Below are positions 1 through 55,490 of a stretch of 55,490 nt of DNA, in pieces. A program made the position numbers and the translations under genes. Positions within the stretch are counted from its first letter, which is position 1, and each line of letters opens with the position of its first letter. The notes below the pieces were generated by a model. It was not told the origin of the DNA, did not search any database, and was given only the letters and a program-made list of their open reading frames with translations. Origin of the DNA: Oligoflexia bacterium (GTDB lineage Bacteria; Bdellovibrionota; Bdellovibrionia; JABDDW01); the NCBI GenBank assembly GCA_020847095.1, contig JADLCR010000076.1:1-55490 (forward strand), in the 5' to 3' direction.

Positions 1-161
1 TACTCAAGCTTTTGCATTTCATCTTTTATCTCTTTGATATCTTGTTTTGTGGCCACATCACCCTCAACAATATCTGCGATAATTTGAATATTTGCTTCAG
101 CCTGTTGGCGCGAAAAACCAGCTTCTTCAAGCTTCTTGGCATACTTCAAAGTATTGATCAT
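1..161 (-). CDS. DUF1640-like coiled-coil protein (3' end outside window)
   Basis: The reading frame starts at an ATG read leftward from 161 and runs open off the left edge, so only the first 53 residues are visible. They begin MINTLKYAKKLEEAGFSRQQ and continue with a segment containing VEGDVATKQDIKEIK. This pattern (an amphipathic start, then a GDVATKQD-type heptad segment) is typical of the DUF1640/CCDC90-like coiled-coil family, whose role in bacteria is not firmly known. The remaining part of such proteins is usually a coiled coil followed by one C-terminal membrane helix, which cannot be checked here. The gene stands alone on this strand, with 278 bases of non-coding sequence before the next gene. 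Confidence 0.6.
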   Translation of the reverse strand, partial: MINTLKYAKKLEEAGFSRQQAEANIQIIADIVEGDVATKQDIKEIKDEMQKLE

Positions 162-439
162 AGTTTATAGCTCCGACACCCGGCTATGCAAGGTGCGAGG
201 CCCACTCAAGTCGGCAAAACTTTGCCTTAGAAATGAATCTACGTCCATTTCACGGATTCATCGGAAGAAGTCCGCTCAATTGCTCTGGTTTCGCTATTCC
301 CAATTCCACTTTGGGACCGAAGCAAAATAAGTTCACACTTGAGAGTTTCAACAACGCTCTACACGTAACTCCCGCGGCCTATTGATTGCTCATTTTTAAA
401 CTGTGTTTTTACTCTCAATTTCTCGCAAGAGGAGGTCCT

Positions 440-1063
440 ATGTTTTTTCGTATTTTCATACTTTTGGCCCTTTTATTAGGGGCGACCGGAGCCCGCGCCC
501 AGGAGTTTTCAACTCCTATATTAGACGACGGCGAAAACCTGTGTTTATCAATCAAAAGTCCTACGTCATGCTTTCCTAAATACTTTGGAGAAATTCGAAT
601 CGTTGAAAACGGTAAAATTCCTGCGGATTTAGAGCATGTTTTGGCGGCTGAGGGACACTCTTATGCCGATCGGCTTGAAACATTATTTGTTCGCAACATC
701 GCTTTTGTCACAACGGAGGTTTCTGAAAATCCCTACTATCGAAATGTTCCGGTTATCTATTCGGCCCGATGGGTTGGTAGCGGACAAAATGGAACCCTAG
801 AGGTGCGCGCCGATCTAAGGCTCAAGGCGACCGAGTTAGCACCCTACGCCCTTATCCCTATCGCGTTTCGAGATTCTCAAAGCGCTGAAAAGTTAGCGCG
901 CATGGTTCACTTTAAAAATATCGATGGCACCGCCGTTGACAAAGAAACACATAAATTTCTATTGGCGACTGTTGGACCCGCTATCATTGACCGCGTATTG
1001 AAATCCACGGAATTACTTAAAGCCTTGACGGCGCCGCTTCCAATTACGGTTCCCAAGCGGTAA
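440..1063 (+). CDS. Secreted protein, first of a tandem paralogue pair
   Basis: A 207-residue protein with a Sec signal peptide (hydrophobic residues 4-16, likely cut after ARA at about residue 19). The ATG at 440 is chosen over upstream in-frame starts because AGAGGAGG lies just ahead of it and the signal peptide begins there. The mature part has two cysteines near the N-terminus (LCLSIKSPTSCFP) followed by GEIRIVENGKI. The next gene encodes a protein with the same spacing (LCLETKGPKTCYP, GEIKIIENGTV, LFVRDIAF), so the two arose by tandem duplication. I recognise no known domain. The shared cysteine pair suggests a disulfide in the periplasm or outside the cell (inference). Confidence 0.8.
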   Translation: MFFRIFILLALLLGATGARAQEFSTPILDDGENLCLSIKSPTSCFPKYFGEIRIVENGKIPADLEHVLAAEGHSYADRLETLFVRNIAFVTTEVSENPYYRNVPVIYSARWVGSGQNGTLEVRADLRLKATELAPYALIPIAFRDSQSAEKLARMVHFKNIDGTAVDKETHKFLLATVGPAIIDRVLKSTELLKALTAPLPITVPKR

Positions 1064-1134
1064 GCCCATTTTTGCCCCGGTGACGAGAAGTTTAACAAGC
1101 GGCAAGGGCTCCTAGAAACTTATAGACCTACTCG

Positions 1135-1161
1135 CTGGTCCATCAATTGCTGATGGATCAG
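1135..1161. repeat. Hairpin between the two secreted paralogues
   Basis: TCCATCA and TGATGGA form a perfect 7-base inverted repeat around a 5-base loop (1139-1157), extendable by CTG/CAG past one mismatch. It lies 40 bases before the second paralogue's start. No T-run follows, so it is not a clear terminator. It could be an operator or a processing site. Confidence 0.4.
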
Positions 1162-1201
1162 CTTGTTATTTAAGTGACCAAATTCAAGACAGGGAGCCCT
1201 C

Positions 1202-1843
1202 ATGACTAAAAGCAAACTAGCAGCCTTGGTTTTCACCTTATTTTCAACCCCCAACCTGGCGATTTCCCAGCAGCAGCCTCCCAAATTCTTCGAGGAAGGA
1301 GACCGCCTCTGCCTAGAAACTAAAGGTCCCAAAACATGCTATCCAAAAAGCTTAGGCGAAATCAAAATTATTGAAAATGGAACGGTCTTATTGAATCCAG
1401 ATGCGTCGCCCTTGACCCCCGAACAAGTGCGCTTCACAGAGCGCCTCAATCTTTTGTTTGTTCGCGACATTGCCTTTTTGACAAACAAGTCGAGAAACAG
1501 CCAAAGCTTTTTAACTATTCCAGTGATCTACTCAGTTCGTTGGATTGGTGGTGGAGTTAATAACGGAACTCTTCAAGTTTGGGCTGAGCTGCGCCTCTCC
1601 GCTCCTGGACTTATTCCATATGTGGTGGTTCCGGAAGCTTTTCAAGACTCAAAAAGCATTGAAAAGGTTGCGCGCATGGTTCACTTTCGTAGCTTTTCTG
1701 GAGAGGCTCTTGACCGAGAAACAACTCGATTCTTGCAAGTCGTTGTGAGCCCCGCCATCGTTCGCGCCCTGTTAAATGACCTGGTTTTATTAAATTCACT
1801 CTTAGAAACAGCCACCTTTGGGCTCGACATGCCAAAGAGATAG
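1202..1843 (+). CDS. Secreted protein, second of a tandem paralogue pair
   Basis: A 213-residue protein with a signal peptide (residues 1-22, cut near AIS/Q). The ATG at 1202 follows CAGGGAG. It parallels the preceding gene over its whole length: a Cys-x8-Cys motif, GEIKIIENG, LNLLFVRDIAFL, IPVIYSVRWIGGG and VARMVHF all have counterparts there. The conserved central VIYSxRWxG and xxxVARMVHF segments suggest one compact fold. No family was recognised. The pair is followed 13 bases later by an unrelated large secreted orphan, so the three may be co-transcribed. Confidence 0.8.
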   Translation: MTKSKLAALVFTLFSTPNLAISQQQPPKFFEEGDRLCLETKGPKTCYPKSLGEIKIIENGTVLLNPDASPLTPEQVRFTERLNLLFVRDIAFLTNKSRNSQSFLTIPVIYSVRWIGGGVNNGTLQVWAELRLSAPGLIPYVVVPEAFQDSKSIEKVARMVHFRSFSGEALDRETTRFLQVVVSPAIVRALLNDLVLLNSLLETATFGLDMPKR

Positions 1844-1856
1844 GTTGATTCAAACG

Positions 1857-3005
1857 ATGCGACGAACAGTAGCCATCATTTTGTATATGAGTTTACTTGT
1901 CGTGCCAGGGACGTCTTGGGCTCGCACGGAATCTCTTCTTCATACTTGCCTTGCTAGCCTTGATGCTATGACCCTACCCGAATCCATCAATCGCGAACTT
2001 GAACTTAAAGCACGCGGGATTTACACCCTTTTACCCGAGAGCAATCAAAATCGCGATTGGATCGCGTCCTGGTCCCATCACTACTACAAACTGCAAGCTC
2101 GACAATTTGTTAGCGTTAAAGAGCGTGTGCCCCTTTTTCTTGAAACCCTCGAGTGGATGAAAGATGTTTTGGTCAAAAGACAGAAGATCGCGGCCGAAGA
2201 CTCGAGCGCCGACCTCTATGGTCAAAAACAGATCACTCGCCACTTGATGAATATTGCTTTAGGAAAGGTCTACTCAAGCTTGGTTCCCGAAGGCCCTCGT
2301 TACTCAGACATGATCGAGATCAGTGCTCTTTTTTCGATTATAATGGGTAGATTGCAAACTGACTCGACGGCCACTCGCGCTGAGGCGTTTACGTCTTTCG
2401 GCTCGCTCGCTCAAATACGTTCGGAATGGCAAAAATACTTTGATTACAGTCACTTATCAGACCCAATCAAAAAAGGACCTAAGGAATTATTCTACATCCC
2501 GACTCATCGCAAGCTTGGGTTAGAAGAGTTCAACGCCACTTCCGGAATTGCCGTAGCTTTCTTGGGACTATCAGAACTGCCGGTTGTCGCCGATGGTATG
2601 AAGTTCGATCCTGATGCGTTTTATGGTCACGATATATTGCACGCTAATCTGGTTAACCTTGGAAAATTACAAGCTCTGAACTGGGCCACCGCCAACAAAG
2701 TTAATCTATCTGAGCTTTACAAAGTCTACTTAGAAATGGCCGCTTCACAAGATGAGGTGCGGCTTCGAAATCTTTTATGGTTTTATGTCTCCCATGAAGA
2801 CGCTCGTTTTCTACCGGAACTTAAGAAGAAGAAATTTGAAGATGCGGAAACTTATTTTATGGTCAACGCCCTTGATCGACGAACATCAAAGCCTGATGAT
2901 CTCGGAATGTTTTTGCCTGAACGGCCCCGTTCTTGGATTGCCGAACTTGAAAAACTCCATCGCCTCATCAGCGCTGCCGTTATTTCGGCTTCCGCTGCAA
3001 AATAA
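1857..3005 (+). CDS. Large secreted protein of unknown function
   Basis: A 382-residue protein starting at the ATG at 1857, where a signal peptide begins (MRRTVAIILYMSLLVVPGTS, cut near SWA/R). Upstream in-frame TTG codons would place extra polar residues before it. The body is mostly helical-looking. It contains two histidine/acid clusters, FYGHDILHANL near residue 270 and FYVSHEDARFL near residue 310, which could bind a metal, but I cannot match them to a known enzyme family. Its 3' end overlaps the convergent EamA transporter gene by 26 bases. It probably shares a transcript with the two small secreted paralogues upstream. Confidence 0.7.
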   Translation: MRRTVAIILYMSLLVVPGTSWARTESLLHTCLASLDAMTLPESINRELELKARGIYTLLPESNQNRDWIASWSHHYYKLQARQFVSVKERVPLFLETLEWMKDVLVKRQKIAAEDSSADLYGQKQITRHLMNIALGKVYSSLVPEGPRYSDMIEISALFSIIMGRLQTDSTATRAEAFTSFGSLAQIRSEWQKYFDYSHLSDPIKKGPKELFYIPTHRKLGLEEFNATSGIAVAFLGLSELPVVADGMKFDPDAFYGHDILHANLVNLGKLQALNWATANKVNLSELYKVYLEMAASQDEVRLRNLLWFYVSHEDARFLPELKKKKFEDAETYFMVNALDRRTSKPDDLGMFLPERPRSWIAELEKLHRLISAAVISASAAK

Positions 3006-3855
3006 ATAAATTGCCAAGCAAAATAAGCGCGACACCAATCACGGGCATCAAATGCCATCGGTAATTTTCAAAGACGGTGCTAAGCGCTAGTGCCACAACC
3101 GGAAATAAAATTGCAGCATAAGAGGCCCGTGAGGGGCCCACGCTCTTTAAAAGTTCAAAGTAGGCGCCAAAGGCAATGATGCTTCCAAAAACCGAGAGAT
3201 ACAGTAAAGACAAAATATAACTCCAACGAAAATCAAAAACTAGCGGTGCTCCTTGCATCAAAGCGAATGCAAAAGTACTGGCTCCTCCATAGAGCATTCC
3301 GAAGCCGTTTGAAACCATGATAGAGATGCCCTTTTTCTGATTTGACGCTGAAATAATGTTTCCAAAAGAAGCCATCAACGCGCCCCAAAGCGCAAACGCC
3401 AGGCCTCGCATCGTTGTCGAATTTAAATCAAATGCTTTTAGATCTTCAGAAAACACAAAGGCAATTCCTACAAACCCGACAAAGGCGGCCGCCATCACTC
3501 GCTTTTGCGTTTTTTGTCTTAAAAAAATCCAACTGTTAATAATGTTAAGTCCGGTGATTCCCGAAAACACGACCGAAACAAGTCCGCTGGGGAGGTGTTG
3601 GGTGGCATAATAGGTCCCCAGATAATTCAAACAAAAGATAAATATCCCCAGGCTAAACACCCTGAGGTGTTCTTGACGGCTGAGTCGCAGTTTTTCTTTC
3701 TTAATTGCGCAATATGAAAGCAGCAAAACCCCAGCCAGCAAAAATCGGTAGGCTACCGACAACGATGGGCTTACCACTCCTAGCTGAAAGGTAATAACTA
3801 ACCACGTTGTTCCCCAAATAAATACCGTGAGAAAATACAAAACGGAAATACTCAA
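2980..3855 (-). CDS. EamA/DMT-family inner-membrane transporter
   Basis: A 291-residue protein with about ten hydrophobic helices in two repeats, beginning with VFIWGTTWLVITFQLGVVSP, the usual start of an EamA (drug/metabolite transporter) domain. The second half has FALWGALMASFGNIISASNQ and a late AILFPVVALALSTVFENY, typical of the second EamA repeat. Family members export small metabolites or amino acids; the substrate cannot be told from sequence. The start is a TTG preceded by GGAG about eight bases upstream, with no better ATG. The gene lies downstream of the phospholipase-like gene on the same strand and overlaps the convergent secreted gene at its 3' end. Confidence 0.85.
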   Translation of the reverse strand: MSISVLYFLTVFIWGTTWLVITFQLGVVSPSLSVAYRFLLAGVLLLSYCAIKKEKLRLSRQEHLRVFSLGIFIFCLNYLGTYYATQHLPSGLVSVVFSGITGLNIINSWIFLRQKTQKRVMAAAFVGFVGIAFVFSEDLKAFDLNSTTMRGLAFALWGALMASFGNIISASNQKKGISIMVSNGFGMLYGGASTFAFALMQGAPLVFDFRWSYILSLLYLSVFGSIIAFGAYFELLKSVGPSRASYAAILFPVVALALSTVFENYRWHLMPVIGVALILLGNLFILQRKPK

Positions 3856-3962
3856 ACGACTGGCTCCAATCAGAAAGAGTGGTTTTAGCTCAATCTCACT
3901 TCTAAGCGGTACAATAGATTTTACTAATTATCGCGTCCCAAAAAGAGACCAGTTTTAGTCCA

Positions 3963-5120
3963 TTACTGACAAATTTTCTGGTACATCGACGGAACCGGGG
4001 CAAAAGTGCGTACGGCGGAGTGAAGACCGGCCGATTGGTTTACGCTTATTTGAATTGAAGCCCCTAAAGTTTTGAATAAATCCGAAACAAGCGCATAGTA
4101 CTGATTCATGGTTGACGAATTTGCCTGAGACAAAACCCTTTCCCACCAGGTCGCATCCATGAATACTTTTGGATCAAATGTGTCGTAGGGATCTTTGATC
4201 TTCGGGAAGTTTACAAATGAAAGGCTGGCGGCCTCCGCTCCACGCTTCATCGCGAGCTTTGCATGTCGAATGACCATGAGATCTAATCGCTCTGTTTGAC
4301 TTGACTCGGCTCGGATTGAGCTTAAGGCCAAGTAAAAATCTTTTCGGCCGTCTTTCATCAATCTCCCAATAAAATCCTCAAATGCAAAATGATAATAAGA
4401 AACAATGTTCTGAACTTGAATGACATAATTTTTAAATCCGCGGCCCTCGGCTTTATAAAACGGCATAACCACATAAGATTTTGAGGGTGTTTGGACCGCA
4501 TGATACGGCTGAGTAACATCCTCAACATAGTGAAGCGCATTGGCTAAAAATCGAACAGCCCAATACGGGTGGCCGGCCGCTAATGCCGCCTGTGAAAGTT
4601 CATAAAATACTTGGGCTCTCTCGGGTGCCGCCCCGCTTGGCTGAAAAATTTTGTTTGCTGGCAGTTTGAGGCTTGCGACGGGCGCACTCACAGACCACTC
4701 GGGGTAGTACATATGTCTTGGGCCTTGTGAAGAAAACCCTCGACGACCACCCATAAAGCCATATTCGTCTTTCCATAACTCAGGGTACTGGTCCGTTTCA
4801 TAAATATCTTGGTCCATCCCCCAATCGGGTTCGTCAGAATAAATGCCCAATACATCAAAAGCCGAGACCGCTTGCCCCTCACGCTCATTGAGCTTAAATT
4901 CAAATGTGTAGCGTGTGTGGATTTTCAGGTCTTTATTGAATTCTACGGGAGTGGATTTACCTAAGTCTTTAATGAGCGCACTAAATGAAGTCACGGGAAT
5001 CGCCACATTGGCCGATTCGCCGAGGGCACAGAGCGCTCCCTGTGTCACTAAGTAGTGATTAGACCAAGCGTGGCCCATACTCGAAAATAATAAGATGAAT
5101 GTTATGGCTAGTTGACCCAT
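3963..5120 (-). CDS. Secreted zinc phospholipase C / P1-nuclease-fold enzyme
   Basis: A 385-residue protein with signal peptide MGQLAITFILLFSSMGHA. Cleavage there makes Trp-19 the first mature residue, followed by SNHY. In zinc-dependent phospholipase C and S1/P1 nucleases the N-terminal Trp and an early His bind zinc. Further ligand-like residues follow: LHYVEDVTQPYHAV (His-x3-Asp-x4-His type) around residues 210-225 and SYYHFAFEDF near 260. The protein is longer than typical family members, with an insertion rich in aromatic and acidic residues at 90-150. The substrate (phospholipid or nucleic acid) is not determined. Its Shine-Dalgarno sequence lies in one arm of a perfect hairpin. Confidence 0.7.
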   Translation of the reverse strand: MGQLAITFILLFSSMGHAWSNHYLVTQGALCALGESANVAIPVTSFSALIKDLGKSTPVEFNKDLKIHTRYTFEFKLNEREGQAVSAFDVLGIYSDEPDWGMDQDIYETDQYPELWKDEYGFMGGRRGFSSQGPRHMYYPEWSVSAPVASLKLPANKIFQPSGAAPERAQVFYELSQAALAAGHPYWAVRFLANALHYVEDVTQPYHAVQTPSKSYVVMPFYKAEGRGFKNYVIQVQNIVSYYHFAFEDFIGRLMKDGRKDFYLALSSIRAESSQTERLDLMVIRHAKLAMKRGAEAASLSFVNFPKIKDPYDTFDPKVFMDATWWERVLSQANSSTMNQYYALVSDLFKTLGASIQISVNQSAGLHSAVRTFAPVPSMYQKICQ

Positions 5121-5121
5121 T

Positions 5122-5149
5122 TAATCCCCCTCACTCAAATCGGGGATTA
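5122..5149 (-). promoter_or_regulatory. Hairpin covering the ribosome binding site of the phospholipase-like gene
   Basis: On the minus strand TAATCCCC and GGGGATTA form a perfect 8-base stem with a 12-base loop. The 3' arm contains the GGGG of the Shine-Dalgarno sequence and ends two bases before the ATG. In mRNA the ribosome site would be paired when the stem forms. This is either translational control or a weak terminator after the gene upstream; there is no T-run. Confidence 0.5.
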
Positions 5150-5178
5150 CAATAAGCGGCTCTGGCTCAGGTTTTCAA

Positions 5179-5781
5179 TCAGAAATAATACAAGAACCCA
5201 ATGGCTCCAGTGGGCGCCGCGACAAATAGGGACGCCTCAAGCAGTACGGTGATTTCGGCGTAAAGGCTGCTCCCCGCCCATTCGCCTTTTAATTGCAGAA
5301 ACTGTAGCCCAATACCTGGAGAAAGAATGTGCTTTTGAAACTCTCCACCATCTCGCTCGCCTTGTGAAAGCAGCTTCTCGCCTATTATCGACGGTGTTGT
5401 TTTTTCAATTTTTCCTAAATTTCTTGTGGTGCGCCAATGCGAATATCCCAATCCCACGTACGGCATGAAGTAGTCTCCCGCAAGCACATACTTTGAAGAA
5501 AAGCTCACAGCCTGATACCCGCTTCCACCGCCGAAACCCACATCAAAACTCCACTTTGGAGAAATGTTGAGTTCAAGCATGAGACCGCCCATTCCCAACG
5601 CACCGGCCGCCTGGGCGCCCACACCCACTCGGCGAATTTTTCTTAACTCGGATCCGGTTTCGGCTTCTTTGCGTGGCCGAGGTGCCTTCAACTCTTCCAT
5701 TTCATCAACGGCAATTTTCCGAGCTTGTGCTTGAAACGCCAATGTCAAAATCAATGCTGGAATGAAAATTAGGATTCGCAT
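5179..5781 (-). CDS. Small outer-membrane-type beta-barrel protein
   Basis: A 200-residue protein with a signal peptide (MRILIFIPALILTLAFQAQA). The mature part has alternating polar and aromatic short strands such as WSFDVGFGGGSGYQAVSF, FMPYVGLGYSHW and LSPGIGLQF, and ends in a strand finishing YYF. A terminal aromatic residue is the usual signature of an outer-membrane barrel, and the length suits an 8-strand barrel. It starts at ATG 5781 after GGAGGG, only 12 bases downstream of the mlaD-like gene, so it is probably the last or next-to-last gene of the lipid-transport operon. A role in the outer-membrane end of that pathway is possible but unproven. Confidence 0.65.
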   Translation of the reverse strand: MRILIFIPALILTLAFQAQARKIAVDEMEELKAPRPRKEAETGSELRKIRRVGVGAQAAGALGMGGLMLELNISPKWSFDVGFGGGSGYQAVSFSSKYVLAGDYFMPYVGLGYSHWRTTRNLGKIEKTTPSIIGEKLLSQGERDGGEFQKHILSPGIGLQFLQLKGEWAGSSLYAEITVLLEASLFVAAPTGAIGFLYYF

Positions 5782-5793
5782 ATTCCCTCCGCC

Positions 5794-6570
5794 CTAAAAG
5801 AGCTTGGCTCGAATGCCTTCTTCTTGGAAAAACTTTTTAATTGCCGCTTTATCTAAAGGATCCAGCCGCCATAAGAGATTGTGAAGCAAATCTAAAGTTC
5901 GCTTTCCCTCTGGCGTTCGTACCTTGCTTGAAACTGCGCGCACATCTTCTGAAATTTCGACTAGATTCTTGAGCAACCTTGTCAACTCAACGTTTTGAGT
6001 CGTTTTGTCGAGCTGAACCAGAGTCTTATTCAAATTCGTTACAAGATGATCAAATAGCTCAAGGGTGTGAGTAACACTGCCTTCATTCTTCTCAACTAAA
6101 TCCAAAATCTTTCCTGCAAGACCATAACTTTGAGAAATCAACTGATCAATTCGAGGTGGGTCTTCGCCGCGGACCGTGGCTCCCGACTCAATAATGCTGG
6201 TGTTCATGGATCCTGGACTGATTTCGAGAAATTTCTCACCAATGATTCCGGCGAGATTAATAAAAAATTTGCTGTCTTGACGAACGGATTCGCGGGCTTT
6301 TTTATCGATAGAAATTCGAATTCTCAATTTAACTTCTTCTCCGGCGGCCGTTTTTTGATTGGGCATGAACTCGATTTTTTCAACTTTTCCGACCTTAATT
6401 CCCATGACTCTAACCGGAGAGCCGACTTCAATGCCTCCGGCGTAATTGTATTGAACATAAACTGGATAGGCATTTGTGAACGGAACCAAAGCGCCCATAA
6501 GCCAAGCAAAGATTGTGACCATGATGAGCGCGCCAACGAACAATAACCCGACTTTAGTTTCGATTTTCAC
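5794..6570 (-). CDS. mlaD: MlaD-like MCE-domain lipid transport protein
   Basis: A 258-residue protein with one N-terminal membrane helix (about residues 6-28) and an MCE domain (about 36-115). The domain contains the typical YNYAGGIEVGSPVRVMGIKVG start and AGIIGEKFLEISPG end. MCE proteins form hexameric rings in the periplasm that carry lipids between inner membrane and outer layers, fed by MlaE permease and MlaF ATPase. The C-terminal 140 residues are helical and may form a needle or tether. The start is GTG, with AGGGG about ten bases upstream. It is the only MCE gene beside two permease and two ATPase genes. Confidence 0.9.
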   Translation of the reverse strand: MKIETKVGLLFVGALIMVTIFAWLMGALVPFTNAYPVYVQYNYAGGIEVGSPVRVMGIKVGKVEKIEFMPNQKTAAGEEVKLRIRISIDKKARESVRQDSKFFINLAGIIGEKFLEISPGSMNTSIIESGATVRGEDPPRIDQLISQSYGLAGKILDLVEKNEGSVTHTLELFDHLVTNLNKTLVQLDKTTQNVELTRLLKNLVEISEDVRAVSSKVRTPEGKRTLDLLHNLLWRLDPLDKAAIKKFFQEEGIRAKLF

Positions 6571-6621
6571 TTCTGTTTACCCCTGATGCTATACCTGGTG
6601 CCGCGTATCACATTCGCCCCA

Positions 6622-7437
6622 CTAATAAAGGTAACTAAAAAGATAGGTTAAAATAAAGTCCATTATGATAATCGACACGGCGTTACTTACGACCGATTGG
6701 GTGGTGGAACGCCCAACTCCCTCGGCACCTGGTTGAGTGTTAAACCCGTAAAAGCAGGCTATGGTCGGGATGACCGCGCCGAAAACCGCCGCCTTTACTA
6801 GACCAAGGTAAAAGTCTTTGAATTGAGTAAACTGATTCATCGCCGTGAGAAAGCCCTCCCAAGAATAATCAAGGTGCCTTACGCTCATGACCATCTCGAA
6901 AAACAGGCAGGTGGCATCAGCAAAAATCACAATCACCACACTCGAAAGAATCGTCGCCACAAACCGCGGCACGACGAGATAGCGCATCGGATCCACACTT
7001 AAGAGTTTGAGAGCGTCAACTTGCTCAGTGATTTGCATGGTACCTAGCTCGGCGTTCATTCCCGCCCCCACTTTCGAAGTCAACAGGAACGCCGTTATTA
7101 CCGGTCCCAGCTCGCGAAAAACCAAGAGAGCCGCAAATCCAGGCACCAGTGCCGCCGTTTGAATCACAAGCTTCATGTGAAACGCGTATTCTAAAATCGT
7201 CGCCGTTGCCGCAAAGCTAATAGAAAACAATATGACTGGAGTGCTCTTGTACCCAATGAGGTAAAGTTGAGTGACAAATTCTTTAAATCGAAATGGTGGG
7301 GTCATGAGGGTGATCAGCATTTCTGACAGATAATCAAAAAAGCGAGAGAGCGTAGTTGAAACCTTTATCAACTCGCCGCCGAGATATTCAAAAGGCCAAA
7401 GCACCGCCTTAGATTGTAATCGCTCTCCAAGTATCAA
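6622..7437 (-). CDS. mlaE: MlaE-family ABC permease, copy 2
   Basis: A 271-residue inner-membrane permease of the MlaE/YrbE family. The family hallmark is seen as AELGTMQITEQVDALKLLSV followed by PMRYLVVPRF around residues 140-170, with about five hydrophobic helices. The first 45 residues form an amphipathic helix (residues VLWPFEYLGGELIKV), as in MlaE. The start is a TTG with AGGGG seven bases ahead, overlapping the end of the other permease by 29 bases; that overlap implies translational coupling. Together with copy 1 it could form a heterodimeric membrane core under the MlaD ring. Confidence 0.88.
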   Translation of the reverse strand: MILGERLQSKAVLWPFEYLGGELIKVSTTLSRFFDYLSEMLITLMTPPFRFKEFVTQLYLIGYKSTPVILFSISFAATATILEYAFHMKLVIQTAALVPGFAALLVFRELGPVITAFLLTSKVGAGMNAELGTMQITEQVDALKLLSVDPMRYLVVPRFVATILSSVVIVIFADATCLFFEMVMSVRHLDYSWEGFLTAMNQFTQFKDFYLGLVKAAVFGAVIPTIACFYGFNTQPGAEGVGRSTTQSVVSNAVSIIIMDFILTYLFSYLY

Positions 7438-8197
7438 GAAGCACCCCTGCTAAATAAGTTGTGAACCAATCCAACAACACGAGACCCACCATCGTCGCCA
7501 ACGCCGTTGCTAAAACTGTTTTTCCAACTCCCTTTGCTCCGCCTGTCGTGGTGTAACCTTTATAAGTGCACACAGTTGCCAAAAGAACGCTAAAGCAAAG
7601 ACACTTAAATAATCCACTCAACACGCTATGCCCTTCAACATACATCGGGATGGTATTGATAAATTCTGACGGTGATAGGTCGGCTACTAAAGTTGCCAGA
7701 ATAACGCCACCTAAAATTGACATTAGAAGTCCTAAAAACAATAAGAAAAACGCGCTAATGATGATTCCAAGAAATCTTGGGGCCACTAAGTATTGCATGG
7801 GATTGGTTCCCAAACACCTCATGGCATCGATTTGTTCAGTCACTCTCATGATCCCAAGCTCCGCCGACGTGTAAGCTCCAACTTTTCCGCTCAGCATAAA
7901 GGCAATGAGAAGAGGGCCCAACTCTCTGACGGTAGCGCTTGTTGATAGGCCCCCAAGCACCGAAAGCGCACCAAATTGTCGTAGCTGCATATTGAATTGA
8001 ACCGACATCAGCGCTCCAACAAAAAATCCCGAGGAGGCCGTCGTAAAAAAAGACGCCATGGAAATGTTGTAAATTTGGGTCAAAATCGCTTCACGATCAA
8101 TTTTGTATTTTCTGAGCGTTCTTATTATTTCGCCCAAAAACATGAGCCCCCCGCCCACTCCATCTAAAATACGAATGGCCGGAGTTATGATAACCAT
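7409..8197 (-). CDS. mlaE: MlaE-family ABC permease, copy 1
   Basis: A 262-residue permease with the MlaE signature AELGIMRVTEQIDAMRCLGT followed by PMQYLVAPRFLG, and hydrophobic helices at about 50-75, 90-115, 150-185, 200-225 and 235-255. It differs clearly from the neighbouring permease outside the signature, so this is an old duplication, not a recent copy. The ATG at 8197 has a strong GAGGAGG nine bases upstream that lies inside the end of the ATPase gene, with a 13-base overlap. MlaE proteins pass phospholipid to or from the MCE ring, driven by MlaF. Confidence 0.88.
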   Translation of the reverse strand: MVIITPAIRILDGVGGGLMFLGEIIRTLRKYKIDREAILTQIYNISMASFFTTASSGFFVGALMSVQFNMQLRQFGALSVLGGLSTSATVRELGPLLIAFMLSGKVGAYTSAELGIMRVTEQIDAMRCLGTNPMQYLVAPRFLGIIISAFFLLFLGLLMSILGGVILATLVADLSPSEFINTIPMYVEGHSVLSGLFKCLCFSVLLATVCTYKGYTTTGGAKGVGKTVLATALATMVGLVLLDWFTTYLAGVLLDTWRAITI

Positions 8198-8940
8198 CGG
8201 CTTCGATCCTCCTCAGTAATCTCGGCCAAGAAGTCTTTTACAAGCGGCACTTGGCTCTTCAATAGCTCCGAGGGAGTTCCTAATGCGATTAATTGTCCTT
8301 GATCTAAGACGGCAATGCGATCTGCAATTTCAAGCGCACAATGCATGTCGTGAGACACGACTATCGAAGTCGTGTTGAGCTTTCTTGAAAGTTCAGAAAT
8401 CAGGCGATTGATGGCATTGGTCGTGACGGGGTCCAGACCCGTTGTTGGTTCGTCAAACAACAGATAGCGAGGCTCGACAGCAATTGTTCGAGCTAAGGAA
8501 ACTCGTTTCTGCATCCCGTAGCTGATTTGCGGCGGCAGCTTGTCCTCAACTCCCTCTAAATGAACAAGGTCGAGACACTCGGTCACTCGCTTTTTCACTT
8601 CTTCTGGAGTCATGCCGGGAAAGTGTCTTCTCAATCCAAAGGCCACATTTTCGTAAACGGTTAGTGAGTCAAAAAGCGCTGGATGCTGAAAGACCATCCC
8701 ACACATCTTGCGAACCTCGAAGTATTCTTCTTCGCTCAATTTTGAAATCTCGCGACCCTCGAGGAGTATTTGACCGGACTCTGGTTTTAAAAGTCCGACA
8801 ATGTTTTTAAGTAGAACGGATTTTCCGGTTCCCGATCGGCCTAAGACGAATAAAATCTCGCCTTCCGAAATCGCTAAACTAATCCCCTTAAGGACTTCTT
8901 GAGATCCAAAGCGTTTAGTGAGGTTTTTTACTTCAAGCAA
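8185..8940 (-). CDS. mlaF: MlaF-type ABC ATPase with degenerate signature motif
   Basis: A 251-residue ATPase from a TTG start at 8940. The start has GGTGAGG six bases ahead and overlaps the previous gene by eight bases; an upstream TTG at 9018 would add 26 residues unlike the family. Walker A is GRSGTGKS (34-41), Walker B is LLFDEPTTGLDP with the catalytic Glu, and the H-loop SHDM keeps its His. The ABC signature, normally SGGxQ, reads SYGMQ. The adjacent ATPase has the opposite set of defects, so the two look made to work as a heterodimer. It powers the MlaE permeases (family knowledge). Confidence 0.88.
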   Translation of the reverse strand: MLEVKNLTKRFGSQEVLKGISLAISEGEILFVLGRSGTGKSVLLKNIVGLLKPESGQILLEGREISKLSEEEYFEVRKMCGMVFQHPALFDSLTVYENVAFGLRRHFPGMTPEEVKKRVTECLDLVHLEGVEDKLPPQISYGMQKRVSLARTIAVEPRYLLFDEPTTGLDPVTTNAINRLISELSRKLNTTSIVVSHDMHCALEIADRIAVLDQGQLIALGTPSELLKSQVPLVKDFLAEITEEDRSRWLS

Positions 8941-9670
8941 TGCGCACCTCACCGCGAATAAAGGCCTGCACGCGACGATCCGAATGCTTTTGTGTTTCTG
9001 CAACTCCGCCGGTGACAATGAGCTCCCGATCCGTCAGCAAACCCATGCGATCGGCCATTTGGTAAGCGCGATTCATATCGTTGGTGATCGATACAACTGT
9101 GGTTTTGAATTCTTTGTTCAATCTAATGATCAGGTCAATGATCAGGCGACTTGTGATGGGATCGAGCCCCGCTGTTGGATCGTCGTAGAAAATAATTTCT
9201 GGCTTCAAAATAAGCGCCCGGGCCACGCCCACACGTTTTTGCATGCCGCCCGAAATCTCATCCGGGAATTTTTGAGCGGCATGCGGAAGACCAACGGCCT
9301 CCAAAAACCAGTTGACCCGATCTTGTATTTCACTATCAGAAAGGTCCGATGACTCGCGCAATGGAAAAGCTAAATTTTCAAACACCGTAAAACTGTCAAA
9401 TAAAGCGTTTTTTTGAAAAACCATCCCCATCCTTCGAAAAAGCTTTTCTTGATCACTCTTCGAAAGACGATGAATTTCTTCTCCGCCGATCAAAACTTTT
9501 CCAGAACTGGGACGAACAAGGCCCGCAATGGTTTTGATGAGCACCGACTTTCCGGCGCCACTTGGTCCGACGATAACAAAGGTTTCTCCCTTGCCGACTT
9601 TCAGATTAACATCGCAAAGGAGTGGCTTTTGATTGTCAAAGCTAACGGTCAACTGGCTCACTTCAATCAT
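8933..9670 (-). CDS. mlaF: MlaF-type ABC ATPase with degenerate catalytic residues
   Basis: A 245-residue ATPase, first gene of the lipid-transport operon. Walker A GPSGAGKS (35-42) and the signature SGGMQKRVGVARAL are normal. The Walker B reads IIFYDDPTAGLDP, with Asp where the catalytic Glu belongs. The H-loop reads SITNDMNRAY, with Asn where His belongs. In ABC transporters these two changes cripple ATP hydrolysis at the site built on this subunit's Walker motifs. The intact signature can still serve the partner's site. The ATG at 9670 is preceded by an AAGGA that is too close to be ideal. It is divergent from icd across 146 bases. Confidence 0.87.
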   Translation of the reverse strand: MIEVSQLTVSFDNQKPLLCDVNLKVGKGETFVIVGPSGAGKSVLIKTIAGLVRPSSGKVLIGGEEIHRLSKSDQEKLFRRMGMVFQKNALFDSFTVFENLAFPLRESSDLSDSEIQDRVNWFLEAVGLPHAAQKFPDEISGGMQKRVGVARALILKPEIIFYDDPTAGLDPITSRLIIDLIIRLNKEFKTTVVSITNDMNRAYQMADRMGLLTDRELIVTGGVAETQKHSDRRVQAFIRGEVRIA

Positions 9671-9816
9671 TCCTTCATCGTCATTCTAAGAAAGAACGAT
9701 TGCAAGTAGTTAATGCGTCATGTCACTATCATTTAACTTGCGCCCCACACGGAGGGTCGATAAACACGAAAGATACACTCGACATCTGAAGAATATGTCA
9801 ATGAAGAGAGGTTTTT

Positions 9817-11064
9817 ATGCCGAGTTTTGAGCGCGTCAAAGTTCCGTCTGGTGAAAAGATTAAAATTCTATCAAACGGGACGGTTCAGGTTCCTGAAAAT
9901 CCCATTCTTTGTTTTATTGAAGGCGACGGGACCGGATCGGATATCTGGAAAGCTTCGCAAAGAGTTTTTGATGCGGCCGTTGAAAAGGCGTACGCCGGAA
10001 GAAGAAAAATTTCTTGGTGTGAGGTTTACGCTGGCGACAAGGCTAAGGAAGTCTATAACGGAAACATTTTTCCTCAAGAAACGCTCGATGCCATAAAAGA
10101 ATTTGTAGTGGCCATTAAAGGTCCCCTGTCAACTCCGGTTGGCGGAGGATTTCGCTCTCTCAATGTTGCCATGAGAAAAGATTTGGATCTCTACGCCTGC
10201 GTGAGACCGGTGAAATGGTACCCTGGGGTACCTTCGCCCGTCATAGCCCCTGAAAAGGTGAACATGACCATTTTCAGAGAAAACACCGAAGACGTTTACG
10301 CCGGTGTTGAGTGGCAAGCGGGCTCACCCGAAGCCAATAAAGTGATTCAAGTCATTCGAGAACTTAAAAAAGATGTCCGGGAGCTTTCTGCCATTGGCAT
10401 TAAGCCCATCAGTGAGTTTGGCTCCAAGCGTTTGGTGAGAAAGGCGATCAAGTACGCCATCGAAAATCGCTTGCCTAGCGTCACCCTTGTTCACAAAGGC
10501 AATATCATGAAGTTTACTGAAGGCGCCTTTAAAGATTGGGGCTATCAGGTCGCCGCTCAAGAGTTTGGCGATGTCACTGTCACGGAAACAGACTTGTCAG
10601 AAAAATTTAATAACAAAACGCCCGCGGGAAAAATCGTCATCAAAGATCGCATTGCGGACAACATGTTTCAGCAAGCGCTTTTGCGTCCTGACGAATATTC
10701 CGTTTTAGTGACAACTAATTTGAATGGGGATTACCTTAGTGATGCCCTCGCCGCTCAAGTTGGCGGACTCGGCATTGCCCCCGGTGGAAACATCGGCGAC
10801 GGCTTTGCCGTATTTGAGGCCACTCACGGAACGGCTCCAAAATACGCCGGTCAAGACAAAGTCAATCCGGGCTCCGTGATTCTCAGCGGCGTCATGATGC
10901 TCGAATACCTCGGCTGGAAGGAAGCGGCCGCGTTGATAGAAAAAGGCATGACCCGCGCCATTGCCAACAAAACTGTCACTTATGATTTTGAACGGCAAAT
11001 GAAAGGCGCTAAGCTTTTGAAGTGTTCAGAATTTGGATCAGAAATCATCGCTCAAATGAAGTGA
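9817..11064 (+). CDS. icd: Isocitrate dehydrogenase, NADP-type
   Basis: A 415-residue enzyme close in length to the E. coli dimeric NADP isocitrate dehydrogenase. It converts isocitrate to 2-oxoglutarate and CO2 in the TCA cycle. Seen are the substrate loop with [18 protein letters not shown] (Ser, Asn and Arg ligands), [14 protein letters not shown], the [15 protein letters not shown] segment, [11 protein letters not shown] (metal-binding Asp) and [20 protein letters not shown], the NADP-binding region. The ATG at 9817 has AAGAGAGG ahead. It leads a four-gene TCA cluster with 12 bases to the next gene. Confidence 0.95.
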
Positions 11065-11076
11065 GGAGACACAATC

Positions 11077-12006
11077 ATGAAACGAGCCAAGATTACTGTA
11101 GTTGGAGCAGGATTTGTCGGATCAACGGCCGCACACTGGGCCGCCGCTAAAGAATTGGGAGACGTGGTTCTCTTAGACATCAACGAAGGTGCTGCCAAAG
11201 GAAAAGCACTCGACCTTTTCGAAGCTTCTCCGGTTGAGCAATTCGATTCCCGAGTCAAAGGAACCGCTGACTACAAAGACACGGCTAACTCAGATGTCGT
11301 TATTATCACCGCCGGCCTTCCAAGAAAGCCCGGCATGAGCCGTGATGAACTACTTGCTGTTAATAGTAAAATAGTGCGTGAGTGCACCGAGGGGATTGTG
11401 AAGTATTCTCCTCAAGCCGTTTTGATTATCGTCTCCAACCCCTTAGATGCCATGGCTTACGTCGCTATGAAGACTTCGGGATTTCCTCGCAATCGCGTCC
11501 TTGGAATGGCGGGCGTGCTTGATACGGCGAGATTTCGCTCGTTTATTGCAGAAGCATTAGATGTCAGCGTTAAAGATGTGCAAGCTATCGTGCTCGGCGG
11601 ACATGGCGATACCATGGTACCGATGCCAAGACATTGCTCCGTTGGCGGAGTGCCCATCACTGAAATGATGCCCAAAGATCAACTCGACAAACTGATTCAA
11701 AGAACCCGCGATGGCGGAGCCGAAATTGTGAATTTATTGAAAACAGGTTCGGCCTATTACGCTCCTTCAGCAGCGGCCGTGCAAATGGCAGAGGCTATTA
11801 TCAAAGATCAAAAGCGCATTCTGCCTTGTGCCGTTCATCTCGATGGTGAATATGGCGTTAAAGGACTTTTTATTGGCGTGTTGGCTAAACTTGGAGCCTC
11901 GGGCCTTGAAAAAGTAATCGAAATTAAGCTTAACGAAGAAGAGCAAACTCATCTCAACAAGAGCATCAGTGCCGTAAAAGAACTTGTGGGCGCACTTAAA
12001 TTATAA
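11077..12006 (+). CDS. mdh: Malate dehydrogenase (LDH-like type)
   Basis: A 309-residue NAD-dependent malate dehydrogenase that interconverts malate and oxaloacetate. The N-terminal Rossmann motif is [12 protein letters not shown], with Asp in LLDIN for NAD binding. [17 protein letters not shown] carries the two Arg of the substrate loop that select malate over lactate. VSNPLDAM and GGHGDTMVP carry the catalytic Asn/Asp/His elements. The length and the RKPGMSR loop match the LDH-like MDH group found in many non-enteric bacteria. A GAGGAG precedes the ATG. It lies 12 bases after icd and 12 before sucC. Confidence 0.95.
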
Positions 12007-12018
12007 AGGACACCATCA

Positions 12019-13188
12019 ATGAATATTCACGAGTATCAAGCTAAGGGACTATTGGCTCGCATGGGAGTAAAAGTTCCCGCCGGTCAAGTGGCCTTCACGG
12101 CCGATGAGGCGACCCAAGCCGCCAAAAAAATTGGAGGCTCGGTTTGGGTTGTAAAAGCCCAAATTCACGCCGGTGGCCGTGGCAAAGGGGGCGGAGTTAA
12201 AGTTGTTAAGTCCCTGGACGAAGTGACTTCGCAAGCCAAAAAAATGATCGGCATGCAGCTCGTCACTCATCAAACCGGTCCCGAAGGTCGCAAAGTTGGA
12301 AAAGTTTTGATCGAAGCTGGTTGCCAAATTAAAAAAGAATATTACGTTGGATGCGTTCTCGATCGTGCCACCAGTCGAGTGGTGATGATGGCCAGCTCCG
12401 AAGGCGGCGTCGAGATCGAAGAGGTTGCCGAAAAGCATCCTGAGAAAATCCACAAAGAAGTTATTGATCCCGTCTCCGGCCTATCTGGCTATCAGGCGCG
12501 AAAGCTTGCTTTCAAGATCGGTATCCCTGCAGCTTCACTCAATAAAGCGGTTGGATTTTTCACCAGCCTCTATGACGCCTTTATTAAATACGACTGTTCC
12601 ATAGCGGAAATTAATCCGCTGATTGAAACTCAAGACGGCGACATTATGGCTCTCGATGCCAAAATGAACTTTGATGATAACGCTCTTTATCGCCACCCGG
12701 AAATCGTAGAGCTTCGCGATCTCGCCGAAGAAAATCCTAATGAAATCGAAGCTAGCAAGTTTGGCCTCAGCTACATTTCGCTTGATGGAAATATTGGCTG
12801 TCTGGTGAACGGTGCCGGACTCGCGATGGCCACTATGGATATTATCAAACTTGCCGGTGGTGAGCCCGCCAACTTTTTGGATGTGGGTGGAGGAGCCGAC
12901 AAAGCCAAAGTTACGGCCGCCTTCAAAATCATTCTTTCCGATCCTAACGTAAAAGCGATTTTAGTGAATATCTTTGGCGGCATCATGAAGTGTGACATCA
13001 TTGCTGAGGGCGTTATTGCCGCTGCAAAAGAAGTGGGACTGAAAGTTCCTTTGGTTGTGCGACTCGAAGGAACAAATGCCGACAAAGGAAAGCAAATACT
13101 CAATTCGTCTGGGCTTCAGATCACTGCCGCCGACGGCATGGGCGATGCCGCCCAAAAAGTAGTCGCAGCCGCTAAGGGAGCAAAATAA
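12019..13188 (+). CDS. sucC: Succinyl-CoA synthetase beta subunit
   Basis: A 389-residue subunit beginning [20 protein letters not shown], the standard SucC start. An ATP-grasp domain occupies roughly residues 1-230 with [20 protein letters not shown]. The C-terminal CoA-ligase-like domain contains [13 protein letters not shown] and [17 protein letters not shown]. With the alpha subunit it makes ATP or GTP from succinyl-CoA in the TCA cycle. AAAGGA precedes the ATG. The stop TAA overlaps the sucD start by one base, which implies coupled translation of the two subunits in equal amounts. Confidence 0.96.
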
Positions 13189-14057
13189 TGAGCATCATGA
13201 TCAGTAAAAACACGAAGGTTATTTGCCAAGGCATTACCGGATCCCAAGGCACGTTTCATACAAAACAAGCCATTGAGTACGGCACCAAAATGGTGGGCGG
13301 AGTCACACCGGGCAAAGGCGGAACTCAACACGAGGGGCTTCCGGTATTTGACACGGTCGATGAGGCCGTTAAAAAAACCGGAGCCAATGCGAGCGTCATT
13401 TATGTTCCTCCTCCATTTGCTGCCGATGCCATTATGGAAGCCGTTGATGCTGGAATTGAGTTGGTCGTCTGCATCACTGAAGGAATTCCCGTTTTAGATA
13501 TGGTCAAAGTGAAGCGATTCATGCAAGGCAAGAAATCTCGTCTTATTGGGCCCAACTGCCCCGGAGTTATCACCCCAGGGGAATGTAAGATTGGAATTAT
13601 GCCCGGTCACATTCACAAGCCCGGGCGCATTGGGGTGCTATCACGATCGGGCACTCTCACCTATGAGGCCGTCGGACAGCTCTCGAAGCTTGGAATCGGC
13701 CAAAGCACCTGTGTTGGAATTGGGGGCGATCCGGTAAATGGTACGAATTTTATCGACGTCCTTGAAATGTTCGCTCAAGACTCCGGAACCGACGCGGTCA
13801 TTATGATCGGAGAAATTGGCGGATCCGCTGAAGAAGAAGCAGCCCACTGGATCAAAAAGAATATGAAAAAGCCGGTTGTTTCGTTTATTGCAGGAGCGAC
13901 GGCCCCTCCAGGAAAGCGCATGGGTCACGCTGGTGCCATTATCAGCGGAGGACACGGAACGGCTGCTGAAAAATTTGAGGCCCTTCAATCTGCTGGATGC
14001 AAGATCGCTCGAAGTCCCGCTGAATTGGGTTCAACGCTTAAAGCCGCTTTAAGGTAA
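13188..14057 (+). CDS. sucD: Succinyl-CoA synthetase alpha subunit
   Basis: A 289-residue subunit with the CoA-binding Rossmann domain starting near [20 protein letters not shown]. The GGVTPGKGG loop and IGPNCPGVI are seen. The phosphohistidine site is [21 protein letters not shown] near residue 246. The ATG at 13188 overlaps the sucC stop; an internal ATG nine bases later would remove only three residues and cannot be excluded. The 3' end overlaps the convergent secreted gene by nine bases, so no terminator lies between them. Confidence 0.96.
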
Positions 14058-14735
14058 GTTGAAACAAGCAGGCTTGATCGCTAATCGGGCCTGAGCCAAA
14101 GTATGATCAGCTAAGCTTGTTAGGTCGACTTGTAGTCGAATGGCATAGTACCGAATAATATCTTTGTCCCAAAAATCCTTAAGAATAAATCGCGAACTCG
14201 GAACAAATTCTTTCTTAAGAAACTCTTCTTCGGAGTACTGGGAATCGTCCTTCATTTGTGCCATGAGGGCCGTCAGTGATTCTGTGATTTCAACGGCTTT
14301 TTCGGGATTCAATGAGTAGGTTTTTGAAATTTGTGCTTTGATAAGTTCAATTTGCATATAACGATAACTTGAAGTGGGTTCGTCACTATAAGATATTCTG
14401 CCGTACTCGGGAATAAGCTGCTTAATCATGATTTCCTTTTCAACGCTTGGTTGCGTCAGCCATGGAACCAATCCCTCATATACTTTCAAAAGCGCTCGCG
14501 ATGTGATCCAAAACATATGTTGATCCATCCCTCGATCGCTTTTGCTCGCCAGGGCATATTTTTCCACAGCAGAACTGAGCTTGGAAACTTCAGCTTGACC
14601 ACCTTCGTTGATTTTGTGAATCGCGGCCAAGGCAAGAGGCGATAGCTCAATTTGCTTAGAACAAGGGGCTTCTTGGGCCAAGGAAGGACCAGAATGGAAC
14701 ACAAATCCTAGACACACCAGGCAATTTTTCCACAT
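14049..14735 (-). CDS. Secreted helical protein of unknown function
   Basis: A 228-residue protein with a signal peptide ([20 protein letters not shown], cut near AQE). The mature part is predominantly charged and helical, with one cysteine near each end (PCSKQ and KPACF), a possible disulfide. No domain was recognised. The ATG at 14735 has a purine-rich GAGAGAG upstream. It is convergent with sucD, overlapping by nine bases, and divergent from ndk across 147 bases. Confidence 0.7.
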
Positions 14736-14882
14736 GGGACGACTCTCTCTCTCGTAGACTTAGTTTTACTCTCTCAAGGCCTTTCCAATTCAATTTCAGG
14801 GCCACAAATCGGATTAACGGGCTTGTCTTGACGGCTGATGGCCCCGTGTGGCACAAACCCAGGTATTAAATAGGAGAACAAT

Positions 14883-15305
14883 ATGGTTGAACAAACCTTC
14901 AGCATCATTAAACCCAATGGCGTCAAAAAAAATGTCGTTGGAAAAATTATCGATCGATTTGAATCCCAAGGCCTTAAAGTGGCCGCGGCGAAACTCGCCC
15001 GCCTTACTAAAAGTCAGGCCGAAGGATTTTACGCCGAACACAAAGAGCGACCATTTTTTGGGGAGCTCGTCAGCTTCATGACCTCGGGACCTGTTTTGCT
15101 TATGGTCTTACAAGGCGACAATGCCGTTGAGAAAAATAGAAAAATCATGGGCGCCACTGATCCGAAAAAGGCTGAAGCCGGAACCATTAGACGAGACTTT
15201 GGAGACAGCGTAGGAGAAAACACCGTTCACGGCTCAGACAGCCCCACAAGCGCCAAGCGAGAAATCGCTTACTTCTTTGACGCCTCCGAAATCTGCAACG
15301 CCTAA
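14883..15305 (+). CDS. ndk: Nucleoside diphosphate kinase
   Basis: A 140-residue enzyme of normal length that balances NTP and dNTP pools by phosphate transfer through a histidine. The N-terminus [15 protein letters not shown] carries the conserved Lys. The active-site motif is NTVHGSDS with His-116, and RRDFG is also present. The ATG at 14883 is preceded by AGGAGAACAAT. The following methyltransferase gene begins 29 bases before this gene's stop, so the two are probably co-transcribed. Confidence 0.96.
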
Positions 15306-16443
15306 GCCGGGAGACCGGATTAGGCTGCGCATTGACTCGTTGTCTCACGGGGGAAGCGGGGTCGGAAGACACGAAGATTTCGTGTTTTTTGTCCCCTTCA
15401 CTGCCCCCGGAGACTTGATTGAAGCCGAAGTTGTAGAAACCAAGAAAAACTACGGCGATGCGATTTGCCTTTCAATATTGGAGCCCTCGTCCCATAGAAC
15501 GGTTCCCAAATGCCCTGCCTTTGGAACTTGCGGGGGTTGCCAGTGGCAACATGTTAATTACACTGAGCAGCTCCACCAAAAACAACTCATGATTCACCAC
15601 GCGATTTCTCGCATTGCAAAAGAAGAAAGCGTTTCCATTCCGTCGGTGATTCCGTCGGAGTCGCCGTTCGAGTATCGCAATCGAGCCCAGCTGAGAATGA
15701 AAGACGGAGAGGTTGGGTTCTTTCGAAGAAAATCTAACGAAATTGTGGATATTAACCATTGTTACCTTTTAGAACCACCGCTTCAACAAGAGCTCGAAGC
15801 GTTACGCCGACTGGAAACCGAAAAGCCTCACAAATCCATTCATAAAGTCGAAATCTTTTTGGATAAAAAAGGACAGGTTGTTCGAACCGAAAACCGAAAT
15901 CATTCCGAAGATACCGGCTTTTCTCAAATCAACACGAAACAAAATGCCGTCCTCATTGAACATGTTAAACAGGCGCTCGGACCACCAAAGCCTGGAAGAA
16001 ACCATCTCTTGGACTTGTACTGCGGAAACGGCAATTTTTCGTTTCCACTGAACGAAGTGGGCTGGGATGTCTACGGGGTCGATCTTTCCAAGGCGGCTAT
16101 TCACGAAGCTCGTCAAAATTCCAATAGCCTGACGTTTTTTTCGTGCTCCGACGCTATATGGGAAACTCAAAAACTCGCCAAGCGGGGCCGAACGTTCAAC
16201 GCTGTTTTGTTAGACCCTCCTCGCATTGGCGCGGGAGAATCCCTTTGGCCAGCACTTGAGAAGCTCGAACCCGAAGTCATCATTTACATCAGCTGTAACC
16301 CATCAACGTTTTCTAGAGATTGGGCCCGACTTAAAAAGGCAGGTCCCTACAAACTTCATTCACTACAAGGTTTTGATATGTTCCCACAGACTTTTCATGT
16401 GGAACTAATGGCCGTTGCGCATCGCATAAACAATTGTAAATAG
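15277..16443 (+). CDS. RlmD/TrmA-family RNA uracil-5 methyltransferase
   Basis: A 388-residue protein with a TRAM RNA-binding domain (about 12-65). The [4Fe-4S] cysteines are Cys-79, Cys-85, Cys-88 and Cys-162. The SAM site is [15 protein letters not shown], and the catalytic cysteine loop is [12 protein letters not shown]. These features fit the RlmD (RumA)/RlmC group that methylates uracil-5 in 23S rRNA; which uridine is modified cannot be told. The start is a TTG inside the end of ndk. No in-frame ATG exists before the TRAM domain, and the Shine-Dalgarno sequence is weak, so translation may depend on coupling to ndk. Confidence 0.87.
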
Positions 16444-16468
16444 CCCAACCATTTGCTAGCGATAAAGT

Positions 16469-17209
16469 ATGAGAAAACTTCTACTTTTAGCCATTTTGTT
16501 CAGTGCCTTTGGATGCAGTTCGGCCGGAGTCAAAAAAGAAAAGGCCCAACTTCATTTGCGCATTGGTACTCAAAACCTCATGAAGGGCTTTTATCCTCAA
16601 GCACTCAAAGAGTTAATCGAAGCCGAAAAGCATGACCCTGAGGATCCGGTGATTCAAAACAATCTGGGGCTTGCGTATTTTGTTCGCAAAGAGTTCGATC
16701 GAGCGCAAATTCATATTTCCAAAGCCGTGCAGCTTAACCCCAACTACACCGACGCAAGAAATAATCTAGGCCGCGTTTTTATTGAAATGGCAAAATATGA
16801 TTCCGCCATTCAAGAACTCTTACTTGTGGGTAAAGACCTTACTTATCCCCAGCCCGAAAAAGCCATGGTAAACCTGGGCATTGCATATATGAAAAAGGGT
16901 GAGCAGGTGCAGGCACAAGAAGCTTTTCGAAAGGCCTTAGAAAGTAACGGTTCGTTTTGCCCCGCTCACAATTATTTCGGGCAGTCCCTATTTAAGGCCC
17001 AAAAATTTGCCGAGGCCTCACAGGCTTTTGAATCCGCCCTACAGAATTGCGGCAACAAGTACGACGAGGCTCACTACTTTAGCGGCCTCACCTATTATAA
17101 ACTGGGTCAGAAAGAAAAGGCTGTTGCGCGGCTTGAAGAAGTCGTTAAGAATTATCCTACGAGTGAGTACGCCACAAAAGCGAAGTCGATGTTAAAAATA
17201 ATCCAATAG
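16469..17209 (+). CDS. TPR lipoprotein, Tgl/PilF/PilW-like
   Basis: A 246-residue lipoprotein. The signal peptide ends in FSAFGCSSAG, with Cys-16 as the lipidated residue. Five to six TPR repeats follow from residue 25, for example NNLGLAYFVRKEFDRAQIHI and NNLGRVFIEMAKYDSAIQEL. TPR lipoproteins of this layout (Tgl in Myxococcus, PilF/PilW elsewhere) assemble the type IVa pilus secretin in the outer membrane. The family assignment rests on architecture, so a general TPR lipoprotein remains possible. It lies 15 bases before the RodZ-like gene. Confidence 0.75.
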   Translation: MRKLLLLAILFSAFGCSSAGVKKEKAQLHLRIGTQNLMKGFYPQALKELIEAEKHDPEDPVIQNNLGLAYFVRKEFDRAQIHISKAVQLNPNYTDARNNLGRVFIEMAKYDSAIQELLLVGKDLTYPQPEKAMVNLGIAYMKKGEQVQAQEAFRKALESNGSFCPAHNYFGQSLFKAQKFAEASQAFESALQNCGNKYDEAHYFSGLTYYKLGQKEKAVARLEEVVKNYPTSEYATKAKSMLKIIQ

Positions 17210-17224
17210 TTGAGCGGGTAAAAA

Positions 17225-18205
17225 ATGAAAGAAATCGGTCAGCAACTTAGAGAACGCCGCGAATCGCTTAAGATTTCTCTTGAAGACGTTTCGATTGCTA
17301 CAAAAATTAATATCAAGATTCTTCAAGCTGTTGAGGACGGTGATCTCAGTCGACTTCCTGCCAAACCATTCATTCGAGGGTTTGTACAATCATATGCCAA
17401 ATACCTGGGTTTAGATGTCAATGAAGTGCTCCGACAATTTAACGAAGCACTTGGCACCGCTAAACCCGTAAGCTCAATGGTTTTACCAGAAACCAATGAC
17501 GTTGAGAAAAATCTGCCCGGGTCGGGAAGAAATATTCTCGCCGTTGCCGCAATTGTGTTGGCCATAATCGTCATCTTGGTGATTCAAAAGGTCATCTCAG
17601 ATCGCGAGCGCGCCATTGAAACCAGCGACACGGCCGCGATCACAGGTTCAAACTCTCCAATCTTAATTGAGTCATCACCGGCCGACATGGGCTTAGGTGA
17701 ATCTTCTCCAACGCCGGTACAAGCGGTCATGCTTGAGTCTCCAACGCCAGCGGTGGCAGTTCTTAAACCAAGTGTGGCTCCAAGCCTCACTCCAACGCCG
17801 TCGCCAAGCGCAACGCCGAAGCCAAGCCCTTCACCGTCGCCGTCACCAAAACCGAGTCCAAGTCCGTCGCCCAAACCAACAGCAACGCCAACACCTGTGG
17901 CAAAGCCCTCAGCTACACCTGTTAAGGCTTCAAGCCCAACGGCAACCGCCGCAGAAGCGACCGGCCAAGTCAGCCAAACTCTGGTCGTTGAAGCCCTGGA
18001 CTCTGTGACACTCAAAGTAAGCATCGATGGCGGAGCTCCTCAAGACGTCACCATGACGGCCGATCAAGTGCTGACTTTTAAAGCTCGTCGAAAACTATCT
18101 GTAACATCACAAAATGGCGGCGCCATTAGTATCATTCACAACGGAAAAGAACTTGGCGTGCCGGGCAATCTGGGGCAACCCAAGACCGTGGTTTTCGGAC
18201 AATGA
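17225..18205 (+). CDS. rodZ: RodZ-like cytoskeletal membrane protein
   Basis: A 326-residue protein. Residues 1-75 form a helix-turn-helix domain (IGQQLRERRESLKISLEDVS, then PAKPFIRGFVQSYAKYLGLD) typical of RodZ. One membrane helix follows at about 104-122. A periplasmic linker of Ser-Pro, Lys-Pro and Thr-Pro repeats spans about 165-240. A C-terminal beta domain (about 243-326) contains VTLKVSIDGG and IIHNGKELG, resembling DUF4115. RodZ anchors MreB and sets rod shape. The linker is encoded by GC-rich short repeats, the only low-complexity coding DNA nearby. The stop overlaps the next start by four bases. Confidence 0.82.
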   Translation: MKEIGQQLRERRESLKISLEDVSIATKINIKILQAVEDGDLSRLPAKPFIRGFVQSYAKYLGLDVNEVLRQFNEALGTAKPVSSMVLPETNDVEKNLPGSGRNILAVAAIVLAIIVILVIQKVISDRERAIETSDTAAITGSNSPILIESSPADMGLGESSPTPVQAVMLESPTPAVAVLKPSVAPSLTPTPSPSATPKPSPSPSPSPKPSPSPSPKPTATPTPVAKPSATPVKASSPTATAAEATGQVSQTLVVEALDSVTLKVSIDGGAPQDVTMTADQVLTFKARRKLSVTSQNGGAISIIHNGKELGVPGNLGQPKTVVFGQ

Positions 18206-19551
18206 GCTTTTGGCAAATATGGGCTGTTGCACTGCTGATCAAAGTCATCATGCTTCCCGTTTTGCCTATCACGCCCGATGAAGCTTACTATTTTGCCTGG
18301 TCCCGCCATTTATCGTTAAGTTATTTTGATCACCCACCGTTAATCGCTTGGATCATGTGGCTGGCACAACCCCTGTGGAAATCCCCCTTTGGCGTACGAT
18401 TGCCCGCAGTGATCATTGGCCACTTGTCTATTATTCCGTTTGCTCTCGGTCTCCAGCGCCTGGGATTTTCCAAAAGAGCCTTGATTCTATGGCTCATGGC
18501 TTCACTCTTAGGTCCACTCACAGGGTTTGGTTCAATTATCGCGACTCCCGATATTCCCTTTATGTTTTTTTGGAGTTTAAGTTTCTATTTCTATGTCCTT
18601 TGCCTTCAAGACTCAGACTGGCGACATTGGACTTTTTTGGGGGCGGCATTGGGTTTTGCTCTGCTTTCTAAATATATGGCCGTTTTGTTTTTCCTCTGTG
18701 TGCTGACTCATATCGTAACAACTAACAGAATTTATCTTCTTAAGACTCTAGGACCTTGGCTGGGATTGGTAACAAGCGTTCTTGTTTTCTTGCCCGTAGT
18801 CATTTGGAATAAAGAAAACGAATGGGCTTCTTTCAACTTTCAGCTCAATCACGGTCTTGGTGGAAGTGACTTCCGGTTGAAATATTTTTTTGAATATGTT
18901 TCGGCGCAATTAGGATTATTGAATCCGTTCTTGGTTTTAGTTGTATTTAGCTCGGGGGCTTATTTTCTGAAAAAGCAGCGGCTTCTATTGGCCTTTGCCT
19001 TTGTTCCCCTATTCTTTTTTGCCTTCTCAAGTTTAAAAAGTCGCGTCGAAGCCAATTGGCCTTTGGCTGCATATCCATCAATGATGGCCTTAGCCGCCCT
19101 CGCTTTTGAACAGCACTCAAGACAGTCATGGGTGCAAAAAACTTGGAAAGTCGGGCTGGCGATGGCCACAGTTTTTGGGGTTGGCGTACTCACCCATGCC
19201 ATTCGGCCTTGGCTTCCGATCCCTCCAGGTAAAGATCACTCACGCCAACTTCATGAATGGAAGCAAGACTTGATTGAATTACAGGGAGTTGCGCCGCTCT
19301 ATGCGCGCACCTATCAAATGGCGGCCTACTATTCGTATTATCGAGAACCCGAAAACGAAGTTTTTAAAATCAAAGGAATCAACCGTCCCGATCATTACGA
19401 TCATTTACCTCAATCGCAACCCTCTCAACCTTTTTACGCCGTATTAAAAGAAAACGACCTAATACCCGAATCGGTGGATCAACGTTTCGTGAAAGCATTT
19501 GTGAAACCTTTGCCAAGCGGCTATGGACTTTATCGGTTTAATTTAAAATGA
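18202..19551 (+). CDS. ArnT/PMT-type membrane glycosyltransferase
   Basis: A 449-residue protein with about ten membrane helices. The N-terminus contains TPDEAYYFAWSRHLSLSYFD then HPPLIAWIMW, the first periplasmic loop of GT-39/GT-83 (PMT_2) enzymes, where the DE pair is the catalytic region. Such enzymes transfer a sugar from a lipid-phosphate carrier to lipid A, protein or a cell-wall polymer; the acceptor here is unknown. The start overlaps the RodZ-like stop (ATGA), and the gene overlaps the PHP-domain gene by four bases. The three are therefore translationally coupled, which hints at an envelope-building role. Confidence 0.82.
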   Translation: MSFWQIWAVALLIKVIMLPVLPITPDEAYYFAWSRHLSLSYFDHPPLIAWIMWLAQPLWKSPFGVRLPAVIIGHLSIIPFALGLQRLGFSKRALILWLMASLLGPLTGFGSIIATPDIPFMFFWSLSFYFYVLCLQDSDWRHWTFLGAALGFALLSKYMAVLFFLCVLTHIVTTNRIYLLKTLGPWLGLVTSVLVFLPVVIWNKENEWASFNFQLNHGLGGSDFRLKYFFEYVSAQLGLLNPFLVLVVFSSGAYFLKKQRLLLAFAFVPLFFFAFSSLKSRVEANWPLAAYPSMMALAALAFEQHSRQSWVQKTWKVGLAMATVFGVGVLTHAIRPWLPIPPGKDHSRQLHEWKQDLIELQGVAPLYARTYQMAAYYSYYREPENEVFKIKGINRPDHYDHLPQSQPSQPFYAVLKENDLIPESVDQRFVKAFVKPLPSGYGLYRFNLK

Positions 19552-20762
19552 AAAAACCCGTAGTCGCCTCGGCATTTTTTATTTTTTTCCTCGTCACAGC
19601 TCTGACCTTTGTGAGTTACCAAGCAACACTCCCATTTATCTCCCCTCCACTGCCCTTTGAAATCAGAAGATTTAACCATTATTCAGGTGTGACTCACGTC
19701 CATAGTCAACTCAGTAACGGCAGTGGTTCTATTGAGAACATTGCTAAAGCCGCGGCCATCGCTCAATGTGATTTTGTATTTGTCACAGACCTCAATCAAA
19801 CTTCGCCGTCTCCCTGGGAAGAGGGATACCAAGACGGTGTTCTGATTCTCAAAGGACAAGAGTTTGGTCATCTTAATGGACATATTTTAGCCTACGGTTT
19901 TAGTGAGACCGAATTCTTGAGTGGACTCGGTCAAACCCAAATGAAGATCGATGACCTTCTTCAGCAACCAAGAAAGGTCAGAGGGGGTGGGATATTAATT
20001 GCCGCGCATCCTTTGTTAGAGCACCTGCAATGGCAAGAGCCTAACTTGCCCGGTCTCGACGGCATGGAAATTCTCAACGCCGATTCTTTGTGGAGAAAAA
20101 AATGGAAAGAGGCCTGGCCCAGTGCCCTTTGGAGCTTTTTACTTTTGCCTTTTAACCCTGACCTTGCTTTTGTTCGATTGTTTATTGATCCAACTGAAGA
20201 ATTGTCTCTTTGGACCGAACAGCTTTCTAAGCGCGGCTTTCTTGGGCTTGCGGGCTCTGATGCTAAAGCAAATTTAACCTTATACACGGGAATGAAGATC
20301 AAATTTCCGTCTTATGCGCGCATGTTTCGATTATTTAAAAACCATGTCTGGTTGAAAAGCGAACTTACCGGTGATGTTCGATCAGACAGAAAAAAGATAT
20401 TGAGTGCGTTAACTTCGGGTCAATTCTTTATTGCGTTTGATTTGCTTGGAGACCCAAAGGGTTTTGAATTTTTTGGCACACAAAAAAGAATCGATCACCT
20501 GCCGGGAGTCACGCTATCAATGAGCCAAGGTCCCGTTAAGCTTTTTACTGATCTCGGAAGAGATTTAGAAATTCCCCATGAAATTAATCTCTATAGAAAC
20601 AACCAGCGCATCGCCACATCGAATCAGCGAAAGGTTGAGTGGAGTGTGACTGAGCCTGGCGCCTATCGGGTAGTCGTGCGGGTCATTCCGTCACTGCCTA
20701 TCCCGGATGGAAAAGTGTGGTTCTCTTGGGTTTATTCAAACGCCATTCGAGTGGAGCCCTAA
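19548..20762 (+). CDS. Membrane-anchored PHP-domain metallohydrolase
   Basis: A 404-residue protein with an N-terminal membrane helix or uncleaved signal (about residues 5-25). A PHP domain begins at GVTHVHSQLSNGSGSIENI (His-x-His metal ligands). It continues with CDFVFVTDLN, LKGQEFGHLNGHILAYG, ILIAAHPLLEH and GLAGSDAK, which supply further His and Asp ligands in family order. PHP proteins are metal-dependent phosphoesterases. The C-terminal 130 residues look like a beta domain. It is coupled by a 4-base overlap to the glycosyltransferase, so the substrate may be a sugar phosphate or lipid-linked intermediate (inference). Confidence 0.78.
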   Translation: MKKPVVASAFFIFFLVTALTFVSYQATLPFISPPLPFEIRRFNHYSGVTHVHSQLSNGSGSIENIAKAAAIAQCDFVFVTDLNQTSPSPWEEGYQDGVLILKGQEFGHLNGHILAYGFSETEFLSGLGQTQMKIDDLLQQPRKVRGGGILIAAHPLLEHLQWQEPNLPGLDGMEILNADSLWRKKWKEAWPSALWSFLLLPFNPDLAFVRLFIDPTEELSLWTEQLSKRGFLGLAGSDAKANLTLYTGMKIKFPSYARMFRLFKNHVWLKSELTGDVRSDRKKILSALTSGQFFIAFDLLGDPKGFEFFGTQKRIDHLPGVTLSMSQGPVKLFTDLGRDLEIPHEINLYRNNQRIATSNQRKVEWSVTEPGAYRVVVRVIPSLPIPDGKVWFSWVYSNAIRVEP

Positions 20763-21481
20763 GATTTTTTGGGCTTAATCCAAAGTAGTCCCCGCGACTT
20801 GCCGCTGGAGGAGTCTCTCGTTTTGATACTTTCGTAAAGCTTACTCACTGGTGTCCAGTAAGGCTCATACCATTTTCGATCTGGATCCAAAATCAAGACC
20901 TGACCTTCCTTTTTATTGAAGGCTCCAATAACGGCATAGTGGCCGACGGCGGCGTCTTCGGTCAAAGTCGACTGTAAGAAGTTGGCAATAACAACATCTT
21001 TGGAATCAATATCGTTTGTTTCGAGAATTTGTTTAAGGTCTTCAAGTGTTTTGATTTCATCACCATAGATTAACTCAACGTTGAAATTCACTAGTTCCGT
21101 TTTTTGTAATGCCGTTTGCAAATAGCCTTTCAAGTCGGCCAACTCTACACCGCGCCCGAATCGCGAAACAGATCGTTGCCACTTTGAATTTCCCACCTTT
21201 TTCAAAAGTGAGTCTTGGGTGAACAGTTCATCGTCGGATGACATCTTTTTTTGTTGGTTAATGATGACATTTATTGCCGTTGTTGCGGCCGCGATACTGC
21301 AAGCCGAATCTGTTTGCTGACTCGTATAGTATCCAATCGTCCTCCAAAAATCTGATTGGGCATTTGGAATATTCTTGGTGCTTGCCAAAGATAACGGTTC
21401 CGATTGAGAGCCGTACTTCGGCGCGCCCAGCGTCGTTGCTGCAGAAAATATGAATAAAATGATGATTAAAAAGCTTTTCAA
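20759..21481 (-). CDS. Secreted phytochelatin-synthase-like cysteine peptidase
   Basis: A 240-residue protein with a signal peptide (MKSFLIIILFIFSAATTLGA). FWRTIGYYTSQQTDSACSIA contains the putative catalytic Cys-61; VGHYAVIGAF has His-181 and VLILDPDR has Asp-199. The His-Asp distance of 18 equals that in plant phytochelatin synthase, and the surrounding WYEPYWTPV also fits. Bacterial members of this papain-like family mostly cleave glutathione or related peptides. The start is a TTG forming a TTGA overlap with the ferredoxin stop, with AAGGGAT upstream. A periplasmic location is predicted. Confidence 0.75.
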   Translation of the reverse strand: MKSFLIIILFIFSAATTLGAPKYGSQSEPLSLASTKNIPNAQSDFWRTIGYYTSQQTDSACSIAAATTAINVIINQQKKMSSDDELFTQDSLLKKVGNSKWQRSVSRFGRGVELADLKGYLQTALQKTELVNFNVELIYGDEIKTLEDLKQILETNDIDSKDVVIANFLQSTLTEDAAVGHYAVIGAFNKKEGQVLILDPDRKWYEPYWTPVSKLYESIKTRDSSSGKSRGLLWIKPKKS

Positions 21482-21831
21482 GTTTTAGATCCCTTAGCTT
21501 CTGGAATTTTGACCACTAGTCCATTCACGGCCTCAACCTGACAAGCCAATCGTTCCTTTGGGCCCCATCCGCGCATACGAGAGTGCTCAGCTTCTACATC
21601 TTCCGGTGGCTTTAGCCGCTCTTCGCCGGCCTCTACCCAAATTCGACAAGTTGTACAGCTACCCATTCCTCCGCATGAATGATTAATTGGGATTTCATTG
21701 CGAAGCGCTATTTCTAATATGGTTTCTCCGGGTTCAAATGAAAGGGGCTTTTTTCCCGGTTTAAAAACGATTGTGGGTGCTGGGAGTTTTTCCTTCGCCA
21801 TGCCGCCATTAGAACTGAAGTTTGCTTGCAT
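21478..21831 (-). CDS. [2Fe-2S] ferredoxin
   Basis: A 117-residue plant/adrenodoxin-type ferredoxin. The cluster ligands are Cys-53, Cys-59, Cys-62 and Cys-97 in HSCGGMGSCTTCRIWV and RLACQ. The Cys-x5-Cys-x2-Cys spacing is the adrodoxin/Fdx pattern used in iron-sulfur assembly and P450-type electron transfer. The ATG at 21831 gives ten extra residues; a second ATG at 21801 (MAKEKL) is an equally possible start, as neither has a good Shine-Dalgarno. It is coupled to the phytochelatin-synthase-like gene by a 4-base overlap. Confidence 0.88.
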   Translation of the reverse strand: MQANFSSNGGMAKEKLPAPTIVFKPGKKPLSFEPGETILEIALRNEIPINHSCGGMGSCTTCRIWVEAGEERLKPPEDVEAEHSRMRGWGPKERLACQVEAVNGLVVKIPEAKGSKT

Positions 21832-21880
21832 TCAAATGAGTTTTTAAGTAATTAAGAGCGATTCATTTTGGGGGATGCAC

Positions 21881-22498
21881 ATGATGCGCTTTGTCGCTTT
21901 CGATATTGAAACCACCGGTTTTTTGCCCAGAGTCGATCACATAGTCGAAATTGCGGCCGTTCGATTTGAAGGCAGCCAAATTTTAGAAAGCTTTTCAACA
22001 CTCATTCAACCGCCCATTCCAATTCCTCCTGAAGCCACGCGCGTGCATGGAATAACTAACGATATGGTTCGCGGAAAACCAACTATCGATCAGGCTCTGA
22101 TTCAGTTTTCCGAGTTTTGTGGCACCGATACACTCGTGGCCCATAACGCTCCGTTTGATGTCGAATTCATCAAGGCTGATGTGGAGAAGCACGAAGTACC
22201 GGCGCCCGCGGGTTTGATTTTGGATAGTTGTTTAATGGCTCGAAAGGTTATTCCTGGCGCTCCGAACTATCGGCTGGGAACCTTAGTCACCTTTCTTCAG
22301 ATCTCTGCTAACGGCAATTACCATCGAGCCGAGGCCGATTCGCGCTACTGTGGGCAACTTTTTTCTCAGATGTTAACCCGCATTTTCAAGGCAGGGGCGG
22401 CACCGGTTATTGAAAATCTAGTTAACCTTTCCGGCGGTCAAGTTTTGAGATTTCCCCAAGTGCAGCGCTCGCACAAACAAATGGATTTATTTATCTAA
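21881..22498 (+). CDS. DnaQ-like 3'-5' exonuclease
   Basis: A 205-residue exonuclease domain of the DnaQ/epsilon type. Exo I is VAFDIETTGF, Exo II is HNAPFDVEF and Exo III is YHRAEADSRYCGQLF (His and Asp), giving the two-metal DEDDh set. ITNDMVRGKP is also typical. It could be the polymerase III epsilon subunit or a stand-alone DNA/RNA exonuclease; no second domain is present. Three ATGs lie close together. The one at 21881 has GGGGGA five bases ahead, whereas the first at 21875 abuts it. The 3' end overlaps nadE by four bases. Confidence 0.86.
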   Translation: MMRFVAFDIETTGFLPRVDHIVEIAAVRFEGSQILESFSTLIQPPIPIPPEATRVHGITNDMVRGKPTIDQALIQFSEFCGTDTLVAHNAPFDVEFIKADVEKHEVPAPAGLILDSCLMARKVIPGAPNYRLGTLVTFLQISANGNYHRAEADSRYCGQLFSQMLTRIFKAGAAPVIENLVNLSGGQVLRFPQVQRSHKQMDLFI

Positions 22499-24090
22499 TT
22501 TTTATTCACAATCGGATGGCGTCGCCCTCGACCAAACGCATGAAGGCTGACCCTAAGAATGGGCGGAGCTTGCCATCGCTTAAATTCAGATTTCTGCAAC
22601 GCCTTTTTCAACCACTTTTCAACTTCAGTTTTTGGGGGCCGGCTCTGCTCGACAATCTTGATAACCGCATCGTCGAGTAAGTTGTACGGTGGAAGTGTGT
22701 CTTGATCTTTTTGATTGGGTGCCAACTCGGCACTCGGAGCTTTTTCAAAAACGGCTTTGGGGATAATTTCTCTTCCGGAATTATAGTGGCGCGATAAGGC
22801 ATATACCTGTTCTTTGGTTAAGTCTCCGATTGGACAAAGTCCTCCGCACAAATCGCCATACAAAGTAGAATACCCGGCGGCCAATTCACTTTTGTTGCTC
22901 GTGTTTAATAACAAACTTTGTTGAGCATTGGAAAAGGCCATTAAAACTAACCCTCTAAGTCGGGCTTGAATATTTTGCTCCGTAATTCCACTTGAATCAC
23001 TCTCAACCCAATGGTTCAGCAGTTTCAGAAAACTATTGAACGGATCCATAATTGAAATTTGCTCAGTTTGAATTTTAAGATTTTTTGAAAGTTCTTGAGT
23101 ATCCGTAACGGACCCTTCTGATGAATATGGTCCTGGAAGAAGAAGTCCAGTCACGCGATTCGGCCCCAAAGCATCGCAGGCAAGGCATGCGACAAGTGAA
23201 GAATCGATTCCTCCTGATAAGCCAAGGTGGACTCGCTTAATACCAAGCTTTTCGGCAAAGTCTCGAATTCCAAGCGTCAGTGCCCGGCGCAAATTTTCAA
23301 TTTCATATTCCTTGGGCCTTACTTCGTACCGCTTATTCTCGATGTCAACAATCAGGAGATCTTCTTCAAATGAATGCGCCTCGGTCATTTCTTTTCCGGT
23401 GCCACCTAACACAAAACTTCGACCGTCAAAGATAAGTTCGTCCTGCGCGCCGACTTGATTAACATAGACGATCGGTGAACTTAATTTCTTAGCCCACCGA
23501 GCTGCGGCCTTTAGGCGCCGCTCACGGTGTCCAAGTGAAAACGGGGAGGCCGAGAGATTGACGATGAGGTCACAAGGCTTAATGCGCTTTAGTGGATCAT
23601 GAGCGTAAGTAAGCCCTTTAATTCCTTCACCCCAAAGGTCTTCACAAACCGTTACGGCAACACGCCCAATGTTTGGAACTCTCAGCTGTAAAATTTCTGT
23701 TCCAGGTTCAAAAAACCGGGTTTCGTCAAAAACGTCATACGAAGGCAACAAATTCTTGTGCCCCAAATGAACTTTGCCCTTAATAACGACGACGGCGCTG
23801 TTGTGAAAGGGTTTACCCTGTTTTTTCTTATTTTTCGTAAACGCCCCAAAAACCACTGTCAGATCTTTTGGGAGTTTCGAAATCATGCCCGTCAATGCTC
23901 TTTGATGTGCTTCAATGAAATTTGGATCATCGAGCGCATCTACCGGGGGATATCCGCTGAGAGCCAGTTCTGAAAATACAACCAAATGGGCTTTCTTTGA
24001 CCGAGCACGCTGACAAAATTCTAAAATCTTAGAGGCATTTCTTTGAAAATCTCCAAGGGTCGGATTGATTTGAGCGAGAGCCACTCTCAT
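22495..24090 (-). CDS. nadE: Glutamine-dependent NAD+ synthetase
   Basis: A 531-residue two-domain enzyme for the last step of NAD synthesis. The N-terminal nitrilase domain (1-250) has its triad at FSELALSGYPP (Glu), LGHKNLLPSYDVF (Lys) and VTVCEDLWGEG (Cys), and releases ammonia from glutamine. The C-terminal synthetase domain (about 265-530) begins with RVHLGLSGGIDSSLVACLA, the ATP PP-loop. LNTSNKSELAAGYSTLYGD is also typical. The length and order match the bacterial glutamine-hydrolysing form. It follows the cytochrome fusion gene by three bases in a minus-strand cluster. Confidence 0.94.
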   Translation of the reverse strand: MRVALAQINPTLGDFQRNASKILEFCQRARSKKAHLVVFSELALSGYPPVDALDDPNFIEAHQRALTGMISKLPKDLTVVFGAFTKNKKKQGKPFHNSAVVVIKGKVHLGHKNLLPSYDVFDETRFFEPGTEILQLRVPNIGRVAVTVCEDLWGEGIKGLTYAHDPLKRIKPCDLIVNLSASPFSLGHRERRLKAAARWAKKLSSPIVYVNQVGAQDELIFDGRSFVLGGTGKEMTEAHSFEEDLLIVDIENKRYEVRPKEYEIENLRRALTLGIRDFAEKLGIKRVHLGLSGGIDSSLVACLACDALGPNRVTGLLLPGPYSSEGSVTDTQELSKNLKIQTEQISIMDPFNSFLKLLNHWVESDSSGITEQNIQARLRGLVLMAFSNAQQSLLLNTSNKSELAAGYSTLYGDLCGGLCPIGDLTKEQVYALSRHYNSGREIIPKAVFEKAPSAELAPNQKDQDTLPPYNLLDDAVIKIVEQSRPPKTEVEKWLKKALQKSEFKRWQAPPILRVSLHAFGRGRRHPIVNKN

Positions 24091-24093
24091 GGT

Positions 24094-24912
24094 TTACGGA
24101 CCTTTTTTGTTTTCAGCCATTAGTTTCAAATAGGCAAGTAATTCCCTTGCCACTTTATCGCGATTTTTTAAATCCGGAGGAAGTCCCGGCATTGCCGTCC
24201 CCAGTCGCATAGAATTGGGATCCAGTATCCAGCGACTCAAAAATCGTGGCCGAATATATTCTGACACACTGACGGGATAATTGAGCTCGGGTCCAGAAGT
24301 CCCACCCTGACCATTAATTCGATGACAACCCATGCAGTACTTTTGAAATTGATAAAAGCCCGCACTTTCGGTTTTTGTCATGTTCCTGGGAGCAAGCTTG
24401 GGAAATTTTTCATTCAGGCGAATAAAATCAAAGCCAACGATTTGATATGGCCAATAGGCGCCATCTCCATTTTTTAACTCTGGCTTGTTGAGGTTTTCCC
24501 AAACTAAGTAGAAAGGCGCTAATTTTACCTTCTTTTTATTCTCATATTGGTGAATGAGATCAAAACCGCCCTCGGGTTTTGCAAATGCCAAATACGCCTT
24601 TTCTGTTAACAAGCGATGCACCGGGATGACCGGTTGATATCCATCGGCGCAGGTCACAAGCAAGGATTGCTCAGACTTCCATGAAGTGCCCAATATCTTC
24701 GAAAACAAATCTTCAATGGGAATTGCTGAATAAACAGCTTCAGCCCCTGAGTTTGGGTCATAAACTCGAACTGTTTGCGATTGGAATTTTTTCTGTATTT
24801 CTGTTGCCGAAATTTCCGCGGAAACTTTTCCAGAAAGACGAAACGAAATCGTCTCACCAAAGGCGTGATGACCAAGGCAAACTAATACTGCGACCAAAAA
24901 CCCAATTCTCAT
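24094..24912 (-). CDS. Periplasmic SUOX-like domain fused to cytochrome c
   Basis: A 272-residue protein with a signal peptide (MRIGFLVAVLVCLGHHAFGE). Residues 20-170 resemble the fold of a small oxidoreductase molybdopterin-binding (SUOX-like) domain: IPIEDLFSKILG and LLVTCADGYQPVIPVHRLL. I see no complete set of cofactor ligands. Residues 180-272 are a class I cytochrome c with the haem motif CMGCH and a probable axial Met in GTAMPGLPPDL. This pairing suggests a periplasmic electron carrier or sensor. It lies in a minus-strand run between the DUF2203 gene and nadE. Confidence 0.68.
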   Translation of the reverse strand: MRIGFLVAVLVCLGHHAFGETISFRLSGKVSAEISATEIQKKFQSQTVRVYDPNSGAEAVYSAIPIEDLFSKILGTSWKSEQSLLVTCADGYQPVIPVHRLLTEKAYLAFAKPEGGFDLIHQYENKKKVKLAPFYLVWENLNKPELKNGDGAYWPYQIVGFDFIRLNEKFPKLAPRNMTKTESAGFYQFQKYCMGCHRINGQGGTSGPELNYPVSVSEYIRPRFLSRWILDPNSMRLGTAMPGLPPDLKNRDKVARELLAYLKLMAENKKGP

Positions 24913-24923
24913 GGGTTTGGATT

Positions 24924-25319
24924 CTACAGAACAGGCTGCTCTTTTACAACGACAGGCTTTGTTAGGCGAACTCTAGCCTGAAAGCCTTCTTGGTACCCAT
25001 GATGATGCTCCACATGAGCCTCCGGGTACTTCCAGCAAAAATAACCGGTTCCAGAATCAAAATCGACAAGCCACAGCCCCTTGCCTTCAGCGCCAAGTTT
25101 GGCAATTTTACTTTGCCACTCTTCCACATGAGAACTGATCTTTTCTTCAAGTTCTCGGGTCTTCGCCTCGTCGATATCCCGTGTGGCTTCGACTAAGGTT
25201 AAAAGCCCTTTTATGCGGCTATTGGCTTCTTCGGTTATGCGCTTAATGATTGGAAGCAGCTCGTTGGCTTCTATTTGGGTAAACACCCGCTTTTGGTTAA
25301 GCTGAACAACTTTCCCCAT
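24924..25319 (-). CDS. DUF2203 family protein
   Basis: A 131-residue cytoplasmic protein with the DUF2203 pattern. It opens with VFTQIEANELLPIIKRIT, has a helical middle, then GLWLVDFDSGTGYFCWKYPE and a histidine-rich HVEHHHGYQEGF near residue 105. The function of the family is unknown; the C-terminal Trp/His/Glu cluster may bind a ligand or metal. AAGGGG lies directly before the ATG at 25319. It sits 11 bases ahead of the cytochrome fusion gene. Confidence 0.78.
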   Translation of the reverse strand: MGKVVQLNQKRVFTQIEANELLPIIKRITEEANSRIKGLLTLVEATRDIDEAKTRELEEKISSHVEEWQSKIAKLGAEGKGLWLVDFDSGTGYFCWKYPEAHVEHHHGYQEGFQARVRLTKPVVVKEQPVL

Positions 25320-25434
25320 ACCCCTTATTCTCCCCTGGCGCCTTTATGTCACCGATGGTTCCATTTCGGCAACCTCAAAATACTGACAAATGCTGAAGAG
25401 GTTTAGGTTAAAACCCTGAATTCTTTACTGATTC

Positions 25435-26475
25435 TTACAGCAGAAGTCCGGCGGATCTTGTCTTGGCAAACAAATCCATGAGGTCTGAGCTCTTGAGTGG
25501 GAAGTATTGGGCATGGGCCTTAAGAATTTCTTGCAAATCCTCTTGCTCAAAACTGGGCTTGCGATCCATCAGCCAAGCCAATCGATCAGCAATATTTAGA
25601 GTTGCTACCCCCAAAAAGGCATCGGGGTTTCGGGTTCGAAGTAATGTGGAATCGTGGTGAAAATCGATTTCCATTTCAAGTTCGCGCAAAATACCAATGT
25701 TGTGAACCAACATTGAGCCTACTTCCGCATGGGTAAGATCGAAATATTTTTTTTCGATGGCGGCTTCATAACTATCGTCGTTCTGATTCACATCCCTTTG
25801 CGACTTCATTTCTTCTAATACCGGAAAATACTTTTCATAGTCGTAAAGACACAAAACAAGTTTTCCGATGTCGTGAAGAAGGCCAGCCGCAAAAATGATT
25901 TTTCTATGGGCGATAAAGACTCGTTCGTGACTTGCCAATGCCCAGGCAAGGGTGGCGGATCTCAAACTATGCTTCCATAAAAACTCGAAATGCGCCTCTA
26001 AGCTCCCCCATTTTTCTTCTTTTCGTACGGCTTGAGATAAAACATCAAATGCAAATCCCGCAATGTAGGCCAGTCCCACATATTCGTTTTTGCATTTTCG
26101 CGCATGCTCCTCGGCTAAGAGACAGTACTTCAAAACCTTTTCGGACTGTTGCAGGTCTTGGAAATCCCCGTCTGCTTTTGAATCAAAATTTCTAAGTAGA
26201 CTGTGACCCAACACGCCGTTTCTAACACGCTGAAGGCCAATCAGAACCACCGCATGGCCTAAACTGGATACGACCGATGACTTCATATTTGAAGAGGCCG
26301 CCGCACAAATTTTTTCTGTAAAAAAAGCGTCTTGCCTAATGATCTCTTCATAATCATCGGCCTTTTCACTGCCGTGACTAATGCGCTCAAGAAGCCCTTG
26401 TGTAAGATCATTGAAATGAAAAGGCTTAAATGTTTTTTCAAACAAGCTGCGAAGATCCACCTGGTTAACACTCAT
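25435..26475 (-). CDS. HDOD-domain signalling protein
   Basis: A 346-residue protein dominated by an HDOD domain (about 15-230). DYEEIIRQDAFFTEKICAAA at the start and SLGHAVVLIGLQRVRNGVLG are characteristic. The region IFAAGLLHDIGKLVLCLY keeps a His-Asp pair, as in the related HD domain. HDOD proteins act in signalling linked to motility, type IV pili or c-di-GMP and usually lack enzyme activity. Its ATG overlaps the stop of the large pseudopilin-like gene (ATGA), so the two are made together, which suggests a pilus-related role. Confidence 0.85.
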   Translation of the reverse strand: MSVNQVDLRSLFEKTFKPFHFNDLTQGLLERISHGSEKADDYEEIIRQDAFFTEKICAAASSNMKSSVVSSLGHAVVLIGLQRVRNGVLGHSLLRNFDSKADGDFQDLQQSEKVLKYCLLAEEHARKCKNEYVGLAYIAGFAFDVLSQAVRKEEKWGSLEAHFEFLWKHSLRSATLAWALASHERVFIAHRKIIFAAGLLHDIGKLVLCLYDYEKYFPVLEEMKSQRDVNQNDDSYEAAIEKKYFDLTHAEVGSMLVHNIGILRELEMEIDFHHDSTLLRTRNPDAFLGVATLNIADRLAWLMDRKPSFEQEDLQEILKAHAQYFPLKSSDLMDLFAKTRSAGLLL

Positions 26476-27305
26476 CGCTTGTTACCTCGTGCCACGGCTA
26501 CAAGTTGGGTTCCAACAAAAAAGATAATCGCCACAATGAGTGCGATAATCAGTAGCCACCTCAGTGCCTCGCCAATACTCCAAGGATTCTTGGCATTTTC
26601 TTCAGCAAGAGCTCGAGCCTTTTTTTCAGCATCAATTGTTGCTGCGGATTTTTTATCCCGTTCCGTTAAAGGAACGTCTTGGGACTTAGAACCAAGAGCT
26701 TTACCCGAAATTCGGCCCGCGGGAACGTAATCAGATCTTATTCCAGAGCCGCCACCAGCAAAAGATTCACCGCCACCGGCACCCGTTGACCCTGAAGAAA
26801 CCTTATCACTTCCGGTGTACGCTTCACTTGCCTCACCACCCAGATTTGAACCAACTCCAGAGCCTCTTGCCGAATCAAATTCGGGGGCAGGCACGATGTT
26901 TTCACCGCCGGCGCGATCCCGAGCCCTCGCACCTCCAGAAAGATTTCCGCCCAACTGGTTTTCTTGATTGCCAGCTCCGGGGCCCGTGCCACCGGTAAGC
27001 GGAGGAGGGGCCGCGGGCCCGCCGGGCTGAGTTATCGCCGGGCCCGATGTGTTTGGGGGCGGTCGACCGTCTTGAAGGCTCCACCGAGGAGGCTGACACT
27101 GACCTGCGGCATCGCCGGGCAATACTCCATTTTTGATAAGGCACGCCAGGTAAGATTCTTCACCGATAAAAATGCGGTCCATAAAAACGCCAAAGCTTGA
27201 GACAAAGCGATACATGATGCCCAAAATAATAAGCACCACAACTCCCAGCAAAAGCACATACTCCACCACAGCCTGCCCTTTTTGGCGGCGCAAAAGAAGC
27301 GACAT
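26472..27305 (-). CDS. Pseudopilin-like protein with Gly/Pro-rich body and C-terminal anchor
   Basis: A 277-residue protein. The N-terminus RRQKGQAVVEYVLLLGVVVL has the prepilin peptidase site of Flp/Tad pilins: Gly, then Glu and Tyr at +5 and +6, then a hydrophobic helix. Unlike a 50-60 residue Flp pilin it continues with about 170 residues rich in Gly, Pro, Ser and Ala. It ends in a second membrane helix (about 245-270, LLIIALIVAIIFFVGTQL) and a basic tail. This bitopic layout is not a standard Tad pseudopilin. It is coupled to the HDOD gene and follows the BMC-like gene by 69 bases. Confidence 0.72.
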   Translation of the reverse strand: MSLLLRRQKGQAVVEYVLLLGVVVLIILGIMYRFVSSFGVFMDRIFIGEESYLACLIKNGVLPGDAAGQCQPPRWSLQDGRPPPNTSGPAITQPGGPAAPPPLTGGTGPGAGNQENQLGGNLSGGARARDRAGGENIVPAPEFDSARGSGVGSNLGGEASEAYTGSDKVSSGSTGAGGGESFAGGGSGIRSDYVPAGRISGKALGSKSQDVPLTERDKKSAATIDAEKKARALAEENAKNPWSIGEALRWLLIIALIVAIIFFVGTQLVAVARGNKR

Positions 27306-27350
27306 ATCTAAAGAATATCACGAAGTTCGTGCACCCTCGAATGCCGAATG

Positions 27351-27368
27351 GGTCTTCCATTTAAGACC
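27351..27368 (-). repeat. Hairpin in the gap between BMC-like and pseudopilin-like genes
   Basis: GGTCTT and AAGACC form a perfect 6-base stem with a 6-base loop, starting seven bases after the BMC-like gene's stop on the minus strand. No T-run follows, so it is more likely a processing or stability element than a terminator. Confidence 0.35.
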
Positions 27369-27374
27369 AAAGTC

Positions 27375-27923
27375 TTAGAACAGTGTTTGAAGCTCGGGAT
27401 GAAGAGGGGCCAGAATTTGATTCCCAAGCAAAGTGCCGCGACGGTTGAGTTCCGTCATGATTAGTGATTTGGCTGCCTTAAGATTTTCAGCGTCGCCGGT
27501 AAAATAGGCAACCCCATGGCCACCCGAATTAGGAGTCACACGAATATCGATGACATTGACACGGCATCGGTTAAGGCATTCGTTAGAGATTTCAAGCAGG
27601 CTCGATATCGTTGAGGTTTCTAAAACCAAAACTCCCCCAACGACACTTTCTTTAACTTGCGCAAACACCGCCGGCAAAAGACTTTCATGGGGATGGGCCA
27701 TCAGCGCGTGATCAAAAATGTTTTCCGCATAAACGTTTTGCAGCTTGTCCCAAGTGCCCATCAAACTTTCTTTGGTTCCGTCTAGGAGAATCAGAACTCG
27801 ACCTTGGCCAAGGGGATTGAAATCAAGAAGCTTTACCGCAGGCCCCAAGCTATTTTGCAGGGCCGTCATGGCCTGGGCAACTCCGTTAATTTCCACGGCG
27901 AGTAAAGAATCCTGATAAATCAT
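27375..27923 (-). CDS. Tandem BMC-like (microcompartment shell fold) protein
   Basis: A 182-residue cytoplasmic protein made of two similar halves. The first (about 6-62) has LLAVEINGVAQAMTALQNS and FNPLGQGRVLILLDGTKESL. The second (about 95-160) has VLVLETSTISSLLEISNECL, VIDIRVTP, GGHGVAYFTGDAENLKAAKS. This is the BMC shell-protein pattern: a beta strand with Glu-Thr or Glu-Ile, a helix with small residues, a beta strand, then a Gly-rich turn and GDxxxxxAA. No microcompartment enzymes or other shell genes are in the window. The ATG at 27923 has AAGG ten bases ahead. The family call is from pattern only. Confidence 0.6.
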   Translation of the reverse strand: MIYQDSLLAVEINGVAQAMTALQNSLGPAVKLLDFNPLGQGRVLILLDGTKESLMGTWDKLQNVYAENIFDHALMAHPHESLLPAVFAQVKESVVGGVLVLETSTISSLLEISNECLNRCRVNVIDIRVTPNSGGHGVAYFTGDAENLKAAKSLIMTELNRRGTLLGNQILAPLHPELQTLF

Positions 27924-28039
27924 GGGAGAACCTTACCTAAGCGATTAGCGAAAAACAAGCCCTAAGGCCCGTTCCTCATACCTCAGAAATTCGCCATAAT
28001 ACTAATGTTGACCAACTTCCATTTGAAAGGGGCATTTTC

Positions 28040-29131
28040 ATGATTCGGACACTTGTATTTCTTTTGGCGCTATCGATTGGATCGATAGCCTCAGCAGGAA
28101 CTGATCTTCGACCTTTTGGCGATAACATTCGGTATTTCAAACTGAATACCTACAACCCGTATAAGCATAAAGTCGGACAAGCTGCTGGTTCAAACTGCTA
28201 CGGCTACGTGACTGGTAAACAAGGCACAGCATTTTACAAAGTAGAGGCCAAAGGGTCGGAGTGTCCACCCCGCTCAGCAAAGATTGAAGGCAAACTTCAA
28301 GAAGACCAACAATCTTTTTCAGGTGGCACCTACGTTAAACTGGGTGGCGCTGACAAAGGAATTGAAGCGGACTCCGTTGGCGTTCGACTCCTCGACAATG
28401 GGAAGTTAGAATTCGTTCAATTTGACAATGGAAGCACCGGCGGAGTGACTCAAGAAAGAGAATTAAATGGTGAAGAAGTTCACCTCAAAGATGTCCACTC
28501 CGTTGAAAAATTAAGAAAAGAAGTTAAGACTCTCGAAGCTAAACGGGAAGAAGCGCACGCGCGCCGAAAACCCTTTAAGGACGAAAATAAATACCAGGAA
28601 TTAAAGGATAAACTCCAAGCCTTTGACCTTTGTGATAACGTTCCTAGCACGGGCGGCTGCGTCACTGGGGCCGTTGCTGTTTCGACAGCACCCACTCCGG
28701 CTCCAGAAGTTTCAGTTTGTGATGCTGCTGGATCTTCAAAATTTAAATCCGGGGCACTCGACGTTTATTGTGTCGATAGTGCGTCATGCACCGTTGAGAA
28801 ATGCCGCGAGCAGTACGGAAGAATCTCCAATCCCGATTGGAAAGACGAAAACACCAAACAAAAACTCCCGGCCGCGTTAAAAGCTGCGGCTCAAGCTCTT
28901 AAAAAAGCCCAAGAGGAGTTTAATAAACAAGTGGCCATTTTTGTTGAAGGCCAACAGGCGGCTAAAGATAATCCTGTTGATTGCGTGAGACTTCACAAAT
29001 CAACCAAAAAAGGACCTTTCCAGTACCATCATGGAGTTGAACTAGTAAGAGAACTTGACTCAATTGAAGCGGATTGCAAAGGCGGCGCAGTCCAAGAGCC
29101 ACCAAGTGGCGGAGCCACATCAACCCGATAA
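28040..29131 (+). CDS. Secreted protein with central coiled coil, unknown function
   Basis: A 363-residue protein with a signal peptide (MIRTLVFLLALSIGSIASAG). The mature N-terminal 120 residues look like a small beta domain containing SNCYGYVTGKQGTAFYKVEA. A charged helical segment follows (about 150-190, KLRKEVKTLEAKREEAHARR) and then a cysteine-rich C-terminal half with about seven Cys. No known domain was recognised. AAAGGGG precedes the ATG. A strong terminator follows, so this is probably a single-gene transcript with its own promoter in the 116-base gap upstream. Confidence 0.75.
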   Translation: MIRTLVFLLALSIGSIASAGTDLRPFGDNIRYFKLNTYNPYKHKVGQAAGSNCYGYVTGKQGTAFYKVEAKGSECPPRSAKIEGKLQEDQQSFSGGTYVKLGGADKGIEADSVGVRLLDNGKLEFVQFDNGSTGGVTQERELNGEEVHLKDVHSVEKLRKEVKTLEAKREEAHARRKPFKDENKYQELKDKLQAFDLCDNVPSTGGCVTGAVAVSTAPTPAPEVSVCDAAGSSKFKSGALDVYCVDSASCTVEKCREQYGRISNPDWKDENTKQKLPAALKAAAQALKKAQEEFNKQVAIFVEGQQAAKDNPVDCVRLHKSTKKGPFQYHHGVELVRELDSIEADCKGGAVQEPPSGGATSTR

Positions 29132-29164
29132 TCGCTGGCCCTAGAGGCAAAGTTGGTTCAACAG

Positions 29165-29191
29165 CCCGCCCCGAAAACGGGCGGGTTTTTT
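29165..29191 (+). terminator. Rho-independent terminator
   Basis: CCCGCCC and GGGCGGG form a 7-base GC stem around CGAAAAC and run directly into TTTTTT. It ends the transcript of the secreted protein gene upstream and lies 16 bases before the next start. Confidence 0.9.
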
Positions 29192-29207
29192 GTTTTAAAA
29201 GGAAGAA

Positions 29208-30782
29208 ATGAAAATGAATCGTTGGGTTTTAGCTTTTTTAGCAATTACCGTGGTCGAAGCTAAATCTCTAGCTAAAAATGCCTGCGATGGGAACTTGGCC
29301 CAGACTTATGTTTGCGCAAGCACAGTCGTTTGCATTGATCATTCATTCTCGGTGAAGGGTGACTTAATTGGTTGCGTGAAGGTCGATGCGCGCAGCATTG
29401 ACCTTGATGAAATTGCCACTCACGAGCAAGTTGGCTACCAAGACTCTGGATATGCCCGTTTTGACGAAACCAAACATCGGTATACTAATATTAGACGTAT
29501 TTCGGGAAGTGGTTCAAAATCCGGCCGAGGAATAGTTTCGGATATCAATGAAGCTTTGGGCCAACTCATCGTTTTAAGAAAAAAAGCGCCTCGTGGAAAA
29601 ACGCCCTTGGCACCAGCAGCGCTGCCGGCGCCGCAGGCGCCGCCCGCACCACCATCGCCACCATCGACCACAACCCGAACTGTAGAAACGACTGCCCCCA
29701 AGAAAGACCATGAGAAGAATCCGGTGCCCGTCTACACGACTGATGACATTCCTCCCGCGCCCCAATCGGTGCCTCCTTCAACCGCCCCAACAACTCGTTC
29801 TATTGGGAGGGTTTACACCAATCAAGATTTACCAGGTCCTAAAGTTGAGGCTCCTCCCACATTAACTTTTGTGGGCGACGCCCCCCCTCAATCACAGACC
29901 CAAGCCGCTTGCCCATTTTTTGAAACATTTCAAGGGTTCAAACGGGAGTTGTGCGGAAGCTTTTTCGCGTGCCAGCAACAAGTGGAAATGCGCTTTTTCG
30001 ATGGCGCTTGTAATAATTTAAATTCACTGGCCTGTGCAAATCTCATTCAAAAGGCTTATCAAACTAAAAATTATGTTAAAACCACAGCTCTTGATATCTC
30101 ACTTTTGACTCGAGCACGACGACATAAAAGTTTGGTAACTCCAAACAAAACAAAAGCTATTTCAAAATTTTTAGAGACTTACCAACCAGATCCAACTGAA
30201 AAATTTGACCAATGCCTTATCCAAAAATGGCAAAAAGTTGCTGAGTCCGCAGATGCAAAAAAATTCTGCCAATCAAGCGTCATCGAAACATTAAAAAAAG
30301 AGTTGCCCGTTTGGGGAGGACAAAAATCAAGGGATCCCCGCTACGAGTATTGTAACGAGGCCTATAAAATCCTAACCCAATGTCTTAAAACTCATCGCCC
30401 GGCTTCTTGGCTAAAAATTCATCCTGATTTGGACGTTGAGGGATCGACGATTTTTCAAGAGGTGCTCGGCTCACGAGCGGACCGGCGCATCGGCCCCGAA
30501 GATCCATCAAAACTTAAAGAGACTCATTTTCAAAACGAAAGAGACGCAAGAAATAAAGAATTTGTCAGTCATTTGCTATCCAGAAACGATCTTAAAACCG
30601 GACTCAAAATTGACCCAGCCGACCTTGTGGCGCCAGAGTCTTCAGATCTTTACTACAAATTTTTTCCGACCTATTTAGCAAGTCTCACTTACGTCACTTA
30701 TAGAGAAGCGTGCACCAAAAAATCTCGCCCCCAAACTTCGACCATAGAAAGACCCAATCAGCCAGCGGTACCGGCCAAGTAA
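29208..30782 (+). CDS. Large secreted cysteine-rich protein, unknown function
   Basis: A 524-residue protein with a short signal peptide (MKMNRWVLAFLAITVVEAKS). The N-terminal domain (about 20-125) has four early cysteines (ACDGNLAQTYVCASTVVCID). A Pro/Ala/Thr-rich linker spans about 128-235 and includes two related motifs, VYTTDDIPPAP and VYTNQDLPGPK. The C-terminal half (240-505) is helical with about 14 cysteines. No family was recognised. GGAAGAA precedes the ATG; a second ATG two codons later is also possible. The preceding gene encodes another Cys-rich secreted orphan. Confidence 0.72.
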   Translation: MKMNRWVLAFLAITVVEAKSLAKNACDGNLAQTYVCASTVVCIDHSFSVKGDLIGCVKVDARSIDLDEIATHEQVGYQDSGYARFDETKHRYTNIRRISGSGSKSGRGIVSDINEALGQLIVLRKKAPRGKTPLAPAALPAPQAPPAPPSPPSTTTRTVETTAPKKDHEKNPVPVYTTDDIPPAPQSVPPSTAPTTRSIGRVYTNQDLPGPKVEAPPTLTFVGDAPPQSQTQAACPFFETFQGFKRELCGSFFACQQQVEMRFFDGACNNLNSLACANLIQKAYQTKNYVKTTALDISLLTRARRHKSLVTPNKTKAISKFLETYQPDPTEKFDQCLIQKWQKVAESADAKKFCQSSVIETLKKELPVWGGQKSRDPRYEYCNEAYKILTQCLKTHRPASWLKIHPDLDVEGSTIFQEVLGSRADRRIGPEDPSKLKETHFQNERDARNKEFVSHLLSRNDLKTGLKIDPADLVAPESSDLYYKFFPTYLASLTYVTYREACTKKSRPQTSTIERPNQPAVPAK

Positions 30783-30790
30783 AGATTTAA

Positions 30791-31876
30791 CTATTCGCGC
30801 CAGCTTAAATGATAGTCCTTCCATTCACAGGTTTCGGCCTGCGCTGTGGGACGCAATGGCTTAAAGGTATCCACCATCACGGCGTATTCGTTGGTCATGG
30901 TTTTGGATTTCACGCCCTCGGCGGCACCCGGATGAGGCCCGTGGTGAATTCCATACGGATGAAAGGTGAGCATTCCAACCCCCATGTTCTTCCGAGAGAA
31001 AAAGTCGCCATCGTGATAGAAAATCACCTCATCACAATCGATGTTGCGATGGTAAAAAGGTACCCGGTTAGCGGTTTCATCGGATTCGAAGGGTCGCGGA
31101 ACAAAACTGCACACCACATAGCCCTGGCCTACAAATGTCGAATGCACACTGGGCGCTAAATGATAGCGATGACTGATAACGGGTCGAAAATCTTTGATGT
31201 TGACTTTGAACATGGTCAAATCACCCTTCCAACCAACGCAGTCCAGGGGATGAAATGAATAAGTCACATCGGTCATTTGCCCTTCGCGCTTAATCCGAAC
31301 AATAAACTCCCCTTTTTCTTCGAATGCCTTTGGCTCCGGAGTTTTCATACAATCAGCGTCAAAAAGCGCGTGTCGCCCCAAAAGCCCCTTATCCGGAAGA
31401 TCGACTTCGGAGGTCGATTCGATGACAAAATACTTTTGATTGCCAGATCCAGCACTCAAACGGTGAGTGGTCCCCTTGGGGATAACCACATAATCGCCCC
31501 GTTCGTAAGTTAACGGTCCAAAATCCGAGTCGACCGTACCGGAACCTTCATGAATGAAGTAAACAAGGTCTCCGTCAGAGCACCGATAGAAATATTTCAT
31601 GCTGCCTGAGGGCTGCATGAACCCTAGTTTAACGTCTTCGTTTTCTAGAACAAAAGTTGCCTGCCATGGGTCTGTTTGCGCGTTTGTCTTTAGCAGATTA
31701 TAGGCCCGTGGTTTACACGGCCCGTCAATTTTCACCCAGTTTGTTGGTGGATTTTTATGATAGAGGTGCGAGGCGCGGCCAAAAAACCCTTTTCGACCGT
31801 GTTCATCTTCATAAGTTCCCTTTGGAATTTCGACGTGAGCCTGACGAGTAGTTTTTCCTTTATTTTGATGAAACAT
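30791..31876 (-). CDS. hmgA: Homogentisate 1,2-dioxygenase-like protein
   Basis: A 361-residue cupin dioxygenase. It includes GDYVVIPKGTTHRLSAG in the first cupin, and YHRNIDCDEVIFYHDGDFF and FHPYGIHHGPHPGA carrying the His/Glu iron ligands in the second. Homogentisate dioxygenase opens the ring of homogentisate in tyrosine breakdown. This protein is shorter than the usual 430-445 residues, matching a compact bacterial subgroup, and substrate identity is less certain. The start is the ATG at 31876, nine bases after GGAGGATTTC; an upstream in-frame TTG overlaps that Shine-Dalgarno. It is divergent from the permease gene. Confidence 0.8.
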   Translation of the reverse strand: MFHQNKGKTTRQAHVEIPKGTYEDEHGRKGFFGRASHLYHKNPPTNWVKIDGPCKPRAYNLLKTNAQTDPWQATFVLENEDVKLGFMQPSGSMKYFYRCSDGDLVYFIHEGSGTVDSDFGPLTYERGDYVVIPKGTTHRLSAGSGNQKYFVIESTSEVDLPDKGLLGRHALFDADCMKTPEPKAFEEKGEFIVRIKREGQMTDVTYSFHPLDCVGWKGDLTMFKVNIKDFRPVISHRYHLAPSVHSTFVGQGYVVCSFVPRPFESDETANRVPFYHRNIDCDEVIFYHDGDFFSRKNMGVGMLTFHPYGIHHGPHPGAAEGVKSKTMTNEYAVMVDTFKPLRPTAQAETCEWKDYHLSWRE

Positions 31877-31943
31877 GAAATCCTCCAATGCAGTGAATCA
31901 TGCCTCACTTGCTTCGGCCATGCAACCCCCTTATACTCGACTG

Positions 31944-33773
31944 ATGTGGCGAGAGCTAAAAAGATTTATTGTGGGCGCTCCGTTATCTACGGATCGCGTT
32001 CAGCATGAGCGTTTGTCTAAGAAAAAGGCGCTCGCTGTGTTTTCTTCGGATGCTCTATCGAGCGTCGCCTACGCTACTGAGGCCATTCTTGTAGAGCTCT
32101 CTAAAGCCGTTATTGTTGTTAACGCGCTCCCTTGGACTTGGCCCATTTCGTTAAGCATCTGCGCTCTGCTTTGGATTTTAGTTATTAGTTACAGACAAGT
32201 GATCAACGCTTACCCCAACGGCGGCGGAGCGTACATCGTCAGTCGCGAAAATTTAGGCGAAAATGTCGGCCTCATTGCTGGAGCTTCTCTTCTTATCGAT
32301 TACATTTTAACCGTTGCGGTTTCCGTTGCCGCCGGTGTTGCAGCAGTGACTTCGGCCTTTCCGGAGCTGAAAGAACATGCGGTCTTGATCGGTAATATGG
32401 CCGTCATTGCGCTGATGTTCATGACCCTAAGAGGCGTTCGCGAATCTGGAACTGTCTTTGCGATTCCCACCTACGTGTTTATCTTTTCATTGATCATTCT
32501 TTTTGCTTGGCTGTCTTTTGTACCCGCGCCCATTATTGCCGAAGGGGCTTCGGCACCACTTGTTCCAAAAACCACCGATGGAGTTGGGATTTGGCTTATC
32601 CTTATTGCGTTTTCAAGCGGTTGCGCAGCGCTTACAGGCGTTGAAGCAATTAGCAACGGGACTACCGCATTTAAAAAACCGGAAGCTCAGAACGCAAAAG
32701 CAACGATGGTCTGGATGGCGGTCATTCTCGCGGTTTTGTTTTTGGGAATTGGCTACTTTGCTCATCAATTTCAAATTCTTCCATCGGAAAAAGAAACCGT
32801 CGTCTCTCAGCTTGCAAGACAAACGGGAAGCACTTGGTTTTATTACGTCGTTCAGGCCTCAACCGCCTTAATTTTGTTTCTTGCCGCCAACACCAGCTTT
32901 AACGGCTTTCCCATTGTCACTTCGCTCTTAGCAGAAGATCGTTACCTCCCAAGGCAACTCGCTAGTCGCGGCGACCGACTCGTTTTTAGTAATGGAATTG
33001 TCGGACTAAGTCTTATTTCCATGTTTTTGATTTGGCTGTTTAAGTCCGATGTTCATCTTTTGATTCCGCTTTATGCTATCGGAGTTTTTCTCAGCTTTAC
33101 ATTAGCTCAGGCTGGAATGGTCAAGTTTTGGATCACCACCAAAGAAGGATCGTGGCGCCGAAACGCCCTTATCAACACCGTTGGCGCTATTACAACCTTA
33201 GTGGTTCTTTTAATCATTGTTACCACCAAATTTCCCCAAGGCGGCTGGATTATCTGCCTCACCACTCCGCTCTTGGTTTTTATGTTCAGACGAATTCACC
33301 ACCACTATCAAGTGGTCGGCGAGCAACTGCGCATCACTTCGCCTGAACATCACATTCCTGATGTGGCGTCACACGAAGTTGTTATTCCAGTAAGCGGCAT
33401 TCATAGCGGTGTCATTGAAGCTCTTGAATACGCGCGTACCATTAGCAAGATGGTGGTCGCCGTTTACATCGACATCTCTCCGCGCACGACACAAAAACTG
33501 CGCGAGGATTGGGCAAAGTTTGGAATGGGCATTGAGCTTAAGATTCTTAAAAGCCCCTATCGATCGGTTACACAGCCATTGTTTGATTTTGTGGACGAAG
33601 TATCAAAGCGCCACCCCAATCACGTCATTACCGTTATTATTCCTGAGTTTGTGACGGCCCGGTGGTGGCAAAATCTGCTTCATAACCAAACGGCAATTAT
33701 TATCAAAGCAGGCCTCACCTTTAAAAAGCGAGTCGTGGTTACGAGCGTTCGCTACCATCTTGATAAAGGCTGA
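31944..33773 (+). CDS. APC-superfamily amino-acid/cation permease
   Basis: A 609-residue membrane protein with about 12 hydrophobic helices. It begins MWRELKRFIVGAPL, then HERLSKKKALAVFSSDALSS, the usual opening of large APC permeases with a cytoplasmic C-terminus. YPNGGGAYIVSRENLG in helix 3 is also characteristic. The last 130 residues (from about 480) form a cytoplasmic alpha/beta domain. In-frame ATGs at 31875 and 31920 would add polar residues and fall in the promoter region shared with the divergent dioxygenase gene, so I prefer 31944, although none has a good Shine-Dalgarno. The substrate is unknown. Confidence 0.83.
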   Translation: MWRELKRFIVGAPLSTDRVQHERLSKKKALAVFSSDALSSVAYATEAILVELSKAVIVVNALPWTWPISLSICALLWILVISYRQVINAYPNGGGAYIVSRENLGENVGLIAGASLLIDYILTVAVSVAAGVAAVTSAFPELKEHAVLIGNMAVIALMFMTLRGVRESGTVFAIPTYVFIFSLIILFAWLSFVPAPIIAEGASAPLVPKTTDGVGIWLILIAFSSGCAALTGVEAISNGTTAFKKPEAQNAKATMVWMAVILAVLFLGIGYFAHQFQILPSEKETVVSQLARQTGSTWFYYVVQASTALILFLAANTSFNGFPIVTSLLAEDRYLPRQLASRGDRLVFSNGIVGLSLISMFLIWLFKSDVHLLIPLYAIGVFLSFTLAQAGMVKFWITTKEGSWRRNALINTVGAITTLVVLLIIVTTKFPQGGWIICLTTPLLVFMFRRIHHHYQVVGEQLRITSPEHHIPDVASHEVVIPVSGIHSGVIEALEYARTISKMVVAVYIDISPRTTQKLREDWAKFGMGIELKILKSPYRSVTQPLFDFVDEVSKRHPNHVITVIIPEFVTARWWQNLLHNQTAIIIKAGLTFKKRVVVTSVRYHLDKG

Positions 33774-33775
33774 GA

Positions 33776-35242
33776 TTACTCTTTGAGTCTAAATTTCTTC
33801 TTAATATCTTCGCTGCCTTCGCTCGCCGAGTACATAATGACCGGAGTGACGAAAACCACAAACTGACTCTGGTTGCGTTGAAATTGTCGGCTTGCGTACA
33901 AAGAAATCAATGGATTCTCAGAAGCCCCTTGCGGCAATCGATTGTAGGCCATACTTGAATCGTTTGAAACAAGACCGCCGATGGCAGCACTTTGGGTGCT
34001 TCTCACTGCAACTCGCGTTTGAATAGACTTATTACTCACCAATGGGCCTTTTTCGGTTTGGCCAATTAAACTCTTCAAAGCAAAGTTAATCGTCATGTTG
34101 ATCGAGTCAGATTTGCTGCTCACAATTTGAGGCGTGATATTCATTTCGATACCCGCTTCTTCAAAATTTGTCGTGAGTTGGCCATATTGGTTTTGAACCG
34201 TATAAGGAATGCGGGTCAACGATTTGATTGATCCGGGATTTCCGTCTTGAACAATAATGCTTGAACTTTGAAGCACTCGCGCATGTCCATGAGCCTTAGC
34301 AAAGTTAAGTTTTGGCAACAAGTCGTTGATGGTACCCGTAATGGTGGTCAACACCCCGCCCGCCACATCACGACTACCACTGGAAAACTGAATGCCGGAA
34401 TTTTCTTTTAGCGTAGGCGTCCATTGAAAACGAAAACCCTTGGTGTAATCTTTTTGCAATTCCACAAAGTGAACGATGACCTTAATGATTTTTCCGGGTT
34501 GTGGCTCGGGCCCCGGCTTAATCGTCAGCAAATTGATAACTGAATCTACTTTTCGCTTCTTTAATAACCCCGCACTCTCGGCCGCCTCTACCACCACATC
34601 GGGTACGTATGTTTTGGCGATAATCTCTGCTTTTTGTTTTTCGCCATCACTGGAGGCAACTCCCTCGAGAATAAATTTTTCATTAACGGCACGAACATGA
34701 ATTTCCGGGTTACCGATATCTCGCTCGATGAGTTCAGCAATTTTCTTTTGAGCAAGAGGGCTCATGGTGACAATACTTGTGGCCACATCGCTAAATTGCG
34801 CGACTACCGAATAGATACGGTTCATGTCACGGGGGAGGAGAATTTCGCCGTCCACCACGACTTTGCCGTTGACGATTTTTATACTAATGCCATCAATATC
34901 ACCCAAAAGGCTCTTAATTTCATTGGCAACGCGATTAAGGTCATTTTTCTGAACAACAATGTCGTACTGGGCAACGAGATTGCCCTTAGAGTCTCTCAGG
35001 CTAAAGTTCGTACGTCCCGCCTTCTTGGGCTCAAACCGAATGAGCTTAAGCTGAGGCGCTACCGAGATGCGTACGATTTCTTTATTGTATGGCGACTCAT
35101 CACCAATGGTCGCCGGCATATTTTCGACTTTTCGCTCTTCCGTAAGTCCCAATGTGAGATTGATGCGGCTTTTCGCCCACGCCGGCGTGGCGATTAGGCT
35201 TAGCGCCATCATCATTTGAAATATAAAACTCACCTTCTTCAT
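33776..35242 (-). CDS. cpaC: Tad pilus outer-membrane secretin CpaC/RcpA
   Basis: A 488-residue protein with a signal peptide (cut after PAWA at about residue 23). Residues 30-100 are the pilus-specific N-terminal domain (EIVRISVAPQLKLIRFEPKK), followed by a BON-like segment (VNGKVVVDGEILLPRDMNRI). The secretin domain spans about 250-475, with LQSSSIIVQDGNPGSIKSL, AGIEMNITPQI and FVVFVTPVIM. It forms the outer-membrane pore through which the Flp pilus passes. GGAGGGG precedes the ATG. It is the last gene of the minus-strand pilus operon, 13 bases after cpaB. Confidence 0.9.
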   Translation of the reverse strand: MKKVSFIFQMMMALSLIATPAWAKSRINLTLGLTEERKVENMPATIGDESPYNKEIVRISVAPQLKLIRFEPKKAGRTNFSLRDSKGNLVAQYDIVVQKNDLNRVANEIKSLLGDIDGISIKIVNGKVVVDGEILLPRDMNRIYSVVAQFSDVATSIVTMSPLAQKKIAELIERDIGNPEIHVRAVNEKFILEGVASSDGEKQKAEIIAKTYVPDVVVEAAESAGLLKKRKVDSVINLLTIKPGPEPQPGKIIKVIVHFVELQKDYTKGFRFQWTPTLKENSGIQFSSGSRDVAGGVLTTITGTINDLLPKLNFAKAHGHARVLQSSSIIVQDGNPGSIKSLTRIPYTVQNQYGQLTTNFEEAGIEMNITPQIVSSKSDSINMTINFALKSLIGQTEKGPLVSNKSIQTRVAVRSTQSAAIGGLVSNDSSMAYNRLPQGASENPLISLYASRQFQRNQSQFVVFVTPVIMYSASEGSEDIKKKFRLKE

Positions 35243-35255
35243 GACCCCTCCAGGG

Positions 35256-36161
35256 TTAATACTTCACGTCACTACCCCGAATCTCCGAAAACGGAGATGC
35301 GGGTTGTCGCGGCTGCTGTTGTTGTTGCTGCTGTTGAGCCGCCGCAGCGGCCTGGGCTTTTTGCAATTGCAGTTGAAGACTGCGGTCACTATCCATTCCT
35401 AAAACACGATCTACGGTACTTGTCGCAATTCTCTGCAGCACCTTATCGTTGCCATTTCTTAGAGTTAGAAAAATACTGCCAGGTGCAACGCTCAATATAT
35501 AAACTAGGTTTTGAGCTTCATCGGGGTTTACTTCTACCGTTACGGTTGAATAGCCCGTATCGCCGTTAAGATTTTTATAAACCGGCTTTCCGTTAAAATT
35601 ATCGAGCTCTAAAATTCTTGGAATATTATTGGTGACATTTAGTCCAGTCGCCAAAACCAAGATGTCTTGAAGCAGCGTTTTAACTTCACGTCGCTCATTC
35701 TTTCCATCACCGTAAGAAATACTCGTGAGCACATCGATACGATCACCGGGGCGAATGAGTTTTCCAACGCCGCGCACCTCATCAACAGGAATGGTAATAG
35801 CTCTTTTATTTAGCGCCACTTGATGAGCAAGGCCTGTGCTAGGCCCGGGAGCTAGAAGTTTGGTTAAAATAATTTGCTCGCCCTTTTTAATGGGCGTTGC
35901 CGCAACTAACCCCACGACATCTTCAGGACTTTCAACAGCCCCCGGCTGCAAAAAGTCTGTAGGGCGCTCTTCTTGAGTGACCATTGTTTCATCAATGGAA
36001 CTCATTTCTAAAATATCTTTTGCTGCGATTAGTACCGTTTTCGTGGATCCGAATTTTTTGTCATAAACAGCCTTTTGCTCTTGAGTGTACGAGTAAATCA
36101 AGAACATGGCAAAGAGCGCGGCTCCAATTGAAATCCAAAATGTTCGACTATTTTGATTCAT
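35256..36161 (-). CDS. cpaB: Tad pilus assembly protein CpaB/RcpC
   Basis: A 301-residue protein with an N-terminal membrane helix (about residues 8-24). A SAF-like domain follows (STKTVLIAAKDILEMSSIDE, then VGLVAATPIKKGEQIILTKL). The RcpC/CpaB core contains TIPVDEVRGVGKLIRPGDRI and VTVEVNPDEAQNLVYILSVA. A C-terminal run of nine Gln after poly-Ala is unusual. The ATG at 36161 has GGGAG eight bases ahead; an in-frame GTG at 36176 would overlap the previous gene. CpaB works with the secretin in the periplasm during Flp pilus assembly. Confidence 0.88.
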   Translation of the reverse strand: MNQNSRTFWISIGAALFAMFLIYSYTQEQKAVYDKKFGSTKTVLIAAKDILEMSSIDETMVTQEERPTDFLQPGAVESPEDVVGLVAATPIKKGEQIILTKLLAPGPSTGLAHQVALNKRAITIPVDEVRGVGKLIRPGDRIDVLTSISYGDGKNERREVKTLLQDILVLATGLNVTNNIPRILELDNFNGKPVYKNLNGDTGYSTVTVEVNPDEAQNLVYILSVAPGSIFLTLRNGNDKVLQRIATSTVDRVLGMDSDRSLQLQLQKAQAAAAAQQQQQQQQPRQPASPFSEIRGSDVKY

Positions 36162-36163
36162 AG

Positions 36164-36586
36164 CTATCTCCCGCACCGAGCGTTAACGCAAATTCCATAA
36201 GCAGATCGTATTGAAATGATAGACACTCTATCTCCATCGAATCTGGAGGGAACTTGATCATCTTCCCTAACGGCTGTTAGCACTCGGCCCACAGCCGGGA
36301 TTCGATCATCGCCCGCTTGATCTTCATCGTTGATCATATGAAGCCTTGCATTGTTCACCACTACTTCATCACGGGTGTTGTCTTGCCTGAAAGCCTCTAT
36401 GTCAGATCGATGTCGTAATGTTTCGAACAGATATGTACGCGCATGGATGTTTCCCAGTATTGCAGAGTGAACGGCTGCAAAAAAATCAATGGTGTACGCC
36501 GTTAGCGTAACGAATGCGATCATAAACGCCAGGCACTCCACAAGTGCAAAGCCCTTTTGATTTTTGGTTTTGCGCAAACTTCTCAT
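36164..36586 (-). CDS. Tad minor pseudopilin (TadE/F-like)
   Basis: A 140-residue protein with a prepilin-type N-terminus: KNQKG then FALVECLAFMIAFVTLTAYT, with Glu at +5 after the expected cleavage. About 100 residues of soluble domain follow, with two cysteines near the C-terminus (GICVNARCGR). It fits a minor pseudopilin of the TadE/TadF/TadG type. The ATG at 36586 is used; an in-frame GTG nine bases earlier overlaps the previous gene's stop and is also possible. The next gene starts two bases after its stop. Confidence 0.72.
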   Translation of the reverse strand: MRSLRKTKNQKGFALVECLAFMIAFVTLTAYTIDFFAAVHSAILGNIHARTYLFETLRHRSDIEAFRQDNTRDEVVVNNARLHMINDEDQAGDDRIPAVGRVLTAVREDDQVPSRFDGDRVSIISIRSAYGICVNARCGR

Positions 36587-36588
36587 CG

Positions 36589-37191
36589 TTAACACCCGTT
36601 ATCCAAAATCAAAACTGGGGTTCCGGCACCGCGTCCGTAAATCGAAGGATCTTTTTGAATCAAGGCCGAGTAGGCCCCTCTCATCACGGCTTGGCATTCT
36701 TGAAATGTTGGCTCGCGAAGCAAAAAGCTAGAAACCCTGGTTTGAAAGCCAGGAGAGCCTTGGGGCGGCTGAAGGGCCGCACCGAAAAATGGAAGCTCAA
36801 GTCCCATGATGGGAAGATTGAATACAATTTGATAACCAATGAAACTATCACGATCGGAGCTTGCTCCAATCTGATCGCGGTAGTTTGAAAGCTTTCCGGC
36901 TCCGTGGCCATTTGATGCAATTTCGATCCAACCAGCCCGTCGAGCTCGTGAAATAAATGGCGTTGATTCGAGCAGCTGATCGACCTTAGCCTTCGCCGCT
37001 TGAGTTTGTTCGTTGGGGGTAAGTTCGGCGGCGAAATAGACGCGAGCGCCACTGAAGCTGATGTATTGAACGATTTCGACTAAGGTTAAACCGTAGGCGA
37101 GCGCACTCAGTAAGACGGAAACCGTCATGACCAAAATAAATGAAAACAAGAAGTCGATTGTTAACTGCCCATTTTCGTTAAGCCGCCTCAT
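36589..37191 (-). CDS. Tad minor pseudopilin with Asp at +5
   Basis: A 200-residue protein with N-terminus RRLNENGQLTIDFLFSFILV. A prepilin site after Gly would leave Gln at +1 and Asp, not Glu, at +5, followed by a membrane helix to about residue 35. The C-terminal domain of about 160 residues is soluble, with one Cys in FQECQAV and one at the extreme C-terminus. It resembles TadE/TadG-class minor pilins in position and layout. The Asp substitution at +5 might alter how it packs in the filament. The ATG at 37191 follows the previous gene by three bases. Confidence 0.68.
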   Translation of the reverse strand: MRRLNENGQLTIDFLFSFILVMTVSVLLSALAYGLTLVEIVQYISFSGARVYFAAELTPNEQTQAAKAKVDQLLESTPFISRARRAGWIEIASNGHGAGKLSNYRDQIGASSDRDSFIGYQIVFNLPIMGLELPFFGAALQPPQGSPGFQTRVSSFLLREPTFQECQAVMRGAYSALIQKDPSIYGRGAGTPVLILDNGC

Positions 37192-37194
37192 GGC

Positions 37195-37431
37195 CTAATC
37201 CCTCTTTCTCGTTGAGTGCCGAGTCAGTGTTGCCGGATGTTTTGCGCCTGAAACTCTTCGATCTCCAGGCACTCCAAATTCAATTGTCGAAGAGAGCCTC
37301 GCCCACGGCTCTCCAAATACCTTTTGAAAAAACTCATCGCGGCGAAGAACCTGAATGGCTCCTGTCCAAACAAGAATGACCACTCCCATGAGCAAAACGT
37401 TTTCGATCAGGGCTTGACCGCGCTCACTCAT
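37195..37431 (-). CDS. Small Tad pseudopilin
   Basis: A 78-residue protein beginning MSERGQALIENVLLMGVVIL, with Gly at the cleavage site and Glu at +5. A single hydrophobic helix and a short basic C-terminus follow. The ATG at 37431 is chosen because GAAGGATCA lies just before it and it forms an ATGA overlap with the previous gene. It lacks the Tyr at +6 of the major Flp pilin and carries Asn instead, which suggests a minor component. Confidence 0.7.
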   Translation of the reverse strand: MSERGQALIENVLLMGVVILVWTGAIQVLRRDEFFQKVFGEPWARLSSTIEFGVPGDRRVSGAKHPATLTRHSTRKRD

Positions 37432-37667
37432 TGATCCTTCACTCCGCCCTTGGGGCGCACGGGCCGTTGCCAATCGCCGCCACGGGTAAATCCGGCGCCT
37501 GTTTGTAGTCTTCCCTGGAGCTTGGCTCCAAGGTAAGGAGTGGCGCCACTAAATGTAAGCGGTAAGTCTCTGGCCACTTTGCCAACAAAAATGAGGAAGA
37601 GCGCTGTTAGCAAAACAAATTCTACTAACGTTTGGCCTGCCGCATTTTTTAAAGGACTCCGCCGCAT
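37428..37667 (-). CDS. Small Tad pseudopilin
   Basis: A 79-residue protein beginning MRRSPLKNAAGQTLVEFVLL, with the prepilin site after Gly-11, Glu at +5 and Phe at +6, then a helix to about residue 32 and a Gly/Arg-rich tail. AGGAG stands five bases before its ATG. It follows the Flp pilin gene by 22 bases and overlaps the next pseudopilin by four. A run of several different small pseudopilins is more than the usual TadE/F/G set. Confidence 0.7.
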   Translation of the reverse strand: MRRSPLKNAAGQTLVEFVLLTALFLIFVGKVARDLPLTFSGATPYLGAKLQGRLQTGAGFTRGGDWQRPVRPKGGVKDQ

Positions 37668-37689
37668 AAACTCCTAAAATCGCTAGCCC

Positions 37690-37860
37690 TTACTGGATGA
37701 CGGCTGAACCTTTTGAGGTCACCTGTCCAGTCCACTGGGTAATAGCGGATTGAATCTGATTTCTAAAAATCGAGATGAGAATCACGATGACTCCGGCCAA
37801 CAAGACGTATTCCAACATCCCTTGACCCTTTTCGTTTCTTAATAGACGTCGCACTTTCAT
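37690..37860 (-). CDS. flp: Flp-type major pilin
   Basis: A 56-residue Flp pilin beginning MKVRRLLRNEKGQGMLEYVL. The class-III prepilin site after Gly gives Glu +5 and Tyr +6, the Flp hallmark, followed by a hydrophobic helix (AGVIVILISIFRNQI) and a short hydrophilic end. The ATG at 37860 has an ideal GGAGGAAAA ahead; upstream in-frame starts add a polar leader unlike Flp. It is the first gene of the minus-strand operon, with a sigma-28-like promoter about 60 bases upstream. In B. bacteriovorus a comparable flp gene lies beside the hit locus. Confidence 0.88.
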   Translation of the reverse strand: MKVRRLLRNEKGQGMLEYVLLAGVIVILISIFRNQIQSAITQWTGQVTSKGSAVIQ

Positions 37861-37920
37861 TTTTCCTCCGAACATTGTGGTCGTTCTTGGGCCCACACTT
37901 GCGGACCCCCTCAGAGACAC

Positions 37921-37947
37921 CTATCGGCATGTGTTTGAAAAAACTCA
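37921..37947 (-). promoter_or_regulatory. Sigma-28 (FliA)-like promoter of the Flp operon
   Basis: On the minus strand TGAGTTTT, an 11-base spacer, then GCCGATAG. The FliA consensus is TAAAGTTT-N11-GCCGATAA, so the -10 matches 7 of 8 and the -35 matches 5 of 8 with exact spacing. Transcription would start near 37912, giving a leader of about 50 bases before the flp ATG. In Bdellovibrio FliA-type promoters are linked to attack-phase genes (established knowledge). Prediction only. Confidence 0.5.
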
Positions 37948-38061
37948 AGATTTCGCCTCAGAGGACAGCCATTCGTTAAACCTCTGAATTCTCAGGCCTT
38001 TTGTCCGCCAAAGGCCCCTTTCCCTTCTATAGAAACTGACTTTTCGATTCTCTCCGAGCAA

Positions 38062-38185
38062 GACTCAAATCAGGCGGGCCTGCAGACTTTGGCTCCGGGG
38101 AAAGCTCATCCGTGAGGCGGCAGCTGGCCGTCCCTGGCCAGAGCCTCCCCTTCGCCAAAGTCTGCAGGCCCGCCCGACTTGAGTC
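38062..38185. repeat. Long hairpin 1 between the divergent pilus operons
   Basis: Left arm 38062-38093 and right arm 38154-38185 are 32-base inverted copies with two mismatches. The inner 21 bases (GGCGGGCCTGCAGACTTTGGC and complement) are perfect. Within the 60-base loop, GAGGC/GCCTC and CTGGCC/GGCCAG extend the stem. The right arm also overlaps a separate perfect hairpin, GCCCGAC-TTGA-GTCGGGC at 38172-38189, so two structures compete. It could be a structured RNA, an insulating terminator or a remnant of a small mobile repeat. Confidence 0.8.
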
Positions 38186-38234
38186 GGGCTTATTCAAAAG
38201 CTTCGTTTTTTGATCGTGCTCTGGATCCTTTCCC

Positions 38235-38347
38235 AAGAGCCGGCCCCTGCGATTCTCGAAGAGCAAGCTCCGATGCCAGGATGGCCTTCGAATCGGTCGA
38301 GCCATGGAGGGCGTCTTGCTAGGAGAGAATCGTGGGGGCCGGCTTTT
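38235..38347. repeat. Long hairpin 2 between the divergent pilus operons
   Basis: Arms 38235-38257 and 38325-38347 are 23-base inverted copies with three mismatches (core AGCCGGCCCC and GGGGCCGGCT, then CGATTCTC and GAGAATCG). Inside, AGCAAG/CTTGCT, CTCC/GGAG and ATGGC/GCCAT pair in nested order, so almost all 113 bases fold as one irregular stem. It is unrelated in sequence to hairpin 1 and begins 50 bases after it. No coding capacity is supported in this stretch. Confidence 0.75.
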
Positions 38348-38392
38348 AGGAACGGGGGAGAGACAAAGGTCGAGAGAGGGATTAGGGCGACT

Positions 38393-38453
38393 GGTGTAAC
38401 GTCCAGAATTGGAGCGGTTTAGTACACCGAAGTCTGAGTTATTCCGAAGACTT
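38393..38453 (+). promoter_or_regulatory. Two small hairpins in the cpaE-cpaF leader
   Basis: GGTGTA/TACACC (38393-38398, 38423-38428) encloses TCCA/TGGA. It is followed at once by AAGTCT/AGACTT (38430-38435, 38448-38453). The second ends five bases before the AAGGAG ribosome site. They lie in the probable 5' leader of the CpaE-CpaF operon and may affect its translation or RNA stability. Confidence 0.45.
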
Positions 38454-38473
38454 ATACAAGGAGAACTCAACCG

Positions 38474-40690
38474 GTGGCCATCAATCCACAATGTCATGTG
38501 ATTGCCATTTCTGGCGGCAAAGGCGGCGTTGGAAAAAGTGTTTTCGCCGCCAACTTTGCTCAAGCCCTTATGCTTGAACTGCGAGCGCGAGTGTTGTTGA
38601 TTGATTTGGACGCTCAAAGTTGCGGTGATCAGAACGTTCTCTTAGGTCTCCGTCCAAATAAAACAATTTCTGAGGTTGCGACGTTTGGAGGCCACATCAC
38701 CGCACAAACTATCAGCACCCTCATTGCGCCACACAATTCGGGACTTCATTTTATCGGTGCCGTGCGTGCACCAGGCGACATTTACGATGTCAATGTCGAG
38801 GGTCTAAAAAAGTCGATAGAGTCATTAAGTCATTTATATAATTTTATTGTCGTCGATATCGGGACACATTTTCAAAATCCTCAGCTCGCGATGATTGAAA
38901 TGTCGAGCGTGGTTTTGCTTCTCACTCTTCCGGAAATCTTATCCACGAACCAGACGATGAAAACAATCAGCCAACTCATGACTCAAATGTTTCCTGCCGA
39001 CATGCTTCAAGTTGTCTTAAATAAAGTTTCTCAATCCAATCCGCTGACTCCCCAAATGGCAGCTCAAAGCCTCAAGAAAAATCCGGTCGGCGTCATTCCT
39101 CAAGATGACGTTATCGTAAGCCAAGCACTTTCACGCTCAACGCCCTTTGTGGCGTCTCAACCCCGGGCTCCCATTTCAATTGCCTTTCATGAAACGGTTA
39201 GAAGACTTACATCTGGCGGAACTCTTGATAAGCTAAGAAGTCTCAATAAACCAAAAGGCGTTCAATCAGACGTTAAAAACGAAACACAGATCAAACCACT
39301 TGGAGCTGCAAGCACCTCTCAAACAAGGCCTAACGATACAAAAAAAGCTGAAGTCTTTGATTCTCGAACCGTGCTTAAGCGAAGACTTCATCGGGGCTTG
39401 ATCGAAACCATGGATCTCAAAAAGGGCATTACAGAAACCAACGGAGATCCCGCAAAAGAAACTGAATTGCGAGTTAAAACTCAGCAATCAATTGCAGCAT
39501 TACTTGATAAAGAAGGCTCTACGCTTTCTAGAGAAGAACGGGCCCTCATTGTAAAAGAAGTTCTCGACGAAGCTCTCGGACTTGGCCCCCTTGAAGATCT
39601 GTTATCAGACCAGGCTGTTTCTGAAATCATGGTTAATCGCCGTGATCTTATTTACGTTGAGCGAAGCGGAAAACTCACCCGTACGGATTTTAGTTTCACC
39701 AGCAATCAGCAATTACTTACTGTGATCGAGCGGATTGTGACTCCCCTTGGTCGTCGCATCGATGAGAAAACGCCATATGTCGATGCGCGACTCAAAGACG
39801 GAAGTCGCGTGAATGCCGTGATTCCACCGCTGGCGATTGATGGGCCATGTATTACCATTCGAAAATTTGCTAAAACACCGATCACCTATAAAGACTACGC
39901 AAATTTTGGAACGATGACCGAACCCATGATCGATTTCTTAAGGATCTGCGTTGAAAACGGTTTAAATATTATCATTAGCGGTGGCACTGGATCTGGTAAA
40001 ACAACTCTTCTTAATGTGCTTTCGGGTTTTATTCCCGCAACCGAAAGAATTATTACCGTTGAAGACGCCGCCGAACTTCAACTTAAACAAGACCATGTGA
40101 TTCGCCTAGAAACGCGGCCTCCAAACATGGAAGGTGAAGGTGCGGTCACGATTCGCGACCTCATCCGAAACACCCTTCGCATGCGCCCCGATCGCATTGT
40201 TGTTGGAGAGTGCCGAGGCGCTGAAGCTCTTGATATGCTCGCGGCCATGAGCACAGGACACGACGGATCGCTTTCCACGGTTCATGCTAACAGCCCTCGA
40301 GAGGCCATCAAACGCCTTGTTAACCTCTGCAGCATGGCTAAAGAAGCCCCTTCAGAAAAGGCCATCATGGAGCAGATCACCAGTGCCGTGGATCTAATTA
40401 TTCAGATCTCAAGGCTCTCAGATGGTTCTAGAAAAATTTTAAGCATCACCGAAGTTGTGGGCATGCAAGGTGACATTGCAACGACCCAAGAAGTTTATCG
40501 CTTTAAAGAAGAGGGCTTTGATAAAAACAGAAAAATCATAGGCCAGTTTCAAGCAACCGGCTTTATCCCCACCTTTATCGAAGAATTTGAACGTAAAGGC
40601 GTGAAAGTTCCACGCACCCTGTTTGCACCCCCTGCAGCTTCAGGTCCCGCCAAAGAAACTGCCGCAACTGGCACGGGAGGTAAGAAATGA
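38474..40690 (+). CDS. cpaF: CpaE/TadZ-CpaF/TadA fusion ATPase of the Tad pilus
   Basis: A 738-residue fusion. Residues 1-260 are a MinD/ParA-type ATPase with deviant Walker [10 protein letters not shown] (about 14-22) and LLIDLDAQ, matching CpaE/TadZ, which places the pilus machine. No CheY-like receiver, often present in CpaE, precedes it. A polar linker of about 60 residues leads to CpaF/TadA (about 310-715), with GGTGSGKT (503-510), [20 protein letters not shown] and [12 protein letters not shown]. This secretion ATPase powers pilus assembly. The start is GTG, ten bases after AAGGAG. The stop overlaps tadB by four bases. Confidence 0.92.
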
Positions 40691-41562
40691 GTTTTCTTGC
40701 TAGTCCCTGGATCGTTGTACCTGGAGTTGGCGTTTCAGTTTTTGCCATCGTTTATGTAAACGCTGATCGCATTGTGGAGTGGCTCAAGCGTCAAAGTCTT
40801 GGGCAACGTGAATACATCATTCAACGACTCGATATTATGTTTGTCGAAGTCGATCCCAAGCGACTGACTATGGCCATGCTCCTCATGAGCTTTGGATTAG
40901 GGTTTTTGGCGCTACTCTTATTTTGGCCAAACGTGACTTCAGGACTTCTCTTTGGAAGTCTTCTCACTTTTGTCGGCTGGAAGATCCCCAAATTGATGGT
41001 TGATCTCTATTATGCTCAACGGGCCAGTCGATTTGTTGACCAACTCGTAGATGGATTAACCCTCATGTCAAACGGTTTGCGCTCGGGATTAAGCCTGACT
41101 CAGGCCATGAAAATAGTTGTGGATAATATGCCCAACCCAATGGCTCAAGAGTTTGAACTGATGCTTTCCCAAAACGCCTTGGGTGTCAGCATTGAAGAAG
41201 TGATGAACGAACTCGCAAAGAGAATTCCGTATCCGGATGTTCAAATGTTTGTAACAGCTGTAAATATTCTTAAAGATACGGGCGGAAATATTTCAGAGAC
41301 GTTTGACACCATCGCGAAGACAGTCAGAGAGCGCATCAAAATAGAAAAGAAAATTGCAGCGGTCACCGCCCAAGGCGTCATGCAGGGAATCATCATTACG
41401 GCCACGCCCTTTGTCTTGCTCATCATCATGGCCCTCATGGATCCAGCGTATATAAAGCCTTTGTTCAGCCAGACCTTAGGAAGGATTATTCTCATTGCTA
41501 TGGTGGCGTTACAAATAATCGGTGGCCTCATGATTCGCAAAATCGTTAAAATAAGGGTATAG
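40687..41562 (+). CDS. tadB: Tad pilus inner-membrane platform protein TadB
   Basis: A 291-residue protein with an N-terminal helix, two helices at about 60-100, a T2SSF domain and two C-terminal helices. The domain contains FVDQLVDGLTLMSNGLRSGL, VGNISE-like GGNISETFDTIAKTVRER and KIAAVTAQGVMQGIIITATP. It is the platform subunit with which CpaF works. Tad systems normally encode a second platform protein, TadC, directly after TadB; here a YD-repeat protein occupies that position. The start is coupled to the fusion ATPase by an ATGA overlap. Confidence 0.9.
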   Translation: MSFLASPWIVVPGVGVSVFAIVYVNADRIVEWLKRQSLGQREYIIQRLDIMFVEVDPKRLTMAMLLMSFGLGFLALLLFWPNVTSGLLFGSLLTFVGWKIPKLMVDLYYAQRASRFVDQLVDGLTLMSNGLRSGLSLTQAMKIVVDNMPNPMAQEFELMLSQNALGVSIEEVMNELAKRIPYPDVQMFVTAVNILKDTGGNISETFDTIAKTVRERIKIEKKIAAVTAQGVMQGIIITATPFVLLIIMALMDPAYIKPLFSQTLGRIILIAMVALQIIGGLMIRKIVKIRV

Positions 41563-41564
41563 CC

Positions 41565-43193
41565 ATGTTAAGAACCACTCTCCTACTCATAATGCTTTTC
41601 ACCGGATTTCAAGCTCGAGCCCTTGTCGACTTGAAAAACGCCAACTACTCGGACACCTGGGCCGACATCACGCTGCCAGGCTCTGGCTTTGATCTTAAGA
41701 TAGAAAGAACCTACAATTCTCGGACGCTTTTTAATGGAATGTTCGGCTTTGGATGGTGCGCGGATTTTGAAACCTCAGTTGAAATAACCGCCGAAGGAAA
41801 CCTGCGACTATTAGAGTGTGGCGCTGGCGGTGAAGTGCTCTATCACAGCCGCAATTTCTCAGAAAAGGACATTGATAAAACAGTAAAGACTATTATCGGA
41901 AAAGTAAAAACCGACAACCCGGTAATTAAGCCCGAAGCACTTAAGGCCCTTGAAGTACGCCTAAAAAATGAGACCGTACTAAGAGGCGAGTATGCCCTCA
42001 AGTTTGGAATCGTTCGCACTATTGCCGACAAAACGCGCTTCTTCGCAAACGGTCGCGAATCTGAGTTTATTGAAAAGTCTGGTCCTTACTATTCTCGCGT
42101 GCTCACCGACGGGACAACGCAAAAGTTCAATATGCAGGGCAAGCTAGAAAAAGTTTTCGACAAAAACGGCAACAGTCTAACTTTAACCTATGACGGGCGC
42201 CGCCTTCGCGATGTCATGGATAGTTCTGGCCGCAAACTTTCTTTTAAGTATTACGAAAACGGAAAAGTACAAACTATTACGGGGCCGAATAGCATCAAAG
42301 CCGAATATAAATTCAAAAATCTCAATGATTTGATTTTTGTAAAAGCAGCCTCCGGAAATATTTATACATACGAGTACGATGACCTTCACAATATGCTGAA
42401 GGTGACCTATCCGGACAAATCAACCAAGGCCCTCACCTACAACAAGAACTTCGACTGGGTGACAAGCCACAAAGATCGCGACGGGTGCCTAGAGAATTAT
42501 GAGTACGTTCAGTCCGATGAAAACCCAAAGGATCACTTTTGGGCGAACGTTATTCGCACTTGTCAGAACAAGACCGTTTTGAAAGCAAAGTATGAATTTT
42601 GGTACGAATGGAACTCGACGCGAACTGGCAAGTATCTTAAAAAGGGCAAAACTGTAGAAAATAACAATGCCGTAGAAGTTAGCTATAACGAGCTTGGAAA
42701 GCCGCTTAATATTGCCAGACAAGGTAAGAATACGCGCTACGAATATTATGACAATGGGCTGTTGAAAAAGAAAACCATGCCCGACGGCAAAAGCACTATC
42801 TTTTCGTATGACCCAAATTTTAAAAAGGTAAACAAGGTTATCAATGGCAATTTGGTCACAAATTTCAACTATGACAATAAGGGAAATTTAACAAAAGCTA
42901 CTAATAGCCTGGGACAAGCGGTTGTTCTTTCATATGATCCTCGAGGCAGAATCATTGCTCTTGAAGACCAAGCGAAGAGAAAGGTGCTCATACAATACGA
43001 CGAGCGCTTTGGAAAGCCGCAAGTTATTGAAAGAGAAGGGCTCGGAAAAATCACCGTGGCTTATGATAAAAAGGGTGGAATTGAAAAAGTCTCCAGCCCT
43101 GAAGGGGGCCCCACAATAGCCATACAAGTGGCCACGGCGTTTGGCAATTTGCTTGATTTGATTCAACCAGCGGGGGTAACGCTTTCGTTATGA
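41565..43193 (+). CDS. Secreted RHS/YD-repeat protein, Bd0109-like (hit locus)
   Basis: A 542-residue protein with a signal peptide (MLRTTLLLIMLFTGFQARA). Its N-terminal domain, with GFDLKIERTYNSRTLFNGMF and FGWCADFETSVE, is typical of RHS proteins. About ten YD repeats follow, such as GNIYTYEYDDLHNMLKVTYP and GLLKKKTMPDGKSTIFSYDP. There is no C-terminal toxin domain and the protein ends inside the repeat region. In B. bacteriovorus Bd0109, a YD-repeat periplasmic protein beside type IVb pilus genes, binds Bd0108 and influences pilus extrusion. Position after cpaF-tadB and architecture make this a probable counterpart. Confidence 0.82.
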   Translation: MLRTTLLLIMLFTGFQARALVDLKNANYSDTWADITLPGSGFDLKIERTYNSRTLFNGMFGFGWCADFETSVEITAEGNLRLLECGAGGEVLYHSRNFSEKDIDKTVKTIIGKVKTDNPVIKPEALKALEVRLKNETVLRGEYALKFGIVRTIADKTRFFANGRESEFIEKSGPYYSRVLTDGTTQKFNMQGKLEKVFDKNGNSLTLTYDGRRLRDVMDSSGRKLSFKYYENGKVQTITGPNSIKAEYKFKNLNDLIFVKAASGNIYTYEYDDLHNMLKVTYPDKSTKALTYNKNFDWVTSHKDRDGCLENYEYVQSDENPKDHFWANVIRTCQNKTVLKAKYEFWYEWNSTRTGKYLKKGKTVENNNAVEVSYNELGKPLNIARQGKNTRYEYYDNGLLKKKTMPDGKSTIFSYDPNFKKVNKVINGNLVTNFNYDNKGNLTKATNSLGQAVVLSYDPRGRIIALEDQAKRKVLIQYDERFGKPQVIEREGLGKITVAYDKKGGIEKVSSPEGGPTIAIQVATAFGNLLDLIQPAGVTLSL

Positions 43194-43438
43194 AATATTT
43201 AATTCTGACTTCTATATTCTTGTTTTCCAGCATTTCCTTCGGCCAAGACCAGGCAGAACTGGGAGCGCGGTATTTCGGAGTGGTGGGACTTGAGCCTAAA
43301 TCCGATGATGAATCTTGCAACTCTTTTAAGAACTTGGCCTCTCAGCACGGGTATCAGCTCGATGAAGCACGCCGCGGTAGAGACGGTTCGACCGAAAACT
43401 CCGACTCTGATGCCAATTCAACCTCTCGCATTCAATAA
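43190..43438 (+). CDS. Small secreted protein in the Bd0108 (hit) position
   Basis: An 82-residue protein with a signal peptide (MKYLILTSIFLFSSISFG). The short mature part is highly polar with a single Cys and an Asp/Ser/Asn-rich, probably unstructured C-terminus. Its ATG overlaps the stop of the YD-repeat gene by four bases, so the two are made together. Bd0108 of B. bacteriovorus is a small secreted protein encoded beside the YD-repeat gene, and mutations in it permit prey-independent growth. Position, size and export match; I cannot confirm sequence homology. The 81-residue gene at 43549 is a second candidate. Confidence 0.65.
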   Translation: MKYLILTSIFLFSSISFGQDQAELGARYFGVVGLEPKSDDESCNSFKNLASQHGYQLDEARRGRDGSTENSDSDANSTSRIQ

Positions 43439-43443
43439 CCACC

Positions 43444-43460
43444 TGTCTAAGGTTTAGACA
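43444..43460. repeat. Palindrome after the Bd0108-like gene
   Basis: TGTCTAA and TTAGACA form a perfect 7-base inverted repeat with a 3-base spacer, six bases after the stop. The CT-rich tract CCCCTCTCTCTTTT begins four bases later, a poor terminator tail. As it lies 49 bases upstream of a sigma-54-like promoter, it might instead be an operator. Confidence 0.45.
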
Positions 43461-43508
43461 ACGCCCCTCTCTCTTTTAAATCAGATTTCACTCTCAGCCC
43501 GTTTTTGG

Positions 43509-43524
43509 TGGCACGTGAGTCGCA
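43509..43524 (+). promoter_or_regulatory. Sigma-54-like promoter
   Basis: TGGCACGTGAGTCGCA matches the RpoN consensus TGGCAC-N5-TTGCW at every fixed base but one (C for the second T). The diagnostic GG and GC are at the right distance. Transcription would start about 12 bases after the GC, just before GAGGAGAGAG and the ATG at 43549. Confidence 0.6.
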
Positions 43525-43548
43525 TCTCTTCAAGACGAGGAGAGAGTT

Positions 43549-43794
43549 ATGAAACTAACAGCAATTATTGCCCTTATATTGGCTTCTAACTATGCGCTAG
43601 CCGGAGAAAGTCGATTAGGTGCCGGATCTACATTTGATGGTGAGGTTTCACAATGTCCCTATAAGGCACGCGCATTGGCAACAGGCGCCAATCTTGAAAA
43701 TGGCGCGCTTACCATTAGCAACTCACAAGAATATGCAATGAAACAAACTCGAGGCTCAGGCCGAGCAAAGCGGGCTAACGAAAATATTCCCTAA
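43549..43794 (+). CDS. Small secreted protein with its own sigma-54-like promoter
   Basis: An 81-residue protein with a signal peptide (MKLTAIIALILASNYALA, cut before GES). The 63-residue mature part has one Cys and ends in a basic stretch (TRGSGRAKRANENIP). No family was recognised. GAGGAGAGAG lies five bases before the ATG. It follows the hit-like operon by 110 bases and ends immediately before a convergent gene. Its small size, export and location make it another candidate partner of the YD-repeat protein (inference). Confidence 0.68.
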   Translation: MKLTAIIALILASNYALAGESRLGAGSTFDGEVSQCPYKARALATGANLENGALTISNSQEYAMKQTRGSGRAKRANENIP

Positions 43795-44163
43795 TTAAGG
43801 AGACGATACGTTCGAATTTGCGGCGGGCAATCTCGCGGGCAGCTCGCCCTCTAACATAGACTCTTCGCTTTCGTTGTAACGCTTAAGATCAACGTTTATG
43901 CCCCGCTCTTTTGGCCCTTCATGTCGCTTGGTCATTCGCGCAAAGAAGTAACGAAGTCCTGAATCCGCTTTTTTGTAACCGGCATTTACCAGTAAAATTC
44001 CGCCATCAATGGCCTCTTGGATCGAGTCGACAATCACGGAAGTTTTCACCCAGCCATCAAAATGATCTTCAATGGTTTGCTGGCCCACTCTTGCTTGGAG
44101 TATTAACGCCACCAATACTGTAAGCCCCAACATTTTGATAAAGAATACGGCGTCTTTAATCAT
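43795..44163 (-). CDS. Small membrane-anchored protein, unknown function
   Basis: A 122-residue protein with one N-terminal hydrophobic helix (about residues 5-24, VFFIKMLGLTVLVALILQAR) and a charged remainder, so it is probably anchored in the inner membrane. No domain was recognised. Its ATG overlaps the stop of the upstream CheY-like gene by four bases; the pair are therefore co-translated and may act together. The gene ends exactly where the convergent small secreted gene ends. Confidence 0.65.
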   Translation of the reverse strand: MIKDAVFFIKMLGLTVLVALILQARVGQQTIEDHFDGWVKTSVIVDSIQEAIDGGILLVNAGYKKADSGLRYFFARMTKRHEGPKERGINVDLKRYNESEESMLEGELPARLPAANSNVSSP

Positions 44164-44546
44164 ATGAGTTCCTCTCTTGATTGATTAGAAAAAACCGAAT
44201 CAATCCGCTCTTGAAGGTCTTTTGCCTTAAATGGTTTGTGCAAAAAATCGTGGGCCCCTGCCTCAACCGCGCGAGTCATCATCAGTTCCTGGTCAATGGT
44301 ACTACAAGCCAAAATGCGCACTCTTCGGTTTTCACTTAAAATTTCTTTTATCGCCTGAATGCCACTTTTCTCTGGCATGACCAGGTCCATGATGATGAGT
44401 TCGGGCTTGAGCTTTTGAGCCATTGCAATAGCTTCAGCGCCGTTGGCAGCTTCACCTACGACTTCATGCCCGAGCCGTTGAAGATGAGTCCTCAACACTT
44501 CTCGAACAAACGCGGCATCATCAACTACTAGAACTTTCCGACCCAT
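44160..44546 (-). CDS. CheY-like response regulator
   Basis: A 128-residue single receiver domain. The acidic pocket is Asp-9/Asp-10 (VLVVDDAAF), the phosphorylation site is Asp-54 (IIMDLVMP), the switch Ser/Thr is in ILACST, and the conserved Lys is in FLHKPFKA. There is no output domain, so it acts by protein contact, as CheY does in motility. A histidine kinase is not encoded nearby. It is divergent from the DedA gene across 57 bases and coupled to the small membrane protein downstream. Confidence 0.92.
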   Translation of the reverse strand: MGRKVLVVDDAAFVREVLRTHLQRLGHEVVGEAANGAEAIAMAQKLKPELIIMDLVMPEKSGIQAIKEILSENRRVRILACSTIDQELMMTRAVEAGAHDFLHKPFKAKDLQERIDSVFSNQSREELI

Positions 44547-44603
44547 GCTGACATTATAAACTTGCTTGGGCGGTAGGCCAAAAAGGATAATAGCTTAGAA
44601 TTT

Positions 44604-45230
44604 ATGGACTCCTCAGTACTAGACCAAATTCTGGAAAAGGTCAGCCACTTAGAAGGCACCCAGGCGTATGCCGCCATCTTTGGTGTGCTTTTCGCTTGTG
44701 GGATGGGCGTTCCTATTCCTGAAGACATCACGTTATTTGTTGCGGGCTATCTCACTTATTTAGGAAATATCGAACTCGGCCCGGCCATCATGGTCTGTTT
44801 GGTGGGCGTCTTAATTGGCGATTACTTCTTGTTTTTCCTTGGTCGCATTTATGGAAAAAAAGTATTGCAGTGGAAACTTTTGTCTTTCGTTTTAACCCCT
44901 GAACGAGTCGCCCTCGCACAACAACGCCTTAAGAAAAATGCAAAAAAAGTTTGTTTTGTCGCTCGTTTTTTGGCGGGACTGCGAGCCCCGATATTTTTCA
45001 CAGCCGGCATGCTCGGAGTGCGTCCCGTGGTGTTTATGACTCTCGATGGACTGGCAGCTCTCATTAGCGTTCCATTCTTAACTTACATTGGTTTTTATTT
45101 TGGAAACGAAATCGAGATTGGCTTGAACTATATGCGAAAGGCCGAAAGGTATATTCTCATCGGGCTTGCGCTGATCGGGCTTGTCGTTATCTTGAAAAAT
45201 CTCTTCAAGAAAATCAACGCCCCCACTTAA
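44604..45230 (+). CDS. DedA-family membrane protein
   Basis: A 208-residue inner-membrane protein. FACGMGVPIPEDITLFVAGY and the GDYFLFFLGRIYGKK region with the FVARFLAGLRAPIFFTAGML motif are the DedA (SNARE-associated) signature, including the conserved Glu, Asp and Arg residues. DedA proteins flip lipid carriers such as undecaprenyl phosphate or phospholipids and support envelope integrity. The 3' end overlaps the convergent outer-membrane gene by 17 bases. Confidence 0.9.
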   Translation: MDSSVLDQILEKVSHLEGTQAYAAIFGVLFACGMGVPIPEDITLFVAGYLTYLGNIELGPAIMVCLVGVLIGDYFLFFLGRIYGKKVLQWKLLSFVLTPERVALAQQRLKKNAKKVCFVARFLAGLRAPIFFTAGMLGVRPVVFMTLDGLAALISVPFLTYIGFYFGNEIEIGLNYMRKAERYILIGLALIGLVVILKNLFKKINAPT

Positions 45231-46326
45231 TTCCCATATCCAAAAAAATGAACTGATTGACCACTGGGGTGTTACTTGGTGTTGTGCCCGTCAGAGGATC
45301 TGCAACCGTTGCTGTACTTCCAAATGCGTGTTTCTCTAAAACATAAGAGCAGTTGAAAAAGCCCTGCAAGTTTCGGCCGAACAAGTATTCGCCACCAAGT
45401 CTTGCTCCATATCCAATGGACTGCGGGTCAGTGCCTGATTTTGGTAAGCTACTGGTGCTGATTTCGCGATGACTCAGGTAAGGAACCAGACTTACTCCAA
45501 CAGTCCAAGCATAATTTTTCGAACTTGGAATTTTTGCGTCAAAGTCGATCTGAGCGCCTCGGCTCTGAATCCTTGATCGCGTCGATTCTAAGGCCAGAGT
45601 TAAATTGTAATCAACATAGCGCACGCCAAAGGTAAAAACTGGACTTGTTAATTCCGCTCCAAAAGATCTTCTAAACTTCAAGCCGATATCAACCCACACA
45701 TGTTGAGCCGCCAAGAACCGCTCCTGGCTGCCGGGCTCTCGGATGTCGTCTTGGAGCGTAAACCGGTATTTTGTATCTAGAGCCAAGAAGGGCGTTAACC
45801 AAAGTGCAAGACCCGTTAAAGCGCCAGGGCTTGCGGTTAAGTAATTGCGATAGGCATAGGGGCTAGTCGAAGTGTTGTAAAAATACATGGGAGCAACTGT
45901 CAGCTCAATAATATTTCGCCTAGGGTCTTCAGGGTCCAGCGAGTTTCGATATTGATCTAAACTCTCGGGCTCAGCACCTAAAACCATGGCCTCGACTTTT
46001 TCACCGACCGACTTATTGTCTGATTCTTTTTGATCGGCCACTTGGGTTGAAGCAATAGGAGTCGGAGTAGCGGTCACTGCAGGGGTTGTCGGGGCTTTTG
46101 GTTCTTCTTGAGCGGCCGCTCGCTTGATGTAAGTTTCATTAGCCTTCTTACGGGGCCGAAGCCGGTCTCGCCTGGTGTATTGCCCTTCGTCGTCTAGATC
46201 AGAGGTGGACGACGTCCCCATGAAACCTGCGACCCCTGCTGATGGGGTCTGGGCAAAAAGTACCTGCGTCTCAAGAATCTGAAATACAAAGAAGGTTAAA
46301 ATCACATACTTCATCAAGAGACTCAT
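45214..46326 (-). CDS. Outer-membrane beta-barrel protein with disordered N-terminal region
   Basis: A 370-residue protein whose signal peptide starts at the ATG at 46326 (MSLLMKYVILTFFVFQILET, cut near LFA/Q). An upstream in-frame ATG would add 73 residues before it. Residues 30-130 are polar and Pro/Thr-rich. From about 135 the sequence alternates strands typical of an outer-membrane barrel (IIELTVAPMYFYNTSTSPYA, VFTFGVRYVDYNLTLAL), although the C-terminus ends KWGR, not an aromatic residue. It is divergent from another barrel protein across 121 bases. Function is unknown. Confidence 0.68.
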   Translation of the reverse strand: MSLLMKYVILTFFVFQILETQVLFAQTPSAGVAGFMGTSSTSDLDDEGQYTRRDRLRPRKKANETYIKRAAAQEEPKAPTTPAVTATPTPIASTQVADQKESDNKSVGEKVEAMVLGAEPESLDQYRNSLDPEDPRRNIIELTVAPMYFYNTSTSPYAYRNYLTASPGALTGLALWLTPFLALDTKYRFTLQDDIREPGSQERFLAAQHVWVDIGLKFRRSFGAELTSPVFTFGVRYVDYNLTLALESTRSRIQSRGAQIDFDAKIPSSKNYAWTVGVSLVPYLSHREISTSSLPKSGTDPQSIGYGARLGGEYLFGRNLQGFFNCSYVLEKHAFGSTATVADPLTGTTPSNTPVVNQFIFLDMGIKWGR

Positions 46327-46447
46327 CGGAAAATCAATTGATAAATTCCACTGGACCGGACCTAAGTCAGAACCCGACCCGAGTCCAGTGATCGGCACAT
46401 TGCGAAATCCTGTAACGCACTTTAAACTATCAAGAGAGGGTTCAACT

Positions 46448-48067
46448 TTGAAAACAACTCGGATTGCTCTCTTCTTGATGGCAATGATGGGCAGCGTATC
46501 GTTTGCACAGCCCTTAAATAAAGTTCCCGTTAAGAACAGCTTCATTTCGGAAGTCGACCGTCAATTAACAATAAAAAAAGTTGGCGTGTTGCCCGCCACA
46601 GATAACGTGGGCGGATTGTATGCGCGCTACCTCGAAGAAAAAACCAAAGCCCTTGTTAAATCCAGTCACTTTTTTGATGAGATTGCTGTTACCGGAGCGG
46701 ATGCTCGAAGAAATTCAGATTTTTACGAACGCGACCCTGTCGAAGTTAAGCGACTAGCCAATGCTGCCGGAGCCGACGCATTACTTGCGGCTCAAGTCAC
46801 CAAAACCCCACAAGGTCTCACCATTTCTTTAAGTCTATTCATGGCGTTTGACGGCCAACTCTTGCTCCAGGAGGAGTCGGCAAATGCAGCAAACTTTCCG
46901 GTTGCTGACATGGAAAAGAAAACTGGCGAGCTCTTTGGAAAATTGGTTGCCAAAATTCCTTATCGTGGACTGATTCTTAGTCGACAAGGTAATCGCGTCA
47001 CCATGAGTGTTGGCACAAATGACGGCGTGAGAGAAAACGCCATACTCAGCATCGAACAGATTCTCGCGGCCAAGCGCCACCCAAAACGTAAATTTTTGAT
47101 AAGCACGGACAAAGAAATTATCGGAAAAGTGCGCGTCGCAAAGGTAGAGGAAACTTTAAGTTTTGGCGTTATTATTCAAGAGAAAGAAGCTGGAGCTGTT
47201 GGTCCTGACAGCAAAGTCACTGGTTTGGATTTTGTTAATTACGCCGATCCCGGAGGAGTCAAAGCAGGGCCCAACCCAGAAAACGAATTAGGGAAAGATC
47301 CCGTCAGCTTTGGCTCCAATCCCAAGGCTTGGATTCCTGAAGCGGCTCCGTCACTTGGAAGGCTTACCGTGGCCCTTGGATTGGGAAGCCTTAAAAACTC
47401 TGTGACCATTCAAGACATTTCAACGGGTAGCCAAAACTCATATTCAAGCACGGCCTCTCTCTATCCATCAATTGATCTCGATGGGGAACTTTGGATCACA
47501 CCAAATTGGTTTATGGGAGCCCGCATTTCACAGGGAATTTTATCTTTTAGTAATCCACAAAGCGGAAGCTCGCCAGGCACATTGAATTCCAACAATGCCC
47601 ACTATTCTTTGCACCTGGGTTATTACTTTCTGCTTCAAGATGATTTTTGGGGACCAAAAATTAACGTTCACCTCGGATTTGGGCGTTACACTTTATTTGT
47701 CGATGCCAGTACTCCGCTTACGTTTACCTCAGCCGCATACAGTGGTCTCTATCTAGGCGGCGGGGGCTCGATCCCCGTCACCCGCGATCGACTCTGGCTC
47801 TTAGATTTGGCACTCGATCGGTATGTGTATCCCACAATCACTGAAACCCCAGTTTCAAGCGGCGGCGCAAGCGAAAGCAGCGTTACGACATTTAAAATTG
47901 GCGGCGGCTACAGATTGACCCAACGATTTGTTATTTCGGCGCATTTGGGTTTTGAATTTTACTCATCTACGTTCACTGGCGTTGGAAATAGAAGCGCCAC
48001 CACACAGGGACTCAATTCAAGCCAGACGATTACGAATCTGATCACGGGTCTGGACTACCTGTTTTAA
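46448..48067 (+). CDS. Two-part outer-membrane protein: CsgG/FlgT-like front, barrel-like back
   Basis: A 539-residue protein from a TTG start at 46448, seven bases after GAGAGGG. A signal peptide follows (cut near SFA/Q). Residues 25-165 resemble the CsgG/TolB-N type of lipid-interface domain (KKVGVLPATDNVGGLYARYL). Residues 175-260 contain RVTMSVGTNDGVRENAILSI and resemble the C-terminal domain of flagellar FlgT. From about 300 the protein alternates barrel-like strands (INVHLGFGRYTLFV) and ends DYLF with the terminal Phe usual for outer-membrane proteins. A secretion or surface-assembly role is possible. Confidence 0.62.
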   Translation: MKTTRIALFLMAMMGSVSFAQPLNKVPVKNSFISEVDRQLTIKKVGVLPATDNVGGLYARYLEEKTKALVKSSHFFDEIAVTGADARRNSDFYERDPVEVKRLANAAGADALLAAQVTKTPQGLTISLSLFMAFDGQLLLQEESANAANFPVADMEKKTGELFGKLVAKIPYRGLILSRQGNRVTMSVGTNDGVRENAILSIEQILAAKRHPKRKFLISTDKEIIGKVRVAKVEETLSFGVIIQEKEAGAVGPDSKVTGLDFVNYADPGGVKAGPNPENELGKDPVSFGSNPKAWIPEAAPSLGRLTVALGLGSLKNSVTIQDISTGSQNSYSSTASLYPSIDLDGELWITPNWFMGARISQGILSFSNPQSGSSPGTLNSNNAHYSLHLGYYFLLQDDFWGPKINVHLGFGRYTLFVDASTPLTFTSAAYSGLYLGGGGSIPVTRDRLWLLDLALDRYVYPTITETPVSSGGASESSVTTFKIGGGYRLTQRFVISAHLGFEFYSSTFTGVGNRSATTQGLNSSQTITNLITGLDYLF

Positions 48068-48729
48068 TTGATGTCCGTAAGAATTTGAAAATCAGGATGC
48101 TCTTTGAGTAGCGTTGCCGGAATTTGGCTGGTCGGCGGTGTTTCGATGACTTGATCTAAAATCGATTTCTTTTCGACTCCGGTTACTACTAAGAAAATTT
48201 TCTTCGCCTTGATGAATGCGCCAGCTCCAAAAGTAAACGCCTCAGGCACTGCGAGTGGAGGAAGTTTTTTAAGCGTCGACTCACTAATCATCACGCGCCC
48301 GCCCAAATAAGACAAGTCACGATCTCCTGGCTCATGCAAACCCACATGGCCGTTCATTCCAAGACCCAAAAAACTGAACTCAATTTCTTGGCTCAAGACT
48401 GATTGAAGGTGATGATTAAACTGTCGGTCCGTCCAATTGGGATCGATAATCAAATCAGGAGCATCTATCCTTCCAGGCCTAAGCAGTGTCTCTCTCAACT
48501 CTTCTCCATAAAGTCTTCGCCGATCTCGAATTTCGTCTATTTGAATCGGGCGCAGTTTCTTTATCCAACGCTCGCCACTCTGCGTTGCTTTTGCATAAAA
48601 GGGTCTCGGGGTCTTTCCAGTTGGTGCAAAAAATCTAAAACCCTCGGTCTTGGCGGTCGATAGCTCTTTAAATATTCCGAACAAATGATCCGCTATTGCG
48701 TCTGGAGTTTGGAACCGTTGGATTTTCAT
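48064..48729 (-). CDS. NagB-like glucosamine-6-phosphate isomerase family protein
   Basis: A 221-residue protein of the NagB/6-phosphogluconolactonase fold. FFAPTGKTPRPFY is the phosphate-binding loop. FSFLGLGMNGHVGLHEPGDR matches the NagB motif with the ring-opening His and Glu. QIDEI sits where the catalytic Asp is expected. It is shorter than E. coli NagB (266) and lacks part of the lid. Glucosamine-6-phosphate deaminase is the best guess. It is divergent from a PIG-L deacetylase, 28 bases away, and overlaps the outer-membrane gene by four bases. Confidence 0.75.
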   Translation of the reverse strand: MKIQRFQTPDAIADHLFGIFKELSTAKTEGFRFFAPTGKTPRPFYAKATQSGERWIKKLRPIQIDEIRDRRRLYGEELRETLLRPGRIDAPDLIIDPNWTDRQFNHHLQSVLSQEIEFSFLGLGMNGHVGLHEPGDRDLSYLGGRVMISESTLKKLPPLAVPEAFTFGAGAFIKAKKIFLVVTGVEKKSILDQVIETPPTSQIPATLLKEHPDFQILTDIN

Positions 48730-48757
48730 GTATCCTATTTCCTATGAGGTATTCTTA

Positions 48758-49426
48758 ATGCCAAAGCGATCTCTTGTTGTTGTCGCCCATCCCGATGATG
48801 AAACGATATTTTTTGGCGGCCTCATTCTCAGCCAAAAACGCCAATGGCATATTATCTGCGTAACCGATGGCAACGCTGATGGCAAGGGCGACGAGCGCGA
48901 AGCTCAGTTTTTTGCCGCTTGCAAGAAACTTAACGCTCGTGGCTACATGTTGCGGTTTGCCGACCGGTTTGAAAAGCGACTTGATGTACAAAAGGTTTCA
49001 AAAGCACTGAGTGCCGCCGGAAAATTTGATGAGGTATACACTCACGGCCCCTTGGGCGAATACGGGCATCCCCACCATCAAGACGTTTCATATGCAACCC
49101 ATTTGGCTTTTAAAAATACTCAGGTATGGGTGCCCGCTTATAATTTTGAGGCACAAAAACGCATCTCGTTGTCGCGCCAAGAGTTCCGATTAAAAACCGA
49201 CATCCTTTGGAACGTTTATCGCTCAGAAGTCCGACGCTTTGTTCATTTGATTCCAATGACTTGGTCTGAAGGGTTCAGTCGATTTTCTCTTAAAGACGTT
49301 TCGACAATCTACTCATGGCTAACAAAGAAGCGACCCACCAAAAGCCCAAAAAAGGAACCCCTCCAGTGGATGGCCACTTACCTAAAGCTTAATGGCCCAC
49401 GAATGCTCAAGACCCGTCCATTTTAA
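48758..49426 (+). CDS. PIG-L family N-acetylglucosamine deacetylase
   Basis: A 222-residue zinc deacetylase. SLVVVAHPDDETIFFGGLI carries the AHPDD zinc/catalytic motif, and GEYGHPHHQDVSYATHLAF carries the second His cluster. The family removes acetyl groups from GlcNAc-containing small molecules or sugar chains. The ATG at 48758 has GAGGT eight bases ahead; an upstream ATG at 48728 would overlap the start of the divergent NagB-like gene. Pairing with NagB-like suggests handling of amino sugars, possibly from peptidoglycan (inference). Confidence 0.86.
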   Translation: MPKRSLVVVAHPDDETIFFGGLILSQKRQWHIICVTDGNADGKGDEREAQFFAACKKLNARGYMLRFADRFEKRLDVQKVSKALSAAGKFDEVYTHGPLGEYGHPHHQDVSYATHLAFKNTQVWVPAYNFEAQKRISLSRQEFRLKTDILWNVYRSEVRRFVHLIPMTWSEGFSRFSLKDVSTIYSWLTKKRPTKSPKKEPLQWMATYLKLNGPRMLKTRPF

Positions 49427-49457
49427 AAAAAAAGCCCCGAAGTGATTTCTTCGGGGC
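49424..49457 (-). terminator. Terminator of the groES-groEL operon
   Basis: GCCCCGAAG and CTTCGGGGC (49434-49442 and 49449-49457) form a perfect 9-base stem. On the minus strand it runs straight into about ten T, so it ends groEL transcription. It also lies eight bases after the stop of the convergent PIG-L gene. Confidence 0.9.
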
Positions 49458-49465
49458 CTTTGAGT

Positions 49466-49483
49466 TCACACTTAAAAGTGTGA
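49466..49483. repeat. Palindrome between groEL and its terminator
   Basis: TCACACTT-AA-AAGTGTGA is a perfect 8-base inverted repeat four bases after the groEL stop on the minus strand. It may protect the mRNA 3' end or be a second weak stem before the main terminator. Confidence 0.5.
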
Positions 49484-49487
49484 CTGC

Positions 49488-51134
<1,647 letters not shown>

Positions 51135-51141
51135 TCAAAAT

Positions 51142-51438
51142 TCAGTTAATGATTCCGAGAACGTCTTCTTCTCGGATCATGAGATAGTCTTTTCCGTCAT
51201 GCTTAAGTTCTGTGCCTGAGTATTTAGAAAACAGAACCTTGTCGCCCCTTTTAACTTCTAACGGTACAACACGGCCATCATCAAGGACTCGGCCCTTTCC
51301 GGTTGCGACCACAGTTGCGGTTTGGGGTTTTTCTTTTGCATTATCTGGGATGTACAAGCCACCCGCAGTTTTTTCGTCTTCTGCCACGCGTTGAACTAGA
51401 ATTCTGTCGTGAAGCGGGCGAACGTTGACGGTTGCCAT
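51142..51438 (-). CDS. groES: Co-chaperonin GroES
   Basis: A 98-residue co-chaperonin forming the lid of GroEL. Typical segments are [20 protein letters not shown], the mobile loop [34 protein letters not shown] and [25 protein letters not shown] stands seven bases ahead of the ATG. It is the first gene of the operon, with a leader of about 75 bases containing an inverted repeat. Confidence 0.97.
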
Positions 51439-51485
51439 ATTTTTATCCTCCTTGGTTACTAAATATCGATTTTTTAAGCTGATTT

Positions 51486-51503
51486 TGGCGCACTAACGCG
51501 CCA
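51486..51503 (-). promoter_or_regulatory. Inverted repeat in the groES leader (not CIRCE)
   Basis: TGGCGC-N6-GCGCCA is a perfect 6-base inverted repeat about 48 bases upstream of groES and just downstream of the predicted promoter. It does not match the CIRCE operator (TTAGCACTC-N9-GAGTGCTAA). It may be a different heat-shock operator or an RNA hairpin in the leader. Confidence 0.45.
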
Positions 51504-51520
51504 TTCAAAAATCACAGGGG

Positions 51521-51550
51521 GAAGTATGGTTTCTCCATTTACTTTGTCAA
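51521..51550 (-). promoter_or_regulatory. Predicted groES promoter
   Basis: On the minus strand a perfect TTGACA -35 (51550-51545) is followed after 16-18 bases by CATACT/TACTTC, a weak -10. This is sigma-70 type in form; no clear heat-shock sigma-32 pattern is seen. Confidence 0.5.
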
Positions 51551-51590
51551 GGTGTCTTTGCTATTTTTGGCCGTTAATAGGGGGTAGGTA

Positions 51591-51881
51591 ATGAAAGTTC
51601 AATTATTAGTGATCCTTTCCGTGTTTTTCGGTTTGGTAAATTTTTCACAGGCCAATGAACCTGCAAAAGCTGTTTGTGTTGTCCACCATCTGCATTACGC
51701 CGGAAATTACTGTACGGCGGAAACTGAAATAGGTGCAAACGAATCCATCGAATCCGCATGTCGTGCCGTGGAAAAATGCCTCAACGACGTTCGTTGCATT
51801 AAAACCTACTGTAACGCAACGACCATTCGAGGTGGCTGGACACTCGTTGGTTATATAGCGACTACCGAACAAGATCGATAA
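51591..51881 (+). CDS. Small secreted protein with six cysteines
   Basis: A 96-residue protein with a signal peptide (MKVQLLVILSVFFGLVNFSQ, cut near QANE). The 74-residue mature domain has six cysteines (AVCVV, NYCTAE, SACRAVEKC, VRCIKTYC), enough for three disulfides, and a glycine/tryptophan end (RGGWTLVGYIATT). It resembles small disulfide-rich periplasmic proteins, but no family was recognised. AGGGGGTAGG precedes the ATG at 51591. It is divergent from groES and convergent with the next gene. Confidence 0.72.
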   Translation: MKVQLLVILSVFFGLVNFSQANEPAKAVCVVHHLHYAGNYCTAETEIGANESIESACRAVEKCLNDVRCIKTYCNATTIRGGWTLVGYIATTEQDR

Positions 51882-51889
51882 ATCGAACG

Positions 51890-52363
51890 TTAAAGCTGGG
51901 GGGTTGCGGACGGATTGCCCGTTACGATTCCGGCCTCATGCAACTCACCGGTTGGCTGCATTAGCTCAGGAGCTGTCGTTTTCTTTTGTAATTGCTCAAA
52001 CAATACGACGACGTCGTCGGAGTTTAAAGACTTTGCCGCCTTTTTTAGAACGCTCTTGTCACCGCGGGCCTTGGGAAAAGCATACAAAACTAAATAATCA
52101 TGGGCGGTCAAATCTTGACTCAGCTTCAAATTGATTTCGGCCTGCCATAGTAAGCGCTTAAGATTTTCAACAGCCTCTTCATTTGCTTGATCGAGGTGGG
52201 GAGCATACCTCTTCAAAAGCTTTTGGAGCTCCTGCACGCGAGCTTTTGCGTCACGAACCTTTTGAGTTTTCCAGGTTCCAAACGAGGCAATCGTCTGCGT
52301 GGCTTCGGCGTGAGTGCCTATGGCCATTAAAATTGGGATCAGAAAAGCAGCAAATCGTTTCAT
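51890..52363 (-). CDS. Small secreted helical protein, unknown function
   Basis: A 157-residue protein with a signal peptide (MKRFAAFLIPILMAIGTHAE). The mature part is helical and charged with heptad-like segments (KARVQELQKLLKRYAPHL, then AVENLKRLLWQAEINLKLSQ) and a Pro/Thr-rich end. No cysteine is present after the signal peptide and no family was recognised. It is convergent with the six-cysteine protein, eight bases apart, with no terminator seen between them. Confidence 0.68.
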   Translation of the reverse strand: MKRFAAFLIPILMAIGTHAEATQTIASFGTWKTQKVRDAKARVQELQKLLKRYAPHLDQANEEAVENLKRLLWQAEINLKLSQDLTAHDYLVLYAFPKARGDKSVLKKAAKSLNSDDVVVLFEQLQKKTTAPELMQPTGELHEAGIVTGNPSATPQL

Positions 52364-52497
52364 GACGCAGATTCTTATTGCAACCTAAGGGCCGGGATAA
52401 GCTCAAATTCATGAGCAATTCTCATCACTTATTTGCATGGTCCGGCTCGAATTTGTCACATTTGAGGCCCCGCTCAGTGACTAAATTCTAAGCGACA

Positions 52498-52518
52498 ACT
52501 GGCCAAAGATTAGCCAGT
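52498..52518. repeat. Hairpin upstream of the PilZ gene
   Basis: ACTGGC and GCCAGT form a perfect 6-base inverted repeat with a 9-base loop in the 227-base gap between the secreted gene and the PilZ gene. It may be an operator or leader structure; nothing else in this gap is convincing. Confidence 0.35.
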
Positions 52519-52590
52519 CAAAGCCAATAGTTTCAGCTACTTAGCTAGGCCCAACTTTTTCATATTCAATAGAACAAAGGGGAAAAACAA

Positions 52591-53136
52591 ATGAATTTAG
52601 AGCGCCGCCAATCTTATAGGTTTTCACGCAGGCACCAGGATCACTGGCACCTGAGCCTCGATGACGACTCCTTGATCACCGGAAACATCGATAATGTGAG
52701 CGCCACAGGCTTATGCATAAAAATACCTTTGTCTTACTTTCGCGAGCCGGGCGAGGGCCTTAAGCTTAACCTCAAGATTGACACAAACTTTGGGTTCGAC
52801 TGCGACGGCCGAGTGGCATGGACTAAGAAAGTTGATGGTTCAGATTTACTCATGGGAATCGAGTTTCTAAATCTTCCTCAAAGCGTTGACCAAAAACTAG
52901 CAGCGAAAATACAAAAATGGGTTTTGGAGGGTCAAAAACTAGAAGTCTCTCGGCAAATAACAGCTTCAAAAAAAGAACGCACTTCAAATATCGCCCTTGT
53001 GAGCCTTGCCGTCAGTGCAGGGATTATTCTTGCTATTACAAGCTGGGTTCAGTGGCGCTATCCAGAAACACAGATATCGTCGATTTTTTCAAAGAGTCTA
53101 CACGCCAAGATTCTAAAAGCCCGCGAATCCCGTTAG
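52591..53136 (+). CDS. PilZ-domain protein with C-terminal membrane helix
   Basis: A 181-residue protein. A PilZ domain spans about 3-110, with ERRQSYRFSRR (the RxxxR arm) and DNVSATGLCIKI (the D/NxSxxG motif) that bind c-di-GMP, and RVAWTKK at the end. A single membrane helix follows at about 137-155, then a short basic tail, so the domain would be tethered to the membrane. Most stand-alone PilZ proteins are soluble. AAAGGGG stands nine bases ahead of the ATG. A terminator overlaps its 3' end. Confidence 0.85.
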   Translation: MNLERRQSYRFSRRHQDHWHLSLDDDSLITGNIDNVSATGLCIKIPLSYFREPGEGLKLNLKIDTNFGFDCDGRVAWTKKVDGSDLLMGIEFLNLPQSVDQKLAAKIQKWVLEGQKLEVSRQITASKKERTSNIALVSLAVSAGIILAITSWVQWRYPETQISSIFSKSLHAKILKARESR

Positions 53137-53149
53137 GGGCTTTCTTTTT
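53116..53149 (+). terminator. Rho-independent terminator overlapping the PilZ gene end
   Basis: AAAGCCC and GGGCTTT form a 7-base stem with a 14-base loop, followed by CTTTTT. The left arm lies within the last codons of the PilZ gene and the loop contains the stop region. It separates the two neighbouring PilZ genes. Confidence 0.65.
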
Positions 53150-53175
53150 GCCAGTTATTATGACTCAATATCCTT

Positions 53176-53874
53176 ATGAATAAAGACACCGATAAGGGGC
53201 AGTCGTTTTTTCAGCCGCTAACTGAGGCGGAAGTTAGCGAGTTATTTGAAACCCTGGTTAAGCTTCGCACTCCACTCGTAATCAAAGAAAGCAAGTCGCC
53301 CTCAGACTCTCAACATTTACTGACCGTACAATGTTTGGATTTCGAAAAGCACACCTTTACGACAGATCGGCCCAAAGACTTCCCGTTCAAAAGCGGCTCC
53401 CTGTTTACGATCAGCGCTGACCAGGACGCCTTAAAATACTTTTGGTCTTCTGAGCTCATTGAGGTCGACGATCGCACTGCAATTTTTAAGAGACAAAAGT
53501 TTTTCAAACTTCAACGGCGCGATCATTTTAGAGTCTCGTTTCCAGAAAATATGGACTATGCCTGGTGCCTTGTAGGCGGCAGCAAATTTAAATTAGTGGA
53601 TCTCTCGGCGGGAGGTTTTGCCGCGCTGATCCCGGAATCTCAAATTTCTATGTTTGAACTTGGCGTGCCTATTAGCGGCTCACTTGAATTTATCACTCCT
53701 GAACGAATTGATATCACTTTCAAAGTAAAGTTTAGAAGAAAAGTAAATCGCTCCGGGGTCACAAAGTTTCAAATAGGTTGTGAGTTCGCCATTCCTTCGA
53801 CGGGGTTTAGCCAGAAAATGGCCGGCATTGTCAATCAAGCCCATCGCCAAATGTTACTAAGGCTTCACGGCTAA
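53176..53874 (+). CDS. YcgR-like PilZ protein
   Basis: A 232-residue protein with two domains. Residues 10-115 are a YcgR-N-like beta domain (EAEVSELFETLVKLRTPLVI, then FKRQKFFKLQRRDHFRVSF). Residues 112-225 are a PilZ domain with QRRDHFRV and DLSAGGFA, the c-di-GMP binding pair. YcgR slows flagella when c-di-GMP is high (family knowledge); in this organism the target might be flagella or pili. It follows another PilZ gene, separated by a terminator. It overlaps the convergent phosphatase gene by four bases. No strong Shine-Dalgarno is seen. Confidence 0.85.
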   Translation: MNKDTDKGQSFFQPLTEAEVSELFETLVKLRTPLVIKESKSPSDSQHLLTVQCLDFEKHTFTTDRPKDFPFKSGSLFTISADQDALKYFWSSELIEVDDRTAIFKRQKFFKLQRRDHFRVSFPENMDYAWCLVGGSKFKLVDLSAGGFAALIPESQISMFELGVPISGSLEFITPERIDITFKVKFRRKVNRSGVTKFQIGCEFAIPSTGFSQKMAGIVNQAHRQMLLRLHG

Positions 53875-54476
53875 TCGAGTAGTCCCCGTTTTACAAATTC
53901 CATTCGACATTGTTGAGGATTTAGAAAAACAAACGCGTCGATTCCCAGCTTTTGCGCGCCCTCGACGTTCTTGTGCACATCATCCAAAAACAAAATTTCG
54001 CTGGGTTTTAAACCCGATCGATCGATCAACAATTTGTAAATTTCCGGTTCCGGCTTTACGACTTTTTCAAACCCTGAAACAATGATTTCTTCAAAATTTT
54101 CAAAAAAAGCATACCGATTGAAAACAAACGGAAATGTTTCAGCTGACCAGTTGCTCAATGCCGCGGTTCGGTGACCCTTTGAGACAACCTCTTCGAGGAG
54201 ACGAACCATTTCGCCATCGCAGCCGCGAATCATTTCGATCCATCGATCAAAATAGGCGTCTATTTCTTCGCTGTACTTCGGAAATCGCGTTTTGGCCTCT
54301 TGTAGCGCGACTTTGAAACTGACTCCCCGATCGGTTTGTAAGTTCCATTCATGGTGACAAACCTCTTTTAAAAAGAACTCCATTTCTTCGCTGTCTTGAA
54401 AGAGCTTGCAAAAAAGATATCGAGGGTTCCAGTCAAAAAAGACACCACCTAAATCAAAAGCTACTAATTTAATCAT
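53871..54476 (-). CDS. HAD-superfamily phosphatase (subfamily IA)
   Basis: A 201-residue hydrolase starting MIKLVAFDLGGVFFDWNPRY. Motif I is FDLGGV; the second Asp of DxD is replaced by Gly, as in the YihX/epoxide-hydrolase-like HAD group. Motif II is ALSNWS, motif III is VVKPEP and motif IV is FLDDVHKNVEGAQ. It probably hydrolyses a sugar phosphate. An in-frame ATG at 54524 with GAGG ahead would add 16 residues; I prefer 54476 because the family begins there, although its Shine-Dalgarno is weak. Confidence 0.85.
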   Translation of the reverse strand: MIKLVAFDLGGVFFDWNPRYLFCKLFQDSEEMEFFLKEVCHHEWNLQTDRGVSFKVALQEAKTRFPKYSEEIDAYFDRWIEMIRGCDGEMVRLLEEVVSKGHRTAALSNWSAETFPFVFNRYAFFENFEEIIVSGFEKVVKPEPEIYKLLIDRSGLKPSEILFLDDVHKNVEGAQKLGIDAFVFLNPQQCRMEFVKRGLLD

Positions 54477-54562
54477 TGGCAGTGAATTACGATTTTCGAT
54501 GACAAAAGTCACTAAAAACGGCATGGGTAGCCTCAGGCCAGCCGGCCAAAGGGAGGTAAGGA

Positions 54563-55207
54563 ATGAAGTTTTTATTTTTATTGGGGCTTTCGGTTTTCAT
54601 AACCGCTACCAGCTTTGCTCAAGGGTCTAACCCGATTTACGTCGATGTTCGGGATGAGGCGCGACGAACGCTTCGCCTTGTAGAGCGCCATGGGGAAGAT
54701 TTGAGTTATGATCAAAAGGTGCGAGTTCTAGAATTGTTACGAACAATCAATCGCGTGATTCAGCAAGATCCAATTGGACATAACGATCGATGTATTAATG
54801 ATTCTCCAGAAGCGACTAGCGACGCATTGAAACTAATCAGAGACGCGGCCTATAGCCATACGGGACTCAACCTATCAATGGCCGAATCGGATGCGTTTGC
54901 GAGAGAGTGGATTGAAAGCAACCCCTGCTCAAGAGCTCGAGAATTTAATGCGGAAATCAAAAAACTTAAGGACTACGCATATGCTGCCGCTGGCCTGAAT
55001 ATGACTTCAAATGAAGCGCTGGCTTACACGCTTCGCATGATTAAGCGGAGCTGTTATGCGGATGTAAACTATAAGGCAGAGTTTAAAAAGTATTATGACT
55101 TTGCCTACAGCCCATCTGGATTAAACCTTACTTCTAGAGAAGCCACAAAATATGGCCAAGAGCGGATGGAAGAGCGGTATTTTGTGTGTGGGCGACCTCG
55201 CCACTAA
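54563..55207 (+). CDS. Secreted protein with three GLN-type repeats
   Basis: A 214-residue protein with a signal peptide (MKFLFLLGLSVFITATSFAQ). After a helical region (about 25-75), three copies of a roughly 42-residue repeat follow, cores at about 94-122, 137-164 and 179-209. The consensus is D-x-AY-x3-GLN-L/M-S/T-x2-EA, about 12 residues, then Cys. The cores read DAAYSHTGLNLSMAESDAFA, DYAYAAAGLNMTSNEALAYT and DFAYSPSGLNLTSREATKYG. I know no named family for it. GGGAGGTAAGGA precedes the ATG and a strong terminator follows, so it is a stand-alone gene. Confidence 0.75.
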   Translation: MKFLFLLGLSVFITATSFAQGSNPIYVDVRDEARRTLRLVERHGEDLSYDQKVRVLELLRTINRVIQQDPIGHNDRCINDSPEATSDALKLIRDAAYSHTGLNLSMAESDAFAREWIESNPCSRAREFNAEIKKLKDYAYAAAGLNMTSNEALAYTLRMIKRSCYADVNYKAEFKKYYDFAYSPSGLNLTSREATKYGQERMEERYFVCGRPRH

Positions 55208-55229
55208 AAATTGATTTAGAATAATCAGG

Positions 55230-55261
55230 CCCCAAAGGAAGATTTCCTTTGGGGTTTTTTT
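55230..55261 (+). terminator. Rho-independent terminator
   Basis: CCCCAAAGGAA and TTCCTTTGGGG form a perfect 11-base stem with a GAT loop, followed by seven T. It ends the GLN-repeat gene, and its T-run touches the stop codon of the convergent gene. Confidence 0.92.
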
Positions 55262-55490
55262 AATAGACGTCGATCACTTCGCGGCAAATAAGTCTTTCGG
55301 CATTCCCGCTGCCATAGTTGATGAAGCCGTAATATCCAGAAACTTCTGGTTCCCATTGAAGGACAATCAAGAGATTTACGGTTTCCAAAACTCCGGTGAA
55401 AATTTTTGCAGCTCCGCTGGTGCTTTTGTCGTAGCTGACCTCCTTTTCATGAAAAACCGAACCTCCCTTGCTGGCAAACTCCAAAAAGTA
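55260..55490 (-). CDS. Unknown protein, N-terminus outside window
   Basis: The frame is open to the right edge. The last 76 residues are visible, ending in ERLICREVIDVY. The segment has alternating hydrophobic strands (VNLLIVLQWEPEVSGYYGFI) and one Cys near the end, in keeping with the C-terminal part of a small beta-rich domain. An internal TTG at 55484 is not a supported start. No family was recognised, and the stop directly abuts the terminator of the convergent gene. Confidence 0.5.
   Translation of the reverse strand, partial: YFLEFASKGGSVFHEKEVSYDKSTSGAAKIFTGVLETVNLLIVLQWEPEVSGYYGFINYGSGNAERLICREVIDVY

Follow-up and report, generated by a model that had tools for sequence, protein, structure and literature searches.

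An Mla/MCE operon of Bdellovibrionota encoding two ATPases with complementary motif defects, predicted to form an asymmetric lipid transporter

The window analysed here is a stretch of 55,490 nucleotides from an Oligoflexia bacterium (Bdellovibrionota; NCBI GenBank assembly GCA_020847095.1, contig JADLCR010000076.1). Its minus strand carries a cassette of genes in the order ATPase A (9670-8933), ATPase B (8940-8185), permease P1 (8197-7409), permease P2 (7437-6622), MCE protein and outer-membrane barrel. The first four are mutually overlapping genes of a compact operon that opens with the two ATPase genes: B starts with a TTG at 8940, within the last codons of A (overlap ATTGCTTGA), and the genes of B and P1 share 13 bases. 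The features of the cassette are as follows.

8933 to 9670, minus strand: ATPase A, an MlaF-like nucleotide-binding domain of 245 aa; catalytic motifs degenerate, signature intact
8185 to 8940, minus strand: ATPase B, MlaF-like, 251 aa; catalytic motifs intact, signature changed
7409 to 8197, minus strand: P1, MlaE-family permease 1, 262 aa (PF02405, 1.6e-59; P1 clade 99%)
6622 to 7437, minus strand: P2, MlaE-family permease 2, 271 aa (PF02405, 1.2e-59; P2 clade 93%)
5794 to 6570, minus strand: MlaD-like protein with one MCE domain, 258 aa (PF02470, 5.8e-20)
5179 to 5781, minus strand: OmpA-type eight-stranded outer-membrane beta-barrel with a signal-peptide-like start (AlphaFold2 pLDDT 90.6)

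Family searches returned the ABC domain for both A and B. The top NCBIfam match of A was MlaF, under its equivalog cut-off, and its nearest solved relatives were MceG of the Mce1 complex and MlaF. MlaF was likewise among the top NCBIfam matches of B, whose best solved relative was MceG, MlaF-type ATPases also being recovered. Both proteins are thus MlaF/MceG-type ATPases on the evidence of NCBIfam and of solved relatives. P1 and P2 belong to the MlaE/YrbE family of permeases, both with PF02405 scores far above the cut-off, and the operon holds a single gene with the MCE domain (PF02470) of Mla/MCE (type VIII) transporters. No STAS (MlaB) gene was found by profile search among the operon genes scanned. 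Pfam and NCBIfam searches gave no match for the barrel; in a structure comparison its predicted model aligned to the OprF barrel with a Z of 15.6 and an rmsd of 2.0 over 126 residues. This gene is the final conserved one of the cassette in most Bdellovibrionia operons, a position which suggests that the barrel may be an outer-membrane partner of the MCE transporter.

Four MCE systems were identified in the 2.7 Mb genome to which the window belongs, with five MlaE genes and four MCE genes in total. The window locus is the sole one with two permeases; the three others (contigs C14, C72 and C5 of G000) have one permease each and are ordinary Mla operons. Such single-ATPase operons of the same genomes, in the order P-F-D, draw on the same families, but comprise one permease and one ATPase with SGG, DE and HD motifs, as in the operon on contig 14 (L083).

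Both ATPase reading frames were re-read, and the motifs and coordinates put forward in the sequence-only reading were all confirmed. ATPase A has the Walker A motif GPSGAGKS, the signature EISGGMQKR, the Walker B motif IIFYDDPTAGLDP and the H-loop SITNDM, and ATPase B has GRSGTGKS, QISYGMQKR, LLFDEPTTGLDP (LLFDEPTTGLD) and VVSHDM, respectively. The residues that distinguish the two, with their states in the 102 A-B pairs described below, are:

9179 to 9184, minus strand: A Walker B Asp163-Asp164 (FYDDPTAGLD), in which Asp replaces the catalytic Glu; DD in 75/102 pairs, DE in 27/102
9080 to 9082, minus strand: A H-loop Asn197 (ITNDM), replacing His; His gone in 100/102 pairs (N, S or T)
9245 to 9253, minus strand: A signature Ser140-Gly141-Gly142, intact; SGG in 102/102 pairs
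8515 to 8523, minus strand: B signature Ser140-Tyr141-Gly142, in which Tyr replaces the first Gly of SGG; never SGG in 102/102 pairs
8449 to 8454, minus strand: B Walker B Asp163-Glu164, intact; DE in 102/102 pairs
8350 to 8352, minus strand: B H-loop His197, intact; His in 102/102 pairs

ABC ATPases dimerize head-to-tail, each ATP being held between the Walker motifs and H-loop of one subunit and the signature of its partner (PMC7756269; for MlaF, PMC7367683). If A paired with itself, the catalytic motifs would be damaged at both sites, and if B did so, the signature would be damaged at both; a whole site arises only when A pairs with B. Changes of the Walker A Lys or of the Walker B Glu (Glu170Gln) in E. 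coli MlaF abolish complementation (PMC7367683), and a transporter without any whole site is therefore unlikely to be retained. An A-B heterodimer with one consensus and one degenerate site would be the only simple reading of the motifs, and from the sequences we strongly infer that such a heterodimer forms. Taking the operon as a whole, it very probably encodes an asymmetric MCE lipid transporter, made up of an A-B ATPase heterodimer, a P1-P2 permease heterodimer and an MCE ring.

Several classes of Bdellovibrionota supplied the 102 distinct A-B pairs whose motifs were tabulated. All the pairs go back to one origin and so amount to a single evolutionary experiment in which changes recurred, rather than to 102 independent trials. 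The consensus site (B Walker B DE, B His, A SGG) was whole in every pair and the opposite composite site was damaged from both sides in every pair, in agreement with the initial proposal of complementary defects. Lesions of the catalytic motifs were confined to A and those of the signature to B throughout (102/102). The B signature was SYG, sometimes SFG, or more divergent (GFS), with no instance of SGG, while A lacked the His (100/102), the Glu (75/102) or both. His and Glu occurred together in none of the A proteins, the two that retain His both being DD. The Walker A Lys and the Q-loop Gln were kept in A and in B in all pairs, as was the Walker B Asp of A.

The sequence-only reading had further proposed, as a check, to see whether three substitutions (Glu to Asp, His to Asn and SGG to SYG) occur together across the phylum. 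Paired damage did co-occur in all 102 pairs, with a signature change in 102 and H-loop loss in 100, but the Glu-to-Asp change was present in only 75. Independent variation, by which the good site would be lost or the bad one restored, was not seen in any of the 102 pairs. The stable lesion pair is the signature change of B together with the H-loop loss of A, and Glu-to-Asp lies outside this invariant core: in many operons outside the class of the window A carries DE, the H-loop being already lost and B already SYG, and the A tree requires four changes at the Glu/Asp position. Damage to the degenerate site thus varies in degree, with Glu retained by A in 27 pairs and His in 2. As Asp is a conservative replacement that still permits slow hydrolysis, and Glu is present in 27 of the A proteins, the degenerate site may retain activity in some of these systems.

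Single-ATPase MlaF homologues from the same phylum and from Acidobacteriota had SGG, DE and HD in 40/40 cases and showed none of these lesions. The arrangement is not the product of chance or of sequencing error, as it recurs in 102 distinct pairs and is absent from 40/40 single-ATPase homologues, and since 83 of the 102 pairs are mutually more than 22% different in A, the pattern has survived long evolution. Across the pairs, the residues of the degenerate site drift (D/E; N/S/T/H; SYG/SFG/GFS) and those of the consensus site are invariant; drift confined to the degenerate site points to relaxed constraint on one site, not to gene decay.

One might still regard SYG and the Asp and Asn residues as functional alternatives, both sites hydrolysing normally and the asymmetry having no functional meaning. 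The MlaF signature LSGGM itself departs from LSGGQ and works (PMC7367683), and sites with the conservative Glu-to-Asp change keep slow hydrolysis (PMC7756269). We consider this explanation extremely improbable: in all pairs it is the same composite site that carries the changes, the 40 single-ATPase relatives have none of them, and a change of the partner signature is the universal mark of human degenerate sites (PMC7756269).

In an ATPase tree built with the motif columns removed, all B sequences formed one clade (100% SH-aLRT) and all A sequences, plus a few orphan A-like genes, formed another (100% SH-aLRT). P1 and P2 were also resolved as separate clades (99% and 93%), which indicates that, for ATPases and permeases alike, the two types have been passed on as fixed partners that do not substitute for each other. 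Among 368 genomes of the phylum, an A-type match was present in 148, a B-type match in 141 and both in 130 (Fisher p = 7e-65, uncorrected for kinship). Most exceptions to this co-occurrence are explained by thresholds and incomplete genomes, and some A matches outside the class of the window are single-ATPase genes. The A-B operon order is kept across the class of the window and in other classes of the phylum, and the operon was also found in a separate set of named genomes, including Bdellovibrio bacteriovorus strain kdesi (L128). In two genomes (G224 and G207) A and B lie on different contigs and both are retained. Comparison of close relatives gave a dN/dS of about 0.03-0.09 for A and for B, i.e., strong purifying selection, so that A is not a decaying copy.

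These data also bear on whether A and B could form separate homodimers, each with its own permease, that share an operon and an MCE ring. An operon with two ATPases and two permeases could represent two half-systems, and both E. coli MlaF and mycobacterial MceG are homodimers. However, neither an A nor a B homodimer would hold an intact site, yet all 102 pairs persist under purifying selection, and the Walker B mutant Glu170Gln of MlaF does not complement. The single MCE gene and the overlap of the four genes further argue against two independent units, and we regard this arrangement as very unlikely. In one genome (G047, one assembly) B and P1 form a single protein of 570 aa with a linker of about 60 residues (L061:7639-9348), a fusion which suggests that, in the preferred A-B heterodimer, B docks on P1 and A is left for P2; B would thus probably pair with P1, and A with P2. 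Apparent fusions of A in G035 (627 aa) and L160 (482 aa) were rejected, being merely open frame 5' of the start.

Several side observations concern the gene neighbourhoods. Unrelated genes of 1-4 kb are inserted between A and B at seven loci (L048, L050, L066, L068, L041, L044 and L046); they differ among lineages, and both ATPases are still retained. In G224 (L234) A lies beside genes for isocitrate dehydrogenase, malate dehydrogenase and succinyl-CoA ligase, as in the window, but B maps to a different contig, and the place after A is taken by two ABC proteins of the exporter type, of about 640 aa. The genus coded g4 (G003, G020, G026, G045, G058 and others) lacks the whole A-B system and keeps the single-ATPase Mla operon, an apparent lineage-specific loss. 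The orphan A-like clade, present in Bdellovibrionia (L073, 6739-7503; L074, L076, L077, L228, L230, L231 and L239), comprises ATPases derived from A with a Walker B DD and often with the His kept; they stand alone, with no B, permease or MCE genes nearby. Four of these loci (L077, L228, L230 and L239) have a small conserved neighbour whose product carries a GxxFTE or similar motif.

Outside the phylum, the best B-like matches were Acidobacteriota genes in single-ATPase operons with SGG. No P1-type permease was found among 247 Acidobacteriota genomes, the two best matches being ordinary permease-ATPase-MCE operons. By these sequence searches, which outside the phylum covered Acidobacteriota, the two-ATPase form was found only in Bdellovibrionota.

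In the predicted transporter, the P1-P2 pair would sit above the ATPase pair, with the MCE ring on top. At the consensus site, formed by the Walker A, Walker B and H-loop of B and the SGG of A, ATP would be hydrolysed and drive the movement of what is probably a lipid substrate. At the degenerate site, formed by the damaged Walker B and H-loop of A and the SYG of B, ATP would be bound and hydrolysed slowly or not at all; probably occluded there, it would keep the dimer together during the opening and closing of the other site. One hydrolysis event would then take place per transport cycle, as in TAP, TM287/288, BmrCD, MRP1 and CFTR. The likeness to MRP1 and CFTR draws partly on general knowledge and partly on a review of human degenerate sites.

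A variant of this scheme has A as a regulatory or structural subunit largely out of catalysis, with ATP binding at A dispensable. Conservation is lower in A than in B (mean column identity 63% vs 73%), and the catalytic lesions lie in A, but the A proteins of all pairs retain the Walker A Lys, the Walker B Asp and the Q-loop Gln that ATP binding needs. We judge this variant improbable; its one point of difference from the main model is whether the degenerate site holds ATP.

The geometry of the putative A-B heterodimer was modelled as a tethered chain with the intergenic stop codons read as Gly; A and B share a reading frame in seven genomes. The AlphaFold2 model had a mean pLDDT of 80.6 and a pTM of 0.51, its domain arrangement not being confident. 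Compared with the PDB, it gave full-length matches to twin ATPases, with a TM of 0.74 to ATP-bound closed DppD (8wdb_D). Against ABCB1, the ATP-bound or outward-facing structures (0.69-0.73) scored above most inward-open or apo structures. The prediction shows a closed head-to-tail A-B sandwich to be sterically ordinary, the forced tether being such that it cannot separate A-B from A-A or B-B.

The sequence-only reading had described known Mla and Mce systems as having one ATPase type acting as a homodimer, and the published structures bear this out: the E. coli complex MlaFEDB has the composition MlaF2E2D6B2 and contains an MlaF homodimer (PMC7367683, PMC7790496), and Mce1 combines a permease heterodimer with an MceG homodimer (PMC9882608). 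E. coli MlaFEDB (type VIII; PDB 6XBD) resembles the window system in its MlaF-like ATPase, MlaE-family permease, MlaD-like MCE protein and the LSGGM-type signature, which in the window is found in A. However, it has one ATPase and one permease, both as homodimers, where the window has two of each in separate clades, and an MlaB STAS subunit, whose gene the window operon lacks. The window ATPases (245 and 251 aa) are also shorter than E. coli MlaF (269 aa) and end approximately where its C-terminal extension begins. Mycobacterial Mce1 (YrbE1A/YrbE1B, MceG, Mce1A-F; PDB 8FED) shares an MlaE/YrbE permease heterodimer and an MCE ring, both predicted in the case of the window, and among solved ATPases its MceG is the closest to A and to B alike. 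MceG, however, forms a homodimer and bears a long C-terminal extension, and Mce1 uses six different MCE proteins, compared to one in the window operon. The proposal that an Mla core with two different ATPases and two different permeases would be a distinct form holds against these papers.

The arrangement of the ATP sites has its counterparts among ABC exporters. In TAP1/TAP2 (ABCB2/ABCB3) the consensus site likewise combines the Walker motifs of one subunit with the signature of the other, and the degenerate site is the reverse; the lesions are also alike, with Walker B Glu and H-loop changes plus a change of the partner signature (PMC7756269), and the degenerate site binds ATP without hydrolysing it (PMC12422388). 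TAP differs in being a peptide exporter of the ER, with ATPase and membrane domains in one chain and another membrane fold. The bacterial heterodimeric exporters TM287/288 and BmrCD similarly have one subunit whose Walker B and switch motifs depart from the canonical form, which leads to an impaired site and an asymmetric cycle (PMC4046567), but they are multidrug exporters with fused domains and no MCE ring. Human degenerate sites show signature changes in all cases, followed by Glu to Asp, often with H-loop changes; the set of lesions is the same as in the window system and their hierarchy is similar (PMC7756269).

No description of a two-ATPase or degenerate-site Mla/MCE transporter was found in the open-access papers searched. 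A survey of Mla over all bacterial phyla leaves Bdellovibrio unmentioned and omits MlaF from its tree, owing to uncertain annotation (PMC10665443). We found no report of an MCE transporter combined with the degenerate-site principle, each part being known separately; this combination is what is new here. It is possible, and we propose it only tentatively, that an obligate A-B/P1-P2 heterotetramer with divided roles of its halves, a dedicated barrel and one ATP per cycle constitutes a distinct class of MCE transporter, in which, for example, the B-P1 half would drive lipid movement and the A-P2 half would serve as an ATP-locked clamp beneath the MCE ring.

Degenerate ATP sites are a long-debated trait of ABC exporters, and the direction and ATP stoichiometry of Mla/MCE transporters are disputed. 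With an MCE transporter that is asymmetric by nature, mutations could be placed in one ATP site or one permease half at a time, which a homodimer forbids, and trapping at a single site could arrest the lipid cycle at a defined step. Our results suggest that degenerate sites have apparently arisen again, with the same lesions, under a different membrane fold, and such a recurrence would argue that the asymmetry itself has been selected. The asymmetry is also a conserved feature of several classes of Bdellovibrionota, a phylum that comprises predators and related bacteria.

Follow-up and report, generated by a model that had tools for sequence, protein, structure and literature searches.

Judged from its sequence, the window, the whole stretch of 55,490 nucleotides that was analysed, almost certainly contains the hit/Tad locus, for a type IVb pilus, from a species of Bdellovibrionia. 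The hit locus is the pilus locus that governs prey-dependent growth in predatory Bdellovibrio. To our knowledge, the choice that Bdellovibrio makes between growth inside prey and growth alone has been unsolved since the locus was discovered. The features of the window locus are as follows.

33776–35242, minus strand: cpaC/rcpA secretin, in the inverted half (Pfam Secretin, BON)
35256–36176, minus strand: cpaB/rcpC, in the inverted half (Pfam RcpC, SAF)
36164–37191, minus strand: two TadE/pseudopilin-like genes, 143 and 200 aa, in the inverted half (syntenic in relatives)
37195–37920, minus strand: three small pilin-like genes including flp, in the inverted half (ORFs; comparison with relatives)
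37921–37947, minus strand: possible FliA-type promoter of flp, TGAGTTTT-N11-GCCGATAG, tentative
38062–38331, no strand: dispersed repeat of palindromic sequence, lying between flp and cpaEF where the inversion joins (repeat analysis)
38474–40690, plus strand: cpaE-cpaF (tadZ-tadA) fusion gene, 738 aa, with a ParA/MinD-like N-terminal domain and a pilus ATPase (Pfam CbiA, T2SSE)
40687–41562, plus strand: tadB, inner-membrane platform protein, 291 aa (Pfam T2SSF)
41565–43193, plus strand: Bd0109 orthologue, secreted YD/RHS-repeat protein, 542 aa (DUF6531 and RHS repeats; orthology)
43190–43438, plus strand: SP1, 82-aa secreted protein in the Bd0108 position, one Cys (position, size, signal peptide)
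43549–43794, plus strand: SP2, 81-aa secreted protein in the BD_RS00505 position (position; homology to SP2 of L064)

The original prediction had named this a probable hit locus, and all the open reading frames that it listed are present at the positions given. It described cpaE and cpaF as separate genes; they are instead a single ORF, in which a MinD/ParA-type CpaE (CbiA, residues 10–216) is followed by CpaF/TadA (T2SSE, residues 368–654). The fusion is phylum-wide, being found in 91 of the 91 relatives in which both domains were detected. TadB is 53% identical to the HD100 homologue at the equivalent position. Within the window, cpaEF (tadA) and tadB adjoin the YD gene upstream and share its strand, and the order small pilins, CpaB, CpaC, CpaEF, TadB, YD is constant across Bdellovibrio, the other families of the class and more remote families of the phylum, so that close and distant relatives agree. 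The predicted resemblance of the gene order to bd0108–bd0119 is borne out, as the genes from cpaEF to SP2 and their order match those of the HD100 hit locus (PMC3818213, PMC4267844), whereas the window alone has the flp-cpaC half turned round, so that it diverges from cpaEF. Tad synteny among Bdellovibrio-like predators, with bd0109–bd0113 in the core gene set, is already known from the available part of Avidan 2017 (PMC5430801), which does not mention the SP1/SP2 pair, the matched tail described below or the CpaE-CpaF fusion.

The YD protein is 48–50% identical to its counterparts in Bdellovibrio (genus g10, which includes HD100) over nearly its full length (47–50% when set against the HD100 hit locus), and 59–65% identical within its own family. 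Whole-genome searches found a relative in all 60 close relatives and, at E < 1e-40, in 321 of 369 Bdellovibrionota genomes, and in each genome one copy stands out as the best match. Across 30 aligned orthologues the N-terminal block NGMFGFGWC is invariant and the C-terminal end (QVASTFNNLLDIIAPAT...) is strongly conserved, with no variable toxin tail, as had been predicted. The comparison with Bd0109 that had been proposed as a check thus finds orthology over the full length, N-terminus included, and on this basis we assign the window protein as a true Bd0109 orthologue. Since it also occupies the conserved position at the end of the Tad locus, we take the window locus to be the hit locus. Because Bd0109-type Tad loci are present throughout the phylum, the locus alone is not diagnostic of the predation switch.

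The AlphaFold model of the window YD protein (mean pLDDT 85) has an Rhs-shell fold and ends in a conserved C-terminal helix, residues 515–537. Its structural matches are Rhs shells, with T6SS Rhs cores at the top (TMq up to 0.58), and sequence profiles agree with this assignment. The repeat region is similar in both sequence and fold to the shells of T6SS RhsA (7q97), Advenella VgrG-Rhs (8qja) and the teneurins; however, the window protein is half their size, has its own signal peptide, shows no toxin module and is linked to Tad genes. The fold, these matches to T6SS effectors and the small gene immediately downstream could also describe an Rhs polymorphic toxin with SP1 (or SP2) as its immunity protein. 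We consider this extremely improbable: the protein is only 542 residues long and lacks a toxin tail in all 30 orthologues, it carries a Sec-type signal peptide, it is single-copy and syntenic with Tad genes across the phylum, and SP1 and SP2 each carry a signal peptide of their own. It was the conserved C-terminus that led us to reject the toxin reading.

The YD stop codon overlaps the start of the 82-residue ORF by four bases (ATGA), the coupling noted originally, and the further 81-residue secreted protein noted beyond it is preceded by a strong Shine-Dalgarno sequence, gaggagagag. To place this pair in context, signal-peptide-like ORFs were counted in the 820 bases past the YD stop at 104 non-redundant loci, using a simple hydrophobicity rule (not SignalP) for ORFs of 45–150 residues. 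This gave 169 ORFs on the same strand as YD and 20 on the opposite strand (Markov-resampled expectation 9.7). Two such ORFs occur in 70 of the 104 loci, and about a third have one or none by the hydrophobicity rule; a third copy is present in some Bdellovibrio. SP1 begins, in most of the class, anywhere from 4 bases upstream of the YD stop to about 20 bases downstream of it, and SP2 starts 350–700 bases past the stop. The two-SP module is a phylum-level feature of Bd0109-type loci.

Two species discussed in PMC4267844, as far as the available part of that source goes, can be related to this module. For B. exovorus JSS, the hit equivalent was placed in 2014 at a second, distant YD gene; in the genome presumed to be JSS (L123), both SP genes lie at the Tad locus. 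For Halobacteriovorax marinus SJ, two small signal-peptide neighbours, BMS_0183 and BMS_0184, were described, which correspond to the SP1/SP2 module of L086 (presumed SJ). The authors saw no homology of these to Bd0108 and, in the part available, did not tie them to a second HD100 gene.

The proposed match of the 82-residue protein to Bd0108 did not materialize: no similarity between window SP1 and Bd0108 is detectable at the sequence level (z = -1.5), and window SP1 does not match the NCBIfam model NF053838 hit_Bd0108 (curated cut-off 40 bits). The same model gives HD100 Bd0108 102 bits and matches 8 of 26 SP1 proteins at E <= 0.1. Bd0108 has a CxxC motif, whereas window SP1 has one cysteine and no CxxC, and the two cannot be aligned. 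Window SP1 is a positional counterpart of Bd0108, and the assignment is not sequence-based. Window SP2 can be aligned only to SP2 of L064, from the same family (z = 4.9), and the Bdellovibrio SP2 profile A3 has no match at window SP2. Both proteins are identified by position, supported by a signal peptide, their size, one cysteine and weakly similar tails, SRIQ and ENIP.

The C-terminal tails of SP1 and SP2 were compared over their final five residues. Within a genome they score a mean BLOSUM of 5.9, compared to -0.3 ± 0.6 when permuted and 1.26 ± 0.61 under clade-stratified permutation (0 of 5000 as high). The match is significant in the f12 stratum alone (p = 0.0002), and it is closer within the own genome (5.0) than to the nearest relative (1.6, p = 0.007). 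Internal stretches mostly show no match (p = 0.04–0.44, offset 20 being marginal at p = 0.04), and the C-terminal tails of other Tad-locus proteins have no comparable match to the SP tails, RR128 being marginal (p = 0.03–0.05). The SP rule and the choice of start codons are simple, and a few wrong assignments would weaken the tail match, not create it. At identical tail residues, the codons agree in 37 of 85 cases, with 33.6 predicted from codon usage; there is no excess over usage, and the tail is therefore kept at the protein level rather than copied as DNA.

Mature SP sequences diverge beyond recognition between families, and window SP1 aligns with nothing. It might thus be argued that the small secreted proteins at the SP1 and SP2 positions outside Bdellovibrionaceae are unrelated and lie here by chance, with tails alike only through composition or relatedness. 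We regard this as rather unlikely, given that most loci have two SP ORFs at similar spacing, that the tail match holds within f12 and beyond nearest relatives, and that internal stretches mostly lack it. The matched tails suggest that SP1 and SP2 have a common third partner. The co-evolving tail predicts such a partner, still to be discovered, which is open to direct search.

The Bdellovibrio counterpart of SP2 has a different history. HD100 was recognized as genome G015 by locating the published bd0108 and sRNA primers in it. In 2013, a 261-bp non-coding RNA gene was reported at 96455–96716, raised in bd0108 mutants, with a discrete RNA at 96436–96822 by RNA-seq (PMC3818213). The HD100 SP2 ORF, of 66 codons, lies at 96483–96683 on the minus strand, which is the strand of bd0108, and is wholly within the reported sRNA gene. 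A search with profile A3 confirms it at 96486–96680, and both published RT-PCR primers fall inside its codons. Going by the text of PMC3818213, the RT-PCR was not strand-specific, which leaves the strand of the RNA unproven. RefSeq has a hypothetical gene, BD_RS00505, between bd0103 and bd0108 (PMC5941755); the available part of this paper, the only one found that names the gene, does not link it to the sRNA. By position, the 81-residue protein of the window is the counterpart of this HD100 gene, called a non-coding RNA in the Bdellovibrio literature.

Between HD100 and the presumed Tiberius genome, SP2 differs by 15 synonymous and 3 non-synonymous changes (dN/dS 0.04), and 15 of the 18 differences are at third codon positions; the constraint is as strong as that on Bd0108. 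In the closest pairs with enough differences, dN/dS is 0.04–0.10. A regulatory sRNA is expected to have no conserved coding potential, whereas this ORF is conserved class-wide. With very high confidence, although from sequence comparison, we consider HD100 SP2 to be protein-coding and under purifying selection, inside the published sRNA. The second HD100 transcript could still, as published, act mainly as a regulatory RNA or have a dual function, with the small ORF incidental or secondary; that RNA-seq shows a discrete RNA which increases in bd0108 mutants is in keeping with this. Such a role seems to us very unlikely, in view of the conservation of ORF position, signal peptide and cysteine across the class, the predominance of third-position changes, the tail matched to SP1 at the protein level, and the lack of any credible Rfam RNA family at the window equivalent. 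Should the reported sRNA turn out to be the message for a secreted and conserved Bd0108 paralogue, the proposed sRNA pathway would call for another look and the mutant phenotypes for a new interpretation.

In Bdellovibrionaceae, SP1 and SP2 can be aligned to each other, with an HHalign E of 3.5e-7 for full alignments and 3.4e-4 for mature parts, and from these alignments we judge that they are paralogues. They have in common the cysteine, an [RLM]x[DN]xT or [RLM]x[DNKS]xT block, seen mainly in this family, and the C-terminal tail. SP1 has in addition an N-terminal segment (NPGEDPNEA ... CxxC), which SP2 lacks. Published NMR shows that residues 24–66 of Bd0108 engage Bd0109, residues 74–85 do so weakly or moderately, and residues 89–101 not at all. 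The recurrent 42-bp deletion found in host-independent strains removes residues 73–86 (PMC4267844, from the part available), which in HD100 are RRHDDTVSREIKGS, the block common to SP1 and SP2. This deletion, the most common host-independence mutation, is unlike a null, and a concrete reason for the difference would be that it takes the shared block and spares both the Bd0109-binding part and the tail.

The paralogy, together with the rise of SP2 RNA in bd0108 mutants, might suggest that SP2 is redundant with Bd0108 or a backup for it, with an unchanged role, and is induced when Bd0108 is lost. However, SP2 lacks the N-terminal Bd0109-binding segment, and bd0108 mutants do not regain normal predation when SP2 is induced; we think a redundant or backup role unlikely.

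The simplest reading of the matched tails is that SP1 and SP2 compete for, or share, a common partner. We propose that the YD protein would be a secreted, toxin-less Rhs half-shell, acting as a scaffold at the base of the pilus. SP1 would be a disordered bipartite adaptor, whose N-terminal part docks on the scaffold (compare the NMR data) and whose shared block and tail bind a second partner. SP2, consisting of block and tail with no docking part, would compete for or share this partner, and so set the extent to which SP1 and YD engage with it, and thereby pilus extrusion. In an AlphaFold prediction of the YD-SP1 read-through chain of B. bacteriovorus kdesi (L059), SP1 was disordered (pLDDT below about 30) and no interface was seen. 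The adaptor model with a common partner is tentative, and we hold it as possible rather than probable. Taken as one reading, the hit/Tad locus, the two-SP module and an SP1/SP2 adaptor mechanism form the explanation that we moderately favour. More doubtful is the wider proposal that the prey-dependence switch, instead of a protein pair and an sRNA, is a three-part periplasmic system ancestral to the phylum, in which a YD scaffold is joined by antagonistic disordered Bd0108 and SP2 proteins that carry a co-evolving tail address for one receptor. It is similarly doubtful that the locus has the same function in the window organism as in Bdellovibrio.

The window differs from its relatives in the orientation of the flp-cpaC half, which sits between the KUP transporter gene and cpaEF but runs the other way, so that there is no single co-directional run from flp to the bd0108 position. 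In L064 and L065, of the same family, KUP, flp to cpaC, and cpaEF follow each other in one direction, and CpaC is co-directional in 88 of 88 relatives with detectable CpaC, making the window the exception. We read the inverted arrangement as the same locus in rearranged form rather than as another locus, and mis-assembly may underlie it. The junction carries a palindromic repeat that is dispersed in the window genome; an Rfam search gave only chance microRNA-like matches, which fall on the palindrome. Inverted repeats flanking the flp-cpaC segment were sought and not found, there being only local palindromes at one junction, and a phase-variable switch operated by such repeats was therefore rejected.

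A strict search for FliA promoters gave nothing at <=3 mismatches. The candidate upstream of flp has 4 mismatches to the FliA consensus and is not significant alone; at the equivalent position, L064 has a similar site with 1 mismatch and L065 one with 5. Since the candidate promoter has moved with the flp half, the cpaEF-tadB-YD-SP1 genes of the window must, tentatively, have a promoter of their own.

The half of the Tad locus running from flp to cpaC (33776-37920) lies in reversed orientation with respect to the genes from 38474 onward, and is inverted relative to all 88 relatives, which include two genomes of the same family. Long inverted repeats flanking the inverted flp-cpaC segment were looked for and none were found. 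A palindromic repeat is located at its junction; the genome holds about a dozen related copies at other sites, most of them in clusters on contigs C14, C15, C25 and C27. CpaE (TadZ) and CpaF (TadA) form a single protein (38474-40690), a fusion present in 91 of the 91 loci tested across the phylum. The genes that adjoin the small signal-peptide (SP) genes here are kept beside them in many relatives.

Features of the locus
38062-38331: palindromic repeat at the junction of the inverted flp-cpaC half
43795-44546 (-) and 44604-45230 (+): genes adjoining the SP genes (122-aa membrane-like protein, CheY-type response regulator, DedA protein)

Some Bdellovibrio genomes (loci L005, L008, L010, L014 and L016) carry a third tandem SP copy approximately 900 bases after the YD stop codon. 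Downstream of the YD gene in L011 (genome of 3,006,992 bp), bd0108 is frameshifted after NPGEDPNEARTGS; the rest of its coding sequence (CPEC...RLGDDT...TKTGTR) can be read without damage in a different frame. This is a host-independence-type mutation, either natural or sequencing-derived, and the genome may be that of strain W, whose Bd0108 was reported without its C-terminus.

A Bd0109-like protein (29% identity; L060), near whose gene no Tad genes were detected, is encoded on a contig labelled as a Gammaproteobacteria MAG, possibly through mis-binning.
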